This document shows positions 1 through 64,000 of a stretch of DNA of 64,000 nt, piece by piece. Position numbers and translations under genes: made by a program. Each line of letters begins with the position of its first letter. The first letter of the stretch is position 1. This DNA comes from Calothrix anomala FACHB-343. GTDB taxonomy: Bacteria; Cyanobacteriota; Cyanobacteriia; Cyanobacteriales; Nostocaceae. The DNA lies in the NCBI RefSeq assembly GCF_014696435.1, contig NZ_JACJQG010000015.1, positions 62,001 through 126,000 on the forward strand. The letters are read 5' to 3'. The notes below the pieces were generated by a model, which saw only the letters and a list, made by a program, of their open reading frames with translations, searched no databases and was not told the origin of the DNA.

Positions 1-393
1 ATTGGCATCGCTTACGCCTTTGTTCGCGGACAGTGGGTACAGTGTATTTCTCAATATTATGCAGAATTCCAAGGTCGTTCAGAAAAAGAACTGAAGTTAG
101 CTAGTATCGAGTTACGCAAACGCTCCTCAAATCATGCACAACAATCTAAAGTTTCGGCTAAGAATCTAGCAAAATTTTTAGCATCTGTAGAAGCACAAGA
201 AGCTCTACTAGAACAGCGTTCCTATGACGCAGAAGCCAGGGAAGTCTTTAGGGTAATTGAGGGTGGAAAAGCGACAGCAAGCCGCAACGAACAACCAAAG
301 GTTATTCAAGTTCCTTTTGAAAATACTGATACTCAAGTGGCTGAAGATGAAGCGCTCGTCCCAGAAACACTTGTAGTGTATGAGGAGTTTTAA
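1..393 (+). CDS. tnsB: TnsB/TniA-type transposase, C-terminal 130 residues (partial)
   Basis: An open frame enters from the left edge and ends at TAA 391-393. The visible 130 residues hold none of the DDE catalytic core. They match the C-terminal part of TnsB/Mu-transposase-type proteins of cyanobacterial Tn7-like elements: a short beta segment (IAYAFVRGQWVQC), a charged helical stretch including GRSEKELKLASIELRKR, a second helical stretch with SVEAQEALLEQR, and an acidic tail. In this family the C-terminal tail contacts the AAA+ partner TnsC. The next gene starts 2 bp after the stop, so the two are almost certainly translated from one mRNA. Identity rests mainly on context and on the tail pattern. 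Confidence 0.7.
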   Translation: MGIAYAFVRGQWVQCISQYYAEFQGRSEKELKLASIELRKRSSNHAQQSKVSAKNLAKFLASVEAQEALLEQRSYDAEAREVFRVIEGGKATASRNEQPKVIQVPFENTDTQVAEDEALVPETLVVYEEF

Positions 394-395
394 TT

Positions 396-1547
396 GTGAC
401 AAAATCTACTGGATTTCCGCTTGAACTCCTCACACGACCTGCTACAGAAAGGCTGGCTTACTTTGAGAATTACACCGTAGCGCATCCTCGGCTTAAAGAA
501 GTCTATGAAATTCTCATACGAACAATTGCCGAACCCGCAGGGGCATCATTTATTTTTGTTTATGGGCCTAGCGGTGTTGGTAAAACAACTTTACGATTGC
601 GTGTTGAGCAGAAATTAACAGAACTAGTATTACCATTACTGGAAAGCGACCGCGGTCGTGTTCCTGTTGTTGGTGTTGAAGCTATAGCCCCAGAATCAAG
701 AAACTTCAACTGGAAAGATTACTACACACGCGCTTTAATCGCCTTAGAAGAACCTTTAATCGATCACAAGTTTGATTACGGTGTGCGTGGTATCTCTCGC
801 GATAATTTTGGCAAAATCAATGTTGAGCCAAAAGTAGTTGCACCTGCTTTACGCAGAGCTTTAGAAAATGCTCTCATCCATCGTCATCCCGACGTATTTT
901 TTGTAGATGAAGCCCAACATTTTGGCAAGATGGCAAGCGGGTACAAGCTGCAAGATCAATTAGACTGCCTCAAATCTCTAGCAAATATGACAGGGATTTT
1001 ACACTGTCTATTAGGAACTTACGAATTACTGACATTCCGTAATTTAAGCGGTCAACTCTCACGCCGTAGCGTCGATATTCATTTCCGCCGTTATTGTGCT
1101 GAAAATCCAGAGGATGTACAAGCTTTCAAAAGTGTATTATTAACCTTCCAGCAGCAGATGCCGCTTGCAGAAGCTCCAGATTTAGTTAGTCATTGGGAAT
1201 ATTTTTACGAACGTACTTTAGGATGTGTTGGCATACTGAAAAATTGGTTAACACGCGCTCTTAAAGATGCTTTGGATCGAGAAGCAACAACAGTCACGCT
1301 CAAAGACTTACAAAAACGTGCTTGGTCGGTTGCTCAGTGTCAGAGAATGTTCAAGGAAATTCAAGAGGGTGAACGACAATTATCTGAAACAGAAACAGAT
1401 ATACAAAACTTACGCTCTGCATTAGGACTTGGAACAAAATCAATTGTGCTACCCGAAGAAACGCCAAAAACTACTCGTCCTCCAGGAAAGGTTGGTAAAC
1501 GCAAACCAAAAAGAGATCCCATCGGAGTGCAACAAGATGTTAGCTAG
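396..1547 (+). CDS. tnsC: AAA+ ATPase transposition regulator, TnsC/TniB family
   Basis: A 383-residue ATPase that in Tn7-like systems links the target selector (TniQ/TnsD) to the transposase. Walker A is GPSGVGKTT at residues 57-65 and Walker B is VFFVDEAQ around 168-174, followed by a sensor-like LLGTYELL. The start is GTG 396, 2 bp after the tnsB stop. The C-terminal tail is basic and Pro-rich (residues about 355-375). The length exceeds that of the TnsC of type V-K CRISPR-associated elements (about 270-280 residues), which argues against a simple V-K element. The last 11 bp overlap the tniQ start, so translation is likely coupled. Confidence 0.85.
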   Translation: MTKSTGFPLELLTRPATERLAYFENYTVAHPRLKEVYEILIRTIAEPAGASFIFVYGPSGVGKTTLRLRVEQKLTELVLPLLESDRGRVPVVGVEAIAPESRNFNWKDYYTRALIALEEPLIDHKFDYGVRGISRDNFGKINVEPKVVAPALRRALENALIHRHPDVFFVDEAQHFGKMASGYKLQDQLDCLKSLANMTGILHCLLGTYELLTFRNLSGQLSRRSVDIHFRRYCAENPEDVQAFKSVLLTFQQQMPLAEAPDLVSHWEYFYERTLGCVGILKNWLTRALKDALDREATTVTLKDLQKRAWSVAQCQRMFKEIQEGERQLSETETDIQNLRSALGLGTKSIVLPEETPKTTRPPGKVGKRKPKRDPIGVQQDVS

Positions 1548-2919
1548 TGCATTAGAAACATACGAATCTTGGGATTTAAAAAAGCTTTCTATTCCATCTC
1601 GTAGTCGCTTGTATCAATTACAGCCTGTTGGTATTGGTACTCCGTTGGTAGAAAGCTTAACTGGTTATATATCTCGGCTAGCAGAAGCCCATTGTGTAAC
1701 CCCAAAAGCTTTAATATCCAGAGAACTTGTGTCCTTTATACCCAAGACTTACAAAACTACAAATCTTTTTGAAATGCGAAGTTTAACTGGGGCACTCAAT
1801 GGAATAGGTACGATGGCTCTTGATTTAGTTACAGTGCTAGAGTCATTAACTCTACGTAGTGATTTGCGTTTTCTCTCTCTATTAACATGGGCTGGTATCT
1901 TTCCCCAAAGGAGATTACTTCGTGCTAGACGAGCTTGGTGTCCCTACTGTTATGAGGAGTGGTATTCCTCGAAAGACAAAGTAATTTACGAACCCTTAAT
2001 TTGGTTTTTTGAGGCAGTTAAATTTTGTCATTGGCACAATCAGTCTTTATGCCAACAATGTCCTCATTGCCAACGACAGCTTCCTCCTCTTGCGTCTTAT
2101 TCGAGACCAGGTTATTGCCCCTATTGCTTAGAATGGCTGGGCGTTACTGATAATTACCCATTTTCCGATAAAGCCCTACCGAGTAAGGAAGAGATTATCT
2201 GGCAAAAGTGGGTTATCAAGACTATTGGAGAATTAATTGCTAATACCCCTCACCTACCAAAACCTTTGCAAAGGGAAATAGTTGCTCAAGCGTTCTGTAG
2301 ATACGTAAACCAATTTACTGAAGGAAACACAGCTGCTTTTGCCCGTATGCTCGACATTCCCAAAAACAAGGTTTGGATGTGGCAGATGGGAAAAGTCTTG
2401 CCAGAACTGAATGTAATTTTGAAGATCTGTTTTACTCTTCAGGTATCTGTGCTGGATTTCTTTACTCAAGAGACTGTTAAGGAGAATTATAGTCAATCTC
2501 CTGCTATACCTCAAAACCAACTAGGAGATAGCATTACAAAAAAGCTTGAAGTAAAATTCGATAGCGATCGCACTCAACAGTTACTTGAAGATTTGCTTCA
2601 AAATAATCAACAACCGTTACCTATGACGGTAGTAGCCAAACGCCTTGGATATCCTAAGCGAATTCTTTATAGACATTTCCCAGAGCTATGCCGAGCAATT
2701 TCAGCCCAGTATGTTAAGTATATGAAAGAATCTCGCATCAAACGAATTGAACAGTGCTGTGAGGAGGTAAAACAAGCGGTTAAGCAATTTTACACTGAAG
2801 GTATTTATCCTAGTGAAGCAGCTATTTCAAGGCTATTGGCTAAACCTGGATGTTTTCGTGATAAAGAAGTTCGCAATGCCCTTAGAGCAGCACGAAGAGA
2901 AATTGGTTTGGAACCATAA
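1537..2919 (+). CDS. tniQ: TniQ/TnsD-type target-site selection protein
   Basis: A 460-residue protein starting at ATG 1537 inside the end of tnsC. An in-frame extension back to TTG 1429 is open but would overlap tnsC by 119 bp and is not used here. The TniQ core is clear: CPYC at 135-138, CHWH at 164-167, CPHC at 175-178 and CPYC at 194-197, forming zinc-binding pairs, with the typical GYCPYCLEWLG end. Beyond it lie about 260 further residues with a helix-turn-helix-like segment near 260-310 and a second near 370-400. Short TniQ proteins work with CRISPR effectors, whereas long TnsD-like ones bind an attachment site directly. The length and the adjacent tRNA-Leu suggest the second mode; this is inference. 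Confidence 0.85.
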   Translation: MLASALETYESWDLKKLSIPSRSRLYQLQPVGIGTPLVESLTGYISRLAEAHCVTPKALISRELVSFIPKTYKTTNLFEMRSLTGALNGIGTMALDLVTVLESLTLRSDLRFLSLLTWAGIFPQRRLLRARRAWCPYCYEEWYSSKDKVIYEPLIWFFEAVKFCHWHNQSLCQQCPHCQRQLPPLASYSRPGYCPYCLEWLGVTDNYPFSDKALPSKEEIIWQKWVIKTIGELIANTPHLPKPLQREIVAQAFCRYVNQFTEGNTAAFARMLDIPKNKVWMWQMGKVLPELNVILKICFTLQVSVLDFFTQETVKENYSQSPAIPQNQLGDSITKKLEVKFDSDRTQQLLEDLLQNNQQPLPMTVVAKRLGYPKRILYRHFPELCRAISAQYVKYMKESRIKRIEQCCEEVKQAVKQFYTEGIYPSEAAISRLLAKPGCFRDKEVRNALRAARREIGLEP

Positions 2920-3267
2920 CTTTGCCACTGTTTATTTGTGACTTAAAGGAAAAGATTGCCAAAAATTAAAGGATAAGCTTGCCGAACCTATAGCCAGACT
3001 GGTTTCGTGGTCAAATACCCGTCTTGCGAGAGTGCGATCGCAAAGCATAAAAATCCTCCAAAAGCCTACATTTAGCGTGGGACTCGCGGCAGACTTATTC
3101 TTGAATGAAATTTGACATTAATTCAGAATTAATCGACATAACAAGAGTTTCAGCCTTTACTGCGGCAAGCTTTTACTTTAAAAAACGGCAAACAATTCCT
3201 TTAAGTCACATTATTGGAAACATAAGCTTGCCGTTGCGGCAAAGTTATGGTTCCAGTCACAGTGACA
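2909..3267. repeat. Transposon end with opposed transposase-binding repeats
   Basis: No gene lies between tniQ and the tRNA. The stretch holds two direct 23-bp repeats at 2938-2960 and 2961-2983 with core TTAAAGGAnAAGnTTGCC, and inverted copies at 3164-3185 and 3187-3209. An 18-bp perfect inverted repeat, tggaaccataactttgcc, sits at 2909-2926 and 3238-3255; the left copy includes the tniQ stop codon. The outermost bases, read from 3267 on the minus strand, are TGTCACTGTGAC. Repeated sites of 20-23 bp next to a TGT terminus are typical TnsB-binding arrays. The opposed orientation of the two left sites is unusual. Confidence 0.65.
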
Positions 3268-3292
3268 AAAAACTGATAATTTAATTTTTTCA

Positions 3293-3673
3293 TGGGGGTG
3301 GAGGGACTTGAACCCACACGACCTTTTACGATCAACGGATTTTCATTCTCTCGCAGCTTTCGCTACTGCCTAATAGTTTTCATAACTCTCGGCTTTGAGA
3401 ATTGGACTCTCCCTTTACCCTCGACTTTAACGTTAGGGTAGCTCCCGTCGGGTCTCTGCACCTTCCCGCAATCAGAGATTTTGAGTTTTCAATTTTGGAT
3501 TGTCACCAATCAAAAATTAAAAATCATTATCTGTTCTTGTGGGCTTGGCTCAGGATTGCCATGTCTGTAATCAGATTTAGGTTTCCCTGAGTTTGAGAGC
3601 TTACACTTACAAGATTTCTCTAGCAAGGCTCAGTTTTCTAAGTCCGTAGCGTCTACCATTCCGCCACACCCCC
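3293..3673 (-). tRNA. trnL-UAA: tRNA-Leu(UAA) interrupted by a group I intron
   Basis: On the minus strand the 5' exon is 3640-3673 (34 nt, acceptor GGGGGTG) and the 3' exon is 3293-3343 (51 nt, ending CACCCCC plus discriminator A; CCA is not encoded). Joined, they give an anticodon loop CTTAAAA with anticodon UAA; the long variable arm (GACGATC-like) is that of a class II leucine tRNA. The exons are interrupted between anticodon positions 1 and 2, the site known for cyanobacterial and plastid tRNA-Leu introns. The 3' end of the tRNA faces the transposon end 25 bp away. Confidence 0.95.
3344..3639 (-). ncRNA. Self-splicing group I intron in tRNA-Leu(UAA)
   Basis: A 296-nt intron after the U of the anticodon, ending in G. 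Conserved core elements are seen on the minus strand: a P3-P4 region with TGAGCC, AATCCTGAGCCAAG (P-Q type), AGGTGCAGAGACCCGACGGGAGCTACCC (R-S type, positions about 3436-3463) and AGAGTCCAATTCTCAAAGCC near the 3' end. It is longer than the 249-nt intron known from Anabaena; the extra length sits in a P6b-like arm made of A/T-rich imperfect repeats around 3475-3535. It encodes no endonuclease. Confidence 0.9.
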
Positions 3674-4135
3674 CTAATTTTGAGTTAGGAGTTGATTTGA
3701 TTGAGAGGTAGTAAATACTCTCTCATACATTTCAGCATTAATTACGTTTTTTGTGCAACTAGATTTAATAATTTTGTTCACAAAAAGCAATTGTACTGAA
3801 TTGGTGACTATGCCAAATAGTTGTTGAACTAACAACAGTATTTACTAGCTTTTTTGCGATCGCCACCTAAGAGTAGCATCCCTATTTAATTAGGTAGCTT
3901 TAACTCCTTTCGCAAAAGCCTTAACAAAATTAACACATCAAATTATGAATTGCAAGTACCACCGCCAAATAATTTGTCGATAACAATATCTAATACCAAC
4001 CCCAAGAAAATTATATGCCCCATGCCCCATGCCCCATGCCCCATCCCCAATGCCCCATTATCCATATTTCGCCATTCAGCCTATGATGGAAAATAGATGT
4101 AATCAACCATCTTGTCTATCACAGAAGCGAAAATT
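3674..4135. other. Intergenic region with (ATGCCCC)n tandem heptamers
   Basis: A 462-bp spacer between the divergent tRNA-Leu and ndhL. It must hold both promoters; I cannot assign them with certainty. At 4015-4058 there is a run of about six ATGCCCC heptamers, partly degenerate, one of the short tandem repeat families spread through this window. No open frame of convincing quality is present. Confidence 0.6.
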
Positions 4136-4348
4136 ATGATTGTAGCCCTGCTGTATCTGGCTTTGGCTGGAGCTTATTTGTTAGTTCTTCCAGTGGCTGT
4201 GCTGTTTTATCTCAAACTGCGCTGGTATGCAGCTAGTTCTATAGAGCGCACCATCATGTACTTTCTGGTGTTCTTCTTCTTTCCAGGATTGTTGGTTTTA
4301 TCGCCATTTGTAAATATTCGACCCCAGCGCCGACAAATTGAAGTTTAA
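4136..4348 (+). CDS. ndhL: NAD(P)H-quinone oxidoreductase subunit L
   Basis: A 70-residue protein with two hydrophobic helices (about 1-23 and 33-57) and the conserved cyanobacterial NdhL pattern: MIVALLYL start, [11 protein letters not shown] in the loop, [19 protein letters not shown] in the second helix. It is a membrane subunit of the NDH-1 complex in thylakoid cyclic electron flow and respiration. ATG 4136 is chosen because homologues begin MIVALLY; an upstream TTG (4112) would add eight unrelated residues. It sits 24 bp before a DUF3007 gene and upstream of trpA, an order common in cyanobacteria. Confidence 0.93.
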
Positions 4349-4372
4349 CAACATTGGTAGGTCATAATTCTC

Positions 4373-4684
4373 ATGCGACGCATTGATGCTATAGGAATCG
4401 GCTTTGGCGTTTTTGTTGCTGGAGGCATAGCATATCTAGGCTTACAGCTAGTAGGTTTAGATAATCAACAAGCTGGTATTTGGAGCCAAGTCTTGCTAGT
4501 CAGTTGTTTGCTGGGTTGGCTAGCTACCTATGTTTTTCGTGCGGTGGGTAAAAAAATGACCTACCATCAACAACGCGAAGATTATGAACAGGCGTTTTTC
4601 CAAAAGCGGCTAGACGAACTCACCCCCGAAGAACTAGCCAAACTGCAAGCAGAAGTTGAACAGGAAAGACAAAGTCAACGTTAG
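4373..4684 (+). CDS. DUF3007 family membrane protein
   Basis: A 103-residue protein with two membrane segments (about 8-28 and 36-58), then a charged cytoplasmic tail with DYEQAFFQKRLDELTPEELAKLQAEVE, likely helical. This combination is the DUF3007 family of cyanobacteria and chloroplasts, whose molecular role is not settled. It follows ndhL by 24 bp and precedes trpA, so it probably shares the ndhL transcript. A link to NDH-1 function is only suggested by the neighbourhood. Confidence 0.85.
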   Translation: MRRIDAIGIGFGVFVAGGIAYLGLQLVGLDNQQAGIWSQVLLVSCLLGWLATYVFRAVGKKMTYHQQREDYEQAFFQKRLDELTPEELAKLQAEVEQERQSQR

Positions 4685-5042
4685 GAATTTATAAGTAAAA
4701 AATATTACCGAAGGTATTGTTGACTGTTGACTGTTGACTGTTGACTGTTGACTGTTGACTGTTGACGACTTGAAGGGAATAATTGATTTTTTTGAGTTTC
4801 CTGATTAGGTTGATTGGTCGTTGGTTCGGTGTACGTTGTTTGGTAGGATATGACAACTAACTCTTGAATCTTGACCGTACTAATTTTAGATTTTAGATTT
4901 TAGATTTTAGATTATTTCGCCAAAGCCGACACTTAAGGGTGAAACCAGTCCAAAATCCAAAATTTAAAATGTTGAAACCCTGTACGCTAGTGTTCGGGGT
5001 AAATCCAAAATCCAAAATTTAAAATCCAAAATCAATTGACCA
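4685..5042. repeat. Intergenic region with tandem heptamers
   Basis: A 358-bp spacer before trpA. 4720-4766 is (TTGACTG) in six complete copies plus a partial one. 4882-4911 is a run of TTTTAGA heptamers, and 4950-5036 repeats AAATCCAAAAT-like words. These repeats occur elsewhere in the window and look like short tandemly repeated sequences of filamentous cyanobacteria. No gene was seen. Confidence 0.75.
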
Positions 5043-5843
5043 ATGACTGCTATTTCCGACTGCTTTGAAACTCTAGGACGCAATCAAGAATGCGCGCTGA
5101 TTCCGTTTATTACGGCGGGCGATCCAGATTTAGCAACAACGGCAGCCGCATTGCGAATACTAGACCGCAGTGGAGCAGATATTATTGAACTTGGGGTTCC
5201 CTACTCCGATCCTTTGGCAGATGGCCCGGTAATTCAAGCAGCTGCTACCCGCGCCTTAGAACGGGGAACTACCCTCGATGCAGTACTGGAAATGTTGCAA
5301 AAAACTACTCCAGATTTAAAATCGCCTATTGTCCTGTTTACCTACTACAACCCAATTATGCATCGGGGAATTGATAAGTTTCTCGAAGAAATTGCTGCGG
5401 CTGGGGTAGCCGGTTTGGTAGTACCAGATTTACCTTTGGAAGAAGCTGCTGTGTTACTGGAACCAGCTAGCAAGATGGGAATTGACTTAATTTTATTAAT
5501 AGCACCGACTAGTTCTGTCGAACGCATAGAAGCGATCGCTCGCGCTTCCCAAGGATTTATTTATTTAGTCAGTGTTACCGGTGTCACTGGGATGAGAGCG
5601 CAGATAGAAACACGAGTTTCAGATTTACTCAAAGAAATACGTAATTTTACAGATAAGCCCATTGGCGTAGGTTTTGGAATTTCGCAAGTAGAGCAAGCCC
5701 GTCAAGTCAGAGATTGGGGCGCAGATGCGGCAATTGTGGGCAGCGCTTTTGTCAACCGTTTAGCCGAAGGGACACCGGAAGCAGGGTTAAATGCGATCGC
5801 GGAATTTTGCCAAAGTCTCAAAGCAAATCTCCAAGCAAAATAG
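5043..5843 (+). CDS. trpA: Tryptophan synthase alpha subunit
   Basis: A 266-residue TIM barrel that cleaves indole-3-glycerol phosphate to indole and glyceraldehyde 3-phosphate in tryptophan synthesis, passing indole to TrpB. Catalytic Glu49 ([12 protein letters not shown]) and Asp60 (LADGPVIQ) fall at the same numbers as in the E. coli enzyme. The phosphate-binding end IVGSAFVN is near residues 232-239. Length is normal. The other trp genes are not nearby, as is usual in cyanobacteria. The 266 bp after the stop hold no gene. Confidence 0.97.
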
Positions 5844-6109
5844 CATTAGTATAAATACTAGTCTTGATGACTAGGGAAAAGTAGATTAAAAATATATAAC
5901 AGTGTAGTTTTTTTGCTGGAGATTGGTAGATAATTTAACAGATATAATATTGAATATAAGCAGCACATATGATGCTGTGCTAAAACTACCTGGGAACATC
6001 GCTGATACTTTGGGTATTATGTGAAGTGTAAGTAAACTAAAAAATATGAGTGTGAGAGTGAGTCAGTTAAAAATGATAATTATTACGTCGCAGTTGAGGG
6101 GCTTAGGCG

Positions 6110-6751
6110 ATGAGTGAGAGTATGGCATTTATCGGTGGAGTCGCCGTAGCTGGTTTAGCGGCTCTAGTATTGCTCAAAGGGGCAGGTAATAATTCTCTAC
6201 AACCTAATTTTGCGGTTACCCCACAGATGCCTACTGTTGTAGCACCTCAGGTGATGACACCGCCCCAGTATCCCTATGGGCAACCGATGTATCCCAATAA
6301 CCAGCCCCCAACTGCTCCTAATTCAGATCAGCGAGCTGAATTAGAAACGCTAAAGTCGGAGATGGCGCGGTTAAGAAGCGATAACGAGCAGTTGAGAACC
6401 CAAAATCAACAACTCCAGTGGCAATTCCAAAGCTACAATCAGCAGCAACAACAACTGCAATTCGCCCAACAAAATAATCAGAAAAACGCTCTACAACCGC
6501 AAAATCCTTGGTGGTCTTCACCTATAGTTTGGGCGGTAGGCGGTATGACTTTAACCATTGGTGGTGGCGTTGTTGTTGCTGGTGTATTGGCTTTGTTTTC
6601 TCCAAAACAGCGCTCTGCCCGGACTGTACAAGTAATTCACCCCTACCAAGGGCAAACATCGCCTTTAGTTCCCATACGTCGGGCTGAGTTTTTACCGCCA
6701 CGGATGGAAGCAAGACGGGTAGAAACAGCAGAATATGACGATGTACATTAA
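6110..6751 (+). CDS. Hypothetical membrane protein with Gln-rich coiled coil
   Basis: 213 residues, not matched to a named family. An N-terminal hydrophobic segment (about 5-26, GGVAVAGLAALVLLKGAG) is followed by a Pro/Gln-rich stretch, a coiled-coil region at about 70-125 (ELETLKSEMARLRSDNEQLRTQNQQLQ) and a second membrane segment at about 137-163. The C-terminal 50 residues are basic then acidic. This layout suggests a membrane-anchored scaffold or septum/envelope protein, but no function can be assigned. ATG 6110 is preceded by GGGGCTTAGGCG without a strong ribosome-binding site. Confidence 0.7.
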   Translation: MSESMAFIGGVAVAGLAALVLLKGAGNNSLQPNFAVTPQMPTVVAPQVMTPPQYPYGQPMYPNNQPPTAPNSDQRAELETLKSEMARLRSDNEQLRTQNQQLQWQFQSYNQQQQQLQFAQQNNQKNALQPQNPWWSSPIVWAVGGMTLTIGGGVVVAGVLALFSPKQRSARTVQVIHPYQGQTSPLVPIRRAEFLPPRMEARRVETAEYDDVH

Positions 6752-6973
6752 CGTCAAACTATAGTGGTTAGCAGGGTTAGCAACTACCCCTATATCTCAT
6801 ATTGAATAATACACATTAAGAGTAACTCGCATTTTCACTTCAGAAATGGAAGCAGATGTGAGTATTTTTATATACATATATAGACAGATAAAAAGAGCGA
6901 TCGCCAAGTGCAAATTTGACCGAAGAAAGGCAGAAGTCAGAAGGTGAGTCACTGTCCCCTCTGCCTTATTACT

Positions 6974-7089
6974 AGGACTTACGCACTGAAGCCTGAAACC
7001 CCGATCCCCCCTAACCCCCCTTAAAAAGGGGGGAAAGTCTAAAGCCCCCTTTTTAAGGGGGTTGGGGGATCTGAGCGCGTAAGTTCTGA
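6974..7089. repeat. MITE-like palindromic repeat
   Basis: Arms 7003-7032 (gatccccc...aaaaaggggg) and 7045-7071 (ccccctttttaaggggg...gatc) pair almost completely, and outer inverted words aggacttacgc (from 6974) and gcgtaagttct (to 7089) close a 116-bp element. The outer word aggacttacgca is a frequent dispersed repeat in Nostoc-like genomes. No gene lies in the whole spacer 6752-7188 apart from this element and the terminator downstream. Confidence 0.7.
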
Positions 7090-7123
7090 TTACAAGAGAC
7101 AATTGATTACTTATTCAGCAGCA

Positions 7124-7163
7124 ACCGTCCGAAATCGAGAACAAATCGGACGGTATTTTTTAT
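7124..7163 (+). terminator. Rho-independent terminator
   Basis: A perfect 9-bp stem, ACCGTCCGA (7124-7132) with TCGGACGGT (7146-7154), is followed by attttttatt on the plus strand. It would end plus-strand transcripts, from the 6110 gene, and lies between the two convergent genes. Confidence 0.75.
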
Positions 7164-7188
7164 TACTAAATATGAGTAACAGTGACGT

Positions 7189-8046
7189 TTAGGGATTGGC
7201 AACTATAAAAGTATCGCATTGTTCAGGATCGCCGGTTTGTATACCCCGTTGGAACCAGCGGACTCTTTGGGCTGAACTTCCATGAGTAAAAGACTCTGGA
7301 ATAGCATACCCTTGTGCTTGACTTTGCAAGCGATCGTCTCCAATACTGCTAGCAGCATTTAACGCTTCATCAATGTCGCCAGCTTCGACAATTTGCCGCG
7401 AGCGATCGGCATGATGTGCCCAAACGCCGGCGAAACAGTCTGCTTGTAACTCTTGGCGAACTGAAAGTTGATTGGCTTCTAAGCGATCGCCTTGACGCTG
7501 TAATGAGCGCACGCGATCGGAAATACCCAGAAGATTCTGCACGTGGTGTCCTACCTCATGAGCAATTACATAAGCTTGAGCAAAGTCTCCTGGCGCTTGG
7601 TAGCGATTTTTCAAATCTTTGTAAAAGCTTAAGTCTATATAGAGCTTTTGATCGCTAGGACAATAGAAGGGGCCGACAGCCGATCGCGTAAACCCACAAG
7701 CTGACTCCACCGCATCGGAAAACAGAACTAAGGTTGGTTCGCGATATGTTCTTCCTTGCTGCTGAAACAGACTGCGCCATGTATCTTCAGTATCAGCCAA
7801 GACAACCGAAACAAAATCAGCTAGCCTATCTTCTGTAGCCGAGCGTTGGGTTTGCGGAGCTTGGGAGTAAGGGCGATCGCTTGGTTGTTGTGTTTGCTCC
7901 CAAAAAGCACCGGGATCGCCACCCAATAAGACAACAATTAGCGATAAAATTGCCGCGCCAATTCCACCTCCCACCACAGGAGCCGAAAGCCGAGTTCCGC
8001 GCCTGTCTTCAACATTGGTGCTTCTACGCCCAAATTCCCAACGCAT
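7189..8046 (-). CDS. ypfJ: Neutral zinc metallopeptidase, YpfJ family
   Basis: 285 residues. A short charged N-terminus (MRWEFGRRSTNVEDRRG) precedes one membrane segment at about 24-42, then a Ser/Gln-rich linker and the peptidase domain. The zinc motif HEVGHH starts at His163 (HExxH, with Glu164 catalytic), and the conserved ELQADCFAGVWA around 200-211 supplies the third ligand. YpfJ/KPN_02809 proteins are envelope-anchored putative metallopeptidases; the substrate is unknown. The gene is alone, convergent with the 6110 gene. Confidence 0.9.
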   Translation of the reverse strand: MRWEFGRRSTNVEDRRGTRLSAPVVGGGIGAAILSLIVVLLGGDPGAFWEQTQQPSDRPYSQAPQTQRSATEDRLADFVSVVLADTEDTWRSLFQQQGRTYREPTLVLFSDAVESACGFTRSAVGPFYCPSDQKLYIDLSFYKDLKNRYQAPGDFAQAYVIAHEVGHHVQNLLGISDRVRSLQRQGDRLEANQLSVRQELQADCFAGVWAHHADRSRQIVEAGDIDEALNAASSIGDDRLQSQAQGYAIPESFTHGSSAQRVRWFQRGIQTGDPEQCDTFIVANP

Positions 8047-8497
8047 AACCTAGAGTCTCCCAACTACTTAATCTGACATCAGTGAAGAAAGTACATAAAC
8101 CCATAGCGATCAATCAGGAAAAATCGCACTAGGCTAGACTTGCCATAATTAAGTACAAATATTAGAAATTCTCTAAATCAAAATCTTCTGCCCAAGGGAC
8201 AACAATGATGAGACATGCACTCTGACTGAGGGAACTAATTTATTAGCGCATAAACTCGGATTTTTCACTAAACTCTGACTTTTGTTAGAGGGATAAATAA
8301 TTTTTTCCAGTTAGTCTTAATTTGTAATCAAAAGAGTCATTGGCTTGATTTAATCACTAAATCCATAATTTCATTGATAGGTTAATTTCCGAGAGAAACT
8401 AACTAAAGTTTCTCATGGGATTAGCTAAATTTGGAGTGAGCCAAGGATATCTCGACAATCTGGAAATCATCGATAATTTTACCAAGGGAGTATTGGC
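8047..8497. other. Intergenic region, nothing recognised
   Basis: A 451-bp A/T-rich spacer between the divergent ypfJ and 8498 genes. It presumably carries both promoters. No repeat, RNA or open frame of note was seen. Confidence 0.5.
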
Positions 8498-8923
8498 ATG
8501 AAAAATGTGATTTCTAATGCGATCGCTTATATTAGTTCTTTGTTTCAAGGATTTCAAGTTAAGCGTTTTTTATCTGTTGTCTTTGTTGGTTTAATTGTCC
8601 TGACAACCAATGTAGATCATGGACGCAATAGCGCCTACATTGACGATACTGGACGCAGTAGTAAAGAGTTGCGCGACCAAGTTCGCGAAAGAGTATCAGA
8701 AAATGATGCTCAAAGACCAAAAACTACAGGTCAATGGAATCGAGAAGCGCGGGAAACAAAAGGCGCACCTGGTGAACGTTTACAACGGATTGGTCAACAA
8801 TCGGCAGAAGCTTTTAAAGAATTTGGCTCTGGCTATGTAGAAGGTGCTAAGGAAACTGCTGGCGGTGTTAAGGATAGTGCAGCCAAAGCAGGTAGCAATA
8901 TCTCTAACTCAGTGCAACGCTAA
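8498..8923 (+). CDS. Hypothetical membrane-anchored, LEA-like hydrophilic protein
   Basis: 141 residues; ATG 8498 is preceded by aagggag. The first 42 residues contain a membrane or signal segment (FLSVVFVGLIVLTTN). The rest is hydrophilic, with charged helices (SSKELRDQVRERVSEND) and a C-terminal Ala/Gly/Lys stretch (SGYVEGAKETAGGVKDSAAKAG) that resembles late-embryogenesis-abundant 11-mer repeats. Such proteins are often stress-induced, but this is only a compositional analogy. No catalytic motif was seen. Confidence 0.65.
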   Translation: MKNVISNAIAYISSLFQGFQVKRFLSVVFVGLIVLTTNVDHGRNSAYIDDTGRSSKELRDQVRERVSENDAQRPKTTGQWNREARETKGAPGERLQRIGQQSAEAFKEFGSGYVEGAKETAGGVKDSAAKAGSNISNSVQR

Positions 8924-8960
8924 ATTCTAATTAGTGTGATTGCTATCTAATTTTTGCATA

Positions 8961-9003
8961 AAACGTAGGGTGTGTTACCGCGAAGCGTAACGCACCGTTT
9001 TCG
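8961..9003. repeat. Dispersed palindromic repeat (GGTGTGTT...AACGCACC)
   Basis: The core ggtgtgttaccgcgaagcg plus taacgcacc folds on itself. A second copy of the same family is at 25332-25364. It lies just after the 8498 gene stop. Confidence 0.6.
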
Positions 9004-9054
9004 CTGAAATTTTTTCAAAAATCAAATTCGGATTTTTATATGATTTTTCTGTTA

Positions 9055-9372
9055 TTAAAAACGAAAATCGATAATCATTAATAACTGAATCAGTAGGAGT
9101 AATCCTAAGGCAATCCAAGAAATGAGATTGAGACGTTTGCTAGCTATAGGGTGTTGGCTTTTCTTGATTATCCAGGCAAAAATCTGCAAGGTTGTAGCTA
9201 GAAATAACAATGCAATTAGAATAAAAAAACCAAGCCCAGGGCTATAGAGAAAAAATCCCATCCAATCTAAGGGTTTTACTCCAGGTGCCATACCCAGAAG
9301 AATGAGGTAAAGGATAAGAATTCCACTAATAGCAGCAAGGATAAAAAATAATATTAAAGTACCGACGTTCAT
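9055..9372 (-). CDS. Hypothetical three-helix membrane protein
   Basis: 105 residues with three strongly hydrophobic segments (about 3-27, 38-68 and 83-102) joined by short basic loops (KKSQHPIASKRLN). No known family was recognised. The ATG (9370-9372) has no Shine-Dalgarno sequence and its first bases lie inside a 15-bp inverted repeat. A ten-codon frame (MMQLVIEIAS) ends in TAG directly before the ATG and in frame with it. Confidence 0.6.
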   Translation of the reverse strand: MNVGTLILFFILAAISGILILYLILLGMAPGVKPLDWMGFFLYSPGLGFFILIALLFLATTLQIFAWIIKKSQHPIASKRLNLISWIALGLLLLIQLLMIIDFRF

Positions 9373-9409
9373 CTATGATGCAATTTCAATCACTAATTGC
9401 ATCATAGAT
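9371..9409 (-). promoter_or_regulatory. 15-bp perfect inverted repeat over a start codon
   Basis: Arms atctatgatgcaatt (9371-9385) and aattgcatcatagat (9395-9409) are separated by 9 nt. The left arm covers two bases of the start codon of the 9055 gene. In RNA this would be a strong hairpin that hides the initiation region; in DNA it could be a repressor site. Which of the two is not decided by the sequence. Confidence 0.55.
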
Positions 9410-9488
9410 TACTAGTATAAAAATTCAAACTCTCTGCCTGGCTTGCATAGCTAACACGCCTCTACTATGCAAACTCACGCACCAATTT

Positions 9489-10538
9489 TTAACCTAACCA
9501 CTCAGGATTTTTTGCTGTACTATCAAATTGACTAGTAGTCTTAAATAGCTCATACTGACCTTTTAACGCGACTTCACGAGTCCGATTGAGCAGTTCCCTG
9601 ACTTGTTGTTGACTCATTGGTTGAAAAGTACGTACTGCCTCAAATGCTTGGTTGAGAATTTCCATACTTTCCATACCAGTAATTACCGTTGAAGTGGGCA
9701 AATTTATCGCGTAGTGAAGACATTCTATGGGTTTTACTGTATTACTCTTGAGAATATTTTGGTCACCCATTGATTTCATACCCAATACACCGATTTCATC
9801 TTTGACAAGTCTGGGTAAAACTTGACGTTCAAAACTCCGGAAGTGGGCATCCATAACGTTTAACGGCATCTGCACTGCATCAAAGCGGAAGTTATTTTGC
9901 GCCGCAACATCCAGCATTCTTAAATGCACTAACGGATCTTTGTGTCCAGTAAAGCCAATGTAGCGAACCTTTCCCGCTTTTTGTGCCTCTAATACAGCTT
10001 CCATTGCGCCACCGGGGGCAAATATGCGGTCTGGGTCTTCCATACGGATGATTTCATGATGCTGTAATAAATCAATCCGGTCTGTTTGTAAGCGTTTGAG
10101 AGAATCGTTAATTTGCTGAGTAGCGGCTTGTTTAGTGCGTCCGTCAATTTTGGTCATCAAGAAAGCTTTTTGTCGGTAACCGTCTTTTAAGGCTTTCCCC
10201 ATGCGAATTTCACTACCGCCGTTATGGTAGTCCCAGCTATTATCCATGAAATTAATACCGCGATCGATGGCAGTGCGGACAAGGCGGATACCTTCTTCTT
10301 CTTCTTTTGGTCTACCAATATGGTGACCGCCTAAACCAATAACAGATATTTTTTCGCCCGTGCGTCCTAAGGTTCTGTAGATCATTTCGCCGCTTCTTGT
10401 CTGGCTTGTTGTTTGAGTGGAAGCTGGTCTAGTTTGGGCTGAGGCTTCGGAAAACAATGCTTCTGCACCTGCTAATCCGAGTGCAACTAAACCAGAAGTA
10501 GAAGCTACTTTAAATAAATCTCGTCTGCTAATATCCAC
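9489..10538 (-). CDS. Tat-exported aldo/keto reductase
   Basis: 349 residues. The twin-arginine signal SRRDLFK (Arg5, Arg6) is followed by a hydrophobic stretch and SEASAQ, a likely cleavage site near residue 34. The mature part is a TIM-barrel aldo/keto reductase that uses NAD(P)H; the catalytic tetrad is present as Asp99, Tyr104, Lys130 and His160. The start YRTLGRTGEKISVIGLGG is typical. The substrate is unknown. A Tat signal means that the cofactor is likely inserted before export. The gene stands alone. Confidence 0.9.
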   Translation of the reverse strand: MDISRRDLFKVASTSGLVALGLAGAEALFSEASAQTRPASTQTTSQTRSGEMIYRTLGRTGEKISVIGLGGHHIGRPKEEEEGIRLVRTAIDRGINFMDNSWDYHNGGSEIRMGKALKDGYRQKAFLMTKIDGRTKQAATQQINDSLKRLQTDRIDLLQHHEIIRMEDPDRIFAPGGAMEAVLEAQKAGKVRYIGFTGHKDPLVHLRMLDVAAQNNFRFDAVQMPLNVMDAHFRSFERQVLPRLVKDEIGVLGMKSMGDQNILKSNTVKPIECLHYAINLPTSTVITGMESMEILNQAFEAVRTFQPMSQQQVRELLNRTREVALKGQYELFKTTSQFDSTAKNPEWLG

Positions 10539-11444
10539 AAATTTAATGTTCCCAATCGTTTATAGCTCGTTTTCATAGAGTTACACGGGGAAAATTGAGC
10601 TACATCTAACTGTTGAGAGAAAACAGCAGTCATCTAGGGGTATAGATAAATGGGCATGGGGCATGGGGCATGGGAAAAACAAATTTTTATCTTTTGTTGT
10701 GGGTTTTTCCCATACGAGGGGCTAGAGACTAGAGGAAAAGGATTTTTTAGTGATTAGCTTTAGTTGAAAATTTAGCAGGAAAGCGATCGCTCTCAATATT
10801 AATATACAGCATTTAACATGCTACTTGTGAAGATCTGACGATCGCAACTACACCGATATATCTTCATAAGGGCGAATATTTTGGCATCATAATTGCAAAG
10901 CTTCAATATACCTCTTGCAAAAGTCCTAATTTTCACATTCTTCTCTGGGTCTGGGCGTCTGGGCGTGAGCTTTTCAAATCTATATACACCAGATTCGATG
11001 TTTATGAACTATAGCAGCTGAAGCAAATTCAAAGTTTAAAAAGCATCTCTAAAATTGGTGTACCTCACTTATCTCAAAAGCTTTCTTCAGAGATTTTAAA
11101 ATTTTGTTAATTATTTACACAATCAGCTTGCTAATTTCCTTGTTTCTTGGGAAATTGTGGATAAATAAGAGTTTATATTCCTGCCAAACATGCTAAGACC
11201 ATTCTCTTCGCTCAAATCAGAATTTTTATTTGCGAAAAATAAATATTGAGTTTCCCATCCATATAAAACATGAAAAATGGTAATGGAAATGCCTTACAAA
11301 ACCTGCATATGTACGGCATATTCATAGCTAAATGTAAGCTTTAGTAAGCTTTAAGTGTAGCTAGTTTTTACAAAAATTTAATCGGATTTTTAGAGATTTA
11401 AAAGTTTTTAATCTTTCTTATTTGAGAAAAGCTGAACTAAAAAT
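10539..11444. other. Long intergenic region
   Basis: A 906-bp spacer between the divergent aldo/keto reductase and RTX genes. It contains (ATGGGGC)n heptamers at 10650-10674 and a short GGGTCTGGGCGTCTGGGCG run near 10946; the rest is A/T-rich. No gene or RNA was recognised. Its length suggests complex control of the RTX gene, but no site was identified. Confidence 0.5.
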
Positions 11445-14400
11445 ATGAACAAGGCTCACAAGCTCAATAACAACCTATTGGTAGAGTCTTCCAATATCAT
11501 TGTTCCAACTAGATTAGGTTCTTTAGAACAATCTCTAGTGGCACAAGCATTGAATATTGTTTCCCAAGGTGACTTAACAGAAGGCGACTTAAATTTATGG
11601 ACTACCTTTGCTTCTGATGGGGCAAATACTCAAATCAGCTATGACAGTAACTATCTGAAAGCTGGAACAAAATCCCTGAAATTTGTGACTAATAGTGGTT
11701 TTGATACCGGGATTAGATATAATGTCCCACAGAATAGTTATTTAGATCTTAGCCAGGAAAATTACCTTTTTTTCTGGGCTTATGCAATCAATAATAATCC
11801 CTTCGGTTTCCAGGGTAACCAACCAATTATTGAAATCAACAGTCCGACTGGTTCGATTCGCTACGAACCCCAAAATAATTTAATGGTAAATGACGGATGG
11901 CGCAAGTATGCTATCCCCTTAAATGGAGACAGTCAGTGGGTAAAAACGATCGCAGGTCAGCCCGATATTTCAAAAGTGACTTCTTTTGAGATCCATCAAG
12001 ATACTTGGGACTATGGATTTACCGTTTATTATGACGGAATAGAATTTGTCAATTTTGATAATAATTATCTACCTCCCCAAGGGCCGCCACCACCAGCAAA
12101 CGTTAATCCTGATGCGATCGCCCCGAAAATTCTGCTATACGTCTTTGATCCAATTATGGAAAATAAAGGCGGTCAGCGACAGCATCAAGCCTATGGATGG
12201 GACGATCCGGTTTTGCTCACCAATCAGGTGATTAAAGATTTACAAACCAGTAGTCATGGATTAGTTAACTATCAACTAGCTGATATTCAAATTGTAGATA
12301 AACATCCTTATTTTGAGGATGGATTTCAGCATACTGATGAAAGTTTTGACCAAGCTTGGAACATTCGTGATTTTCATAATTCTCAGTTTGACTATAGTCG
12401 ATTTATTCAAGAAAACAACCTAACCAAGCGGATTGATAGTGGGGAAATTGATGAAGTTTGGATTTATGCTGGCCCGATCGCTGGGTTGTGGGAATCGACA
12501 ATGGCGGGGCAGGGTGCTTACTGGATTAACGGCCCAGTGCAAAATGCTAATAGCGATCGCGCTTACCCAATTATGGGATTTAACTTTGAACGCGGGGTAG
12601 GAGAAGCCTTACACTCCTTTGGACACCGCGCAGAATCGGTGATGGATCATATATATGGGCCCCAATCGCCGAATCTCAATAATAATTGGAATAAATTTAC
12701 TTTTCAGGATCGTTATCAAACAGGATTAGGTGGTGTAGGAAATATCCATTTTCCTGTTAATGGAGTCAGCGACTATGATTATGCCAATACAAAATTTGTC
12801 AACAGCAATGCTGATGATTGGTATAACTATCCTAATTTTCAAGGGATAACTCGCTCTTTTAATTACCGTGAGTGGTCACCCAATGGAACAGACCCCCAAC
12901 GGGAATATTTGAATTGGTGGTATGACCATTTACCTCATTTTAGCGGACGAGGAACAGATTATTATCTCAACAACTGGTGGCGATATATTACCGATATCAA
13001 CCAATTCAAATTCAGCAATGGCAACCTTTATTTAACCACAGGTATTCCGACTGTCGCTATTAAGACTCTAGAGAAGAATCTGGGAAAAGGAACATTTGAA
13101 ATTTTAGCAGATGCCTCGGTGGATGGGGCATTAGGAAGAGTAGATTTATATGTAGATGGCAGTTACTTTGCCACTGATACTTTATTTCCTTATACCTTCA
13201 ATCTTCCCTTGAATCAATTAGTAGGCAATCATGTCTTAGTGGCTAAGGCTTACGAATTACAGAATGGGACAGAAAGTATTTCTAGTACAAAATACATTAC
13301 CATTGGTACCAACGGTAATGATACCCTTTCTGGCACAACCAACAACGACAAAATAGAAGGATTAGGTGGTAGCGATCGCCTATTTGGTTTAGCAGGTAAC
13401 GATACCTTAGATGGCGGTTCTGGCCAAGACACCATGACTGGGGGGACAGGAGATGATATCTATGTATCTGACAATAGTGGCGATCGGATAGTCGAAAACG
13501 CTAACGAAGGCACAGATACTGTTAGGTCATCTATCAGCTATACCTTGGGTAATAATCTGGAAAATTTAATCTTAACTGGTACCAGCAACTTATCAGGTAA
13601 CGGTAATCTACTTAATAATTTGATTACTGGTAATAGTGGTAATAATACATTAGATGGCAAAGCAGGATCTGACATTATGTCAGGTGGTTTAGGCAACGAT
13701 ACTTATGTAGTTGATAGCCTTGGTGATATCGTCAGCGAAAATGCCAATGAAGGTACAGATACCGTTAAATCTGCAATTAACTACACCTTAGAAAATCACC
13801 TAGAACGGCTAACCTTGACTGGTACAGCTAACATTAACGGTACAGGTAACAGCCTCAATAATATCATCGTCGGTAACAGTGGTAATAATAAGCTCACTGG
13901 TGGCGATGGTAACGATCTCCTTGATGGAAAAGCTGGTAATGACACAATCTCAGGTGGTTTAGGCAACGATACTTATGTAGTTGATAGCCTTGGTGATATC
14001 GTCAGCGAAAATGCCAATGAAGGTACAGATACCGTTAAATCTGCAATTAACTACACCTTAGAAAATCACCTAGAACGGCTAACCTTGACTGGTACAGCCA
14101 ACATTAACGGCACGGGTAACAGTCTCAATAATATCATCGTCGGTAACAGTGGTAATAATAAGCTCAATGGTGGCGATGGCAATGATAGCTTAAACGGAGC
14201 TTCAGGAAATGATACTTTAATTGGCGGGTTAAATAATGATACGCTAACTGGTGGTAGCGGGTTTGATTACTTTACCTTTAACACTCCCAATCAAGGAATT
14301 GACAGAATTAACGACTTTGTTGTGGGAGAAGATAAAATTGCTATTTCTGCCGCTAGTTTTGGTGGAGGATTAACCAAGGAAGTCGCACTGACAGCAGAAC

Positions 14401-14570
14401 AATTTATTATTGGCACAACTCGCACTACACAATATCAGCGATTTATCTATAATCAAACTGATGGCAAACTGTGGTTTGATGTGGACGGAACTGGTAGCAG
14501 CAGTCAAGTTCAAATAGCTACTCTCAGTAAGTGGCTGAAATTGAGCAATAATGACTTTACTATCTTGTAA
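11445..14570 (+). CDS. Large RTX calcium-binding secreted protein
   Basis: 1041 residues. No classical signal peptide is present, as expected for type I secretion. Residues about 45-205 resemble a carbohydrate-binding jelly roll (DLNLWTTFASDG ... YYDGIEF). Residues about 225-530 form a domain of unknown function beginning APKILLYVFDP and containing GVGEALHSFGHRAESVM. About 535-625 is Ig-like (VDLYVDGSYFATDT). From 625 to 960 there are RTX-type nonapeptides (GNDTLSGTTNNDKIEG, GGSGQDTMTGGTGDD) that bind calcium, interleaved with longer units. The C-terminal 80 residues (FDYFTF..., RINDFVVGEDKI) are the usual export end. Its role outside the cell is not known. Confidence 0.85.
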   Translation: MNKAHKLNNNLLVESSNIIVPTRLGSLEQSLVAQALNIVSQGDLTEGDLNLWTTFASDGANTQISYDSNYLKAGTKSLKFVTNSGFDTGIRYNVPQNSYLDLSQENYLFFWAYAINNNPFGFQGNQPIIEINSPTGSIRYEPQNNLMVNDGWRKYAIPLNGDSQWVKTIAGQPDISKVTSFEIHQDTWDYGFTVYYDGIEFVNFDNNYLPPQGPPPPANVNPDAIAPKILLYVFDPIMENKGGQRQHQAYGWDDPVLLTNQVIKDLQTSSHGLVNYQLADIQIVDKHPYFEDGFQHTDESFDQAWNIRDFHNSQFDYSRFIQENNLTKRIDSGEIDEVWIYAGPIAGLWESTMAGQGAYWINGPVQNANSDRAYPIMGFNFERGVGEALHSFGHRAESVMDHIYGPQSPNLNNNWNKFTFQDRYQTGLGGVGNIHFPVNGVSDYDYANTKFVNSNADDWYNYPNFQGITRSFNYREWSPNGTDPQREYLNWWYDHLPHFSGRGTDYYLNNWWRYITDINQFKFSNGNLYLTTGIPTVAIKTLEKNLGKGTFEILADASVDGALGRVDLYVDGSYFATDTLFPYTFNLPLNQLVGNHVLVAKAYELQNGTESISSTKYITIGTNGNDTLSGTTNNDKIEGLGGSDRLFGLAGNDTLDGGSGQDTMTGGTGDDIYVSDNSGDRIVENANEGTDTVRSSISYTLGNNLENLILTGTSNLSGNGNLLNNLITGNSGNNTLDGKAGSDIMSGGLGNDTYVVDSLGDIVSENANEGTDTVKSAINYTLENHLERLTLTGTANINGTGNSLNNIIVGNSGNNKLTGGDGNDLLDGKAGNDTISGGLGNDTYVVDSLGDIVSENANEGTDTVKSAINYTLENHLERLTLTGTANINGTGNSLNNIIVGNSGNNKLNGGDGNDSLNGASGNDTLIGGLNNDTLTGGSGFDYFTFNTPNQGIDRINDFVVGEDKIAISAASFGGGLTKEVALTAEQFIIGTTRTTQYQRFIYNQTDGKLWFDVDGTGSSSQVQIATLSKWLKLSNNDFTIL
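13680..14219 (+). repeat. 270-bp tandem duplication inside the RTX gene
   Basis: Units 13680-13949 and 13950-14219 are nearly identical over their first 215 bp and encode 90 residues each (SGGLGNDTYVVDSLGD...). A more diverged earlier copy is at about 13440-13640. The near identity at synonymous positions points to recent unequal crossing-over or conversion. Confidence 0.85.
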
Positions 14571-14640
14571 GCGACTGCTACTTTAAAATATGACAACACT
14601 GCGATCGCCTTAGATGAATTGCGATATCTGACATCGCTAT

Positions 14641-16083
14641 TTACAGCAATGGCATTAATAAGCGAGAAATTCTCACCGCTAACTTAAACCACAAAGGTTT
14701 TTTTTGATATTCAGCATAATTAACTTTCACAGAAACTGCTAAATCGTCCTTTAACATTTTCTCAACACTGGCTACAAATGGGGGTGCAACAACAAAACCC
14801 ATAACTTCAAAATTGAGGAAAAATGAGCGATTATCTAAATTAACTGTGCCTACTCCTGCCATATCGTCATCAATGAGGATGATTTTTTGATGCATAAATC
14901 CATTTTTGTAACGATATAATTTAATGCCAATCGCTTCCATTTCGCTGTAGTAGGAAAAAGAACAAAGATAAACAAATAAATGATCGGGGCGATTGGGTAA
15001 GATAATCCGCACATCTACACCCCGCATTGCAGCTAGTTTCAAGGCTGTTAAGGTGGCGTCATCGGGGACAAAGTAAGGGGTAGCAATCCATAGCCGGGTT
15101 TGCGCTTCGTTGATTGCATTGACAAAAAATAGGTTACATGCTTTGAGCCGATCTGCGGGGCCTGTAGGTAAAACAAATGCGGTTTGGTTGGTTTCTTGGT
15201 GAGGTTTAATTTCCCAATTGACATCTATCAAGTTTCGCGTCGCCCAATACCAATCTTGCATAAATGAAGCTTGCAAACTTTGGACTGTCGGCCCTTGTAG
15301 TTTCATGTGGGTATCGCGCCAAGGACTGAGACGGGGATTTTTGCCTAGATATTCGTCACCGATGTTTAAACCGCCGACAAATCCGACTTCACCATCTACG
15401 ACTAAAATCTTGCGATGATTGCGAAAGTTGAGTTGAAAGCGGTTACCTTTACCTTTAGTTGTGTGAAATGCACTAACTTCAATACCATGTTTGCGTAGAG
15501 ATTGAAGATAACTACGAGATAGTTTGTTAGAACCAATTTCATCATAAAGGAAGTAGATGCTGACTCCTTGCTGGGCTTTTTCTATCAATGCTTGTTTGAA
15601 TTCTTCTCCAGCTTGGTCATCGTTGACGATGTATGATTGCAGCAAAATGTAATTTGTGGCGGAGGCGATCGCGCTTAACATTGCTTCATAGGTTTTTTGT
15701 CCATTAATTAGCAATTCGGCTGCATTACCGGATGTGAAGGGTATACCGGTAAACTTTTTCGCTAATGGTTGCAACCTGGCTAAATTATCTGGTAGCGCTA
15801 CTTGAAATTGGGCAATCTCATTGTAAGTTTGACGGACTAGCTGATAGTGTTCTGCGTAAACTGAGCGCAAAGCTTCAGCATATCCATGAAATTTAGTTCT
15901 GCCTAATACCCAATATAAGGGAATAGTTAACCAGGGAAAAGTTACTAGGGAAATTCCCCAGGCGATCGCCCCTTGTGAAGAACGCACTGTCATCACTGCG
16001 TGGGCTGCATGGGCGATTCCTAAAGCATGAACAATAACTGTAGCCGCACTATAAATAGTTATGGCACTACTATCTATTAACAT
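14641..16083 (-). CDS. cls: Cardiolipin synthase, phospholipase D superfamily
   Basis: 480 residues. Two N-terminal membrane segments (about 8-30 and 38-60) precede two HKD catalytic motifs: His223, Lys225, Asp230 (HRKILVVD) and His398, Lys400, Asp405 (HQKIILID), each followed by the conserved GG/GTVN stretch. This is the layout of bacterial cardiolipin synthases, which join two phosphatidylglycerols in the membrane. Length is normal. The 1.4-kb gene is followed 147 bp upstream (in map terms) by the phosphatase-fold gene in the same direction. Confidence 0.93.
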   Translation of the reverse strand: MLIDSSAITIYSAATVIVHALGIAHAAHAVMTVRSSQGAIAWGISLVTFPWLTIPLYWVLGRTKFHGYAEALRSVYAEHYQLVRQTYNEIAQFQVALPDNLARLQPLAKKFTGIPFTSGNAAELLINGQKTYEAMLSAIASATNYILLQSYIVNDDQAGEEFKQALIEKAQQGVSIYFLYDEIGSNKLSRSYLQSLRKHGIEVSAFHTTKGKGNRFQLNFRNHRKILVVDGEVGFVGGLNIGDEYLGKNPRLSPWRDTHMKLQGPTVQSLQASFMQDWYWATRNLIDVNWEIKPHQETNQTAFVLPTGPADRLKACNLFFVNAINEAQTRLWIATPYFVPDDATLTALKLAAMRGVDVRIILPNRPDHLFVYLCSFSYYSEMEAIGIKLYRYKNGFMHQKIILIDDDMAGVGTVNLDNRSFFLNFEVMGFVVAPPFVASVEKMLKDDLAVSVKVNYAEYQKKPLWFKLAVRISRLLMPLL

Positions 16084-16230
16084 TTGTAATTTTATATAGT
16101 TTTTTCGGGTCTATTTTTAGTTGTATTTAAGGCTTAAGCGGCTGATATTTTATATGGTAAATTTCCTGTTAATTAACTATTAAACACCAAATATTATCAG
16201 CAAATAGCGCACCTAAATATAATAAATTTA

Positions 16231-17067
16231 TTAAGTATTTATATAAGAAAATTCTGCCAATAATGGCTTGTGATCTGATGAAGTAATATGTTCTAATACC
16301 CTAGCATTGGTTTTATGTTCTTTGAGTCCGCGATAAAATATATAGTCTAATGGTGGTGATAAGAGAAAGCGTTTAATTTTCTTGCTGTGGTGTGGTGTAA
16401 AAGACACTGGCATTAATCCTAATCGGGTAGCTACTTTATAAAGAAGTAAGGCTCTTTGGCGATTCCAAGTGTTGAAATCTCCTGAGAAGATAATCGGCCC
16501 TTGATGGGTAGATAGTGCTAGCTCTAATTCATGCAATTGGGTTTTAAATTTATGCAGATTGACGAAATTTATCAAATGACTATTAACAGTTAAAAGACTA
16601 TTTGGATTGTGAGATAAGGGATATTCAGCCATGAGCGAGACTTTAGGAGTTTTAATAATTGGTTCATAATGTTTAGTAATGATGGCTCTTTTATGTAGTG
16701 GGCTAATTTTAGCTGCGGTTAAAATGCCCGAATAACTTTGATGATGGGCATCAATAAAGTTAGGGGCAAAGATCCAACTCATATTTACCAATTCCACGAT
16801 ATTCTTGGCATCTATATCAAGACGGAATTCTTGAAGAAAAATTAAGTCTGGTTGATATTGCTCAAGGATGATTAAAAAATCCCGCACCCAATTTTCGTGA
16901 TAACTTTTTTTGGCGATATTCCAGTTGAGGACTTTGATTGATGCAGGGTTGAGTGCTGTTTGCAGTATATGGCTGCGATCGATTGTGGATTCTTGGGTGC
17001 GCAAAAATCGATGAGATGGAACGAATTTTCTGGCAAGAAAATCTACTTTCTGTTTGATATCAACCAT
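16231..17067 (-). CDS. Endonuclease/exonuclease/phosphatase-fold hydrolase
   Basis: 278 residues of the EEP superfamily. Visible motifs are VLNWNIAKK near residue 46, LIFLQEF near 75-81 (metal-binding Glu), SGDFNTW near 196-202 and SSDHKPLLAEF near 264-274 (catalytic His). Members hydrolyse phosphodiesters of nucleic acids or phospholipids, and the substrate cannot be read from the sequence. It lies 5' of cls on the same strand, 147 bp apart, so a role in membrane phospholipid turnover is possible but unproven. Confidence 0.85.
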   Translation of the reverse strand: MVDIKQKVDFLARKFVPSHRFLRTQESTIDRSHILQTALNPASIKVLNWNIAKKSYHENWVRDFLIILEQYQPDLIFLQEFRLDIDAKNIVELVNMSWIFAPNFIDAHHQSYSGILTAAKISPLHKRAIITKHYEPIIKTPKVSLMAEYPLSHNPNSLLTVNSHLINFVNLHKFKTQLHELELALSTHQGPIIFSGDFNTWNRQRALLLYKVATRLGLMPVSFTPHHSKKIKRFLLSPPLDYIFYRGLKEHKTNARVLEHITSSDHKPLLAEFSYINT

Positions 17068-17113
17068 TTTTTACGGCAATAGGTCTGTGTAATTAAAGAT
17101 AACGCGCGATGGC

Positions 17114-17169
17114 TGTCATTTGTCATTTGTCATTGGTCATTCGTCATTTGTCATTTGTCATTTGTCATT
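17114..17169. repeat. (TGTCATT)8 tandem heptamers
   Basis: Eight heptamers, six of them exactly TGTCATT, in the 416-bp spacer 17068-17483 between the divergent 16231 and 17484 genes. The rest of that spacer shows nothing recognisable apart from two HIP1 octamers. Confidence 0.85.
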
Positions 17170-17483
17170 TGCGATCGCTTCTAGGAAAAGTAAAATATTT
17201 GCATAGTCTTGGTATTGATGTCAGTCAACCAAGGATGTAGCTGAATATTAACGGCTAAAAATTGTGTCACGCCACGATTTACGATGCCTAGCGAGGAGTT
17301 TTACTGATTTTGGTCGTGACAGCCTATACTAATGCAGAGTCTCTTCAGCAAGCTTTTGGGGCTGGAGTAATGATTTGATAGCAAGCCGTTACAGGGGACG
17401 GAACTGATAACCCGATTACACAATTATATTCAGCAAGTGCGATCGCGGTTACAAGCAGGTAGAGCCAGCAGAGGTTAGGAAAA

Positions 17484-19346
17484 ATGAAAAATTATCGGCA
17501 ATTGTTACCCTACGGGATTGCGATTGGCGCAACTGCGATCGCTCTGTTGCTATCACTGGGGCTAGAAATGCTCCTCGCTCATACTGTTGGTGCTGTTTTC
17601 TATATAAGTATTATTATCAGTAGTTGGTATGGTGGCTGGCGTTCGGGGATAGTTACAGTCATCTTTTCTGGGCTAGCAAGTAATTATTTTTTAATTTCTC
17701 CTATTCATGGATTGCAAATAGCTCAAGTAGGGGATGTATTAGAGTTAGAAATTTTCTTCGTAGTGGGTTTAACTATTAACCTGCTAACTAACTATTTTCG
17801 CCAAAGTACACAAAAGATTAAACAACAACTCCAAGAAACAAGCGATCGCTTATCAAAAACAATCATCCAGCAGCAACAAGCCCAACAAATGCTGGAACTG
17901 CAAGCTGTTATTACTCGTAATATGGCGGAAGGAGTCTGTTTAGTTAGTGCTAGTGATGCCTTAATTGTTTATGCCAATCCTAAATTTGAGCAGATGTTTG
18001 GTTATGACTATGGCGAACTGAATGGTCAACATGTTTCCATTGTTAATTATGCTAACAACCCGGAAATGGCGGAACAAGTTAATCAAGCAATTCGTTCTGC
18101 GGTGTTACAACAAGGTGAAGCTAGCTATGAAGTCCACAACGTCAAAAAAGATGGGACGCCATTTTGGTGTAGTGCGACAACTTCTGTATTTCTGCATCCT
18201 GAATATGGCCATGTTTTGGTAGCTGTTCATCAAGATATTACCGCTCGCAAACAAATTGAGGATGCTTTGCGCGAAAGTGAAGAAAAGTTCCGCCAGTTGG
18301 CAGACAATATCCAAGCAGTATTTTGGATGACAGATATTGACTATCAGCAACTTCTCTATGTGAGTAAAGCCTATGAAAGCATTTGGCACCGCAGTTGTGC
18401 AGAACTTTATGAAAACGTTAGCGCTTGGTTAGAAGCAGTGCATCCGGAAGATCGCGATCGCGTGAAGCTGGAAATGGTAGAACAGCTTAAAGCCGGGAAA
18501 TTTGAGAAAAAATATCGCATTATCCGCCCTGATGGTTCGATTCGTTGGATTCGCGATCGCTCATTTGCGATTAAAAATGAACTTGGGGAAATTATTCGCC
18601 TTGCAGGGCTAGCAGAAGATATTACCGAAGAGGAAAAAATTGAGCAAATGAAGAGTGAGTTTATCGGCATTGTCAGTCACGAACTGCGTACACCTTTAAC
18701 CTCAATTCGCGCCTCGATGGGTTTATTGCAAAGTGGGATCTACGATCAAAAACCAGAAAAATTCCAGCGAATGATTGATATTGCTGCCAGCGAAAGCGAT
18801 CGCTTGGTGCGTTTAGTGAATGATATTTTAGATTTAGAACGCTTAGATTCAGGCAGAGTTGTTTTAAAACGAAGCATCTGCACCGCCGCCGATTTAATTG
18901 AACAAGCAGTAGCCGGAGTACAAGCGATCGCTAAACAGCAAAATATCGCTTTTAATATTCAGTCTACAGATACTAAAGTTTGGGTTGCCGCCGATGCTTT
19001 AATTCAAACCCTCACCAATCTCTTCAGTAACGCCTTAAAATTTTCTCCTGCTGATTCCACTATTACTATCAGGGTGGAACAGCAAACAAATAAGGTATTG
19101 TTTAGTATTAGCGATCGCGGTAGAGGTATTCCCGCAGACAAGTTAGAAACCATCTTTCAACGATTTCAGCAAGTAGATGTTTCCGACTCTCGCCTCAAAG
19201 GCGGTACAGGCTTAGGGTTAGCCATCTGTCGTACCATCATCGATCAACATGGGGGCAAAATCTGGGCTGAGAGTACCCTTGGTGTCGGCAGCACATTTTT
19301 CTTCACACTACCAATAGTTGAAGCAGAGGACGTAGAGGACAAATGA
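17484..19346 (+). CDS. Membrane-bound PAS sensor histidine kinase
   Basis: 620 residues. A DUF4118 (KdpD-like) membrane region at about 8-110 has four hydrophobic segments. A short coiled coil is followed by PAS domain 1 (about 140-260), which ends in the PAC-like HQDITARKQIEDALRESEEKF, and PAS domain 2 (about 265-385). HisKA follows with the phosphorylated His in SHELRTPLTSIRASMG (about residue 400), then HATPase motifs ALIQTLTNLFSNALKFSP, DRGRGIP and GGTGLGLAICR. No receiver domain is attached; two receiver genes follow about 590 bp downstream. Confidence 0.93.
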   Translation: MKNYRQLLPYGIAIGATAIALLLSLGLEMLLAHTVGAVFYISIIISSWYGGWRSGIVTVIFSGLASNYFLISPIHGLQIAQVGDVLELEIFFVVGLTINLLTNYFRQSTQKIKQQLQETSDRLSKTIIQQQQAQQMLELQAVITRNMAEGVCLVSASDALIVYANPKFEQMFGYDYGELNGQHVSIVNYANNPEMAEQVNQAIRSAVLQQGEASYEVHNVKKDGTPFWCSATTSVFLHPEYGHVLVAVHQDITARKQIEDALRESEEKFRQLADNIQAVFWMTDIDYQQLLYVSKAYESIWHRSCAELYENVSAWLEAVHPEDRDRVKLEMVEQLKAGKFEKKYRIIRPDGSIRWIRDRSFAIKNELGEIIRLAGLAEDITEEEKIEQMKSEFIGIVSHELRTPLTSIRASMGLLQSGIYDQKPEKFQRMIDIAASESDRLVRLVNDILDLERLDSGRVVLKRSICTAADLIEQAVAGVQAIAKQQNIAFNIQSTDTKVWVAADALIQTLTNLFSNALKFSPADSTITIRVEQQTNKVLFSISDRGRGIPADKLETIFQRFQQVDVSDSRLKGGTGLGLAICRTIIDQHGGKIWAESTLGVGSTFFFTLPIVEAEDVEDK

Positions 19347-19354
19347 TAATTGTA

Positions 19355-19377
19355 CAGACGCGATTAATCGCGTCTCT
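19355..19377. repeat. Dispersed palindrome around CGCGATTAATCGCG
   Basis: One copy of the perfect palindrome agacgcgattaatcgcgtct, directly after the histidine kinase stop. Other copies are near 23521, 24331, 30619 and, as a tandem array, 60934. The remaining spacer to 19933 holds the element at 19640 and no gene. Confidence 0.75.
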
Positions 19378-19639
19378 AAATATTGTTATTGTTAAGTTTT
19401 GTAATAAAATTGTGGTTTTTATCAGTTCTTTATTTTTGTCATTTACCTTGCTGGTGTAATGAAAATCCCGGAGAACATCAGCAGGATATATGAAAACTTT
19501 TCAAATTCACCCATTTTTAACATGTCTCAAGGCTGATTTATCTTCACCGCCAACTTTTACTGACCGTAAAATTACGGCTCAATACTTTATACTTGTGGGA
19601 TTTTACAGCCCTACTGATGCGTAAATCAAAGCGCAGCTG

Positions 19640-19813
19640 ATACCAATTTAAAAAGAGAATGCGACAGATACACAACCATAAACCCTTGTCCTATCTGGAT
19701 TCTTAATTTTGAATTTTGCGGAAAGTCTGAGCGGAGGTTTCCTCCGTACACCGAAGGGGTTGCCGCAGGCATCAGAACTTTCCAAGAGAGAATTTTGAAT
19801 TTTGAATTGGTAT
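19640..19813. repeat. MITE-like element with ATACCAATTT termini
   Basis: The stretch starts ataccaatttaaaaa and ends ttgaattggtat, forming inverted termini of about 10 bp. The first 25 bp, including gaatgcgacagat, match the start of a second element at 42333-42432, which has the same inverted termini. The inner parts differ in length and sequence. No coding frame is convincing. Confidence 0.6.
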
Positions 19814-19933
19814 GAGAAACATTCGTCACAAATTAAATTTTAGCGAATGCATTCTGGCTGATTAAATTAATCAATCCTTATCAATGTTTATTACTAGAGT
19901 ATTTTTCAATGCGGACATTAGAGGTAGTTAATA

Positions 19934-20332
19934 ATGTCCAATAAAACTATCTTACTCATTGACGATGAACTCAATGTGCGAGAGCTTGTGGAACTATGTC
20001 TCACAGATTTAGGTGGTTGGAATGTAGTAATTCCCAATTCTTTGGTTGAAGGATTTCAGCAAGCTTTGTTCAACCATCCTGATGCAATTGTGATGGACTT
20101 ATCAATGCACTGTATGGATTATTTTAAATTTATGAATCAACTCAGAAATAATCCAGAAACCCAAGCAATTCCTGTGGTGCTGTTGAGTGCTGCGGCGCGA
20201 TGGTTAGAGCCAGATTTTCTGCAACAGTATGCAATTTCAGGTGTCATTCTCAAACCTTTTAATCCACTAACACTGTCCGATCGGATTTCTCAAATTTTGG
20301 GTTGGCATTCTCTACCAATTTCTCAGTTGTAG
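19934..20332 (+). CDS. Single-domain response regulator (receiver)
   Basis: 132 residues forming only a CheY-like receiver. The acidic pair Asp10/Asp11 (LLIDDE), phosphoacceptor Asp55 (AIVMDLSM), the Ser/Thr position in VVLLSAA and the Lys in ILKPFNP are all present. It has no output domain, so it would act by protein contact, probably as phosphate acceptor for a kinase such as the 17484 gene product. ATG 19934 is preceded by gaggtag. Confidence 0.9.
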   Translation: MSNKTILLIDDELNVRELVELCLTDLGGWNVVIPNSLVEGFQQALFNHPDAIVMDLSMHCMDYFKFMNQLRNNPETQAIPVVLLSAAARWLEPDFLQQYAISGVILKPFNPLTLSDRISQILGWHSLPISQL

Positions 20333-20376
20333 ACTTTTACTGTCAATATAAATTTGCCAAAATTAGGAGTATAAAT

Positions 20377-20826
20377 ATGATGAATTTACTTTTAAATTCA
20401 GAACCCAATAATCAAGTTAAAATTCTGATAGTTGAAGATGATTATAGCCTCGCTCTCAACATCGAAGATATTTTAGAATATTGGGGTTATACAGTCATCG
20501 ATATTGCTCATTCAGGAGAATTAGCGATTGAAAAAGCATATCAATTACAACCAAATTTAATTCTGATGAATATTCGACTTTATGGTGAAATTGACGGTAT
20601 TCAAGCAGCAGAAGAAATTTGGCGTAATTTGCAGATTCCGATTATTTATATTACAGGATTCGCTGATAAAATTACGATAGAACGCGCACAAAGTATCTAT
20701 CCTTTTACCTATTTGATTAAACCAATAGCCAAAAATGAACTTTACACTGCTATTGATAAAGCACTGAATCATTCTGATGTAATGTTATTTCGTAATGAGC
20801 CAATTTCAGCCGCATTTCCTATCTAA
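20377..20826 (+). CDS. Receiver-domain protein lacking the phosphoacceptor Asp
   Basis: 149 residues from ATG 20377, preceded by aggag at 20365-20369; an upstream start at 20302 would overlap the previous gene and lacks such a site. The fold is a receiver: acidic pair in LIVEDD (Glu20, Asp21, Asp22), ITGFAD and LIKPIAKNEL with the conserved Lys. At the phosphorylation site, where the family has LMDIRL, the sequence is LMNIRL: residue 65 is Asn (codon AAT at 20569). It is therefore probably not phosphorylated in the normal way. It lies 44 bp after the intact receiver gene, likely cotranscribed. Confidence 0.88.
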   Translation: MMNLLLNSEPNNQVKILIVEDDYSLALNIEDILEYWGYTVIDIAHSGELAIEKAYQLQPNLILMNIRLYGEIDGIQAAEEIWRNLQIPIIYITGFADKITIERAQSIYPFTYLIKPIAKNELYTAIDKALNHSDVMLFRNEPISAAFPI

Positions 20827-20840
20827 ACTCATCGCCAAAG

Positions 20841-20865
20841 TAAAAGGCTCCCAGATTTAGGGAGC
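20841..20865 (-). terminator. Rho-independent terminator
   Basis: On the minus strand GCTCCC and GGGAGC form a 6-bp stem with a 7-nt loop, followed by CTTTTAC. It lies 75 bp beyond the stop of the glycosyltransferase gene. Confidence 0.5.
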
Positions 20866-20940
20866 ATCAGTAAACTATTTACAAATTGAATACCTAAAAC
20901 CTCTTTGTCTATCCCATTAAGTGAAATTCCAAATTAGTAA

Positions 20941-22032
20941 TTATTTGGTCAAAGATGTTAGAGATTCCAAAGAATTTCTGATTGCAGAGTTGAACCAATG
21001 ACGCCAGTTGCGATCGCCAACCAGTTTCTCGTAGACTGCTTCATAGCCGTTAACCATTTGGGTAACGCTAAATCTATTTTCTACGTGTTCGCGGCATTTT
21101 TGGCGATTCAGTTTTAAGGCTTTGGGAATCATCGCCGCCATTTCATCGTAACTTTGGCAAACATAACCTGTCTCGCCATTAGCAATTACTTCAGAAACAG
21201 AACCCATATTCATGGCGATGACTGGTGTACCTGTCGCCATAGATTCAGCCATTACCAATCCAAAAGGTTCGCACCAGGTAATGGGGAACAGAGTAATTGC
21301 TGCGTTACCTAAAAGTTCGGCTTTTTGATCGTGGTTAACTTCACCGAGAAACTCGATTTGCTTACCGTCGATATGAGGAGCAACTTCTTTTTCAAAGAAC
21401 TCCTTATCTACCACATCAACTTTACCAGCCATCTTCAAGCGCCAACCGGTTTTTTTAGCAATAGCTATAGCGTGTTGCGGCCCTTTTTCAGGGGAGAAGC
21501 GTCCTAAAAATGCCAAATATGGCGGATCTTGCGGTTCTGCAAAGAAGGGGAACTTCTCAACGCTGATGCCATTATAGACTGTAGCCGCATAATTAATGTT
21601 TAACAGACGTTGGGCATCACTAATGCTGATGTATGGTTGCGTGCTGTACTGGCGAAAAACTTTGTTGTTATCGCGAGTAAAGATACCATGTAAGGTATGC
21701 ACTGTTGGTGTTGAGACCACACTAGCTAAAGGCAAAGACCAAACCCCTACGTGGGAATGAATAATATCGAATTCGTTAGCACGTTGATAAACATTACCAA
21801 CATGCATGATCTCGTACATCATCGGTTCTTGGATATCGTCAGCCAAGCGTAATGCACGCGGACTCCCAGCTTCTAAACGAGCTAGAGTTTGGGAATCACC
21901 CGAAGCGAATAGCGTGACTTCGTGACCTCTACGTACCAGTTCATCGGTCAAACGACTCACGACTAACTCAGTTCCTCCATAGGTAACAGGCGGAACTTGT
22001 TCCCACAGGGGTGCGATTTGTGCGATTTTCAT
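20941..22032 (-). CDS. Glycosyltransferase family 4
   Basis: 363 residues with the GT-B fold of retaining glycosyltransferases. The N-terminal domain has PPVTYGGTELVVSRLTDELVRRGHEVTLFASG; the C-terminal domain has GRFSPEKGPQHAI and EPFGLVMAESMATGTPVIA, which holds the conserved Glu pair that binds the nucleotide sugar. It transfers a sugar to an unknown acceptor, perhaps an envelope polysaccharide or glycolipid. Several homologues in cyanobacteria stand alone, as here. ATG 22032 gives the family-typical start MKIAQIAPLWEQVPP. Confidence 0.92.
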   Translation of the reverse strand: MKIAQIAPLWEQVPPVTYGGTELVVSRLTDELVRRGHEVTLFASGDSQTLARLEAGSPRALRLADDIQEPMMYEIMHVGNVYQRANEFDIIHSHVGVWSLPLASVVSTPTVHTLHGIFTRDNNKVFRQYSTQPYISISDAQRLLNINYAATVYNGISVEKFPFFAEPQDPPYLAFLGRFSPEKGPQHAIAIAKKTGWRLKMAGKVDVVDKEFFEKEVAPHIDGKQIEFLGEVNHDQKAELLGNAAITLFPITWCEPFGLVMAESMATGTPVIAMNMGSVSEVIANGETGYVCQSYDEMAAMIPKALKLNRQKCREHVENRFSVTQMVNGYEAVYEKLVGDRNWRHWFNSAIRNSLESLTSLTK

Positions 22033-22759
22033 AATGTGTAGGGTTCAGCGGTCAAAAGTCCTTGTCACATGGACTCCTCTTTGTAGATATGGGAAAACCA
22101 ATTTTTCCTCGATATCTGCAATGACTGTCACCCGCCTTGCCGCAGACTTGCGCAATTTAGGTGAACCGAACCGAAAACTCATCTCCAGTGAGCGTTTAAG
22201 TGGATTGAATGTTTTTAATCTGGCAGACTCAAGAATCTATTTTCATCTATCTAAAGATAGTTTTTTAAATTAATAAAACGTGCTATTCAAACAAGATTAA
22301 CCAAAATATTTGAGGCTTTGAATGAGAATTAAATGCGTGAACTTCCAACTATAGCTAGGTTCTAGACTTTGCCTTTGTTTTTCTCACATCAAGTAAATGA
22401 ACCTAGTCAGCCAAGGATCTGGCTATATAGCCTCACCTTTGCTCTTAAGCTAGTATAATCACTTATGATATTAAGTGAGGATAAATACAGGTTAATTGTC
22501 AGCAAAAAAAGTCATACATTATATTTATGCTTGAGAGACAATATATAAAGTAAATCTTCAGGATTGTTTTGCCAAGAGCATTTTTGTGGGAGATAGTCCT
22601 TAAAAAATGTCGGTTAAATCTTCAAAAGTATGCGCAAGTGATTTTGGCAATTTGTGGGCTAGTAAAATTCCGAATTGGGGCTACTATATTACCACCAAAA
22701 AACCACGCGATCGCCACCCACAAAAATTAACTTCAGGCTTAAATAAGTATTTTTGCTAT
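22033..22759. other. Long intergenic region, nothing recognised
   Basis: A 727-bp spacer between the start of the glycosyltransferase gene and the end of the PIN gene. A 79-codon open frame on the plus strand (22034-22273) has no recognisable features and is not called. The rest is A/T-rich with one HIP1-like site. Confidence 0.5.
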
Positions 22760-23185
22760 TTAGTTTTGTTCTTCTCTTAATAAGGCTCGAAATCCAGCTT
22801 GTTGAAAATGTTCGTTGGCTGTTAAAGCTTCTGTAATGCCACTATATTGCATAACTATAAAAGATACGCAATCAATAAATTTCCATTCTTTCTCAGAGCG
22901 ATCGCAATATAACTGAAAAGCTTTGTCAAACAGTTCTGGAGATAAAGGGACAATTTCTACCTTAGAGTCTGCTGCTAGGGCATTTAATAAGGTAACTGCG
23001 CCATGACGCAATGGTTGTTTAGATAAAAGATTGCCAATTTCTAACAATATAGCTTGCGTTGTGACTAAGCGCGTGCCTGCTGTTTCTAAAAGTTCAGACA
23101 ATTGAACAGCACGCCGATGCAAGTTATCTTGCGGTGTAGATAAAGCGATCGCAAATGTTGTATCTAAAAAGACTTCTGACCTCAT
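22760..23185 (-). CDS. PIN-domain ribonuclease toxin
   Basis: 141 residues from ATG 23185 (MRSEVFLDTTFAIAL). The PIN acidic residues are visible: Asp in VFLDTTF near residue 7, Glu in ILLEIGN, and Asp in FIDCVSFIVM near the C-terminus, which together bind Mg/Mn for RNA cleavage. An alternative TTG start at 23239 would overlap the antitoxin stop by 4 bp and add 18 residues, which begin with TKIDKN and echo the antitoxin end KIDKN. The ATG start fits the domain better. It follows its partner on the same strand as a type II toxin-antitoxin pair. Confidence 0.85.
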   Translation of the reverse strand: MRSEVFLDTTFAIALSTPQDNLHRRAVQLSELLETAGTRLVTTQAILLEIGNLLSKQPLRHGAVTLLNALAADSKVEIVPLSPELFDKAFQLYCDRSEKEWKFIDCVSFIVMQYSGITEALTANEHFQQAGFRALLREEQN

Positions 23186-23235
23186 GCTGTAGATGCTAAA
23201 ACTTACTAGTATTTCTAAATTTTTGTCAATTTTCG

Positions 23236-23439
23236 TCAATTTTTATCAATTTTACTAGACCAATCAGCTGGCCCCGAAAGATGGAGCGATCGCGCCGTTG
23301 CTAAAAACGATACACTTTCTTGCTTCTGTGCCGGTAACACTTCAATACTCAACCGCACGCGGGTATTAGCTGGTAAAGCTAGCGGTTCAGTAGGATAAAA
23401 AACTTTGCCATCAAATACAGCTGTGATTTTTTGTGACAT
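23236..23439 (-). CDS. AF2212-like (DUF104) antitoxin
   Basis: 67 residues. The beginning MSQKITAVFDGKVFYPTEPLALPANTRVRLSIE is the typical beta-rich AF2212/DUF104 pattern, found upstream of PIN toxins and known or assumed to neutralise them. The C-terminal part, from about residue 40, would contact the toxin. The gene is directly 5' of the PIN gene, in the usual antitoxin-first order, and may autoregulate the pair. Confidence 0.85.
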   Translation of the reverse strand: MSQKITAVFDGKVFYPTEPLALPANTRVRLSIEVLPAQKQESVSFLATARSLHLSGPADWSSKIDKN

Positions 23440-23445
23440 AGGAGT

Positions 23446-23549
23446 TAGGGGCTAGGGGTTAGGGGCTAGGGACTAGGGGCTAGGAAAAACAGACAATTGT
23501 ACAGACGCGATTCATCATATTGTAGAGACGCGATTAATCGCGTCTCTAC
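23446..23549. repeat. Tandem GGGGCTA-type heptamers plus palindromic repeats
   Basis: 23446-23484 repeats (G)TTAGGGGCTAGGG-like heptamers. 23499-23549 contains a damaged and a complete copy of the CGCGATTAATCGCG palindrome family; the last copy runs over the stop codon of the transaldolase-family gene (23546). Confidence 0.75.
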
Positions 23550-24208
23550 TGACCAATTTCTAAATGACAAGATACCCAAAGACCACGACCATTTTTGTTA
23601 AACTCATCAATGGTTTGCAGTGATAGCTCGTGGGTAGTCATGGCTTGCAACATAGCTAAAGGTAAGGTGAGATGTTGTGCGCCAGCTTGGAGAGATGCTA
23701 CTGCTTCTTCAGGTGATTTAATACTAGCTGCCATAATTTCTGTATTGCTACCAGCAACTACACTAGACATTTGCTTAACTAAAGCAATGCCATCACCTAA
23801 AAGTTTAGTAGCTCGATTCACATAAGCGATCGCATATTTTGCACCCGCCTCTTTAGCCACTGCTGCTTGGGAAGCACTATATATTCCTGTCACCGCGCAG
23901 GAAATTTCTCCGAATAATGCTGCAACTACTTGAAACCCTACCATAGATGCGGGAATCTTGAGTACAGTTTGCTTACCTATGATGTCAAAAGCTGCTCGCC
24001 CTTCGGCTAACATTTCATCAAAATCTGAGGACATCAGTTGATAAAATACCGGGCCTGTAGTTAATTGTGTCAATCGTTTCAGCGTAGTTTCTACAGGTAA
24101 ATCGCTTTTCGCTAACAGAGTTGGGTTTGTTGTGATCCCTTTTACCCAGCCTAATTCTTTTGCAGCTTGAGCTTCAGCGACAATTGCCGAATCGAGATAA
24201 ATACTCAC
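23546..24208 (-). CDS. Transaldolase / fructose-6-phosphate aldolase family
   Basis: 220 residues forming a short TIM barrel. TTNPTLL at 26-32 is the family signature, and the Schiff-base Lys is Lys84 in VLKIPAS, matching Lys85 of E. coli FSA. IYSASQA and MAASIKSPEEA are further barrel motifs. The enzyme class splits or transfers dihydroxyacetone units between sugar phosphates. Whether it is a true transaldolase or an aldolase cannot be decided here. The stop codon lies within a palindromic repeat. Confidence 0.88.
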   Translation of the reverse strand: MSIYLDSAIVAEAQAAKELGWVKGITTNPTLLAKSDLPVETTLKRLTQLTTGPVFYQLMSSDFDEMLAEGRAAFDIIGKQTVLKIPASMVGFQVVAALFGEISCAVTGIYSASQAAVAKEAGAKYAIAYVNRATKLLGDGIALVKQMSSVVAGSNTEIMAASIKSPEEAVASLQAGAQHLTLPLAMLQAMTTHELSLQTIDEFNKNGRGLWVSCHLEIGQ

Positions 24209-24330
24209 TTATATCTCCTCTTCTGTGAAAGGTTGTGTCGCTGTCATTTTACAAGAAATTTAGCGGTTACCTCTGTCACAACACTGGCAAATGCATTGAG
24301 ATTTTTTCTATGCAATCATCACCATTGACT

Positions 24331-24364
24331 ATTGTAGAGACGCGATTAATCGCGTCTCTACAAT
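24331..24364. repeat. Palindromic repeat (CGCGATTAATCGCG family)
   Basis: A complete copy, attgtagagacgcgat and its exact mirror, 34 bp, followed by AATGCCC heptamers to 24381. It sits in the spacer 24209-24732, which otherwise has (TTGACTG)4 at 24676-24703, a terminator at 24383-24410 and no gene. Confidence 0.8.
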
Positions 24365-24382
24365 GCCCAATGCCCCATGCCC

Positions 24383-24410
24383 AAAAAAAAGAAGCTACAG
24401 ACGCAGCTCC
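24383..24410 (-). terminator. Rho-independent terminator
   Basis: On the minus strand GGAGCTGC and GTAGCTTC pair (8 bp with G-U pairs, 4-nt loop), followed by eight T. It would stop minus-strand transcripts from the 24733 gene before the transaldolase-family gene. Confidence 0.55.
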
Positions 24411-24732
24411 TAGAGAAAATCAATGAGAAATGATTGTTGATTCTGCTGATATAGCTGTGATTATGGCAACTATAATCTGCAATGAGGAGTAAACTAGCTT
24501 TAACCAAGGGATTAACAGCTACTACTTGATAACGTCCTGACCCATTATTAAGTAGTAGCCGCGTTTAGCCCTTACATATGTAATTAAAGCTGTTTTCACC
24601 AAAGAATCATACAGACAAAAGTCATGAATCAACCATTACTAAAGTCATAAACCTGATGCTATCTGGAAGATAGTGTTGACTGTTGACTGTTGACTGTTGA
24701 CTGGGAAAAGAGATTGATTAGTTGAGATGATC

Positions 24733-25227
24733 TTAGTCCGCGATCGCCCAGCGCACATAAGGACGAGAAGCTGCTACAGTTTTATAGGTGATTTCCTTCG
24801 CAGGTGCATTAATTTTGCGCAAATCTACCCGAAAATAGGCTTGCTTATTCTTAAATTGCACGCTGTAAAAGTTATATTCTTGACCTTGGGTTTTACCAAC
24901 GCAAGAAGCATAATCACTGCGTAATTGTGAAACAAATTCTACAGACTGCTTCGTTGATGATACTAACTTTGCAGAATCAGCAAATGCTCTCGTATCTGCA
25001 ATTACTGTATGTTCTGCACCACCTTCATAAGGCAAGATTAACCACCACAAGCCCACTGTTTTTGGACACTTACCAGCGCTACTTTGTATATTTAATGTCA
25101 CATTGGGTGCAGCAAGGGGGCCAGGAGGCGATTCTTGCTGTGCTTGCGCAGTAGCCGAAATAATTCCTGCTGCCACTAGAGGCGATATAATTCCACCCAG
25201 AATAGTTAATTTTGCTAAGTTTTTCAT
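24733..25227 (-). CDS. Hypothetical secreted protein
   Basis: 164 residues. A signal peptide is evident: basic MKNLAK, hydrophobic core to about residue 25, then ATAQAQQE with a cleavage site near 29. The mature part has two Cys (in GKCPKTVG and YASCVGKT) that may pair, and ends VRWAIAD. I recognise no family. The location would be periplasm or outside the cell. Confidence 0.7.
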   Translation of the reverse strand: MKNLAKLTILGGIISPLVAAGIISATAQAQQESPPGPLAAPNVTLNIQSSAGKCPKTVGLWWLILPYEGGAEHTVIADTRAFADSAKLVSSTKQSVEFVSQLRSDYASCVGKTQGQEYNFYSVQFKNKQAYFRVDLRKINAPAKEITYKTVAASRPYVRWAIAD

Positions 25228-25774
25228 AAAATTCAGTTTTCTAATTTCCAGCTATCTAAATAATATTGACTATCCCTATCAGGACAAAGTGCCAATTTAA
25301 GTAAAATATACGATTGACATATCAGTAGCTAGTAGGGTGTGTTGTCGCGTAGCGCAACGCACCATCAATTTTTAAGATAAAACGCTGTATTGGTAGTAAT
25401 TATTTTAATTAACCGCCAAGACGCCAAGACGCCAAGACGCTAAGAGAAGAAAGAGAAGGAATTAATGCTTAAAGGAAATGTGTTGTACAATAGCTCATAA
25501 AATGAGATATCGCCTCAATCTCTAGAAATACAATTTGATTTCGCAAAAAATATCGCTATCTGTAAAGTAGACAATAATCAACAAAATCCTTATATGCTAG
25601 GTATTATTCACCCTAGTTTTATTGCCAAATCATTAATTTTGACTTTTAACTTTTGACTTTTGAATTTTGAATTGATTACCGTGTTGTCAGTTACAGTTCT
25701 TAGTCAAAGAAATAGGCAACAATATTAATTAATATTTCCAAATGCAGCCCCTTGTTCCATAATGCTGCGATTTC
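25228..25774. repeat. Intergenic region with repeats
   Basis: A 547-bp spacer between divergent genes. 25332-25364 is a second copy of the GGTGTGTT...AACGCACC palindrome. 25413-25446 holds about four CGCCAAGA octamers. 25635-25672 repeats TTTTGACTTTTGAA-type words. No gene was seen. Confidence 0.65.
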
Positions 25775-27478
25775 ATGAAACCTCGTATTATTGTTTGTGG
25801 CTTAGGACGTACAGGATATAAAGTCTTTCGACTGTTAAGACAGCAAGGTGCATTTGTTGTTGGTATTCATCACAAACCAATCCCTGGTGAATCCGCTCCA
25901 GATGTAATTATTGGCGATTTACATACGGCTGCTACCCTGACAGCAGCAGGAATTGAGCAAGCACATACATTAGTAATTGCGAGTTCCGATGATGCGCGGA
26001 ATTTAGCAATTATGTTGCAAGCGCGGGTGTTAAATCCGCATATTCGCATTATTAATCGCTTTTATAATACAAGTTTGGCGGAACGTCTGGATCAGACTTT
26101 GCCAAATCACTTGAGTATGAGTGTGGTGGGTTTAGCTGCACCGGTGTTTACCTTTGCTGCATTAGGTAATCAAGCTATCGGTCAAATTAAGTTATTTCAA
26201 CAAACTTGGCCGATTCAAGAAGAATATATAGATGAAAACCATCCTTGGCTGGGACATAAACTCAGCGAATTATGGGAAGAGCGATCGCGGATGCTGATTT
26301 ATTATTTACCTGTTAAAGGTAAAATGAATTTGGTATCTGCCTTACTGTCAGAACAAAAGTTAAAAGTAGGCGATCGCATTATTGTTGGTATCCAACCCCG
26401 CGTGCGTTCTACCCGCAAATCATGGGTAAGAAAATTGCTGAAAGTTTGTACTAGCTTGAAGCAATTTCAAAAACACGCCCAATCAGTATTAGTGATGGCG
26501 GCGGTGTTATTAGTAATTATTTTGCTCGCCTCACTTACTTATGTTTCTGCGAGTTTAAATATCTCCTTCGTTGATGCTTTATACTTTGCTGTCGGTATGA
26601 TTACTGGAGCAGGTGGCAATGATAAAGTAGTCGAATTTGCTCCCAACAGTATCAAACTTTTCACCGTCGTCATGATGCTAGTTGGTGCAGGGGTGATTGG
26701 TATCTGGTACGCCATGCTTACCGATTTTGTCCTGGGAAATCGCTTCAAACAATTTTGGGATGCAGCCCGAATACCCCAGCGTCATCATTATATAGTTTGC
26801 GGTTTAAGCGGCATTGGCGTGAGAATTGTCCAAGAACTCCATGCTAGCGGACATGAGGTGGTAGTAATTGAGACAGATAGTAACAATAGATTTGTCAACA
26901 CTGCTCGCGGACTGGGTATACCTGTAATTCAAGGTGACGCGAGTTTCCGCGCCATTCTCGAAGCGAGTAATATTAATAATGCTGCCGCAGTGCTAGCTGT
27001 GACTAGTAACGATGCGATTAACCTAGAAATTGCCCTGAAAGCCAAAGGATTATCGCCTAGCATTCCCGTAATTGTCCATTATGCCGATCCTGATTTTGCG
27101 GGTATGGCACAACAAGTATTTGATTTCGATGCCGTACTCAGTCCCGCAGAATTAGCCGCCCCAGCTTTCGCCGCCGCCGCACTAGGCGGACGCATCCTGG
27201 GTAATGGCATCACCGCCGATAGTCTTTGGGTAGCCTTTGCAACTATGATTACCCAAGTACATCCTTTTTGCGGCGAAATAGTCAAAGATGTTGCTATGTC
27301 AGCAGACTTTGTCCCCTTGTATGTAGAAACCACACATAAAACCCTGCATGGTTGGGAATTATTAGATACTCAACTGAGTCCAGGAGATATATTATATTTG
27401 ACCATGCCAGCAAATCGGTTATATCAATTATGGCGCGACGAGCGATCGCAAGTCATGGTGACAGGGACTAGGGATTAG
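25775..27478 (+). CDS. RCK-membrane-RCK ion channel-like protein
   Basis: 567 residues in an unusual order. An RCK/TrkA-N domain comes first (GLGRTGYKVFRLLRQQG at 9-25), with a TrkA-C-like part to about 215. A membrane section follows at about 235-330: a first helix (VLVMAAVLLVIILLASL), a pore-loop-like segment VDALYFAVGMITGAGGND, and a second helix (VVMMLVGAGVIGIWYAML). A second RCK-N domain (GLSGIGVRIVQELHASGHEVVVIE, about 343-366) and a TrkA-C-like end close the protein. RCK domains bind nucleotides and gate K+ transport. The filter is not the canonical TVGYG, so the ion is uncertain. Confidence 0.8.
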   Translation: MKPRIIVCGLGRTGYKVFRLLRQQGAFVVGIHHKPIPGESAPDVIIGDLHTAATLTAAGIEQAHTLVIASSDDARNLAIMLQARVLNPHIRIINRFYNTSLAERLDQTLPNHLSMSVVGLAAPVFTFAALGNQAIGQIKLFQQTWPIQEEYIDENHPWLGHKLSELWEERSRMLIYYLPVKGKMNLVSALLSEQKLKVGDRIIVGIQPRVRSTRKSWVRKLLKVCTSLKQFQKHAQSVLVMAAVLLVIILLASLTYVSASLNISFVDALYFAVGMITGAGGNDKVVEFAPNSIKLFTVVMMLVGAGVIGIWYAMLTDFVLGNRFKQFWDAARIPQRHHYIVCGLSGIGVRIVQELHASGHEVVVIETDSNNRFVNTARGLGIPVIQGDASFRAILEASNINNAAAVLAVTSNDAINLEIALKAKGLSPSIPVIVHYADPDFAGMAQQVFDFDAVLSPAELAAPAFAAAALGGRILGNGITADSLWVAFATMITQVHPFCGEIVKDVAMSADFVPLYVETTHKTLHGWELLDTQLSPGDILYLTMPANRLYQLWRDERSQVMVTGTRD

Positions 27479-27936
27479 GGCATGGGGCATGGGGCATGGG
27501 GCATGGGCGTGTTTTCTAAGTCGCCTTCACCCTAAAAGGATGCAGCTAACTCTACCAAGTCCGTCTGCGCGGACTACGAGAGGTGAGGCTTTTGAGCTTA
27601 TATGATTTGTGAATATAGCCTCAGCCTCAAGCCTGAAAGCTTGAGGGGTTTGCAAACATGCTCTAGCTCCTAGCTCTGATTGTCAAGCTAGTCATCAATC
27701 CCAGGTTTTGACACAACTAAGTAGAAAATCTATCTTAACCAATGCCCAATGCCCAATGCCCAATGCCCATTTTCCAGCTAGTCCTGAATCCTAACTTACG
27801 CGAAACCTTAAAGTCAGAGTCAGCGTCTATCACCTGAGTATTTATCGAAAATTAGTCCCGATGGGATTTTTTCCCTTTGGATGAAGTTGTTGAGATAATT
27901 ATAAATACAAGTTGAAATTCTAAATTGTAAATTGTT
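27479..27936. repeat. Intergenic region with tandem heptamers
   Basis: A 458-bp spacer. (GGGGCAT)n lies at 27477-27507 directly after the stop, and (CAATGCC)4 at 27740-27770. The middle part has no recognisable element. The lptA promoter should lie in the last 150 bp. Confidence 0.7.
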
Positions 27937-28434
27937 ATGCTGCCCTTCTATCAATTACCCAGAGCACCAATCCGTCGCTTGGCTTTAAGCTTAGTTTTAC
28001 CCGCTACACTTTTGGGTGCAATAGTGATTCCTCCCCAAATGCAAACCGTGACTGCACAAACGGCGGAGGGAAATCGCCCTTTAACAATTCGTTCTGATGT
28101 TCAAGAATATGATGCCAAAAGCCAAGTGGTAACTGCGCGCGGGAATGTGCAAATGTTATATCCGGCGCGACAAATTCAAGCCACAGCAACACAAGCGCAA
28201 TATTTCAGCAAGGAACGCCGGATTGATTTCAGTGGTAATGTCTATATTTTGCAACAGGGTGGCAATAGTATTCGGGCAGAGAAAGTAACTTATCTCATCG
28301 ATGAAGGACGATTTGTGGCTTTGCCCCAATCTAACCGTCAAGTCGAGTCTATTTACATGGTACAGGACTCGGAAGTAGGGGGACAATCTGCTAGACCTGC
28401 TCCCAAGACACCAGATCTCAAACGTTCTAATTAG
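27937..28434 (+). CDS. lptA: LptA/OstA-like periplasmic LPS transport protein
   Basis: 165 residues. An N-terminal signal or anchor (about 13-36, LALSLVLPATLLGAIVIPP) is followed by an OstA beta-jellyroll: LTIRSDVQEYDAKSQVVTARGNVQMLYPARQIQATATQAQYF and RIDFSGNVYILQQGGNSIRAEKVTYL. LptA proteins form the periplasmic bridge that carries lipopolysaccharide to the outer membrane. The next two genes, lptB and an LptF/G-type permease, follow on the same strand and complete the inner-membrane export machine. Confidence 0.9.
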   Translation: MLPFYQLPRAPIRRLALSLVLPATLLGAIVIPPQMQTVTAQTAEGNRPLTIRSDVQEYDAKSQVVTARGNVQMLYPARQIQATATQAQYFSKERRIDFSGNVYILQQGGNSIRAEKVTYLIDEGRFVALPQSNRQVESIYMVQDSEVGGQSARPAPKTPDLKRSN

Positions 28435-28468
28435 GATTTATAGAAAAATAGACAAAGGGCATCTAAAT

Positions 28469-29197
28469 GTGAAAATTATTTTGGAGAATATCCACAAATC
28501 TTACGGTAAACGACAGATTGTTAATCGCGTTAACCTTTCTGTAGCTCAAGGAGAAGTTGTTGGTTTATTAGGGCCGAATGGCGCAGGTAAAACGACAACT
28601 TTTTATATTGCCACAGGGTTAGAAAAACCGAATCAGGGCAAAGTATGGCTAGATAATGTCGATATTACGGCAATGCCAATGCACAAGCGAGCTAGGTTGG
28701 GTATTGGCTATCTGGCGCAGGAAGCAAGCGTATTTCGCCAGCTTTCAGTCCGCGATAACATATTGTTAGTACTAGAGCAAACCAATGTACCACATTGGGA
28801 ATGGTCAGGGCGAATCAACAATTTACTGCGGGAGTTTCGTTTGGAAAAGGTAGCTAACAGTAAAGGAATTCAACTGTCTGGTGGCGAACGTCGCCGGACA
28901 GAATTAGCTAGAGCTTTAGCTGCTGGGAGGGAAGGGCCAAAATTTTTGCTGTTGGATGAACCGTTTGCTGGCGTCGATCCGATCGCAGTTTCCGAGATTC
29001 AACAAATAGTAGCGCGACTTCGCGATCGCGGTATGGGTATCTTAATAACAGATCACAATGTGCGTGAAACTTTGGCAATTACCGATCGCGCTTATATCAT
29101 GCGTGAAGGGCAAATTCTTGCTTTTGGTAATGCCAACGAACTTTATAATAACCCACTCGTGCGCCAATATTATTTAGGCGATAATTTCCAAGTTTGA
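28469..29197 (+). CDS. lptB: LPS export ABC transporter ATPase
   Basis: 242 residues, start GTG 28469 (an ATG two bases before is followed at once by a stop in its frame). Walker A GPNGAGKTT at 35-43, signature LSGGERRR near 135-142, Walker B FLLLDEPF near 160-167 and the switch His in ITDHNVRET are intact. It drives extraction of lipopolysaccharide from the inner membrane with LptF/G. It lies 34 bp after lptA. Confidence 0.95.
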   Translation: MKIILENIHKSYGKRQIVNRVNLSVAQGEVVGLLGPNGAGKTTTFYIATGLEKPNQGKVWLDNVDITAMPMHKRARLGIGYLAQEASVFRQLSVRDNILLVLEQTNVPHWEWSGRINNLLREFRLEKVANSKGIQLSGGERRRTELARALAAGREGPKFLLLDEPFAGVDPIAVSEIQQIVARLRDRGMGILITDHNVRETLAITDRAYIMREGQILAFGNANELYNNPLVRQYYLGDNFQV

Positions 29198-29388
29198 AAC
29201 TGTATTAATTAAATTAATTAAAAATTAATTAATTAGGCATATTCCTGGAGATTGTTGAGTCTTTATGGTTACGTTTAATCCAGAAGGTTAATTTTTTTCA
29301 GCGCCTGGGATTTTAGTTTCACGCCTTGTATTTAATATAAATCTTTGGCTGTGTCTGGGTTCTAAATATTTAATGTATAAACTGGCGT

Positions 29389-30564
29389 ATGATTTCAAAA
29401 AAGCTCACATCTTTTTACACCATCAATTCGCTGATGCCTTTTACGATCATGGATCGCTATCTCACCAGCGAATTGCTACCACCGTTTTTATTTGGGGTGG
29501 GAGCTTTTTCATCAATTGGGGTAACAATTGATGCTGTATTTGATTTAGTCAGAAAAATCGTAGAATCTGGGCTACCCATAGATATTGCCTTGCAAGTTTT
29601 TGTTCTAAAACTGCCAACTTTCATTGTTTTAGCCTTTCCCATGTCCACTTTATTAGCTACCTTGATGACTTACAGTCGTCTTTCTAGCGAAAGTGAACTG
29701 ATCGCCCTCAGAGGTTGTGGGGTAAGTGTTTATCGCATGGTAATGACTGCTGTGATGTTAAGTTTAGTCGTTACCGGGCTAACATTTGTGTTTAACGAAC
29801 ATATAGCACCAGCAGCAAGTTATCAAGCAAATACAACTTTAAACAACGCCTTAAAGTCAGACAAGCCAATTTTAAAACAACAAAATATTTTCTACCCAGA
29901 ATATCGAGATATTAAAGCAAAAGATGGAACGACCAATAGAATATTGACACGCCTGTTTTACGCTGACCAATTTGATGGTAAGCGTATGACAGGTTTGACA
30001 ATTATCGATCGCTCTGAACAAAACCTCAATCAAATTGTTGTAGCAGAATCAGGGCAATGGAACGCATCACAAAACGTTTGGGATTTTTATAACGGTACTA
30101 TCTATTTAGTTGCTCCCGATCGCTCTTATCGCAATATTCTGCGATTTGAACACCAACAACTGCGCCTTCCCCGTACAGCACTCAGTTTGGCAGAAAAAAG
30201 CCGCGACTACGGCGAAATGAACATTTCCGAAGCCATAGAACAACTAGCTGTAGAAAGACTAGGAGGCGATCGCCAAAAGATCCGTAAACTCGAAGTCCGA
30301 ATTCAACAAAAAATCGCCTTACCCTTTGTCTGTGTAGTTTTTGGCTTAGTGGGCGCAGCAATGGGAACCATACCCCAGCGTACTGGACGCGGTACCAGCT
30401 TTGGTATCAGCGTCATTGTCATTTTCTCTTACTACTTCCTCAGCTTTATCACTGGAGCCTTAGCCCAAGCCAATATTCTCTCCCCCTTTATGGGTGCTTG
30501 GCTACCCAACTTTATCGGTTTGGGTACAGGGCTATTTTTATTATTCCGAGTTGCGCAGAGGTAG
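29389..30564 (+). CDS. LptF/LptG family permease
   Basis: 391 residues, YjgP/YjgQ family. Three membrane segments are near the N-terminus (MDRYLTSELLPPFLFGVGAFSSIG, PTFIVLAFPMSTLLATLMTY, MVMTAVMLSLVVTGLTFVF), a periplasmic beta-jellyroll is at about 135-270, and three more segments are at the C-terminus. The core begins MDRYLTSELLPP at residue 21, so the true start may be a later ATG (29434 or 29449). In cyanobacteria one such permease often serves with LptB. It is 191 bp after lptB in an A/T-rich spacer. Confidence 0.9.
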   Translation: MISKKLTSFYTINSLMPFTIMDRYLTSELLPPFLFGVGAFSSIGVTIDAVFDLVRKIVESGLPIDIALQVFVLKLPTFIVLAFPMSTLLATLMTYSRLSSESELIALRGCGVSVYRMVMTAVMLSLVVTGLTFVFNEHIAPAASYQANTTLNNALKSDKPILKQQNIFYPEYRDIKAKDGTTNRILTRLFYADQFDGKRMTGLTIIDRSEQNLNQIVVAESGQWNASQNVWDFYNGTIYLVAPDRSYRNILRFEHQQLRLPRTALSLAEKSRDYGEMNISEAIEQLAVERLGGDRQKIRKLEVRIQQKIALPFVCVVFGLVGAAMGTIPQRTGRGTSFGISVIVIFSYYFLSFITGALAQANILSPFMGAWLPNFIGLGTGLFLLFRVAQR

Positions 30565-30570
30565 ATTGAA

Positions 30571-30646
30571 ATGGGGCATTGGGCATTGGGCATTGGGCAT
30601 TGGGCATGGGGCATTGGACAGAGACGCGATTAATCGCGTCTCTACA
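30571..30646. repeat. Tandem GGGCATT heptamers and a palindromic repeat
   Basis: 30571-30616 is a run of about six (G)GGGCATT heptamers right after the permease stop; 30619-30646 is another copy of the CGCGATTAATCGCG palindrome. Confidence 0.8.
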
Positions 30647-30684
30647 ATTAATATGAATTGTCTTGCTCCCTCTGCACCCTAGCC

Positions 30685-31302
30685 CTAACTATACTGCCGA
30701 CATTCCGGGGCTGCTGGGTTGTCTTTACAGTATTTTTGAAAAGACAGCTTGGCTGATTCCATACTTTCGGCTTTTTGATGGGCTGCTTCTGCTTGGAGTT
30801 CTTCTACTTCATCCCAAGCGGCGGCGCAAGCTTTGGAATAGGCTCCTTGTTCGGTACAAATAGCACGAGCTGATGCGATCGCTTTTTGAATTCTTTCTTC
30901 TAGCACTAGGCTTGTAGGAGCTTCAACAAAGTCGCTTTTTGTCAAAATATCGGTAATAGAAACAATCCCTAACAGCTTACCTTTAATCACAGGTGCCCTA
31001 CGAATACCAGTATTAGCAAATAACCGCGCTACATATTCCACACCCAACTCAGGATTCACGACAATGCAAGGCTTGCTCATGATTTCGTAAATCCGTATTT
31101 GCTTGGGGTCTTTACCGTAAGCTGTTACTTTATAGACAATATCTGTTTCTGTGACTATGCCATAGGCATCATGCTCGTGACGACGATCCACAACCAAAGC
31201 ACGCAATCCTTTCTCCTTCATTAGTCCCACCGCTTCAGCAACAGTTGCTGAACCACGGATGGTGACTACATTTTTGGTCATGATATCTTCAGCTTTCATC
31301 AT
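30685..31302 (-). CDS. CBS-domain protein
   Basis: 205 residues from ATG 31302 (an adjacent ATG at 31299 is equally possible); AGGAG lies 12 bp upstream on the minus strand. An open extension to 31389 adds 29 residues without family character. Two CBS motifs are present: EDIMTKNVVTIRGSATVAEAVGLMKEKGLRALVVD and YEIMSKPCIVVNPELGVEYVARLFANTGIRRAPVI. They usually bind adenine nucleotides. The C-terminal 70 residues are charged and helical and end KDNPAAPECRQYS. No effector domain is fused, and the function is not known. Confidence 0.85.
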   Translation of the reverse strand: MMKAEDIMTKNVVTIRGSATVAEAVGLMKEKGLRALVVDRRHEHDAYGIVTETDIVYKVTAYGKDPKQIRIYEIMSKPCIVVNPELGVEYVARLFANTGIRRAPVIKGKLLGIVSITDILTKSDFVEAPTSLVLEERIQKAIASARAICTEQGAYSKACAAAWDEVEELQAEAAHQKAESMESAKLSFQKYCKDNPAAPECRQYS

Positions 31303-31709
31303 TGCCGGAGTCTCCTGGTAAATAGTACTATGCAATGCGAGAACAAGGCTGGCAATGCCTTTATCGTCATATCGAACAGAGCAACGCACATTTGAGTAAC
31401 TAGAAAGTAGCTACAACCATAAACTTAGACCAGGTTTTAATTTCTGATGATATCTAAAGTAACCATCGCGGATAAACAGCTATTTCATTACATCAGGAAA
31501 ACCTTATTGAATAAAGTAAATCGGGAAAAGTAAATTTTTTACAAATAATTCTCTATCGCCCATGACTCATGAAGATTGAGCAGTTAGGATGAAATCAAAC
31601 TGAAAATTTATTTGCTATCTTTTCTCAAAATTCACGCTTAAGCAATATCTATTATCGGAAATTACCTAAATTATTACCGCCTCTCAGTAAATTCTCCATA
31701 GCTAAACTT
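31303..31709. other. Intergenic region, nothing recognised
   Basis: A 407-bp A/T-rich spacer between the divergent CBS and 31710 genes. No repeats or RNA were seen. Confidence 0.5.
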
Positions 31710-32891
31710 ATGTCAAATCAACATTATCCCCCTGCATACTTACGTTACCTGAAAGCCAGACTCTTGAATTTAGGAAGGCCGAGTTTTTGGGTAACAGCAA
31801 TTTTGTTATCTGTGTTTGGGTTGGTTGGTTGGGAATATCTCTCCGATCCAGATATGTTGACACAAAAGCCAAATCCTGATGCTGATGTCTCCAAGGTAGG
31901 TGAATCTTCACTGTCAACTGAAGATAGAGCTGCGATCGCTGATGTTGATAATTTTCCCGCCTTGACTCAAGACTTAGGACGAGTCACTGTAGTAGCACCA
32001 TTAATTCTCCCGGAAGAGAATCGCAACAATCAAAACAACCAAAACTTATTTGATGATGTTGTTAGTAAAAAACCTGCTGTTAGCAATGTTTCTCAATCTG
32101 ATGCTAACAGGGAAATCTTTGATACCAAATCCACTTTGACAGAAAATAACCCCTTTGTTGTCCAAGCAGATAATTTATTGCGCTCTGGTTATAGTCATAG
32201 TCCATTATCAGGCGCTAAATCTTTCACTAATTCTGCAAAAGAAATTGACGCAAATGCTTCAGCTAATAACTCAGGATTAGCATTAGCAACCCAAGCTAAA
32301 ATTAATCGCGATTCTGTAAATATCAGCCCATTAGCAGATGCGATTAATAAATCACAGTATCAAAATAATTCTAATTTTCCAGTTTCTCAAACTGTAAATA
32401 TTATGGGGAGTAATTCAGAAGCTGGTGTAAAATTAATCAATCAAAACTCAACTAGCCAAACAAATATTATGGGTAATGCGGCATACAATGCAGTAAATAA
32501 TGGAGCCAAATTACCATCACCTAATAGCTTACCTATTCAGACTTTACCCAATAACAATAACTTAAATCCGGGAATAATTTATAATCAACCAACTGCAACT
32601 AACCTCAGCCAAAATTCTTATCCCAACTTTAATAGTAGTCAGCCATTAATCAATGGAACACCAACAACAACAGCAGTAACACCAGCTGTTACCTCTGCTA
32701 CGAGCAATAATATTTCGCCCTATTCTCCGCCAAGTTCTATACCAGGTGTTGTCAATACTACAAATCCCATAATGTATGGTAATTATGGCGTACAGCAACC
32801 TACTCAATTACCCCAATCGCGAATTTCTCTACCTCGCCCAACACCAGCGCCTTATGGTGGCGTTCAGATTAATGGTTACACCTATCCTTAG
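31710..32891 (+). CDS. Membrane-anchored Asn/Ser-rich hypothetical protein
   Basis: 393 residues. A basic N-terminus (YLRYLKARLLNLGRPS) precedes one membrane segment at about 27-45 (WVTAILLSVFGLVGWEYL), which leaves about 345 residues outside the cytoplasm. These are low-complexity, rich in Asn, Ser, Gln and Pro, with Pro-rich C-terminus (RISLPRPTPAPYGGV). No catalytic domain was seen. A cell-envelope role is likely only from topology. Confidence 0.7.
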   Translation: MSNQHYPPAYLRYLKARLLNLGRPSFWVTAILLSVFGLVGWEYLSDPDMLTQKPNPDADVSKVGESSLSTEDRAAIADVDNFPALTQDLGRVTVVAPLILPEENRNNQNNQNLFDDVVSKKPAVSNVSQSDANREIFDTKSTLTENNPFVVQADNLLRSGYSHSPLSGAKSFTNSAKEIDANASANNSGLALATQAKINRDSVNISPLADAINKSQYQNNSNFPVSQTVNIMGSNSEAGVKLINQNSTSQTNIMGNAAYNAVNNGAKLPSPNSLPIQTLPNNNNLNPGIIYNQPTATNLSQNSYPNFNSSQPLINGTPTTTAVTPAVTSATSNNISPYSPPSSIPGVVNTTNPIMYGNYGVQQPTQLPQSRISLPRPTPAPYGGVQINGYTYP

Positions 32892-33093
32892 AGATATTTA
32901 AATTGGATATTTTGCAATTAGTTTGTCAAAAGTCAAAAGTCCAGAGTCAAAGGCTGACTTGGACTTTTGACGATATTCGATCTAAAGCTATAAAAGCTGA
33001 TGTATTTACGGCAATTGCAAATCATTAAGTAATGAGAATATAATTTATTCTTATTAGGGTAAATTTTACCCATGATTATGACTTTTTAATTAA

Positions 33094-33570
33094 TTAGCGT
33101 TTAATTTGCTTAGGAAAATTTGCAACTAATAAAGATTGTTCTAATTCACCTTGTTCATTATGAAATTTCATTTCACCTTGTTCGTTACATATCCATACTT
33201 CTATAGCTTTAGCTTCTAAATATAATTTTTGTTTAAATTCCATTTCTTCCAAACTGTTACCACTTGATTTAAGTTCTATACAAATTTCTGGTGCAATTGA
33301 GGCTGACACTTCATCTTCAATTTGAGCAAATCGTTCCTCAGAACACCACACAACATCAGCAACTTTCACCCCATCGGATGTGTCTATGGCACATTCTGGC
33401 ATCACTTCTCCTGTATCTACTAAAGATTCTAATAAACGTTGGATTCTCCCTTGGTAAAAAGAATGTTTAATTTTTACGGGACTCATAACAATTTGACCCC
33501 ATTTATTTAATTCGATTTTGAAGGGTAAATCCTGTAAATTTTTATTGACACAAACTTCTTCCCATTTCAT
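33094..33570 (-). CDS. Uma2 family (PD-(D/E)XK-like) protein
   Basis: 158 residues from ATG 33570 (MKWEEVCVNKNLQDLPFKIEL); an open extension to 33759 reads through HIP1-rich repeat DNA and is not used. The Uma2 pattern is clear: INKWGQIVMSPVK, VWCSEERFA, IAPEICIELKSSGNS and the end KAIEVWICNEQG. Uma2 proteins have a restriction-endonuclease-like fold and are abundant in cyanobacteria; the role is unclear. Another member is at 44547. Confidence 0.85.
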   Translation of the reverse strand: MKWEEVCVNKNLQDLPFKIELNKWGQIVMSPVKIKHSFYQGRIQRLLESLVDTGEVMPECAIDTSDGVKVADVVWCSEERFAQIEDEVSASIAPEICIELKSSGNSLEEMEFKQKLYLEAKAIEVWICNEQGEMKFHNEQGELEQSLLVANFPKQIKR

Positions 33571-33628
33571 AATTAATATTTGCTGAGAGTAAAAGAAAGA
33601 TTGATTTAATTTTAACGTGATTTCGACA

Positions 33629-33757
33629 GCGATCGCACTTTCATCCACAATTACAAAAAGGCGATCGCACTTGATGATGTATGAAATGGGAAAGCGATCG
33701 CACTTGATCGTGTATGACAAAAAAGCGATCGCACTCTGGGTAGTTAGAAAGGCGATC
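33629..33757. repeat. HIP1-based tandem repeat unit, copy A
   Basis: Four GCGATCGC octamers spaced by 28-40 bp with related spacers (cttgatgatgtatga, cttgatcgtgtatga, actctgggtagtta). The stretch starts gcgatcgcactttcatcc. A related array is at 38180-38362 with the same first words and the same order of spacer types. Each array is at the 3' end of a CHAP gene. Confidence 0.75.
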
Positions 33758-33772
33758 AACCATTACCTCTGT

Positions 33773-36700
33773 TTACGCCCAGAGGATAGTTTCAGGTTCC
33801 CACCATTGTGCATCAGCCTTTCTGTACACTAAGTAGTTTGGAATCCAGCGGCCATCCTTAAGTGTGGCCTCTATACGTCCTTCGTATTTCCCTCCTCCTA
33901 GATTAAATCTCTTTCCAACTTCATCAAACTCATCAAGTTTCCAAGGTCTTTGCCCCATTTTATCTAGTTTAAACAAACTGCTAACACTATCTTTTCTTGT
34001 CAGCATAGAAGCAAATAGATCTAGACCATTTCCATGATTATCAATTGGGTTATTGTAACCAAAACCAATTGTAAAAGCATCATCGGTCGTAGTAGTTCGT
34101 CCAGAGTTGCCAAATGAACTGGTATAGAATCCCCATGACCACTGAGAATGAGCACTAAAGTTGACAGACTCTGAATCATAACCTCCAAGTCCCAAAGTTT
34201 TACTTGCTGGATCAAAAACAAGCAATCGATTGACACCGCCGGAAATTCGCTCTGCTATTTCAGCACTAACATAAGCACCTAAACTATGACCTGCCAAGTT
34301 AATGTTAGAGCTACTAATTCCCCAATTACTTAGTTTATTTGCTGCCCAGCTAGCAGCAGTTTCAATCCATGACCCTCCAATGTTTGGATTAATGTAACTT
34401 TTTGCTGCTTGTGACCAATCTAGGGCAAAAACTTGATCGCCATCTTCATAACCATCAATTGCAGACGCTAAATACTTGATATCAGTAGAATTTGGATCGT
34501 TATCCATTCCATGAATAACTAACCATGTTTTCTTGTTTGAACTCACAGGATCAGAGTAGTTATTGTCAACCCTATTAAAGCTAATTGAATGCTGTAGTGT
34601 TTGTCCAAAAACATTGGTTCCAAAGATAGTTCCTTTATATGGATCATCTGTTGTAACCTCAAACTTTATATTTGCGCCACTACCCCGTTCATAATAATCA
34701 ACTATAACATCATAGTACGCACCTTCCGAGTAAAAACCATTAGTGTATTTTGTTACCTGATCAAACCACTTATCTATGATTGCCTGATTACCAATACGAA
34801 CTCTCACACCATCATCCGAAGTAGTTTGAATTTGGTTCCATCCTTTAGCAAAATAGCGTTGAGTTGTGAATCGGGCAGAGAAATTATCAGCTGAAACTAG
34901 GGAATGCGGAGAACCGTTACCCCAGTCACGCGAGAAGTTTTGACTGCCACTGCCCCAATCTTGAACAATTACGGGTGTTCCTGTAAGATTAATGTTATTG
35001 AAAAACTCAGCTTTCCAGTTTCCAATAGGTACATTTGTAAGCGCTTTAGTTGCAAAGTTTAAAGCCGCACCACCACCACGTTCATAGTAGTCAATTTCGA
35101 CATTAAATTTGCCACCATTTCCAGCATCAAAAATTCCTGTATTCACTACAAATGGCTGATCGACAAGGCGATCAATAATCGTTTGTCCGTTGATTCGCAC
35201 TCTTATACCATCGTCAGACTGAACACGAATCTCTTGACGACCTGCACCAAAAGATACTTGTCCAAATATCCGTGCGGAGAAGTTATCAGTGGACACCCAA
35301 TTTGAAGGTGAACCATTTCCCCAATTACGGTCAAAGCCTGTATTAGTACGACCAAAGCTTTCGGCAAAAACCGGACTACCAGTTCTATCAGTGTTGTTAA
35401 AATACTGGGCTACCCAAAACTGCGATCGCGCCTCGTTACTTCCAGATATACTCTCGTAGACTTGCCGCAATGTCCAATCTCGCGCCAAGGCATCTGTATA
35501 ACTTTGCAAACCACCTGGATCGGCATCACGTAGTAAAATCTTGCGGTAGGCTGTGTTAACTTTGTCTCTGCCTTCTGCACTTTTAGCAAATTCAGAGCGC
35601 ACTTGGGAGAGTGTCATACCAGATGCCATCTGTCGTACCCAGTATTGCAAGCCACTGGAATCTGCTTCACGACCGAAAATATCAATATACAGTTGGCGAA
35701 TTGACCCTTCGTTGTTTGAATAACGAGTATTGAAACCAACGAACAAATTTGTTAAATCACCATGCATTGCTCCATCATCAGCTTGCCAACGCTTAGTAAA
35801 TGAACCATCTGAGTTAGAGGTGTAAGTCTCCAGCATTCGATTATTATCCGTGGCAAAGCTTCCTCTTTCTTGACGCAAGAAATCTGCTCTGCCATTACCA
35901 TCGAAATCGTCGAGAAATAATTTAGTTAAATCACCATGCATTGCGCCATCATGCATAGCAGAACGGCTGGTAAAGGAACCATCACCATTGGAGATGAAAG
36001 TTTCTAACATCCAGGCATTATCAGTCGCAAATGCACCTTTTTCTTGCCTTAAAAAATCTGTTTTGCCATCGCCATTAAAGTCTCCCATAAACAGATTGGT
36101 GAGATCCCCATGCATATTATTAGAATTGGAGATTTCCCAAGCTTTTCTGAAGGAACCATCACCAGTGGATAGATAAGTTTCAAACATGCGGTAGTTATCC
36201 GTGGCAAAGCTACCTTTTTCTTGCCTGATAAAGTCCGATTTGCCATCGCCGTTGAAATCACCAATAAACAAATTGGTTAAATCACCATGCATTGCGCCAT
36301 CATGCATAGCAGAACGGCTGGTAAAGGAACCATCACCATTGGAGATGAAAGTTTCTAACATCCAGGCATTATCAGTCGCAAATGCACCTTTTTCTTGCCT
36401 TAAAAAATCTGTTTTGCCATCGCCATTAAAGTCTCCCATAAACAGATTGGTGAGATCCCCATGCATATTATTAGAATTGGAGATTTCCCAAGCTTTTCTG
36501 AAGGAACCATCACCATTGGAGAGATAGGTTTCAAACATGCGGTAGTTATCCGTGGCAAAGCTACCTTTTTCTTGCCTGATAAAGTCCGATTTGCCATCGC
36601 CGTTGAAGTCAACCTTGGTTCCCAAAACAATTTCTTTTTTGTTGTTAAGAGATAGAGTGCTACTTTCTAAGTGAATGAATTTAGCAGTGTTAAAAGCGTT

Positions 36701-37717
36701 TGTGCCTGGATTAATAGTGCGAGAATTGAATTTACCATCGCCGTAGTTCCAGTTGAACTCAGAGATTACGAAAGATCCATTACTATTCACACGTTCTACA
36801 AAAGAGACATGTCCAACAGTACCTGCACCACCTTGATTAGCATCCCATACTACAAAACTATTGGCTCTAGCTTCTTTACTCCAAGAGCCTGCTTGCTCGT
36901 CCCATTGCCCCGCATTACCCCGAATTTTTGCTCCAACGCCACTATTTGGATTGATTAAGCCTTTCTCTAAAGCACGTCCATAGGCAAATTCTGTACACTG
37001 ATCGAGCACACCATATCTGAATACATTACCGCCTGCTTGTGCGTAAGAATTAGAGTTTAAATTGATGCCAAAATCTGAAGGAGAGGCAAGTTCAACAGAT
37101 ACTGATTGTCCGTTAATTGTGAAAACAGAAGAGTCGTCCTCAGCTTTCAATGCGATGAGTTCTGCCTCATTGAATATTTTCCCTTGAACCTGCCCTGCTA
37201 ATATCTCACCTTCATCGCCAGGGGAGTCAACAGCATTCGCGTAAGCATCTAAAAAGTGTCCTTTTTCTTCGACAATAATTTTGCCTATAGCGATTGGGTT
37301 ATCTGCATTTTCTGTCAGAAAACTACTGTTAATGTAAATAGTGTTTGTACTTTTAGCATATGCACCTAATGCACCATTCATCTGGGCATTAGAGAGAAAT
37401 TGCACATCTGGCAATACACCATAGTTTCCACCCAATATCTCTGCACCTAATGCTTCTGCTTTATTAATATCAAAAGATTCTCCGAAAGCAATCTCAGCTA
37501 CTTCAGCAAAGTTAGTTTTAAAAATACTTCCAGCAGCGTAAACTAATGCGTTAGTTGGGTTAATTTCGTTTTGCCACGCTTGGATGAGAGTCTCGCCTGC
37601 TAACGATAAAAGTTGCTGTGAACTAAATCCTTGCCAATCAGCTTGTAAAGGATTAAGCGAATTATTATCTAAGTCTGGAAACGAAGAATTGATGTTAAAT
37701 TCAGGATTGTCAAACAT
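33773..37717 (-). CDS. Multidomain exoprotein: CHAP, VCBS, DUF4214, PA14 x2, lipase-like
   Basis: 1314 residues. The N-terminus holds SQQLLSLAGETLIQAW at about 32-47 (shared with the 38399 protein), then a domain with EEKGHFLDAYANA. A CHAP amidase-like domain has Cys in DQCTEFAYGR (about 240) and His in GTVGHVSFVE (about 300). Five VCBS/FG-GAP repeats (DFNGDGKSDFIRQEKG...) span about 370-660. A DUF4214 domain (LYIDIFGREADSSGLQYW) follows at about 675-770, then two PA14-like domains (YYERGGGAALNF, YYERGSGANIKF) at about 775-1050. The C-terminal alpha/beta hydrolase has VIHGMDNDP and the nucleophile GHSLG. No classical signal peptide is present; a type I or other export route is likely. Confidence 0.85.
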   Translation of the reverse strand: MFDNPEFNINSSFPDLDNNSLNPLQADWQGFSSQQLLSLAGETLIQAWQNEINPTNALVYAAGSIFKTNFAEVAEIAFGESFDINKAEALGAEILGGNYGVLPDVQFLSNAQMNGALGAYAKSTNTIYINSSFLTENADNPIAIGKIIVEEKGHFLDAYANAVDSPGDEGEILAGQVQGKIFNEAELIALKAEDDSSVFTINGQSVSVELASPSDFGINLNSNSYAQAGGNVFRYGVLDQCTEFAYGRALEKGLINPNSGVGAKIRGNAGQWDEQAGSWSKEARANSFVVWDANQGGAGTVGHVSFVERVNSNGSFVISEFNWNYGDGKFNSRTINPGTNAFNTAKFIHLESSTLSLNNKKEIVLGTKVDFNGDGKSDFIRQEKGSFATDNYRMFETYLSNGDGSFRKAWEISNSNNMHGDLTNLFMGDFNGDGKTDFLRQEKGAFATDNAWMLETFISNGDGSFTSRSAMHDGAMHGDLTNLFIGDFNGDGKSDFIRQEKGSFATDNYRMFETYLSTGDGSFRKAWEISNSNNMHGDLTNLFMGDFNGDGKTDFLRQEKGAFATDNAWMLETFISNGDGSFTSRSAMHDGAMHGDLTKLFLDDFDGNGRADFLRQERGSFATDNNRMLETYTSNSDGSFTKRWQADDGAMHGDLTNLFVGFNTRYSNNEGSIRQLYIDIFGREADSSGLQYWVRQMASGMTLSQVRSEFAKSAEGRDKVNTAYRKILLRDADPGGLQSYTDALARDWTLRQVYESISGSNEARSQFWVAQYFNNTDRTGSPVFAESFGRTNTGFDRNWGNGSPSNWVSTDNFSARIFGQVSFGAGRQEIRVQSDDGIRVRINGQTIIDRLVDQPFVVNTGIFDAGNGGKFNVEIDYYERGGGAALNFATKALTNVPIGNWKAEFFNNINLTGTPVIVQDWGSGSQNFSRDWGNGSPHSLVSADNFSARFTTQRYFAKGWNQIQTTSDDGVRVRIGNQAIIDKWFDQVTKYTNGFYSEGAYYDVIVDYYERGSGANIKFEVTTDDPYKGTIFGTNVFGQTLQHSISFNRVDNNYSDPVSSNKKTWLVIHGMDNDPNSTDIKYLASAIDGYEDGDQVFALDWSQAAKSYINPNIGGSWIETAASWAANKLSNWGISSSNINLAGHSLGAYVSAEIAERISGGVNRLLVFDPASKTLGLGGYDSESVNFSAHSQWSWGFYTSSFGNSGRTTTTDDAFTIGFGYNNPIDNHGNGLDLFASMLTRKDSVSSLFKLDKMGQRPWKLDEFDEVGKRFNLGGGKYEGRIEATLKDGRWIPNYLVYRKADAQWWEPETILWA
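35950..36609 (-). repeat. 351-bp nearly identical duplication in the VCBS region
   Basis: The stretch beginning catgcatagcagaacgg at 35950 recurs at 36301, offset 351 bp (117 codons, two VCBS repeats), with almost no differences for about 300 bp. This is recent homogenisation of the calcium-binding repeats. Confidence 0.85.
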
Positions 37718-37860
37718 AGTTAACCTGATTCAGAATATTGAAAACTAACAGAAATGCTGAAACATTAAACTTGCCAAAATCAATCTATGACTAAGTATTT
37801 CATACTTCATTTAAAGCATGATTTAGCAAAGTTTAAACGCAATTAAATTTGCTGATATAT

Positions 37861-37940
37861 TTATTAACTACATCATGACAAGTTAAGCTGAAGTGTAGTT
37901 ATAGCGTGATTACCTAAATTGCGATGAATTTAATGTGAGT
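37861..37940 (-). promoter_or_regulatory. Conserved upstream block, copy 1
   Basis: The words catcatgaca (37871) and atagcgtgattacctaa (37901) with a 20-bp spacer recur at exactly the same spacing at 39481 and 39511, upstream of the other CHAP gene; gaatttaatgtga continues the match. It lies 145-225 bp upstream of the 1314-residue gene on the same strand and is probably a shared promoter or operator. Confidence 0.6.
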
Positions 37941-38179
37941 GAGGTCAGTCGAAAAAGGTATAAAAAACTGAAATTAGATGAAAAATAGATAAAAACCGCT
38001 TCGGGAAGACAAAAAAGTAAATTATCTAGTAAGCTTTCGGCTATTGTGTTCTACTTGCGATCGCAAATACAACCTTTGATTGCAAATTTACATCATCTCA
38101 ACCTGTGGAAATTACTTAAGAAGAATTCATCTGCATAATGCGGGAGTTATTGGGATTTGTCTGCAAAACCTGATTTTCA

Positions 38180-38362
38180 GCGATCGCGCTTTCATCCACA
38201 ACCAAAAAAGAGCGATGCCTGCGGCGGGCTGCACCAACGCACTTTGGGTAGTAAAAAAGGCGATCCCAATTGAATATGTATGAGAATGGATTTGCGATCG
38301 CACTCTGGGTATTGAAAAAGGCGATCGCGCTTGGTTATGTATGAGGGTGGATTGGCGATCGC
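38180..38362. repeat. HIP1-based tandem repeat unit, copy B
   Basis: Begins gcgatcgcgctttcatcc and carries spacers actctgggtattgaaaaag and gcttggttatgtatgag like copy A at 33629. It also contains a ggctgcaccaacgcactttg stretch not found in copy A. Confidence 0.7.
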
Positions 38363-38398
38363 TTCTAAAACTACCGCGCCATTTGCAGAAGTTACAAA

Positions 38399-38983
38399 TT
38401 AGTGTCTTACTAGACGGATATAGCGATGAGGGTTGTTTACGGTATAGTTAACGATGCGGTGAAATGTTCCATCAGTTGTAATACCATCACCATCTTTATC
38501 GCCGTCAAAATCCTGGTTGTAGTGAGATTCTGACAAGTATACTCGCCCATTTTCAACTTTTTCAACAATTGCAACGTGATTTTGCCCATTGAGATAATAC
38601 TGAGCTACATCCCCAAGCTGAGGAGTTTCATTACTTCCTAAGAAAGTTCTTGCGCCATTATAGAGAACTCCTCCCCATTGGTTCGCATTACGTTGTCCAG
38701 GTGGCAGCAGTATATCTTCTGGTGTAAAACCTAATTCTTTTAGACGACCATATGCATACCATGTACAATTGCCCTCTCTTGCGTAAATTAATGCTTGGGT
38801 TGGATCGGTATGGTTTGACCATGCTTGGATTAAAGTCTCACCTGCTAATGACAAAAGTTGCTGTGAATCCAAGCCTAGTCTATTCTGTGGAAAAATATTA
38901 AGTGAATTATTATCTAGAGAATTTAAAGTATTATTCAATTTTGTTAATGAGGAGTCAATGTGATTTTGGGAGTTTTCAAACAT
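38399..38983 (-). CDS. CHAP-domain protein, short paralogue
   Basis: 194 residues. The N-terminus contains the same SQQLLSLAGETLIQAW segment (about 53-68) as the 1314-residue neighbour, followed by a CHAP domain with Cys in GNCTWYAYGR (about 88), then PGQRNANQWGG, PQLGDVAQYY and His in NHVAIVEKV (about 136), which complete the Cys/His papain-like active site. CHAP enzymes cut peptidoglycan cross-bridges. It lacks the VCBS, PA14 and lipase parts of its neighbour. A long 5' region of 957 bp precedes it. Confidence 0.85.
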   Translation of the reverse strand: MFENSQNHIDSSLTKLNNTLNSLDNNSLNIFPQNRLGLDSQQLLSLAGETLIQAWSNHTDPTQALIYAREGNCTWYAYGRLKELGFTPEDILLPPGQRNANQWGGVLYNGARTFLGSNETPQLGDVAQYYLNGQNHVAIVEKVENGRVYLSESHYNQDFDGDKDGDGITTDGTFHRIVNYTVNNPHRYIRLVRH

Positions 38984-39413
38984 AGTTAAATGATTTCCAA
39001 TTATTAAAGTTTACAGAGATTGCTGACAATGTAATTTTTAATCACAACGAAGATAACTAGGTCGGCGCAATTAAAGACAACTGACGTACCCCTCTGGGGA
39101 AGTAAGCTATGCGTAGCGTCTGCGACAGGAGAGGTCTTTCATTGGTAATTGCTAAGGGTTTCAAGCATGTTTACGTTGCGCAATATAGTTTGGTTTATTC
39201 CAGCAGACTTACTTATGTTGAAGAATATTGTAATGACTTGATTTCTTCACGAAAATACTAAAGTCATGAATACAAAACCATCTAATTGACAAGCAGAATA
39301 CTATGAGGGCAATATTGTATTTGCTCCCTATAAATAAAGCATTTTTTTGTTAATAAAACAGTAATTAACTGGAGAATTAATAACTATCTGTGCAATTTAA
39401 GTTTCAAAGAAAG

Positions 39414-39452
39414 TTCAATTGTCAGCTTTAGCCAATCAAGCTGACAATTGAA
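39414..39452 (-). promoter_or_regulatory. 15-bp perfect inverted repeat in a long leader
   Basis: Arms ttcaattgtcagctt (39414-39428) and aagctgacaattgaa (39438-39452) with a 9-nt loop lie just downstream of the conserved block on the minus strand. The following bases are only weakly T-rich, so a simple terminator is unlikely. It could be an operator or mRNA structure of the CHAP paralogue. Confidence 0.5.
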
Positions 39453-39470
39453 TTAACTTTGCATAAATAA

Positions 39471-39550
39471 TTATTAAATACATCATGACAAACCACGCTT
39501 AAGCAAGCCTATAGCGTGATTACCTAAGTTTTTATAAATTTAACGTGAAT
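39471..39550 (-). promoter_or_regulatory. Conserved upstream block, copy 2
   Basis: Matches 37861-37940: taaatacatcatgaca, 20-bp spacer, atagcgtgattacctaa, then aatttaacgtga. It is about 500 bp upstream of the small CHAP gene, on the same strand as in copy 1. Confidence 0.6.
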
Positions 39551-39941
39551 TTGGACGAATTAACAGCAGAATGAGTCTGCAGCTATTACCAGTTAGCATA
39601 ATCATTAATCTGTGAGGCCGTCGGCAGTAAAGTAGTTTCTCCTGCATCGGCAAGGATAATATTTTGTGTAATTTTATACCATGGTTATAGTATGCATTTT
39701 ATGGCAATCCTATTTGATATATCAACAAAAAGGACTAGGAAGACAAATATATTCTAGAGGGTATGGCATTGCCATCTAAGCATTCTTTTTTTTAATTGGT
39801 ATAAGCTGTTGCGCTCTAATTAACTGAGTAGCGAAAAAATTACCCCTCTGCTGACTCAGGGGGTAACTATTGCTACATCTATTATTAAATAGATATACAG
39901 TGAAATTAGCTAATGCGGTTTTCTGGAAGAGGAATATTGAT

Positions 39942-41030
39942 TTATTCGTCAATTTGCCAAGAATCTTTGGTAAATTCTTCATCCAGGATTTTCTTAGGAC
40001 GCAAGATGATAATTACTTTACCTAATAAGGGGATTTCAGCTGCAGTGTCAAACCATTGAATATCAAGTTCGCCAGAGTTATCGACAACAAAGTAACTAGA
40101 AGCATCCCATTGACGTTGGGCACGATCTACAATTACCAAAACTTTTTCTAATTTAGTCTGTTGGGTTTGGTTGGGTAGGCGATCGCTATTTGCGACAATT
40201 ACTACTGGGTCTTCTGCACTTAAAAGTACTTGCCAACCTGGTAATGGTACCCAAGCTTGCTCCCCTGTAAATTTAACCATACGGAATGGTTCAATTTCAG
40301 TGACCAAAGGCACAGCTTTTAAAGCATCTGGTGTTAATGGTAACTCCCCAGCTACGGGAACAATCCGGGGTAATTCGTCTTCCGATTCCAGGCGGTAAAA
40401 GGGTAAAAGTGGTGCTGGTCGTTTTGGCGCGACTGAAAAATCTGTCAGTAATTGTTCTATTTGTTTCCTGGCTGTTTGCGTATGGGCGAAGCGTAACCCT
40501 TTAGCAATTAAGCGCGATCGCTCTTGTAAATCTGAGTTTTGCTTGGCGAGTTTCCATGCATGATATGCTACAGCATCTCCTGGATGGTCGGAAAATCCTT
40601 CCGGGAAAGTCCGGAACCGGGAATACTCTTTAATCGCTTTGGCGACTTCTCGCGCCTCATCCATGTCTAGCTTATGCTGAAAAGTCAAATCCGCCGCCGC
40701 CGCTCGTTCTTCATGGGTGAGCAAGCGTAACTCATATAAAATATCACTGCCGCGTGTAGCATAATGCGATCGCGTCGCTTCTGACGCGCCACCTGTTTCT
40801 AAAGAACTGTAAACTTGAGAACCAACAACCACCTGATTTTGTTGAATCGGCTCAAATCCAGTAGCTTCAAAAATATCTTGAGGATTGTAACCTGTTTTTT
40901 GTAAATGAGCGATCGCTTGACCCCATTCCACCCAGTTACCTTGCTTTTGCCGTAACTTCCGCAGCAACTCTTGGGCGGTATCTGAATCAGCGTTGTGAGG
41001 ATTTTGAGCGTTGGGTGGTAGGTCAGTCAT
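39942..41030 (-). CDS. raf1: RuBisCO accumulation factor 1
   Basis: 362 residues. The N-terminal helical domain begins LLRKLRQKQGNWVEWGQAIAHLQKTGYNPQDIFEATGFEP, and the conserved LYELRLLTHEERAAAADLTFQHKLD and HPGDAVAYHAWKLAKQ follow. A flexible linker leads to the C-terminal beta domain from about residue 210 (LLPFYRLESEDELPRIVPVAGELP). Raf1 is a dimeric chaperone that assembles RbcL dimers into the RuBisCO octamer. Its length is normal. The rbc genes are not in the window. Confidence 0.93.
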   Translation of the reverse strand: MTDLPPNAQNPHNADSDTAQELLRKLRQKQGNWVEWGQAIAHLQKTGYNPQDIFEATGFEPIQQNQVVVGSQVYSSLETGGASEATRSHYATRGSDILYELRLLTHEERAAAADLTFQHKLDMDEAREVAKAIKEYSRFRTFPEGFSDHPGDAVAYHAWKLAKQNSDLQERSRLIAKGLRFAHTQTARKQIEQLLTDFSVAPKRPAPLLPFYRLESEDELPRIVPVAGELPLTPDALKAVPLVTEIEPFRMVKFTGEQAWVPLPGWQVLLSAEDPVVIVANSDRLPNQTQQTKLEKVLVIVDRAQRQWDASSYFVVDNSGELDIQWFDTAAEIPLLGKVIIILRPKKILDEEFTKDSWQIDE

Positions 41031-41100
41031 ACGTCAAAAATTAATACCTGATAGGCAAGTCTTATTCTATCGGAAAACAGCCAGTAAAGCCCGATGATGG

Positions 41101-41236
41101 TTGACTGTTGACGGTTGACGGTTGACTGTTGTACGGGCGGGTTCACAAATATCCGCACCGATCAACGATAATTCTCAATCAACCCGCCCCTACTGACTGT
41201 TATCCAATGCCGAATGCCCAATGCCCAATGCCCCAT
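41101..41236. repeat. Short inverted-repeat element inside tandem heptamers
   Basis: 41101-41130 repeats TTGACTG/TTGACGG heptamers. 41131-41193 is a 63-bp element with inverted ends gtacgggcgggtt and aacccgcccctac. 41205-41234 repeats CAATGCC heptamers. The same element lies in opposite orientation at 49338-49401, again flanked by heptamers. Confidence 0.75.
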
Positions 41237-41358
41237 ACCCTGTTCCCTATTATTAATCTACATCCGCAAATTTGCGCAAGGCTGGTTATTTATTTATCGA
41301 ATAAACTTGGTATGGAATATAACAAGATAGTAAATATTTAAAGGCATTTAAGGTATTT

Positions 41359-42303
41359 ATGGATAATGCAGGTCTGGAATTTAATACAGAACGTCGTCAA
41401 TTAAGAACTTTAGAAAGACCGAAAAAACTCAAAATTCTGGTGGTTGATGATGAACCAGATAATCTAGATTTGCTCTATCGTACCTTTCGCCGCGATTTTC
41501 AAGTTCTCAAAGCAGATAGTGGCATGAATGCCTTGCAAATGTTGGCTGCTGAAGGCGAAGTAGCGGTGATCATCTCCGATCAACGGATGCCGGAAATGAA
41601 AGGTACGGAATTTCTCAGCAAGACAGTACCTCAGTTTCCCGATACAGTCAGAATCATCTTGACTGGCTTTACAGATATTGAAGATTTGGTAGAAGCAATT
41701 AACGCTGGGCAAGTTTACAAGTATATTACTAAACCTTGGGACCCTGGAGAACTCAAGGCTGTAGTCCAAAGGGCTGCGGAAACCTACGATTTACTCAAGC
41801 AACGTACAGAAGAACTACGCTGTGCTAATGCTCAAATGGCCCTGCTGACGGTGTTGGTAGAGGTAACCCAAGCAGCTAATAGTTTAGAAGAAACTCTCAA
41901 ACCAATTGCTACAGCTTTTAGTAAAAGTTTTGGCGCTGATGCTTGTATTCTGCAACTAGTTGAGGGTAATAATCTCAGTGCGGTTCAGGGAGATTACGGT
42001 AACGGTAGTACTGTAGAAAACTGGTTAGCCGTAGATTCTCTGGTGAGCGAGGCGATCACTACGGGAAAAGTACAATTATGCTTAAATGTACTGAAAGACC
42101 CAAAATTATCTGGTGTAGACCATTACCAAAAATCTGGTATTCAAGCACACTTAGTTATACCCATTAGTTACCGTAACAAAGTTATGGGCTTGTTGTCTCT
42201 CCAGTGGAAACAACCACATACTTTGCGCGATGATGAACTTAAGCTAATTCATTTATCAGGCCAATTAGTTGCGATCGCTCTTACTAGCAGTCATTGCGCT
42301 TAA
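41359..42303 (+). CDS. Receiver-GAF response regulator
   Basis: 314 residues. Receiver domain at about 24-140 with Asp30/Asp31 (LVVDDEPDN), phosphoacceptor Asp74 (IISDQRMPEMKG) and Lys in YITKPWDP. A helical linker (YDLLKQRTEELRCANAQMALL) leads to a GAF domain at about 165-312 (EETLKPIATAFSKSFGADACILQLVEG ... HLVIPISYRNKVMGLLSLQ), which usually binds a small molecule or a bilin; no chromophore-type Cys context is apparent. The output is unknown. It is alone. Confidence 0.9.
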   Translation: MDNAGLEFNTERRQLRTLERPKKLKILVVDDEPDNLDLLYRTFRRDFQVLKADSGMNALQMLAAEGEVAVIISDQRMPEMKGTEFLSKTVPQFPDTVRIILTGFTDIEDLVEAINAGQVYKYITKPWDPGELKAVVQRAAETYDLLKQRTEELRCANAQMALLTVLVEVTQAANSLEETLKPIATAFSKSFGADACILQLVEGNNLSAVQGDYGNGSTVENWLAVDSLVSEAITTGKVQLCLNVLKDPKLSGVDHYQKSGIQAHLVIPISYRNKVMGLLSLQWKQPHTLRDDELKLIHLSGQLVAIALTSSHCA

Positions 42304-42332
42304 TCAAAAATTAGTAGGGGCGGGTTACGCTT

Positions 42333-42432
42333 AGACCAATTTGAAAAAAGAATGGGACAGATGGTAGGGGCATGGTATTACCATGCCCTATAGAATATAT
42401 TGATGTGCCGCCAAGATTATTTAAATTGGTAT
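42333..42432. repeat. MITE-like element, short copy
   Basis: Starts agaccaatttgaaaaaagaa and ends taaattggtat. Same family as 19640-19813, with different interior (ggtaggggcatggtattacc). The spacer 42304-42550 holds no gene. Confidence 0.55.
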
Positions 42433-42550
42433 GACAGGGGAACGCTAAATGCTACGCTACGGAAGGCGGCGCTTCATGCGTCTACAGGCGTTTGCCAGTC
42501 GGAAAACCGGATAAACGCACTGGCTCCTGTTGATTGTTGATTTTTGACTC

Positions 42551-43243
42551 ATGACTCACGAAATTCGCGCTATTTTTGATCGTATTGCTCCTGTTTACGA
42601 CCAGTTGAATGATTGGTTGAGTTTGGGACAGCACCGAATTTGGAAGGAAATGGCAATTAAATGGAGTCACCCTCAGCCTGGCGATACTTTTCTTGATTTG
42701 TGCTGCGGGAGTGGGGATATTACCTTAGGTTTAGCTAGGCGTGTAGGCGCGACAGGACATGTATATGGCGTAGATTTCTCCGCTAACCTCCTGAAAATGG
42801 CTCAAGAACGTTCCCAGGGAAACTATCCTTATCAATCAACTATTACTTGGGTTGAAGCCGATGTTCTGAATTTACCCTTTGACAGCAATCAATTTGATGG
42901 GGCGACAATGGGCTATGGTTTAAGAAATGTTAAGGATATTCCTCGCAGTCTCCAAGAGTTGTACCGAGTTCTCAAACCGAGTGCGAAAGCTGCGATTTTA
43001 GATTTCCATCGCCCAGAAAATCAGCAATTGCGATCGTTCCAACAGTGGTATTTAGATAATGTTGTGGTACCAATTGCAACTCAGTTGGGCGTGAAAGAAG
43101 AATATGCCTACATCAGCCCCAGTTTAGACCGCTTCCCTGGGGGCAAAGAGCAGGTAGAATTAGCTTATGAAGTTGGTTTTGCTTCCGCCACACACTACCC
43201 CATCGCGAACGGTATGATGGGAGTGCTGGTAGTCAGTAAATAA
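42551..43243 (+). CDS. menG: Demethylphylloquinone/demethylmenaquinone methyltransferase
   Basis: 230 residues, UbiE/MenG family. The start MTHEIRAIFDRIAPVYDQLNDWLSLGQHRIWK is typical; the SAM-binding motif I is FLDLCCGSGDITLGLA (about 49-64), motif II VYGVDFSANLLKMAQ, and DGATMGYGLRNVKDIPRSLQELYRVLKP is strongly conserved. In cyanobacteria it makes the last methylation of phylloquinone for photosystem I. The next gene starts 28 bp after the stop. Confidence 0.93.
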   Translation: MTHEIRAIFDRIAPVYDQLNDWLSLGQHRIWKEMAIKWSHPQPGDTFLDLCCGSGDITLGLARRVGATGHVYGVDFSANLLKMAQERSQGNYPYQSTITWVEADVLNLPFDSNQFDGATMGYGLRNVKDIPRSLQELYRVLKPSAKAAILDFHRPENQQLRSFQQWYLDNVVVPIATQLGVKEEYAYISPSLDRFPGGKEQVELAYEVGFASATHYPIANGMMGVLVVSK

Positions 43244-43271
43244 AATCCAAAATTGGTAATTCCAAAACTCT

Positions 43272-44507
43272 GTGGATTGGTCTCATCTATGGCTTTACCT
43301 ATCACCCCCGGTGATAGGTGGTATTATTGGCTATTTCACAAATGATATAGCCATCAAAATGTTATTTCGTCCTTACCGAGCATTTTATATCGGTAAGCAA
43401 AGAGTGCCCTTTACCCCTGGTTTGATTCCCCGCAATCAGGAACGGTTGGCGCTAAAAATTTCTAATACAATCATGGGGTCACTTTTAACCCCAGAAGAAT
43501 TGCAAAATCTGGCCCGCCGTTTGTTGCAAACAGAACGGGTACAAGGGGCAATTTTATGGTTGTTAAAACTAGCTCTCGACCAAGTTAATTCTGAGGAAAA
43601 AAATTACAAAAGCGCCAAAATTGTTGGTAATATTCTCCGTGATTTATTGGGAGAATCTTTACCAAGACTCCTCAAGGTTTTAGCAAGGCGGGAAGACTTT
43701 TTAGAAGTACAGCTAAATCAAATTTTTGACCAAGTACTCTTAGAATTTCAACTGAGTGAAGAACAGTCTACAAGGTTGGCGGATTGGCTATTAGAAGTAG
43801 TCTTACCGCCAGATGTCCTGCGACAAACTATCATTGACTTTTTAACCGATCGCACAATTCAAACTATTGATGAAAGCTTTCGCGAAAAGACTAGCGGTAC
43901 TTATTGGGTAGTGGCGAATTTATTCGGTTTACGCAATACTCTGGCTAGATTGAGAGCTTTTTGCTTGGATGAAAAAGAAGCAACCAATGAGCGCTTAGAG
44001 GAATTAATTAAAGAATTGCGAATGCGCGATCGCATCAAAAAATTATTGCAAAATTTATCATTGCAAAATTTACCTGTAGGTACAGTCAGACAACTGCGCA
44101 AAACCACCAGAGAAAGCGTCCGTCATTACCTGCAAACAAGCGGGAGCGATTTGTTACAAGGATTATCTGATTCGGTGGACTGGGAAAATATTGCTTCTGT
44201 GTTACTTAATCGTCTGAGTACTTCGCCTGTAGTTAGCAGTTCTTTAGAAGTTGTCAGTCAAGAATTAGCTTTAGTTTTAGAGCGATATTTAGAGAAAGAT
44301 TTAGAAGCAATTGTTTCTCAGATAATTCCGATTTTGTCTATAGATCAGGTAATTGTAGATAGAGTCAAATCAACTTCACCTGCTGATTTAGAAGCAGCAA
44401 TTGAAGGAATTGTCAAAAATGAATTACAAGCAATTGTGACTTTAGGTGGTGTTTTAGGCGTGATTGTCGGTTTAGGTCAAACTGTGTTTTTATTCTTGAA
44501 TCAATAG
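43272..44507 (+). CDS. DUF445 family membrane protein
   Basis: 411 residues, start GTG 43272 ([53 protein letters not shown]). An N-terminal membrane segment and the conserved [12 protein letters not shown] are followed by a long helical, charged region with repeated segments, and a C-terminal membrane segment ([19 protein letters not shown]). DUF445 proteins are conserved membrane proteins without an agreed function. It follows menG by 28 bp and may be cotranscribed with it. Confidence 0.9.
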
Positions 44508-44546
44508 TTATATAGACTGCTTTTGTAACGGTTTTTAACTTAATAT

Positions 44547-45146
44547 TTAACTCAAAATGTTGGCTAAATCCAGCACAAATCCAGGTAAGACATTTTCACC
44601 TGATAAACTGGTAGGCGATGTCTCCGACGGGCTACGCCTACGCAAAATCTCCACTTCCTGTCCAGGGCGGTAAATTTCTACACATTGATTCTGCGGATCT
44701 ATCAGCCAACCTAAACGCACGCCGTTGTCAATATATTCCTGCATTTTCCGTCGCAGTGTTTCTAGGCTATCGGTAGCCGAACGTAATTCTGCGACAAAAT
44801 CTGGAGCTATTGGTAAAAACTTCGCTGGATCTGGGTTTAAGGCTGTTAATCTCTCCCGATTTACCCAAGATGCATCAGGAGAACGATTTGCACCATTAGG
44901 GAGTTTAAAACCTGTAGAAGAGTCAAAAGTTAAACCTGTACCATCAGCATCAGCCCAATTACCTAAGCGCTGTGTCAGTCTGCTGTTACGATTTCCGCTT
45001 TCCCATCCTGTTGGTGGCATAATAATTAGTTCTCCCTCAGCTGTCCGTTCAAGACGCAAATCTCGATTATTTTGACAGATTTGGAAGAACTGCTCATCAG
45101 TTAGCTCGATAGTAGGGCGTAAGTTGAGAATTAGGTCATTCATCAT
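44547..45146 (-). CDS. Uma2 family (PD-(D/E)XK-like) protein
   Basis: 199 residues. Motifs: ELTDEQFFQICQNNRDLRLERTAEGELIIMPPTG at 14-47, GFKLPNGANRSPDASWVNRERL (the Asp in PDASWV is the usual active-site acid), IAPDFVAELRSATDS (acid plus Glu) and YIDNGVRLGWLIDPQNQCVEIYRPG. It is a full-length Uma2 protein with intact predicted catalytic residues. Its biological role is unknown. Two ATG codons are adjacent at the start (45146 and 45143). Confidence 0.88.
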   Translation of the reverse strand: MMNDLILNLRPTIELTDEQFFQICQNNRDLRLERTAEGELIIMPPTGWESGNRNSRLTQRLGNWADADGTGLTFDSSTGFKLPNGANRSPDASWVNRERLTALNPDPAKFLPIAPDFVAELRSATDSLETLRRKMQEYIDNGVRLGWLIDPQNQCVEIYRPGQEVEILRRRSPSETSPTSLSGENVLPGFVLDLANILS

Positions 45147-45224
45147 CTGTGACGCATTTAAATTGAATATTTTGCACTCAGGTTGTCAAAAGTCCAGAGT
45201 CTAGATTGCCCAATCTACCTTTTT

Positions 45225-47918
45225 CTATGACTTACCTGACTTAAATTTAGGATAAGCGATGCGTTTGTGATGGAATTGTTGCCAAACCTCTACAAATATT
45301 TCTGCAATTTGGCTAACTTCTTCCTTTGTCAATCCCGAATCTACTAGTTGATTGTCTTGCCATCTTGCCCGCAAGATATTATTTAACATATTTAAGGCTT
45401 GTTCTGGAGATGCATCTTTGAGCGATCGCAACGCTGCTTCACAAGAATCTGCCAACATCACAATTGCTGTCTCTCGCGATTGGGGAATGGGGCCGTCGTA
45501 GCGAAAATCATCGTCGTTTACTTTTATACTTGGGTCTTCCTTAGCCATTTGCTGGGCTTGATGGTGGAAATAAGCAATCAGCATTGTTCCCTGGTGTTCG
45601 GGGATAAATGCCTGAATTGCCGTAGGTAAAAGATGTTGCTGCGCCATCGCTAACCCTTCGCTGACATGCTTTTTGATAATCTCTGCACTCTTCCAGGGGT
45701 CTTTAATTTCTGTTTCATGCTTATTCGGCCCGCCCATTTGGTTCTCAATAAAACCAAGGGGGTCGTGCATTTTACCGATATCGTGGTAAAGCGTACCAGC
45801 TCTGACTAGTTCCACATCGCATTTCAGGTGTTTAGCCGCAGTTTCCGCTAAGGTGGCGACAAATAGAGTATGTTGAAAGGTTCCCGGTGCTTCTGTGGCT
45901 AGTTTCTTTAATAAGGGACGATTAGGATTAGCTAATTCGGCTAACCGAATCGGGGTAACTAAATCAAAGATTTTTTCTAAATAAGGACTCAAGCCTAAAG
46001 CTACAATACTCCACCCCAAGCCCCATAAAGCAAATAAGCCGGAACTTTGCAGGATGACATACCAAGAAGTTTGACTATCTAACAACAGCGATAAAATTAA
46101 GTAAATACCCCCTTGGGTGGAAGCGATCGCTAAACTTAATAAAGCTAATTCTTCACGCGATCGCAGTCGTTTCGCCATTAAACTACCAACAATTCCCCCA
46201 GCTGCACCAGCTACCAGCGCAATTTTACTAATTTCCAGGCTCACGGGTAGCACTAGTAAGGTTAGCCCGACAACTGTGACGCCTAAAGCCGGGCCATAAA
46301 AGCTGCCTATTAGTAAACCTACCGCACTCCAGGTAGTATTTGACATCCCAAAACCGATCAGCTTCGGAGTAGCGATCGCGATCGTTCCCGGTATACTCAG
46401 GGTTAGGAGCAAGACTAAAATGCGATCGCGTTGGCGTAATTTATTCCCCAGTCGTCGTTCTATACCGACAAAAATACCAATTCCTGTGGTAACAATCCCT
46501 GTTAATTTAATTAACTCTGCCCAGTTAGTCTGGCGCTCAATTAATTGATAATGTTCTAAAACTTGGATATGCCGCAGCTTGATTTTTTCTCCTTTCTTGA
46601 CAATTGGCTCATCCTGTTTAACCTCAACCATGATGTCTTTAACCCCATTAGCTGCTTTTTGTGCTTGCTCTTGGGTTTTCGCATCATCTTTCTTCAAATT
46701 TGGTTCCAGCACAGTTAACAACAATTTGCTAACCAAAGGTTGAGCGGCTGATGGTTCTAATGTGTCAACTTGTAAATTCACCGTATTCTTTAAAGCGTTC
46801 TCTGGTAATCCATAGGGGATACCTTGAGCGAGAATGCGTTGAGAAATATCGCGGATTAATTTTCTGGTTCTTGCCCAATCTTGATCTGATAACTCTAAAA
46901 AAATATGTTCTTTATATATCGCTAATGAACTACCAACTGCTAACATGGCTAATTTAGCTTTAGCTAATTGGTATTGTTTCCTAATTTGGGAGATTTGAGC
47001 AATCAGTGCAGCATATTTTTGTTCGGAATTTGTGACTCGGTAAATTTCTAATTCTGTCACTGCTTGAAATGAGTCCGCATTAGGAGAAATCTTCACTGGC
47101 TTTTTCTCCAGTTGTGCGGATGGGGCTAATCTCGATTTGCTGGAACTAGGTGTAGCGGTAGATAATTTCCCTGGTATGTTTAATGGCTTACTCGGTTCTG
47201 GTGTGGTCAACGAGCTACTATTTTGGTTGAGTGGTAATAATCCCAATGTCTGTTTTTGAGATTTTTCTAAGGAGAGTAAGATATTTTTCCACTCTGACTC
47301 ATTACAAGCGCGGAGATAACTTTGGCTAGCAACAGATAAATCTATACTTTCCATGAACGGAAAAGATCCCGCCGTAGCCCGAATTTCATCGCCCAGATCT
47401 AGAATTTGTTGCAAATTTTGCTCGATTTTGGCATTAATTTGGCTATCAACCATTAAAACAGGCCAGAATTTTTTGCGCGCCGCTTGGCGTCGGGCTTCTG
47501 TTTCTACCGGATCTACAATCTTGGCTGTATATGGGGCTTTAATTGTCTCTGGTGCAATATTTCCTTCTTTTAAGTTAGGTTGATTATATAATTTATGGCC
47601 AATTACACCTGTGAGCGAGACAACTGCGATCGCTAAAATCATTGTCGAACGATTTTCATGTACCCAGCTAAACCCAACTGTATTTAATTGACTGGGAGAT
47701 GTCGCTGATTTGGCGATTATTTTCCGTGTTATTGCTGATTTTCGGCGATTTTTACCAGGTATTGATACATAAATCTGGATATTCTTCACCAAAGTTTTTT
47801 GCCAGTCGTCCAAGCAGTTTTGGCTGCTTTGCAGCACTTGTTTTTGACGATGCTTGTACTGTTGTCGCCAAAGATTTAATTGCTTGTTCAAAGAGTTAAA
47901 AAATCGCTGATATTTCAT
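45225..47918 (-). CDS. pgpH: 7TM-HD phosphodiesterase, PgpH type
   Basis: 897 residues. A charged cytoplasmic N-terminus leads to a membrane segment at about 92-110 (STMILAIAVVSLTGVIGHKLY), an extracytoplasmic 7TMR-HDED region at about 115-470, seven membrane segments at about 475-665, and a C-terminal HD domain with HDIGKMHDP (about 720-728), HVSEGLA, IPEHQGTMLIAYFHHQA and ADSCEAALRS. PgpH proteins hydrolyse cyclic di-AMP in Firmicutes. A cyanobacterial target of c-di-AMP is plausible, but the substrate is inferred. Length is greater than the Listeria enzyme because of a long N-terminus. Confidence 0.88.
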   Translation of the reverse strand: MKYQRFFNSLNKQLNLWRQQYKHRQKQVLQSSQNCLDDWQKTLVKNIQIYVSIPGKNRRKSAITRKIIAKSATSPSQLNTVGFSWVHENRSTMILAIAVVSLTGVIGHKLYNQPNLKEGNIAPETIKAPYTAKIVDPVETEARRQAARKKFWPVLMVDSQINAKIEQNLQQILDLGDEIRATAGSFPFMESIDLSVASQSYLRACNESEWKNILLSLEKSQKQTLGLLPLNQNSSSLTTPEPSKPLNIPGKLSTATPSSSKSRLAPSAQLEKKPVKISPNADSFQAVTELEIYRVTNSEQKYAALIAQISQIRKQYQLAKAKLAMLAVGSSLAIYKEHIFLELSDQDWARTRKLIRDISQRILAQGIPYGLPENALKNTVNLQVDTLEPSAAQPLVSKLLLTVLEPNLKKDDAKTQEQAQKAANGVKDIMVEVKQDEPIVKKGEKIKLRHIQVLEHYQLIERQTNWAELIKLTGIVTTGIGIFVGIERRLGNKLRQRDRILVLLLTLSIPGTIAIATPKLIGFGMSNTTWSAVGLLIGSFYGPALGVTVVGLTLLVLPVSLEISKIALVAGAAGGIVGSLMAKRLRSREELALLSLAIASTQGGIYLILSLLLDSQTSWYVILQSSGLFALWGLGWSIVALGLSPYLEKIFDLVTPIRLAELANPNRPLLKKLATEAPGTFQHTLFVATLAETAAKHLKCDVELVRAGTLYHDIGKMHDPLGFIENQMGGPNKHETEIKDPWKSAEIIKKHVSEGLAMAQQHLLPTAIQAFIPEHQGTMLIAYFHHQAQQMAKEDPSIKVNDDDFRYDGPIPQSRETAIVMLADSCEAALRSLKDASPEQALNMLNNILRARWQDNQLVDSGLTKEEVSQIAEIFVEVWQQFHHKRIAYPKFKSGKS

Positions 47919-48183
47919 TCCCTCTGCCTATAGTTGCTTACTTTGATAAGCTCAAAACAAGACAAACCTAAGGGAAGCCCAAGCAGGAGCAACCCAAGTC
48001 GCTCAGAACTTCGGAGGTGGGGTTTGCTTGTAGCTGGTGAGCCACAGTACCTACCTACAGAGTCAGGTTAAGAGTTTCTTTGGAAATTGTAGTATAAAGA
48101 ACTACTAAATTTTGTATCTGTCAATTGCGAAAGCAAATGGCATGTTGGTGTCGCGTCTACAATATTGCTCAGTATAAATAGCA

Positions 48184-49200
48184 TTAACGCGACCGAATGA
48201 CACGCGGAGCGGCAAAAACCCAGAGAGGAGACAATGGTTGACTCTGTAAATTAGGGTTATCATCAATGTTTTGGGAAATTGGTGACCATAAAGGTAATGG
48301 TAGTTCTTCCTCAGTTGAGAAATCTCCCTGTGTGCCTAACTGCTCTGAATGCAAGGCATGATTATACAACCCTGACCAAACAGCCACAAGTGCATCAGCT
48401 AATTTCACCATTTCAGCAAAATTGCTTAGTCTCCATGTTGCTAAATCAGCTTGCGAGTATAAGATCTGCCAACCTAAAGGAATACCCGCAATGCTATTAT
48501 AGGCCCCTGATAAAGCACCAGTAATTGCACTTATATTATGTAAGTGTAAACGCCAATTGTCTTGTTGCCAAATATTACTTTGTTGATGAGCTAATAAAAC
48601 AGCTAAACGGTAGTCTTCTAAGGTACTGAGAAAGCAGTAAAACGCCATAGCAATACCTTGAGTCAGTTTTTCTTGTTTACTTAACTCAGCTTGAACCTGT
48701 TGTAAACTTGCTCCTTGTTCTAACAAAGTATGAACTTTGCTTAATTGCTGTGGTAAAGATGTTGAAGTTTCCCCAATAAAGGCAATAATTTCGGGAATAA
48801 GGCTAGGGGGATGAAGTTTTTCTGTGAGGATTTGCGCGATCGCATATCCTACAGCTAAGGTTCCATCACGAATGATTGGGTTATCTTCCCAGATTTGTAA
48901 CACATGCAGCAAGTTTTGGCGCAATTTTTGCGGGGTTTCATGAAAAAAAAGTGCTACTGGTAAGGTAGCCAGTATCACTTTCATAGAAGGATAATTATTA
49001 GTAGATGCTGGTTGTTGTAGATATTGCCAATCATCTAAATCTAATTTGCCTAGTTTAATTAAACTTTTAGTACCTATAACTGCTATCTCATCGAGGTCAT
49101 AGCTGTGGGAGGATGTTCGATCCTGACTCGATGCTAATTTTTGCCCAATTAAAGCCCCAAGTAAAGTCCCGCGAAATCGACTAACAACAGAGTAGCGCAT
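48184..49200 (-). CDS. Degenerate ADP-ribosylglycohydrolase-like protein
   Basis: 338 residues with the helical ADP-ribosylglycohydrolase layout: SRFRGTLLGALIGQKLASS at 7-25, IIRDGTLAVGYAIAQILTE in the middle and NISAITGALSGAYNSIAGIPLGWQ near 220-245. Active enzymes have GDALG, TDDT and DTDTIG at the Mg-binding positions; here the corresponding words are GQKLA, DLDE and HNISAI. Most metal ligands therefore appear lost. It may be a binding protein or have another activity. ATG 49200. It is downstream of aroQ by 238 bp of repeats. Confidence 0.7.
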   Translation of the reverse strand: MRYSVVSRFRGTLLGALIGQKLASSQDRTSSHSYDLDEIAVIGTKSLIKLGKLDLDDWQYLQQPASTNNYPSMKVILATLPVALFFHETPQKLRQNLLHVLQIWEDNPIIRDGTLAVGYAIAQILTEKLHPPSLIPEIIAFIGETSTSLPQQLSKVHTLLEQGASLQQVQAELSKQEKLTQGIAMAFYCFLSTLEDYRLAVLLAHQQSNIWQQDNWRLHLHNISAITGALSGAYNSIAGIPLGWQILYSQADLATWRLSNFAEMVKLADALVAVWSGLYNHALHSEQLGTQGDFSTEEELPLPLWSPISQNIDDNPNLQSQPLSPLWVFAAPRVIRSR

Positions 49201-49337
49201 ACATCAAAGATAATTCTTATGAAGCTAGTCTCTCACGCAAAAATCTCTCAGCCAAGCATGAATCAATTCAAAATTCAAAATAAAAATCTCTCTTAAGAGT
49301 CAATGGTCAATGGTCAATGGTCAACAGTCAATAGTCA

Positions 49338-49401
49338 GTAGGGGCGGGTTTTGTGAGATATTCACACAGAAAACAGATATGTCGGTGAAACCCGCCCGTA
49401 C
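49338..49401. repeat. Short inverted-repeat element inside tandem heptamers, second copy
   Basis: A 64-bp element with ends gtaggggcgggtt and aacccgcccgtac, in reverse orientation to 41131-41193. It is flanked by GTCAATG heptamers (49299-49337) and GTCAACC heptamers (49406-49433), which reach almost to the aroQ stop. Confidence 0.75.
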
Positions 49402-49438
49402 AGAAGTCAACAGTCAACCGTCAACCGTCAACAATTAT

Positions 49439-49906
49439 TCATACTTTATCTTTCCGCAAATGATGTACTAAAGCCTGTAAACCTAATATGTAACTTTGGA
49501 CGCCAAAGCCACTAATTTGCCCAATTGCTATCGGTGCTATATAAGAATGATGTCGAAATTCTTCCCGACGATATATGTTACTTAAATGTACTTCTACTGT
49601 AGGTAAATTAACACCCGCGATCGCATCTCGCAAAGCCACACTAGTATGCGTGTAAGCCCCAGCGTTAATTAAAATCCCCTGATATGTTCCTGGGGCTTCA
49701 TGAATAGTATCAACCAAAACGCCTTCATGATTTGACTGCACAGGAAAAACACTCACCTGTAGTTTTTGTCCTTCTGCGGCTAGCAGGTGGTTAATTTCCG
49801 CCAGTGTCAATGAACCGTATATTCCCGGTTCTCGCTTTCCTAGCAAATTTAAGTTTGGCCCGTGCAGCACTAAAATACTCAAAGGCTGCAACGTCAAATC
49901 CGGCAC
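49439..49906 (-). CDS. aroQ: 3-Dehydroquinate dehydratase, type II
   Basis: 155 residues. [21 protein letters not shown] (11-31) carries the catalytic Tyr and Arg region, [14 protein letters not shown] the Glu, [19 protein letters not shown] the substrate loop, and [20 protein letters not shown] the catalytic His. It dehydrates 3-dehydroquinate in the shikimate pathway as a dodecamer. A 45-codon gene lies only 10 bp upstream on the same strand. Confidence 0.95.
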
Positions 49907-49916
49907 TTTTTATCTC

Positions 49917-50054
49917 TTAACGACGACGCGAACGCTCATTTACAGGAATCGGTATAAGTTCTGGTTCCGGCTCTGCTTCTGGCCCGAGTAGGGCTTCAAT
50001 CAGCTTTCGCGCCAATTCTTTCAGCTTTTCCAGTACCTTTTCTATATAGTCCAT
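49917..50054 (-). CDS. Small hypothetical protein upstream of aroQ
   Basis: A 45-codon frame, ATG at 50054, stop at 49917-49919. It reads MDYIEKVLEKLKELARKLIE, then ALLGPEAEPEPELIPIPVNE, then RSRRR: an amphipathic helix, an acidic Pro/Glu stretch and a basic end. AGGAG lies 11 nt before the ATG on the minus strand, and the stop is 10 bp before aroQ, so translation as the first gene of a two-gene unit is likely. No family was recognised. The coding call rests on the ribosome-binding site, the coupling and the ordered composition. Confidence 0.6.
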   Translation of the reverse strand: MDYIEKVLEKLKELARKLIEALLGPEAEPEPELIPIPVNERSRRR

Positions 50055-50456
50055 TGAAATGACTGCTCCTGAGATACTACCTCAATTTTGATTCACAGCT
50101 ACGCAGAAACTGGCGTACTTTGGCACCTCTGGTTTGTGATGGAGGCGATCGCAATCTTTAATGTCGGGAGTGACCCACTCTATCAAATGTTGTGTTGTGA
50201 TCTGCCTTACTTCTTAGAGTATCACATTCTGATAATCATACGGCTATGAAACCATCGCTTTGCTTGATGTCCTTTATTAGTCAAAATTTGACAATTTCTG
50301 AACTGTTGACTATTGACTATTGACTATTGACTGTTGACTATTGACCATTGACTATTGACTCTTAAGAAAGTTGTTTCATCCTGGGTAAATTATTTCCTAA
50401 TCAGGACTTTTATCCTGATTAGGTTAGGTATGGAGGAAAACCAATGTCACAGACTA
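50055..50456. repeat. Intergenic region with heptamers and a hairpin
   Basis: A 402-bp spacer. 50306-50360 is a run of about eight TTGACTA/TTGACTG heptamers. 50396-50406 and 50413-50423 (cctaatcagga and its complement) form a perfect 11-bp stem with a 6-nt loop beyond the topA stop; no T-run follows on either strand, so it may protect or slow transcription rather than be a standard terminator. Confidence 0.65.
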
Positions 50457-53135
50457 CTAATCTTCAGCACTACTTTTTTTACTAGCAGTCTTGGTAGCAG
50501 TCTTAGAAGTTGACTTAGAAGTTGACTTAGAAGTTGTCTTAGATTTAGAAGTTGTAGATTTAGTTGATTTGCGCGTTGATTTTGCTGATGCTGCTTTACC
50601 TGCTAATAATTGTAAAGCTTTCTCCAATGTCATGCTTTCCACAGATTCACCTTCAGGAATGCTGACATTTGTTTTACCGTTCTTAATATAAGGGCCGTAG
50701 GGGCCATCATAGATATTCACTGGGGTTTCATCTTCGGGATGGTTACCCAATTCGCGCACAGCTGCTTTCGATTTGCTGGTAGTGGAACTGCGGCCTTTTT
50801 TCGGTTCTGCTAACAACTCTAACGCCCTTTCTAAAGAAACTGTTAAGACATTATCAGCAGCTTTCAGAGAACGGTAATCTTTGCCTTCTTTGCCTTGGTC
50901 GTGGACAATGTAAGGGCCGAAGCGTCCTAAACTCGCTTGAATTCTCCCGCCTGTTTCCGGATGAACGCCTAATGTCCGGGGTAAAGCTAAAAGCCCAACA
51001 GCGATGTCTAGGGTGACGGTTTCTGGGGTCACTCCTTTGGGTAAGGAAGCTTGTTTAGGTTTGGGATTTTCATCTGTCTTGTCGCCTAATTGGACGTAAG
51101 GGCCGTAAGCGCCAATTTTCACATAAATTGGTTCGCCTGTGTCGGGATGGCGACCGAGTTGGTCAGGCCCGGAAGTTTTTTGTCGCAGCAGCACCTCTAC
51201 CTGTTTGGGGTCAAGGTCAGCTGGGGTGAGGTCTTTGGGAATGGAAGCCGTAACTACACCTTCACCGTTTTCGACTTCGATGTAAGGGCCATATTTACCA
51301 ATGCGGACTTTAGCTGGTAGGTTTTCTAGTTCTACTGTCCTGGCTTTCTTTTCATCAATTTGTGGTTCTCTTTCCTTGACTAGAGTTTCTAAACCTTTGT
51401 CTCCCAAATAAAATTCCTTGAGGTAGGGTAGCCATTTAGCTTCCCCGGTGGCGATGTCATCGAGGGTTTGCTCCATTTTGGAGGTAAAGCTGGGATCGAC
51501 AACATCCGGGAAGTGTTTCTCTAACAGGTCAGTTACCGCAAAGGCTGTAAAAGTGGGAACCAGAGCATTATTAACTAATTGGGCATATCCTTTATCAATA
51601 ATTGTGCCAATAATACTGGCGTAGGTACTCGGACGACCAATTCCTTCACTTTCTAAGGTTTTGACGAGAGTAGCTTCGCTGTACCTAGCTGGCGGTTGGG
51701 TTTCGTGACTAATTGCTTCGATTTCTCGACAATCGGGGCGATCGCCTATTTTTAAACTAGGTAAAATTACTTCCTGGTCTTCTAACGCAGCTTCGGGATC
51801 GTCGGAACCTTCAACGTAGGCGCGTAAATAGCCAGGAAAGTCAATCCGCTTTCCGGAAGCGCGGAAACCAGCGTCTTCAACTTGTAACTGGACGGTGATT
51901 TGAGTTTGGCGAGAGTCAGCCATTTGACAAGCGACGGTACGCTTCCAAATTAAATCGTAAACAGCCAATTCCCGACCGCCTAAACCGGTTTCTTGGGGCG
52001 TGCGGAAGGTGCTACCTGCTGGACGAATAGCTTCGTGGGCTTCTTGCGCGCCTTTGGATTTGGTGGTGTATTGGCGCGGTTGGGGGCTGAGATATTCCTT
52101 ACCATAGCGTTGTTCTACACAACTGCGTGCAGCTGCGATCGCTTGCTCAGATAAATGCACCGAATCTGTCCGCATGTAGGTAATGTAGCCTTGCTCGTAC
52201 AAATTCTGCGCAATCCGCATCGTATCTCTGGCTGAGAGACGCAATTTCCGGTTAGATTCCTGTTGCAATGTCGAGGTGGTAAACGGTGGCGCTGGTTTGC
52301 GGGTCACAGGACGTTCTTCGACCTCGCTGACATTCCAGGTTTTATCTGCGAGCCGTTCTTTGAGTGCAGCTGCATCGGCTTCACTCAGCAACACCACATT
52401 GCGTCCAGCCGCAATTTGTCCGGTATTTGGGTCAAAATCGCTGCCATTAGCAACTTTCTTGCCACCTAAGTTCACCAACTGGGCAGTAAATGGCGATTTT
52501 TGTTGCTCTAGGTATGCCTTTAAATCCCAGTAAGTCCCTTCACGGAAAGCGCGGCGTTGGCGTTCCTTGGTAACCAACAGCCTCACCGCTACAGATTGTA
52601 CCCGCCCAGCCGATAATCCCCAGGCAATTTTTTTCCACAGCAAGGGAGACAGGGTATAACCTACCAAGCGATCCAAAATTCGGCGGGTTTCTTGGGCGCG
52701 AACCAACTGCTCATCGATATTTCGGCAGTTTTTCAACGCTTTTTTAATCGCGTCTTGGGTAATTTCATGAAACACCATCCGCTTAGTCGGGACTTTGGGC
52801 TTGAGCAACTGGTATAAATGCCAACTGATGCTCTCACCTTCCCGGTCTTCGTCAGTTGCTAGAATTAACTCATCAGCCTCTTTCAGCGCATCTTTGAGTT
52901 GGGTAACAACTTTCTTTTTGTCTTTCGGGACAACATACACCGGTTCAAAGTCGGCGTCTACATTTACCCCCAACTGCGCCCATTTTTCTGCTTTGACAGA
53001 GGTGGGAATTTCGCTAGCTGACTGGGGTAAGTCACGTACATGACCCATAGACGCTTCCACCCGAAAGCCTGATGGTAGGTAGTTGCGAATGGTACGAGCT
53101 TTGGTCGGAGATTCGACGATGACGAGAGTTGACAT
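50457..53135 (-). CDS. topA: DNA topoisomerase I
   Basis: 892 residues. Toprim domain with [13 protein letters not shown] at 4-16 and ATDEDREGE near 94-102; active-site Tyr in [13 protein letters not shown] near 320. The C-terminal part carries four GxxGPYI-type elements ([34 protein letters not shown]) instead of zinc fingers, as in other cyanobacteria. It ends in a Lys/Ser/Thr-rich tail of about 45 residues, probably DNA-binding. The enzyme relaxes negative supercoils. Confidence 0.96.
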
Positions 53136-53602
53136 GGAAATTTAAAAAAAAAGAATAGCCGTTCAGCTAAACAGAAAAATTTAAATGATTTCGGCGAGAT
53201 GTGACAATAATACGTCGCGCTTTTGCATGTGAGTTTATCCTCACACAAAATGCCCATGAGGGTAAAAATCCGCTACAGTTTGGGCACAGTCCTTTCCAGA
53301 TAATAAGCTAGGAAAACGCTGGCTGTGAATTTCCAGCTATTTCCATCTTTAACTTATCAAGAGCAAAATTGGCGACTACAGTTTTCAAAATACCCCCAAA
53401 GTGTAATATAGCGATCGCTCTTGTTTTCGGCGCAAGTCAGGGATCGCAGGTGATGAAGGTGAGTTGATTTCATGATTCCTGCTTCCTTTGTGTCCCCTTA
53501 CCTTATCTCTCATTCCCTATTCTGCAAAAGGTTGTGCCAAAATTAAATCAAAATTGAGAGCAAAAGCGAAGTGGGTTTTGTACCTATCTTGGAGCCGAGA
53601 CT
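53136..53602. other. Intergenic region, nothing recognised
   Basis: A 467-bp spacer between the divergent topA and 53603 genes, with one HIP1 octamer at about 53412. No repeat or RNA was recognised. Confidence 0.5.
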
Positions 53603-53896
53603 ATGCAACCAATTCGTCAAGGTGATGTCATTCTACAACCTGTGCCACAAGTTGAGGGAGAAAAGATACCTCATTTAACTTTGGCAGAAGGTGAGGTAAC
53701 TGGGCATAAGCACAGGATTACCGAAGGCGATGCTAAATTATTCTTGAAAAATGATACTCTTTATCTACGTGTTTATTCTACAACGGCTTTACTGAGTCAT
53801 GAGGAACACAAGGCGATCGCAGTTCCTCAAGGTCATTGGATGGTGAAAATCCAAAGAGAATACGAGCCTGAAGGTTGGCGCTATGTCGCTGATTGA
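53603..53896 (+). CDS. Hypothetical small protein coupled to DUF6745 gene
   Basis: 97 residues, ATG 53603. It is mostly beta-strand by pattern: QGDVILQPVPQVEGEKIPHLTLAEGEVTGHKHRI, KLFLKNDTLYLRVYSTTALLSHEEHKAIAVPQGHWMV, ending REYEPEGWRYVAD. His residues in GHKHRI and SHEEHKAI could bind metal. The stop codon overlaps the next gene by 14 bp, so the two products are probably made together. No family name can be given with confidence. Confidence 0.75.
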   Translation: MQPIRQGDVILQPVPQVEGEKIPHLTLAEGEVTGHKHRITEGDAKLFLKNDTLYLRVYSTTALLSHEEHKAIAVPQGHWMVKIQREYEPEGWRYVAD

Positions 53897-54956
53897 AAAG
53901 TTAACGCCCCAACATGAAGCTTTAATTCCAGTTTATCGGGAGAAGTGGCGAAAGATTGCGCTTTCAACTGAAAGAATTAATAGAGATAAAGCTGCGGAAG
54001 TTGTTGAGACTGTGTACTTATTTGCGGGAAAGAAACTGCCGCAAATTATTTTTTGTAATAGTCCTTATCAGGCTATTACCGAAATGCTATTACTGAATTC
54101 ATCTCAAAATAAACTAGAAAATAATCTAGTAGATTCTGTAGAGGATTTGATAGAACATCAATTACAAGATTTTTGGAAACAATTATCCTTCAACCCAATT
54201 AGCTTAGTTTTTAGAGAAAATAATTTAGATAACCTAGAATCAGCTTTTAGGCAAGAAAATACCTTAAATTTATTAGGCAGGGTTCTTAGTATCAACCAAT
54301 CTGAATTAGTTTGGCAGCTTTGGAGTAACAATGTGACTGCACAAGCTATTTACTCATTTGATTGGATAGATATTGCTGCTACATTTGATTTTTTTATTTC
54401 CGAGATAGACTGCTACTACGATCATAAAGTTTATCAAGTTGTTGAGCAGGTATTAGTGGCGGGGATGATGATATTTCCTTTTGAAGGATTCTGTTTTATC
54501 TGCGATCGCCCGCTTCATCTTCGCTTCGATAATCAAAATCGTCTCCACGCAGAAGGAGAACCTGCAATAGAGTACGCTGATGGATTTAGCCTTTACTCCT
54601 ATCACGGCGTCACTTTACCAGAAAAATACGGTAAACTCCACCCACAGCAATGGCAAGCTCAATGGTTATTAACAGAGGATAATGCAGAACTGCGGCGAGT
54701 GTTAATTCAAGGTATTGGTTATGCTCGAATTTGCCAAGAATTACAAGCCATTGAATTAGATACCTGGAGAGAATATACCCTATTAAAAATTGCTGCTGAT
54801 GTAGATGCAGAGCCAATTTACTTATTAAAAATGACTTGTCCCAGCACTGGATTTATCCACGCTTTGCGCGTTCCACCGGATATGACATCAGCCCATCAAG
54901 CAATTTGCTGGGTAAATTGGGGAATTGCACCAGAGGAATTTGCTATTCAAACCTGA
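53883..54956 (+). CDS. DUF6745-like protein, first copy
   Basis: 357 residues, overlapping the 97-residue gene by 14 bp. The N-terminal 60 residues (LTPQHEALIPVYREKWRKIALSTERINRDKAAEVVE) recur in the next gene. The middle 200 residues differ. The last about 135 residues, from ICDRPLHLR to EEFAIQT, are almost identical in both proteins. This start and end pattern is that of cyanobacterial DUF6745 proteins; the function is unknown. No catalytic motif is obvious. Confidence 0.75.
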   Translation: MSLIEKLTPQHEALIPVYREKWRKIALSTERINRDKAAEVVETVYLFAGKKLPQIIFCNSPYQAITEMLLLNSSQNKLENNLVDSVEDLIEHQLQDFWKQLSFNPISLVFRENNLDNLESAFRQENTLNLLGRVLSINQSELVWQLWSNNVTAQAIYSFDWIDIAATFDFFISEIDCYYDHKVYQVVEQVLVAGMMIFPFEGFCFICDRPLHLRFDNQNRLHAEGEPAIEYADGFSLYSYHGVTLPEKYGKLHPQQWQAQWLLTEDNAELRRVLIQGIGYARICQELQAIELDTWREYTLLKIAADVDAEPIYLLKMTCPSTGFIHALRVPPDMTSAHQAICWVNWGIAPEEFAIQT

Positions 54957-55035
54957 ATTATTGAATATCAGATGCAAAACTTAAGGATAAATCTACCTTT
55001 AGATTTTATTTAAGTACATTTTTATATTAGCAATT

Positions 55036-56271
55036 ATGATTGACAAGTTAACACCCGAACAAGAAGCTTTAATTCCAATTTATCGGGATAAGTGGCGAAA
55101 TATTGCACTTTCAACTGAGCGAATTGATAGAGAAAAAGCTGCGGAAGCAGTAAAAGCAGCCTACATAGCAATTGGTAAGAATGCTCCTAACATTATTTTT
55201 TATGAAAGTCCTTATTTAGCTCTAAAACATACTATCTTTGACAAGCTTGATTACTTGAAAAAGGAATTAAATAACAAAGTTGTTAGCCAATTAAATCATT
55301 CACCAATTAGTAAACTAAAAAAGCTGCAACGGGATTTGCTAGAAAAGCCACTAGAGCAATTGGGAAGACAAACTTCGTTTTTCAAAGATCTGAGTTATTC
55401 AATATATCCTCAAGTTTTTCAGGATATCAACATCGATGAAGAACTATTCGATGAACTAGTGTATGCTAAATTAAATAACAATTTTTCCGATATTTTAGGT
55501 TTTAGGCTAAGTTTTGTACTGGAAAATTACAGCAGAATATATCTGAATGAACAACTACAAAGTGAAGATTGGCAACAAATAAACCTGCAACTCGGAAGTC
55601 GGCTATCATCTTCTCTCCAAGCCAGTTTATACTCTTACATAAATAATTTCTTTGGGCTATGTTTTCAGCCAGAAGAAGAGTGCAAAATTAACAGCTTTCG
55701 GGATTTTATTATTACTTGTGTATGGTGTGCAGAAATTTTCCCAGAATTGTTAGTATATCAATCTTTAATTAAAGAGTGTGGATGGATTTTTACTTTTGAT
55801 CAAGCTGTAATTATCTGCGATCGCCCGCTTCATCTGCGTTTAGATAATCAAAATCGTCTCCACGCAGAAGGAGAACCTGCAATAGAGTACGTTGATGGAT
55901 TTAGCCTTTACTCCTATCACGGCGTCACTTTACCAGAAAAATACGGTAAACTCCACCCGCAACAATGGGAAGCTCAATGGTTATTAACAGAAGATAATGC
56001 GGAATGGCGGCGAGTGTTAATTCAAGGTATTGGTTATGCCCGAATTTGCCAAGAATTACAAGCAATTGAATTAGATACCTGGAGAGAATACAGCCTATTA
56101 AAAATTGACGCTGATGTAGATGCAGAGCCAATTTACTTATTAAAAATGACTTGTCCCAGCACTGGATTTATCCATGCTTTGCGTGTTCCACCAGATATGA
56201 CATCAGCACATCAAGCTATTTGCTGGGTAAATTGGGGGATTGCGCCAGAGGAATTTGCTATTCAAACCTAA
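55036..56271 (+). CDS. DUF6745-like protein, second copy
   Basis: 411 residues, 79 bp after the first copy. It shares the N-terminal block (LTPEQEALIPIYRDKWRNIALSTERIDREKAAEAVKAAY) and the C-terminal block from CDRPLHLR on, with about seven differences over 135 residues. The middle is longer than in the first copy (about residues 65-265) and hardly alignable. The stop codon lies inside a 15-bp sequence repeated on the other side of an inserted palindromic element. Confidence 0.75.
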   Translation: MIDKLTPEQEALIPIYRDKWRNIALSTERIDREKAAEAVKAAYIAIGKNAPNIIFYESPYLALKHTIFDKLDYLKKELNNKVVSQLNHSPISKLKKLQRDLLEKPLEQLGRQTSFFKDLSYSIYPQVFQDINIDEELFDELVYAKLNNNFSDILGFRLSFVLENYSRIYLNEQLQSEDWQQINLQLGSRLSSSLQASLYSYINNFFGLCFQPEEECKINSFRDFIITCVWCAEIFPELLVYQSLIKECGWIFTFDQAVIICDRPLHLRLDNQNRLHAEGEPAIEYVDGFSLYSYHGVTLPEKYGKLHPQQWEAQWLLTEDNAEWRRVLIQGIGYARICQELQAIELDTWREYSLLKIDADVDAEPIYLLKMTCPSTGFIHALRVPPDMTSAHQAICWVNWGIAPEEFAIQT

Positions 56272-56465
56272 GTCAATACTGCTCGGTTAAGCTCAAAAAC
56301 CTTAACCCGCGTAGGTTGGGGAGCCACTGCGTTGGACGGGTTTCCCGGCTTGAAGCAAGTGGCGTTTGAGGAACGAAACCCAACATTTGGGTAGCTCTGT
56401 TGGGTTTCGCAGAGCCTCAACCCAACCTACAATTTTCCTTAACCGAGCAGTATTCAAACCTAAGT
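56259..56465. mobile_element. MITE-like palindromic element with 15-bp flanking direct repeats
   Basis: Inverted termini atactgctcggttaag (56276-56291) and cttaaccgagcagtat (56438-56453) are perfect over 16 bp; inner words gtaggttgggg (56315) and cccaacctac (56421) also mirror each other. The 15-bp word tattcaaacctaagt lies on both sides (56259-56273 and 56451-56465). The left copy includes the stop of the second DUF6745 gene. No protein is encoded, so it would need a transposase in trans. Confidence 0.7.
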
Positions 56466-56676
56466 GCAGATAAATATATTAGTCGAAATAATAAAAAATT
56501 TTGTATTTTAGCACACATGATGACAAATGGATAAGATATATTGCCAAATCACAGAAAAGTTGTGCTAGCATAAAATCGGAGAAGTTAAATTCGGCGGTCA
56601 AAATCTTGTTTTTATTTATAATTGCAAGTTGCTCTCCGGATAAGCATCTCTGCATCAATGGATTCGGGAGAGTTTC

Positions 56677-56988
56677 ATGTCTATTTACGTAGGTAACCTA
56701 TCCTACAGCGTCACACAAGACGACCTCAGCAAAGTATTTTCTGAGTACGGTACTGTTAAGCGAGTTCAATTACCCACAGATCGGGAAACTGGACGCGCGC
56801 GGGGCTTTGGTTTCGTGGAAATGGAATCATCAGCCGCCGAAGATGCAGCTATTCAAGCTCTAGATGGTGCTGAATGGATGGGGCGTGTAATGAAAGTTAA
56901 TAAAGCTAGACCACGGGAGGACAAAGGTGCTCGCTCTGGCGGTGGCAATTGGGGAAGAAATGCTAGCGGATACTCAAGACAATATTAA
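56677..56988 (+). CDS. rbp: RRM-type RNA-binding protein
   Basis: 103 residues. A single RNA-recognition motif occupies 1-80: RNP2 is IYVGNL (3-8) and RNP1 is RGFGFVEM (43-50). A short Gly/Arg/Ser tail follows (GARSGGGNWGRNASGYSRQY). This is the cyanobacterial Rbp family; glycine-tailed members are often cold-induced and bind mRNA. The 223-bp upstream region after the MITE-like element holds no other gene and may act as a leader. Confidence 0.93.
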   Translation: MSIYVGNLSYSVTQDDLSKVFSEYGTVKRVQLPTDRETGRARGFGFVEMESSAAEDAAIQALDGAEWMGRVMKVNKARPREDKGARSGGGNWGRNASGYSRQY

Positions 56989-57094
56989 GACTTGAGGCGA
57001 TGCATTAAGGCAGGAAGATAAAAAGCCTTTAGCTAAAAAAATTATCCCATATTTAGCAGCTTCGGTAGCATACTGGACTGCTGATTTATATAAA

Positions 57095-57130
57095 AAGCAG
57101 TTCAAAATATCGCTGAACTGCTTATTTTTG
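57095..57130 (+). terminator. Rho-independent terminator of the RRM gene
   Basis: A 10-bp perfect stem, aagcagttca (57095-57104) with tgaactgctt (57114-57123), 9-nt loop, followed by atttttgcg. It lies 107 bp after the RRM gene stop in a 296-bp spacer before ndhB. Confidence 0.7.
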
Positions 57131-57284
57131 CGTGAAATATTGAATAATGGATTGGCAGTAGAGAAAATGAATATAATTTACTCTATGGAATCGGACAAAA
57201 AGGTTTATGGAACTTTGGTTCAGAACAATAGATAGAATGAACAAAGTTAGCCTTGATGTCTAATCGCCAAAACCTATACAACTC

Positions 57285-58847
57285 ATGGATTTTGCTAATC
57301 TTGCATCCCAGCTAAATGCGGGAACGATTTTACCAGAGGGTATTGTCATTCTCACCCTCTTGGGGGTTTTGATTGTTGATTTGATTTTGGGGCGTACATC
57401 TTCACGCTGGATTGGGTATCTAGCGATCGCAGGTTTATTAGCTGCGATTGTCGCCCTGAGCTTGCAATGGGATGCTACTAATCCCATTGCTTTTAGCGGT
57501 GGCTTTAATAGTGACGACCTCAGTATTGTCTTTCGCGGTATTATTGCCTTATCTGCCGCCGTCACTATTTTGATGTCCATTCGCTACGTAGAGCAGAGTG
57601 GCACCGCTTTAGCAGAATTCATCGCGATTTTGTTAACCGCTACCCTGGGGGGAATGTTTTTATCCGGGGCTAGTGAGTTGGTGATGATTTTCATCTCCTT
57701 AGAAACCCTGAGTATTTCCTCTTATTTGTTAACAGGTTATACCAAGCGTGACCCACGCTCAAATGAAGCAGCACTAAAATATCTGTTGATTGGGGCTTCC
57801 AGTACAGCAGTATTTTTATATGGCGTGTCCTTGCTTTATGGTTTATCTGGCGGACAAACTCAACTAAGTGCGATCGCCGATGGCATTGCCAAAGCACACA
57901 TTGGGCAGTCATTGGGTATAGTCATTTCTCTGGTTTTTGTAATTGCCGGTATTGGCTTCAAAATTTCTGCTGCTCCCTTCCACCAATGGACTCCAGACGT
58001 TTACGAAGGCGCTCCTACCCCAGTGATTGCCTTTTTATCTGTAGGTTCCAAAGCAGCAGGTTTTGCCCTAGCTATCCGCTTACTCACCTCAGTCTTCCCC
58101 CTAGTCGCTGACGAATGGAAATTCGTCTTTACTGCCCTTGCAGTTCTTAGTATGGTGCTGGGTAACGTAGTTGCTCTCGCCCAAACCAGCATGAAACGAA
58201 TGCTAGCCTATTCATCTATCGCCCAAGCTGGGTTTGTGATGATTGGGATGATTGCTGGTACTGAAGCCGGATATGCCAGTATGATTTTTTACTTGCTGGT
58301 CTATCTGTTCATGAACCTGTGCGGCTTTACCTGCATTATTTTGTTCTCCCTGAGAACCGGAACAGATCAAATTGCCGAATACTCTGGCTTATATCAAAAA
58401 GATCCACTGCTGACATTAGGCTTGAGTATCTCCCTGCTCTCTTTAGGTGGTATTCCCCCACTAGCAGGATTTTTCGGGAAAATTTACTTGTTCTGGGCAG
58501 GTTGGCAAGCTGGCCTTTACTGGTTAGTCCTGTTAGGCTTAGTTACCAGCGTTGTCTCCATCTACTACTACATTCGTGTAGTTAAGATGATGGTAGTCAA
58601 AGAACCTCAAGAAATGTCAGAAGTAGTGCAAAATTATCCCCCAGTGCAATGGAATTTACCTGGATTTAGACCTTTGCAAGTGGGTTTGATAGTAACTTTA
58701 ATCGCCACTACTATTTCTGGGATTTTGTCAAATCCTCTATTTACTTTAGCTAACAATTCAGTTTCCCATACTGCAATATTGCAAGGAACTACTGCTGTTA
58801 GCACTCAGGCAAGTGCCGTTAACATCGAGCAGCCAGAGAAAATGTAA
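57285..58847 (+). CDS. ndhB: NAD(P)H-quinone oxidoreductase subunit 2
   Basis: 520 residues with about 14 membrane helices. Conserved features: [50 protein letters not shown] (proton-pumping Glu and Lys), [18 protein letters not shown], and [18 protein letters not shown] with the broken-helix Lys. It is an antiporter-like, proton-translocating membrane subunit of NDH-1. No partner ndh genes are adjacent; ndhL is 53 kb away in this window. Confidence 0.96.
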
Positions 58848-58860
58848 ATTGAACGTCGGT

Positions 58861-58891
58861 AATGGGTAATTGCTCACAACAATTATCCATT
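58861..58891. terminator. Bidirectional terminator-like hairpin
   Basis: aatgggtaattg (58861-58872) pairs with caattatccatt (58880-58891) with one mismatch, between the convergent ndhB and receiver-kinase genes. T-runs are weak, so this is tentative. Confidence 0.4.
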
Positions 58892-60179
58892 ACTTGTTTT
58901 GCGAATTTATTGGTAGAGTAATCGCAAATTCTGCGCCTTCACCAAAAACAGAATTTACTGCAATTTTTCCCCCATGTTTATCAACAATAATTTGTTGAGT
59001 AATAGATAAACCTAAACCTGTACCTTTGCCTACAGGTTTAGTTGTAAATAGATGGTCGAATATTTGTGATTTAATTTTATCGGGAATACCCAAACCATTA
59101 TCTTGAATAGTAATTAAAATATTATTTTTATCGGCAATTAATTGAGTTTTGATTTTAATATAATTAGGATTTTTGGCAATTTCTTGATAGCTGCGTCCTA
59201 AATTAGACTCTTCTAAAGCATCAATTGCATTACCTAAAATGTTCATAAATACTTGGTTTAATTGCCCAGGAAAGCATTCTATGTCTGGTAAATCATCGTA
59301 ATCGCGGATAATTTCAATAGCCGGACGCCGATTAGAAGCTTTTAATCTATGTTTGAGAATTAAAATAGTACTGTCAATGCCATCGTGAATATTAAAAGGA
59401 ATTTTCACAGCACTATCAGCACGAGCAAAGGTGCGTAGAGACATACTAATATCGCAAATACGCTCTACTCCCTCATCCATAGAATCGAGAATATGGGGAA
59501 AATCTTTGAAAATATATTCTAAATCTATTTTGGCTGCGTGTTTGGCTATTTCTGTTGCTGAGGCTTGATTTTTATAAAGATGAATGTGATCGATTAAATC
59601 TTGCATATATTTTTGTGCAAAGGTGAGATTACCTTGCACAAAGCTAGTCGGATTATTAATTTCATGGGCTATTCCGGCGACTAATTCGCCCAAAGTGGAC
59701 ATTTTTTCACTTTGTACCAAACGCTGTTGAGATTGTTTTAACTGTTCCACAGTCGCAGTTAATTCTGCTGCTCGTTGTTCTAGCTTTTGGTTGAGATAAG
59801 ATAATTTCAAATGAAGATTAATCCGCGCTAATACATCGGCTGGTTGAAATGGCTTGGTAATGTAGTCTACTGCACCGAGGGTTAAACCCTTGACTTTATC
59901 TACCACATCTGATATGGCGGTCATAAAAATCACGGGAATATTTTGAGTAGCTGGGTTTGCTTTTAAGCGTCGGCAAGTTTCAAAGCCATCAATTCCCGGC
60001 ATCATCACATCTAATAAAATTAAGTCAGGCAAAATTTCTTGCACTTGTGCCAAAGCTATCTCGCCATTTTCCGCCAGTGAGGCTTGTAAACCGGAAGCTT
60101 GTAAATAATCAAACAGTAATTTGGCATTGTTTGGGTTATCGTCAACAATCAGGATCAGGCTTTGTTTATCAGTAACCAT
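58890..60179 (-). CDS. Receiver-histidine kinase
   Basis: 429 residues from ATG 60179 (MVTDKQSLILIVDDNPNN); an in-frame GTG at 60251 would add 24 residues unlike a receiver start. The receiver domain has the acidic pair in VDDN, phosphoacceptor Asp in LILLDVMMPGIDG and Lys in YITKPFQ. A coiled coil follows, then HisKA with GELVAGIAHEINNPTSF and HATPase motifs NQVFMNILGNAIDALEE, DNGLGIP and GKGTGLGLSITQQI. It lacks membrane segments, so it is a soluble kinase controlled by its own receiver. Confidence 0.9.
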   Translation of the reverse strand: MVTDKQSLILIVDDNPNNAKLLFDYLQASGLQASLAENGEIALAQVQEILPDLILLDVMMPGIDGFETCRRLKANPATQNIPVIFMTAISDVVDKVKGLTLGAVDYITKPFQPADVLARINLHLKLSYLNQKLEQRAAELTATVEQLKQSQQRLVQSEKMSTLGELVAGIAHEINNPTSFVQGNLTFAQKYMQDLIDHIHLYKNQASATEIAKHAAKIDLEYIFKDFPHILDSMDEGVERICDISMSLRTFARADSAVKIPFNIHDGIDSTILILKHRLKASNRRPAIEIIRDYDDLPDIECFPGQLNQVFMNILGNAIDALEESNLGRSYQEIAKNPNYIKIKTQLIADKNNILITIQDNGLGIPDKIKSQIFDHLFTTKPVGKGTGLGLSITQQIIVDKHGGKIAVNSVFGEGAEFAITLPINSQNK

Positions 60180-60464
60180 ATTTACAGGTGTCAAATGTAC
60201 TGTTTCAGTAACTGGAGAATGGCTAGTATGTCTATATAACTTTAAATTCACATTGATACACGATCGCTCCGGAGGCGATCGCTTTTTGAACAGTGTTTAA
60301 TATCCATTAGCACAAATACTATAGGTATGTGTTGCTGAAACTATTTCACAATCAAGCTATTAGCTTGACTGCATCATGGAATGATTGCGGCTCAAGCTAA
60401 AAACCAAAGTTAAAAAGACAATAGTTAAGCTATAAACACAAAAGATAGTGTTGGATATGAATAA

Positions 60465-60911
60465 GTGCGAAATCGTCAATTCATTTATACCTTGTTTGCC
60501 ATTAGCTTAGTGGGAATTCTCGGCTTTTCTTACATATCAGAGCAGCCTATTGGGAGATGTTATAAACGCGGATTTATTGCTTCAACCAACCAAAAACACT
60601 ATATTTCTCCCGAAAAAATCGTGATTCAGCCTTGGCGGGGTCAACATCATGTTTATGGGATTTTTCAGATTCCCAACGGCTATATTCATGACTATTTGCT
60701 GCAATTACGGTTACCAACAAACACCATTTACTGTGGGACTGCGTACTTTAGTATACATCCCAATCTCAATGGAATTACTGCCCAACCAGGTAATTATTTA
60801 GTTAAGGGATATGTCAATACTAGATTAGCGTTGTGGCTCATGGTACAAGGTCAACTCGATCATCTACAACAACCGAGTAATTGGAGCCTGGGGTACGTGA
60901 GGAAAGAATGA
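60465..60911 (+). CDS. Hypothetical signal-anchored protein
   Basis: 148 residues, start GTG 60465. The N-terminus (MRNRQFIYTLFAISLVGILGFSYIS) is a membrane anchor or signal peptide. The rest is beta-rich with aromatic residues (KIVIQPWRGQHHVYGIFQIPNGYIHDYLLQLRLP, IYCGTAYFSIHP) and two Cys. No family was recognised. It is followed closely by the tandem repeat array at 60934. Confidence 0.65.
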   Translation: MRNRQFIYTLFAISLVGILGFSYISEQPIGRCYKRGFIASTNQKHYISPEKIVIQPWRGQHHVYGIFQIPNGYIHDYLLQLRLPTNTIYCGTAYFSIHPNLNGITAQPGNYLVKGYVNTRLALWLMVQGQLDHLQQPSNWSLGYVRKE

Positions 60912-60933
60912 GGCAGGGGGACAAATGACAATT

Positions 60934-61069
60934 GTAGAGACGCGATTAATCGCGTCTCTGATTAATCGCGTCTCTGATTAATCGCGTCTCTGATTAATCG
61001 CGTCTCTGATTAATCGCGTCTCTGATTAATCGCGTTTCTGATTAATCGCGTTTCTGATTAATCGCGTCT
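60934..61069. repeat. Eight-unit 16-bp tandem array of gattaatcgcgtctct
   Basis: The CGCGATTAATCGCG palindrome is followed by seven further 16-bp units, two of which carry gcgtttct in place of gcgtctct. The array ends directly at the nupC stop codon (61070-61072). It is the only locus in the window where this palindrome family is tandemly expanded. Confidence 0.9.
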
Positions 61070-62278
61070 CTACACCAACATCCCCGCAATACAAGCGGTG
61101 ATAAAACCTGCCAGTAAGCCGCCAATCATGGATTTTACACCCATCCGTGCTAGGTCGTGTTGGCGATCGGGTGCTAGACCGGCAAGTCCACCTATGGTAA
61201 TTCCAATAGAGCCAATATTCGCAAAATTACATAAAGCGTAAGTAGCAATGATTATCGCTCTTTGGGAAATTTTGCCACTAGCAATTAATGTTTTTAAATC
61301 TAAAAAAGCAATAAACTCATTAAGAATAGTCTTTGTACCTAATAATGCGCCTACTTGCAGACAATCCGCCCAAGGTACACCCATCAACCAAGCTACAGGA
61401 GCCATAATAAAAGATAAAATCCACTGCAATGATAACTGGGGTAAATTAACAAAAGCTCCTAACCAAGCTAAAAAAGCATTGAAGGCTGCGAGTAAACCCA
61501 AAAAGGCGATGATCATCACCCCAACATTTACTGCTAGCTTGACGCCATCAATTGCACCTGTGGTGATAGCATCAATTACATTAATATAGTTTTTTTCCAC
61601 ATCTAGCTTGGCATGTCCAGCAGTTTCTGATACTTCGGTTTCTGGGTATAGCAGTTTTGACACAACTAAAGATGTGGGTGCAGTCATAAAGAAAGCTGCT
61701 ATTAAATGTTCAGCAGGAATACCAAATGATAAATAAGCGCCTAATACTCCCCCTGCAATGGTAGCAAAACCGCCTGTCATTACAGCGTGCAGTTCTGATT
61801 GGGTCATTTTACCTACATAGGGCTTAACTATTAATGCTGACTCAGTTGGCCCTAAAAAGATATTTCCTGCACAGGATAAGGACTCGGAACCTGATGTTTT
61901 CATTGTCTTGATCATTATCCAGGCAAGTCCATTGACTATGCGCTGTAAAATTCCGTAGTAATATAAAACACTGATAAAAGCAGAGAAAAAGATAATTGTG
62001 GGTAATACTTGAAAGGCAAATAAGTGATCCTTGAAATTTTCGCCAAAGACAAATTTTGCACCCACATCAGAAAATGCTAAGAAATTGCTGACGACATCTC
62101 CTAAGGTTTTAAATACAGTCAAACCACCAGGAGTTTTGAGAATTAATAGGGCGAATGTAAATTCCAAACCCAACCCCCAGGCTATTGTTCGCCAACGAAT
62201 AGCACTGCGATTCACAGACAAAGCGTAAGATATGCCTAGAAAAACTAAGATACCAAAGGCAGAGATAGCACGTTCCAT
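61070..62278 (-). CDS. nupC: NupC-type nucleoside transporter
   Basis: 402 residues from ATG 62278 (MERAISAFGILVFLGISYALSVNR); an in-frame GTG at 62317 adds 13 residues and is less likely. Concentrative nucleoside transporter: GLGLEFTFALLILKTPGG, GTTESALIV-like GPTESALIVKPYVGKMTQSELHAVMTGGFATIAGGVLGAYLSFG, and the C-terminal TYALCNFANIGSIGITIGGLAGLAPDRQHDLARMG. It takes up nucleosides with Na+ or H+. It has about ten membrane segments. A terminator-like hairpin lies in its leader. Confidence 0.93.
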   Translation of the reverse strand: MERAISAFGILVFLGISYALSVNRSAIRWRTIAWGLGLEFTFALLILKTPGGLTVFKTLGDVVSNFLAFSDVGAKFVFGENFKDHLFAFQVLPTIIFFSAFISVLYYYGILQRIVNGLAWIMIKTMKTSGSESLSCAGNIFLGPTESALIVKPYVGKMTQSELHAVMTGGFATIAGGVLGAYLSFGIPAEHLIAAFFMTAPTSLVVSKLLYPETEVSETAGHAKLDVEKNYINVIDAITTGAIDGVKLAVNVGVMIIAFLGLLAAFNAFLAWLGAFVNLPQLSLQWILSFIMAPVAWLMGVPWADCLQVGALLGTKTILNEFIAFLDLKTLIASGKISQRAIIIATYALCNFANIGSIGITIGGLAGLAPDRQHDLARMGVKSMIGGLLAGFITACIAGMLV

Positions 62279-62355
62279 AATAAATCCCCAGAATTTACTG
62301 CTTTGAGGCTTGGTCACAAAGCATACACAAAAAGAGGATTATGGGCTAGGGTGTG

Positions 62356-62424
62356 TTGACTGGTGACTGTTGACTGGTGACTGTTGACTGGTGACTGTTG
62401 ACTGTTGACTGTTGACTGTTGACT
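62356..62424. repeat. TTGACTG/GTGACTG heptamers in the nupC leader
   Basis: Ten heptamers; the first six alternate TTGACTG and GTGACTG, the last four are TTGACTG. They lie between the leader terminator and the nupC start. Confidence 0.8.
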
Positions 62425-62445
62425 GGGAAAAAGATTTTTTCTTGA

Positions 62446-62477
62446 CAAAAAAAAGACCCCCGGTAATTAGCCGAGGG
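62446..62477 (-). terminator. Strong Rho-independent terminator in the nupC leader
   Basis: On the minus strand CCCTCGG pairs with CCGGGGG (7 bp, one G-U, 7-nt loop), followed by TCTTTTTTTT. No coding gene on the minus strand lies upstream within the 550 bp up to the aminotransferase start, so it ends a non-coding transcript or is an attenuator. Confidence 0.7.
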
Positions 62478-62550
62478 ATTCTGCAAGTCGGTATTGTCGC
62501 ACAAAGACATTCGCGAATTTCAAGATACCAACATGACAATTAAAATATCT
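62446..62550 (-). ncRNA. Candidate small RNA or nupC leader attenuator
   Basis: Inferred only from the terminator with no gene in front of it. The preceding 70 nt on the minus strand include TTCGCGAA and TGCGACAATACCGACTTGCAG, which could fold. No known RNA family was recognised. The 5' end is a guess. Confidence 0.35.
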
Positions 62551-63023
62551 GCCAAAATGCCAAATCCATATGTTTAGAGGATTGTAGAGATTAAGGTTCG
62601 GATCGGTTATCAAATTTAAGCTTTTTTACTGCTGTGTGATGTCCCAAATTACCGCAGTTGATTGTGTGGCGAAAACGGAAGATAAATTTTGTCATGAAAC
62701 GTTGAAAATCTTGATTGTCTCAGGGTTGCCTCTGCTTCATGGGTGAGGTAAATCATACCGCAAATATGCAACACGGAAAATTTTGATTATGCTAAATTTA
62801 ATGGACATAATATCAGATTTTCTGCCATAACCAGACAAGAAACATTTGTCAGGATAGTTGTTGATGCCAGACTCAACTGTTAACTAAAAAGTTGATATTT
62901 AAGCTTGTATTTTGTGTTTGGCGATTCAAGTATAAATCTTTGACAAAGAGAATCAATTGATACTGCAAGCGCTAAAATATCAGTTTTTAATCAAAAATTA
63001 TCTTAAAAAAATCTAAAAAAAGT
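62478..63023. other. Intergenic region upstream of the aminotransferase gene
   Basis: A 546-bp A/T-rich spacer. Apart from the candidate small RNA at its left end nothing is recognisable; it presumably carries the aminotransferase promoter. Confidence 0.5.
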
Positions 63024-64000
63024 ATGTTAAGTATTTCTGTTAATTTGGGTTTACCGCGCATACCTAATTTGGTGACTGCTTTACCAGGGCCGCGCGCTCA
63101 AGCAATTATAGAACGCGATCGCAATGTTACTTCTCCTTCTTACACTAGAGACTATCCCTTAGTTGTCGCTAGGGGTGAAGGTTGTATGGTGGAAGACGTT
63201 GATGGCAATGTTTTCTTAGATATGACAGCAGGTATCGCTGTTACCAACACCGGACATGCTCACCCTGAAGTTGTAGCCGCAATTCAAGCCCAATCAGCCC
63301 AATTGTTACACATGTCGGGGACTGATTTTTATTACGAACCGATGGTAGAACTGGCGGAAAAATTAGCGGTTCGCGCCCCTTTTCCCCAAGGTGCGAGGGT
63401 ATTTTTTACTAACTCAGGGGCGGAGTCTAACGAAGGGGCAATTAAACTAGCTCGATATTACACCAAGCGATCGCACATCGTCGCTTTTTTAGGTGCATTT
63501 CACGGGCGTACCTATGGCGCAATGTCTTTGACTGGTTCTAAAGCTGTGCAAAGAGCTAATTTTGGCCCGTTTGTACCGGGAGTAACTCATATTCCCTACG
63601 GCACTCACGCTAGCTTAGATTATCTAGAAAAACAGCTATTCCCAACTCTATTACCACCAGAGGAAATCGCCGCCATTGTTGTAGAACCAATTCAAGGGGA
63701 AGGCGGTTATATTGTTCCTGAGTCAGGCTTTTTAGAAAGAATTCGCAATATATGCGATCGCTATGGCATCTTAATGGTAGTTGATGAAGTGCAATCGGGT
63801 ATGGGGCGCACTGGTAAGTTATTTGCTATTGAGCATTGGGGCGTCATGCCAGATATTATTACCACAGCTAAAGGTATCGCTAGCGGTTTACCTCTAGGTG
63901 CAATCCTTTCTCGCCCAGAATTAATGACTTGGCCTCCTGGTGCCCACGCTACCACATTTGGGGGTAATCCTGTAGCTTGCGTTGCTGGTATTGCTACCCT
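63024..64000 (+). CDS. Acetylornithine/GABA-type class III aminotransferase (partial)
   Basis: The frame opens at ATG 63024 and is still open at the window edge (325 codons visible of an expected 420-430). Class III PLP-dependent aminotransferase: VEDVDGNVFLDMTAGIAVTNTGHAHPEV, TNSGAESNEGAIKLAR, AFHGRTYGAMSLTGSK, VEPIQGEGGYIVP, VVDEVQSGMGRTGK, and the PLP Lys in TTAKGIASGLPLGA. It resembles the acetylornithine aminotransferase family of cyanobacteria related to GabT. Whether it uses acetylornithine, GABA or another amino donor cannot be decided. Confidence 0.92.
   Translation, partial: MLSISVNLGLPRIPNLVTALPGPRAQAIIERDRNVTSPSYTRDYPLVVARGEGCMVEDVDGNVFLDMTAGIAVTNTGHAHPEVVAAIQAQSAQLLHMSGTDFYYEPMVELAEKLAVRAPFPQGARVFFTNSGAESNEGAIKLARYYTKRSHIVAFLGAFHGRTYGAMSLTGSKAVQRANFGPFVPGVTHIPYGTHASLDYLEKQLFPTLLPPEEIAAIVVEPIQGEGGYIVPESGFLERIRNICDRYGILMVVDEVQSGMGRTGKLFAIEHWGVMPDIITTAKGIASGLPLGAILSRPELMTWPPGAHATTFGGNPVACVAGIAT

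Follow-up and report, generated by a model that had tools for sequence, protein, structure and literature searches.

CRISPR-associated transposons (CASTs) of type I-B2 and the TnsD-dependent homing of transposons to tRNA genes are already known. PmcCAST from the Peltigera membranacea cyanobiont 210A is a type I-B2 CAST, which is entered as Tn7744 in a table of a review (PMC11406308, available part), and the same source describes a promiscuous exchange of TniQ partners in the same transposon branch. For CyCAST, the accessible text of PMC10293859 describes insertions in E. coli that depend on TnsD and lie past a tRNA-Leu gene, at a distance of about 30-33 nt, and gives identities between CyCAST and PmcCAST of about 50% for TnsAB and TnsC and of about 30% for TniQ and TnsD. 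Here, we describe a 28,237-bp Tn7-like element (contig C52:37025-65261) of Calothrix anomala FACHB-343, whose right end lies within the window, that is, the stretch of 64,000 nucleotides that was analysed. We propose, with a probability of roughly 0.87, that this element is a PmcCAST-like type I-B2 CAST that was homed to trnL(UAA) by its own TnsD, which would read the exon and not the intron of this gene. The parts of this proposal that are drawn from sequence are the ends, the duplication, the gene content, the near-constant spacing to the tRNA, the targets tracking TnsD and the use of an intronless trnL(UAA).

Boundaries and gene content of the element

Extending the sequence to the left, which the sequence-only reading had named as a check, located the left end, TGTGACTTTAACC, starting at C52:37025, preceded by one copy of the target-site duplication GTGAC (C52:37020-37024). 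The last base of the element (..GTCACA) is window position 3261 and the second GTGAC copy follows at window 3262-3266, so that the TGTGAC../..GTCACA ends are flanked on both sides by GTGAC and the element has the defined ends and the 5-bp duplication of a Tn7-like transposon. With ends, duplication and genes all present, the Tn7-like element that had been suspected beside tRNA-Leu is confirmed. Its outermost base had been placed at 3267, 25 bp from the tRNA gene; this position was rejected because in relatives ..TCACA precedes a 5-mer that varies, and the corrected distance from the duplication to the tRNA 3' end (A73, window 3293) is 26 bp. This flank (window 3267-3292) is hardly conserved between insertions. 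Both ends were checked for two elements, the one described here and that of G359, a genome of the same genus, which has its own perfect 5-bp duplication, TAAAT. As related elements have ends of this kind at similar distances from tRNA genes, and given the duplication in G359, it is very unlikely that the element end and tRNA-Leu are neighbours by chance.

The right end has an inner part, GGAACCATAACTTTGCC (window 2909-2936, + strand), which overlaps the tnsD stop and has an inverted match at 3238-3255, and a terminal part, ..GCGGCAAAGTTATGGTTCCAGTCACA (window 3211-3261). The end-like sequence lying inside the right end is a separate insert of 274 bp (window 2937-3210), whose inverted ends, TGTGACTTAAAGG..CCTTTAAGTCACA, are Tn7-like and which has a TTATT duplication of its own; it is absent at the same place in the relatives compared.

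Within the window, the element contains the 3' end of tnsAB (window 1-393, + strand; gene start at L005:17697, equal to C52:59697), coding for a fused TnsA-TnsB of 898 aa, tnsC (396-1547, + strand), coding for an AAA+ regulator of 383 aa, and tnsD (1537-2919, + strand, ATG at 1537), coding for a long TniQ of 460 aa and the proposed selector of tRNA-Leu(UAA). The Pfam domains TnsA N and C, rve, AAA_22/TniB and TniQ make up a Tn7-like gene set. The position of tniQ nearest to the end, which had been considered noteworthy, is ordinary, as tRNA-linked relatives have the same order. To the left of the window, genes with Cas6b2, Cas8a/b, Cas7b and Cas5b profiles code for a type I-B Cascade, and the element thus carries cas6-cas8-cas7-cas5, a six-repeat array and a small TniQ along with the fused TnsAB and TnsC. 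PADLOC found no Cas1, Cas2, Cas3 or Cas4 profile in 17 of the 19 element ORFs of at least 100 aa (cas8 being scanned over its first 410 codons) and no Cas12k profile in the same 17 ORFs; the two ORFs outside the scan (L005:4434-4748 and 9851-10156) both overlap longer genes. Type V-K membership was rejected on the missing Cas12k profile and on the lack of a trnL-matching spacer. The 898-aa TnsAB fusion and the presence of two TniQ proteins, a small one of 335 aa and the large TnsD, are features of type I-B2, and judged by its genes the element is a CAST of the I-B2/PmcCAST kind. The view that it is not CRISPR-associated is contradicted by the I-B2-type Cascade, the array and the second, small TniQ. 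As Cascade, array and small TniQ occur beside a separate TnsD, the element most likely has two targeting pathways.

Spacing to tRNA genes and target choice by TnsD

The tRNA-Leu(UAA) gene (window 3293-3673, - strand) is interrupted by a group I intron (3344-3639, - strand; Rfam match 3386-3649, 71.2 bits), whose borders were set by anticodon reading, and this separates a 5' exon (3640-3673, - strand) from a 3' exon of 51 bp (3293-3343, - strand), the proposed TnsD recognition site. The 3' exon border was likewise set from our reading of the anticodon loop. Plain ARAGORN misses the gene, and ARAGORN with introns finds it under the wrong name, Ser(aga); our reading as Leu(UAA) draws on the anticodon loop and on relatives. 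Four intron-bearing trnL genes (G000, L094, L095 and L096), called tRNA-Ser(aga) by ARAGORN, were relabelled Leu(UAA) by exon identity and Rfam group I match. The first 31 bp of the 3' exon occur once in the genome at up to three mismatches. Across eight Leu(UAA) sites, these 31 bp have a mean pairwise identity of 0.96 as against 0.33 for the 31-bp flank, the latter being slightly above the value for shuffled sequences (0.29, sd 0.014). However, tRNA exons are conserved for tRNA function anyway, and exon conservation alone therefore proves nothing.

A tRNA gene lies within 1,300 bp downstream of 37 of the 53 C-terminal TnsD matches examined. A first count of the geometry at these 37 loci was biased, as the end nearest to the expected distance had been chosen. 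When the count was repeated without regard to distance, 13 loci were lost as not callable, and at all 24 callable loci the end lies 44-48 nt before the T-loop, that is, at a fixed distance past the tRNA 3' end, as for a tRNA-homing TnsD. The tRNA genes in this set are Leu(UAA), Leu(UAG), Val(GAC), Val(UAC), Ala, Thr, Pro and Lys. No tRNA was found within 1,300 bp of the other 16 matches, of which six represent the upstream member in a TniQ/TnsD pair, two lie at contig ends and eight are unexplained. In the GTDB set, the loci of which partly overlap the 53 matches, 8 of 13 rows have no tRNA; 12 of the 24 GTDB loci were examined for tRNA and the other 12 match the N part only.

The element in G359 differs from the one described here mainly in its TnsD. 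TnsAB, TnsC and TniQ are 92%, 97% and 93% identical and Cas6/8/7/5 89-95%, whereas the TnsD proteins share 52% (N part) and 42% (C part), and the G359 element, for which we found no description in the literature examined, sits at tRNA-Val(GAC). DNA identity between the two is 93% up to window 1718 and drops beyond, and the likeness of tnsD to Val-type elements ends at about window 1685-1718. With near-identical TnsAB, TnsC and TniQ, another TnsD and another tRNA gene in the same genus, the target, on this comparison, goes with TnsD rather than with TnsC. In a set of 13 loci where both TnsC and TnsD have long matches (78 mutually non-independent pairs, 15 sharing a target), the target is common to 11/11 pairs with at least 60% TnsD identity and to 12/44 pairs with at least 70% TnsC identity. 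In a TnsD tree of 29 of the 35 labelled loci (six partial proteins were dropped, loci without tRNA were left out, and L058, L097, a repeat of L011, and L125 are unlabelled), the seven Leu(UAA)-type TnsDs fall into a single group (support 90/92; recovered in 86% of bootstrap trees), and the target labels need 8 changes, the least possible being 6 and the shuffled mean 17.5. On this tree, the labels Val(GAC), Val(UAC) and Ala each have to arise more than once, Val(UAC) almost as often as by chance (77/500 shuffles as low), and L023, a Leu(UAA) row, has a long, unsure branch. As far as these alignments go, tnsD behaves as an exchangeable cassette.

PmcCAST TnsD (8v32_J) is homologous to the window TnsD along its whole length, with about 41% identity in the Foldseek alignment, and is alike mainly over the first ~50 residues. 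An AlphaFold2 model of TnsD (mean pLDDT 56) is usable only for residues of about 245-310 and 340-459; Foldseek ranked 8v32_J first (E 7e-19), the other matches being weak, and Pfam helix-turn-helix matches in the C part are below their cut-offs. From this homologue, which is part of a TnsD-TnsC-DNA complex, and from CyCAST, we infer that TnsD binds the tRNA gene directly. The earlier suggestion that the long TniQ, which had been likened to attachment-site-binding TnsD proteins, recognizes the tRNA-Leu gene is supported.

We propose that the C-terminal part of TnsD, in which there are stretches resembling a helix-turn-helix, binds toward the 3' end of the tRNA gene, namely at the 3' strand of the acceptor stem and the T-arm, within the 51-bp 3' exon. 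TnsC would be recruited toward the flank, and TnsAB would insert at a point about 26 bp past the 3' end of the tRNA, regardless of the sequence of the flank. The intron, which begins about 80 bp from the insertion point, would not be read, and the small TniQ and Cascade would constitute a putative separate, guide-directed pathway to other targets. An exchange within the first 50-60 codons of tnsD would have given a PmcCAST-type element its new tRNA target. More tentatively, one might speculate that TnsD is a natural plug-in address label, by which one CAST machine, itself almost unaltered, was redirected between Leu(UAA), Val(GAC) and Val(UAC) genes through tnsD exchange with a breakpoint in these first codons, the conserved T-loop serving all these TnsDs as common ruler and the acceptor and T-stems providing identity. 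If true, any tRNA gene could in principle be addressed.

Intron, guide RNA or chance

The sequence-only reading had raised the question of whether exon, intron or both are recognized. We consider it improbable that TnsD recognizes the group I intron, whether alone or jointly with the exon, even though 7/8 of the Leu(UAA) sites compared carry the intron. The element of G021, whose TnsD is 78% identical, lies beside an intronless trnL-UAA that is present in a single copy, and the spacing is the same. In G048, the only other genome of this family that was compared, trnL-UAA likewise lacks the intron, with a Tn7-type end sequence at a similar distance from it. The same geometry is found where other TnsDs of the family use tRNA genes without an intron. 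Tn7 TnsD binds +23 to +58 from the duplication centre (PMC2918618, available part); the equivalent interval here, window 3287-3322, lies inside the flank and 3' exon, and the intron is beyond it. Because a close TnsD relative is found at an intronless trnL-UAA at the same distance, the intron does not seem to be needed, and the comparison, which largely answers the question, suggests that the 3' exon is read. The intact case is a single one, G021, where the intron may have been lost after insertion. No paper on the intron question was found in the literature listings examined.

A similarly low probability is assigned to placement by Cascade, through a tRNA-Leu guide that is now lost or through a short delocalised crRNA as in type V-K. 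The element does contain Cascade, small TniQ and array, and V-K CASTs have guides against tRNA genes according to the available part of PMC11406308. A single exact match of 16 nt also links window 3613-3628, within the trnL intron, to coding sequence of the 695-aa gene carried by the element (E 0.003), but it is probably due to chance, as its position is about 350 bp away from the insertion and no repeat was seen there. For each of the five spacers, any match to the trnL region (window 3262-3760) is no longer than 8 nt. Credible spacer targets were found neither in the element's own genome nor among plasmids and phages (one match each, E 4 and 5), and a search of the array against its own genome (E 0.001) gave one other match, on C18, 71% alike, which we read as a second array; the host's second I-B2 element is assigned to contigs C18 and C141. 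Furthermore, G370 has an 83% identical TnsD at trnL-UAA with the same spacing, and no Cas6/8/7/5 match was found there within the 40 kb searched, in which the left end was not found. The target also follows TnsD across relatives. Given the five spacers and the separate 460-residue TnsD beside the tRNA, CRISPR guidance is apparently not behind the trnL insertion. Direct recognition of tRNA-Leu instead of CRISPR guidance, as first suggested, thus appears to hold for this insertion but not for the element, which has a Cascade; the tRNA-Leu-matching spacer that was to speak against it was not among the five.

In related strains, the comparison of the trnL flank, also proposed at the outset, revealed end-like sequences or relics and no fully empty site in the same genus: by trnL, G448 retains the remnant of a similar end, and G381, G458 and G455 have another end-like sequence (for the remaining G genomes of the same search, the comparison covered the flank). 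Other Tn7-like end sequences by trnL, read in G000, G448, G381, G458 and G455, make the site resemble a pile-up, but that TnsD does not home and trnL was reached by chance or by recombination with an older resident element is the least probable explanation, as the perfect 5-bp duplication marks direct transposition and the spacing is kept across insertions in several genera despite unlike flanks.

Comparison with known systems

We take the PDB entries 8fcu, 8v32 and 9bw1 to be PmcCAST, from an abstract (PMC12585508) and the TnsC chains shared between entries. The Calothrix element resembles PmcCAST in TnsC (800 bits over 383 residues, chain 8fcu_Q), TnsAB (1626 bits over the first 768 residues, 9bw1_M), the 335-aa TniQ (693 bits over 329 residues, 8fcu_P) and Cas8 (806 bits over 393 of the first 410 residues). 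It differs in its target, tRNA-Leu(UAA), as the PmcCAST test plasmid carried tRNA-Val according to the accessible text of PMC10293859. With CyCAST and type I-D CASTs it shares a separate small TniQ and large TnsD and homing to a tRNA-Leu gene (PMC10293859, same part), whereas these have a I-D Cascade with adaptation genes. What is new is a natural experiment, in which the same machine with another TnsD is found at another tRNA gene, and one TnsD lineage at trnL(UAA) genes both with and without the intron. How TnsD reads tRNA genes is directly testable with existing PmcCAST tools, and TnsD exchange suggests itself as a way to redirect insertion between tRNA genes. E. coli Tn7 has separate TnsA and TnsB and no CRISPR genes. 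Like Tn7, as described in the available part of PMC2918618, the Calothrix element has a TnsD-family selector and a 5-bp duplication, its recognition site would lie within a conserved gene, and it is inserted at a comparable distance, which in Tn7 is about 25 bp beyond the binding site. Unlike Tn7, which targets glmS, it is found at tRNA-Leu(UAA), and its genes are oriented toward the target, tnsD being the closest.

Borders and gene content of the element

When the genome itself was searched and the contig holding the window (C52) was read leftward, the start of the window was found to fall within a Tn7-like element. The element occupies C52:37025-65261 (28,237 bp; window positions are C52 positions minus 62,000). 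It begins with TGTGACTTTAACC.. on the left and finishes with ..GTTCCAGTCACA on the right, the last base being window position 3261 and not 3267, where the sequence-only reading had put the outermost base. GTGAC is located immediately outside both ends; this duplication, the left end and cas genes are what an extension to the left had been proposed to look for, and all were found. From left to right, the element contains a 378-aa ORF, which reads like a pentapeptide-repeat protein and gave no profile match, two small ORFs, cas6, cas8, cas7 and cas5, a CRISPR array of six 36-nt repeats and five 35-39-nt spacers, type I restriction-modification genes, and genes for a 1,334-aa methylase-ATPase protein, a 530-aa ATPase and a 695-aa P-loop/WYL protein. 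Between the 695-aa gene and tnsAB, a small tniQ gene lies in reverse orientation. The rightmost genes, tnsAB, tnsC and tnsD, the last coding for the 460-aa long TniQ, are transcribed toward the tRNA-Leu(UAA) gene trnL (window 3293-3673, reverse strand). A PADLOC search covering 17 of the 19 element ORFs of 100 aa or more gave no match to cas1, cas2, cas3 or cas4 profiles.

The element's own right end is interrupted at window 2937-3210 by an insert of 274 bp whose ends, TGTGACTTAAAGG..CCTTTAAGTCACA, are inverted and Tn7-like and which has a TTATT duplication of its own. It is a MITE-like mini-element, missing from this position in the compared relatives and with no further copy in the genome at E 0.001.

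Proposed target choice by TnsD

We propose, with a probability of about 0.9, that the element reached trnL through TnsD rather than through a guide. A genome of the same genus (G359) carries an element at tRNA-Val(GAC), with TAAAT at both ends, whose TnsAB, TnsC and TniQ are 92, 97 and 93% and whose Cas proteins are 89-95% identical to those of the present element; its TnsD shares 52% in the N part and 42% in the C part. At the DNA level, the two elements are 93% identical through tnsC up to window 1718 and less so beyond. Likeness to the Val(UAC) elements of genomes G374 and G384 and of C141, another contig of the present genome (91, 89 and 87%), ends at 1685, and for the Leu(UAA)-group elements it extends to 2926-2936. 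Among the 78 mutually dependent pairs from 13 loci, the target was the same in 11 of 11 TnsD pairs at least 60% identical and in 12 of 44 TnsC pairs at least 70% identical; a shared target tracks the identity of TnsD and not of TnsC, and the earlier view of the long TniQ as a TnsD-like selector is supported. In a tree of 29 TnsD rows, all seven with the Leu(UAA) label form one side of a branch (support 90/92), and the target labels require 8 changes (least possible 6, shuffled mean 17.5), the Val(UAC) label alone being hardly clustered. By these sequence comparisons, target choice appears to go with TnsD.

TnsD relatives were found in 62 of 388 genomes of the order (1e-20), in 10 of 386 genomes of the phylum by a three-row alignment search (1e-60) and at 24 loci on GTDB contigs. 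A tRNA gene, namely Leu(UAA), Leu(UAG), Val(GAC), Val(UAC), Ala(GGC), Thr(UGU), Pro(GGG) or Lys(UUU), is located at most 1,300 bp downstream in 37 of the 53 examined C-terminal matches. All 24 ends callable without using distance lie 44-48 nt ahead of the T-loop; by this rule, 13 of the 37 tRNA-linked loci gave no end. The 16 matches without a tRNA comprise six upstream copies of a TniQ/TnsD pair, two at contig ends and eight unexplained; in the GTDB set, whose loci partly overlap the 53, 5 of 13 rows have a tRNA. At five loci (L013, L015, L016, L021 and L022), TniQ/TnsD genes stand in tandem pairs before the tRNA-side end, the upstream copy being mostly an open frame of ~525-530 aa (439 in genome G111).

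The sequence-only reading had argued against CRISPR guidance, which apparently holds for the insertion at trnL, where no spacer matches, but not for the element, which is an I-B2 CRISPR-associated transposon (CAST). A Cascade with a trnL-matching spacer, named there as contrary evidence, is present in its first half only: none of the five spacers agrees with the trnL region over more than 8 nt. The 16 nt that the trnL intron has in common with the 695-aa gene are probably a coincidence. Since an element in Anabaena subtropica (G370:C24:22644-31299) is located at trnL with TnsAB, TnsC and TnsD and with no Cas6/8/7/5 or separate small TniQ match in the 40 kb searched, in which its left end was not found, the Cascade of the present element is unnecessary for explaining trnL homing. 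The 641-aa and 493-aa ORFs ahead of tnsAB in that element are perhaps another, uncharacterised partner system.

The trnL exon and the history of the site

From comparison of sites, we consider it quite likely that the 3' exon of trnL (3293-3343) would suffice and that the intron is not read. Close TnsD proteins occur beside intron-bearing trnL genes in Spirirestis rafaelensis (89%), Nostoc sp. S4 (88%), Atlanticothrix silvestris (86%) and A. subtropica FACHB-260 (83%; taken as G370), and a remnant (G111) and a distant relative (G169) also lie at trnL with an intron. In G021, a TnsD 78% identical is found at an element 26 bp plus the duplication away from an intronless tRNA-Leu(UAA), the sole copy found in that genome. 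G021 may have lost its intron after insertion. G048, the one other genome of its family that was compared, shares the intronless gene (98%), with a Tn7-type end sequence ~27 + 5 bp past it, which suggests that the intron was missing before insertion. No tns or cas match was found in G048 in 1.5 kb on the end-sequence side. In a comparison of eight Leu(UAA) sites, likeness is 0.96 over the first 31 bp of the exon, and in the 31-bp flanks it only slightly exceeds that of shuffled flanks (0.33 vs 0.29, sd 0.014). With up to 3 mismatches allowed, the exon stretch has a single occurrence in the 9.24-Mb genome. The intron begins at window 3344, its border being set by the reading of the anticodon loop. 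The Tn7 TnsD site spans +23 to +58 (PMC2918618), and this interval, if transferred, would have TnsD cover window 3287-3322.

The proposed empty-site comparison gave no fully empty trnL site in the same genus. In G448, whose trnL region is 97-98% identical, 14 bp stand in place of C52:31285-65220, and what lies between trnL and a TPR gene is no more than the relic of a similar end. In the present genome, ~5.7 kb with restriction genes (L006:9281-15019 = C52:31281-37019) separate the TPR gene from the CAST left end, and a similar block is cargo within the G359 element. The sequence TTGTCACGACGACAG..TTTGTCACTGTACA at the border of this region resembles V-K CAST ends; the region may be an earlier Tn7-like insertion at this trnL. 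In L085, L086 and L087 (G381, G458 and G455), palindrome-like sequences of the TGTACAGTGAC..GTCACTGTACA type lie ~34-45 nt past trnL, with no obvious transposase among the nearby ORFs in a listing without profiles; these would be relics or MITEs at this site. Insertions seem to have landed at trnL repeatedly.

Elsewhere in the genome, C141 (L009:8690-10804) carries, next to tRNA-Val(UAC), a TnsD that resembles the one of PmcCAST and is split over two frames. Contig C18 (L119:2621-6944) carries an ORF series that agrees in size with cas6-8-7-5 and precedes an array 71% similar to the first. Both stretches are pieces of a second I-B2 CAST.

Relation to PmcCAST

The element is almost certainly an I-B2 CAST with real ends. 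TnsAB (first 768 residues), TnsC, TniQ and Cas8 (first 410) closely match chains of solved structures, which, from PMC12585508 and from TnsC chains shared between the entries, we take to be those of PmcCAST. For TnsD, homology to the TnsD chain 8v32_J extends along the whole length, with close likeness only in the first ~50 residues. The element is therefore near PmcCAST in TnsAB, TnsC, TniQ and Cas8 but differs from it in TnsD (41% identity in the Foldseek alignment), which would make it an I-B2 CAST with a differing homing protein.
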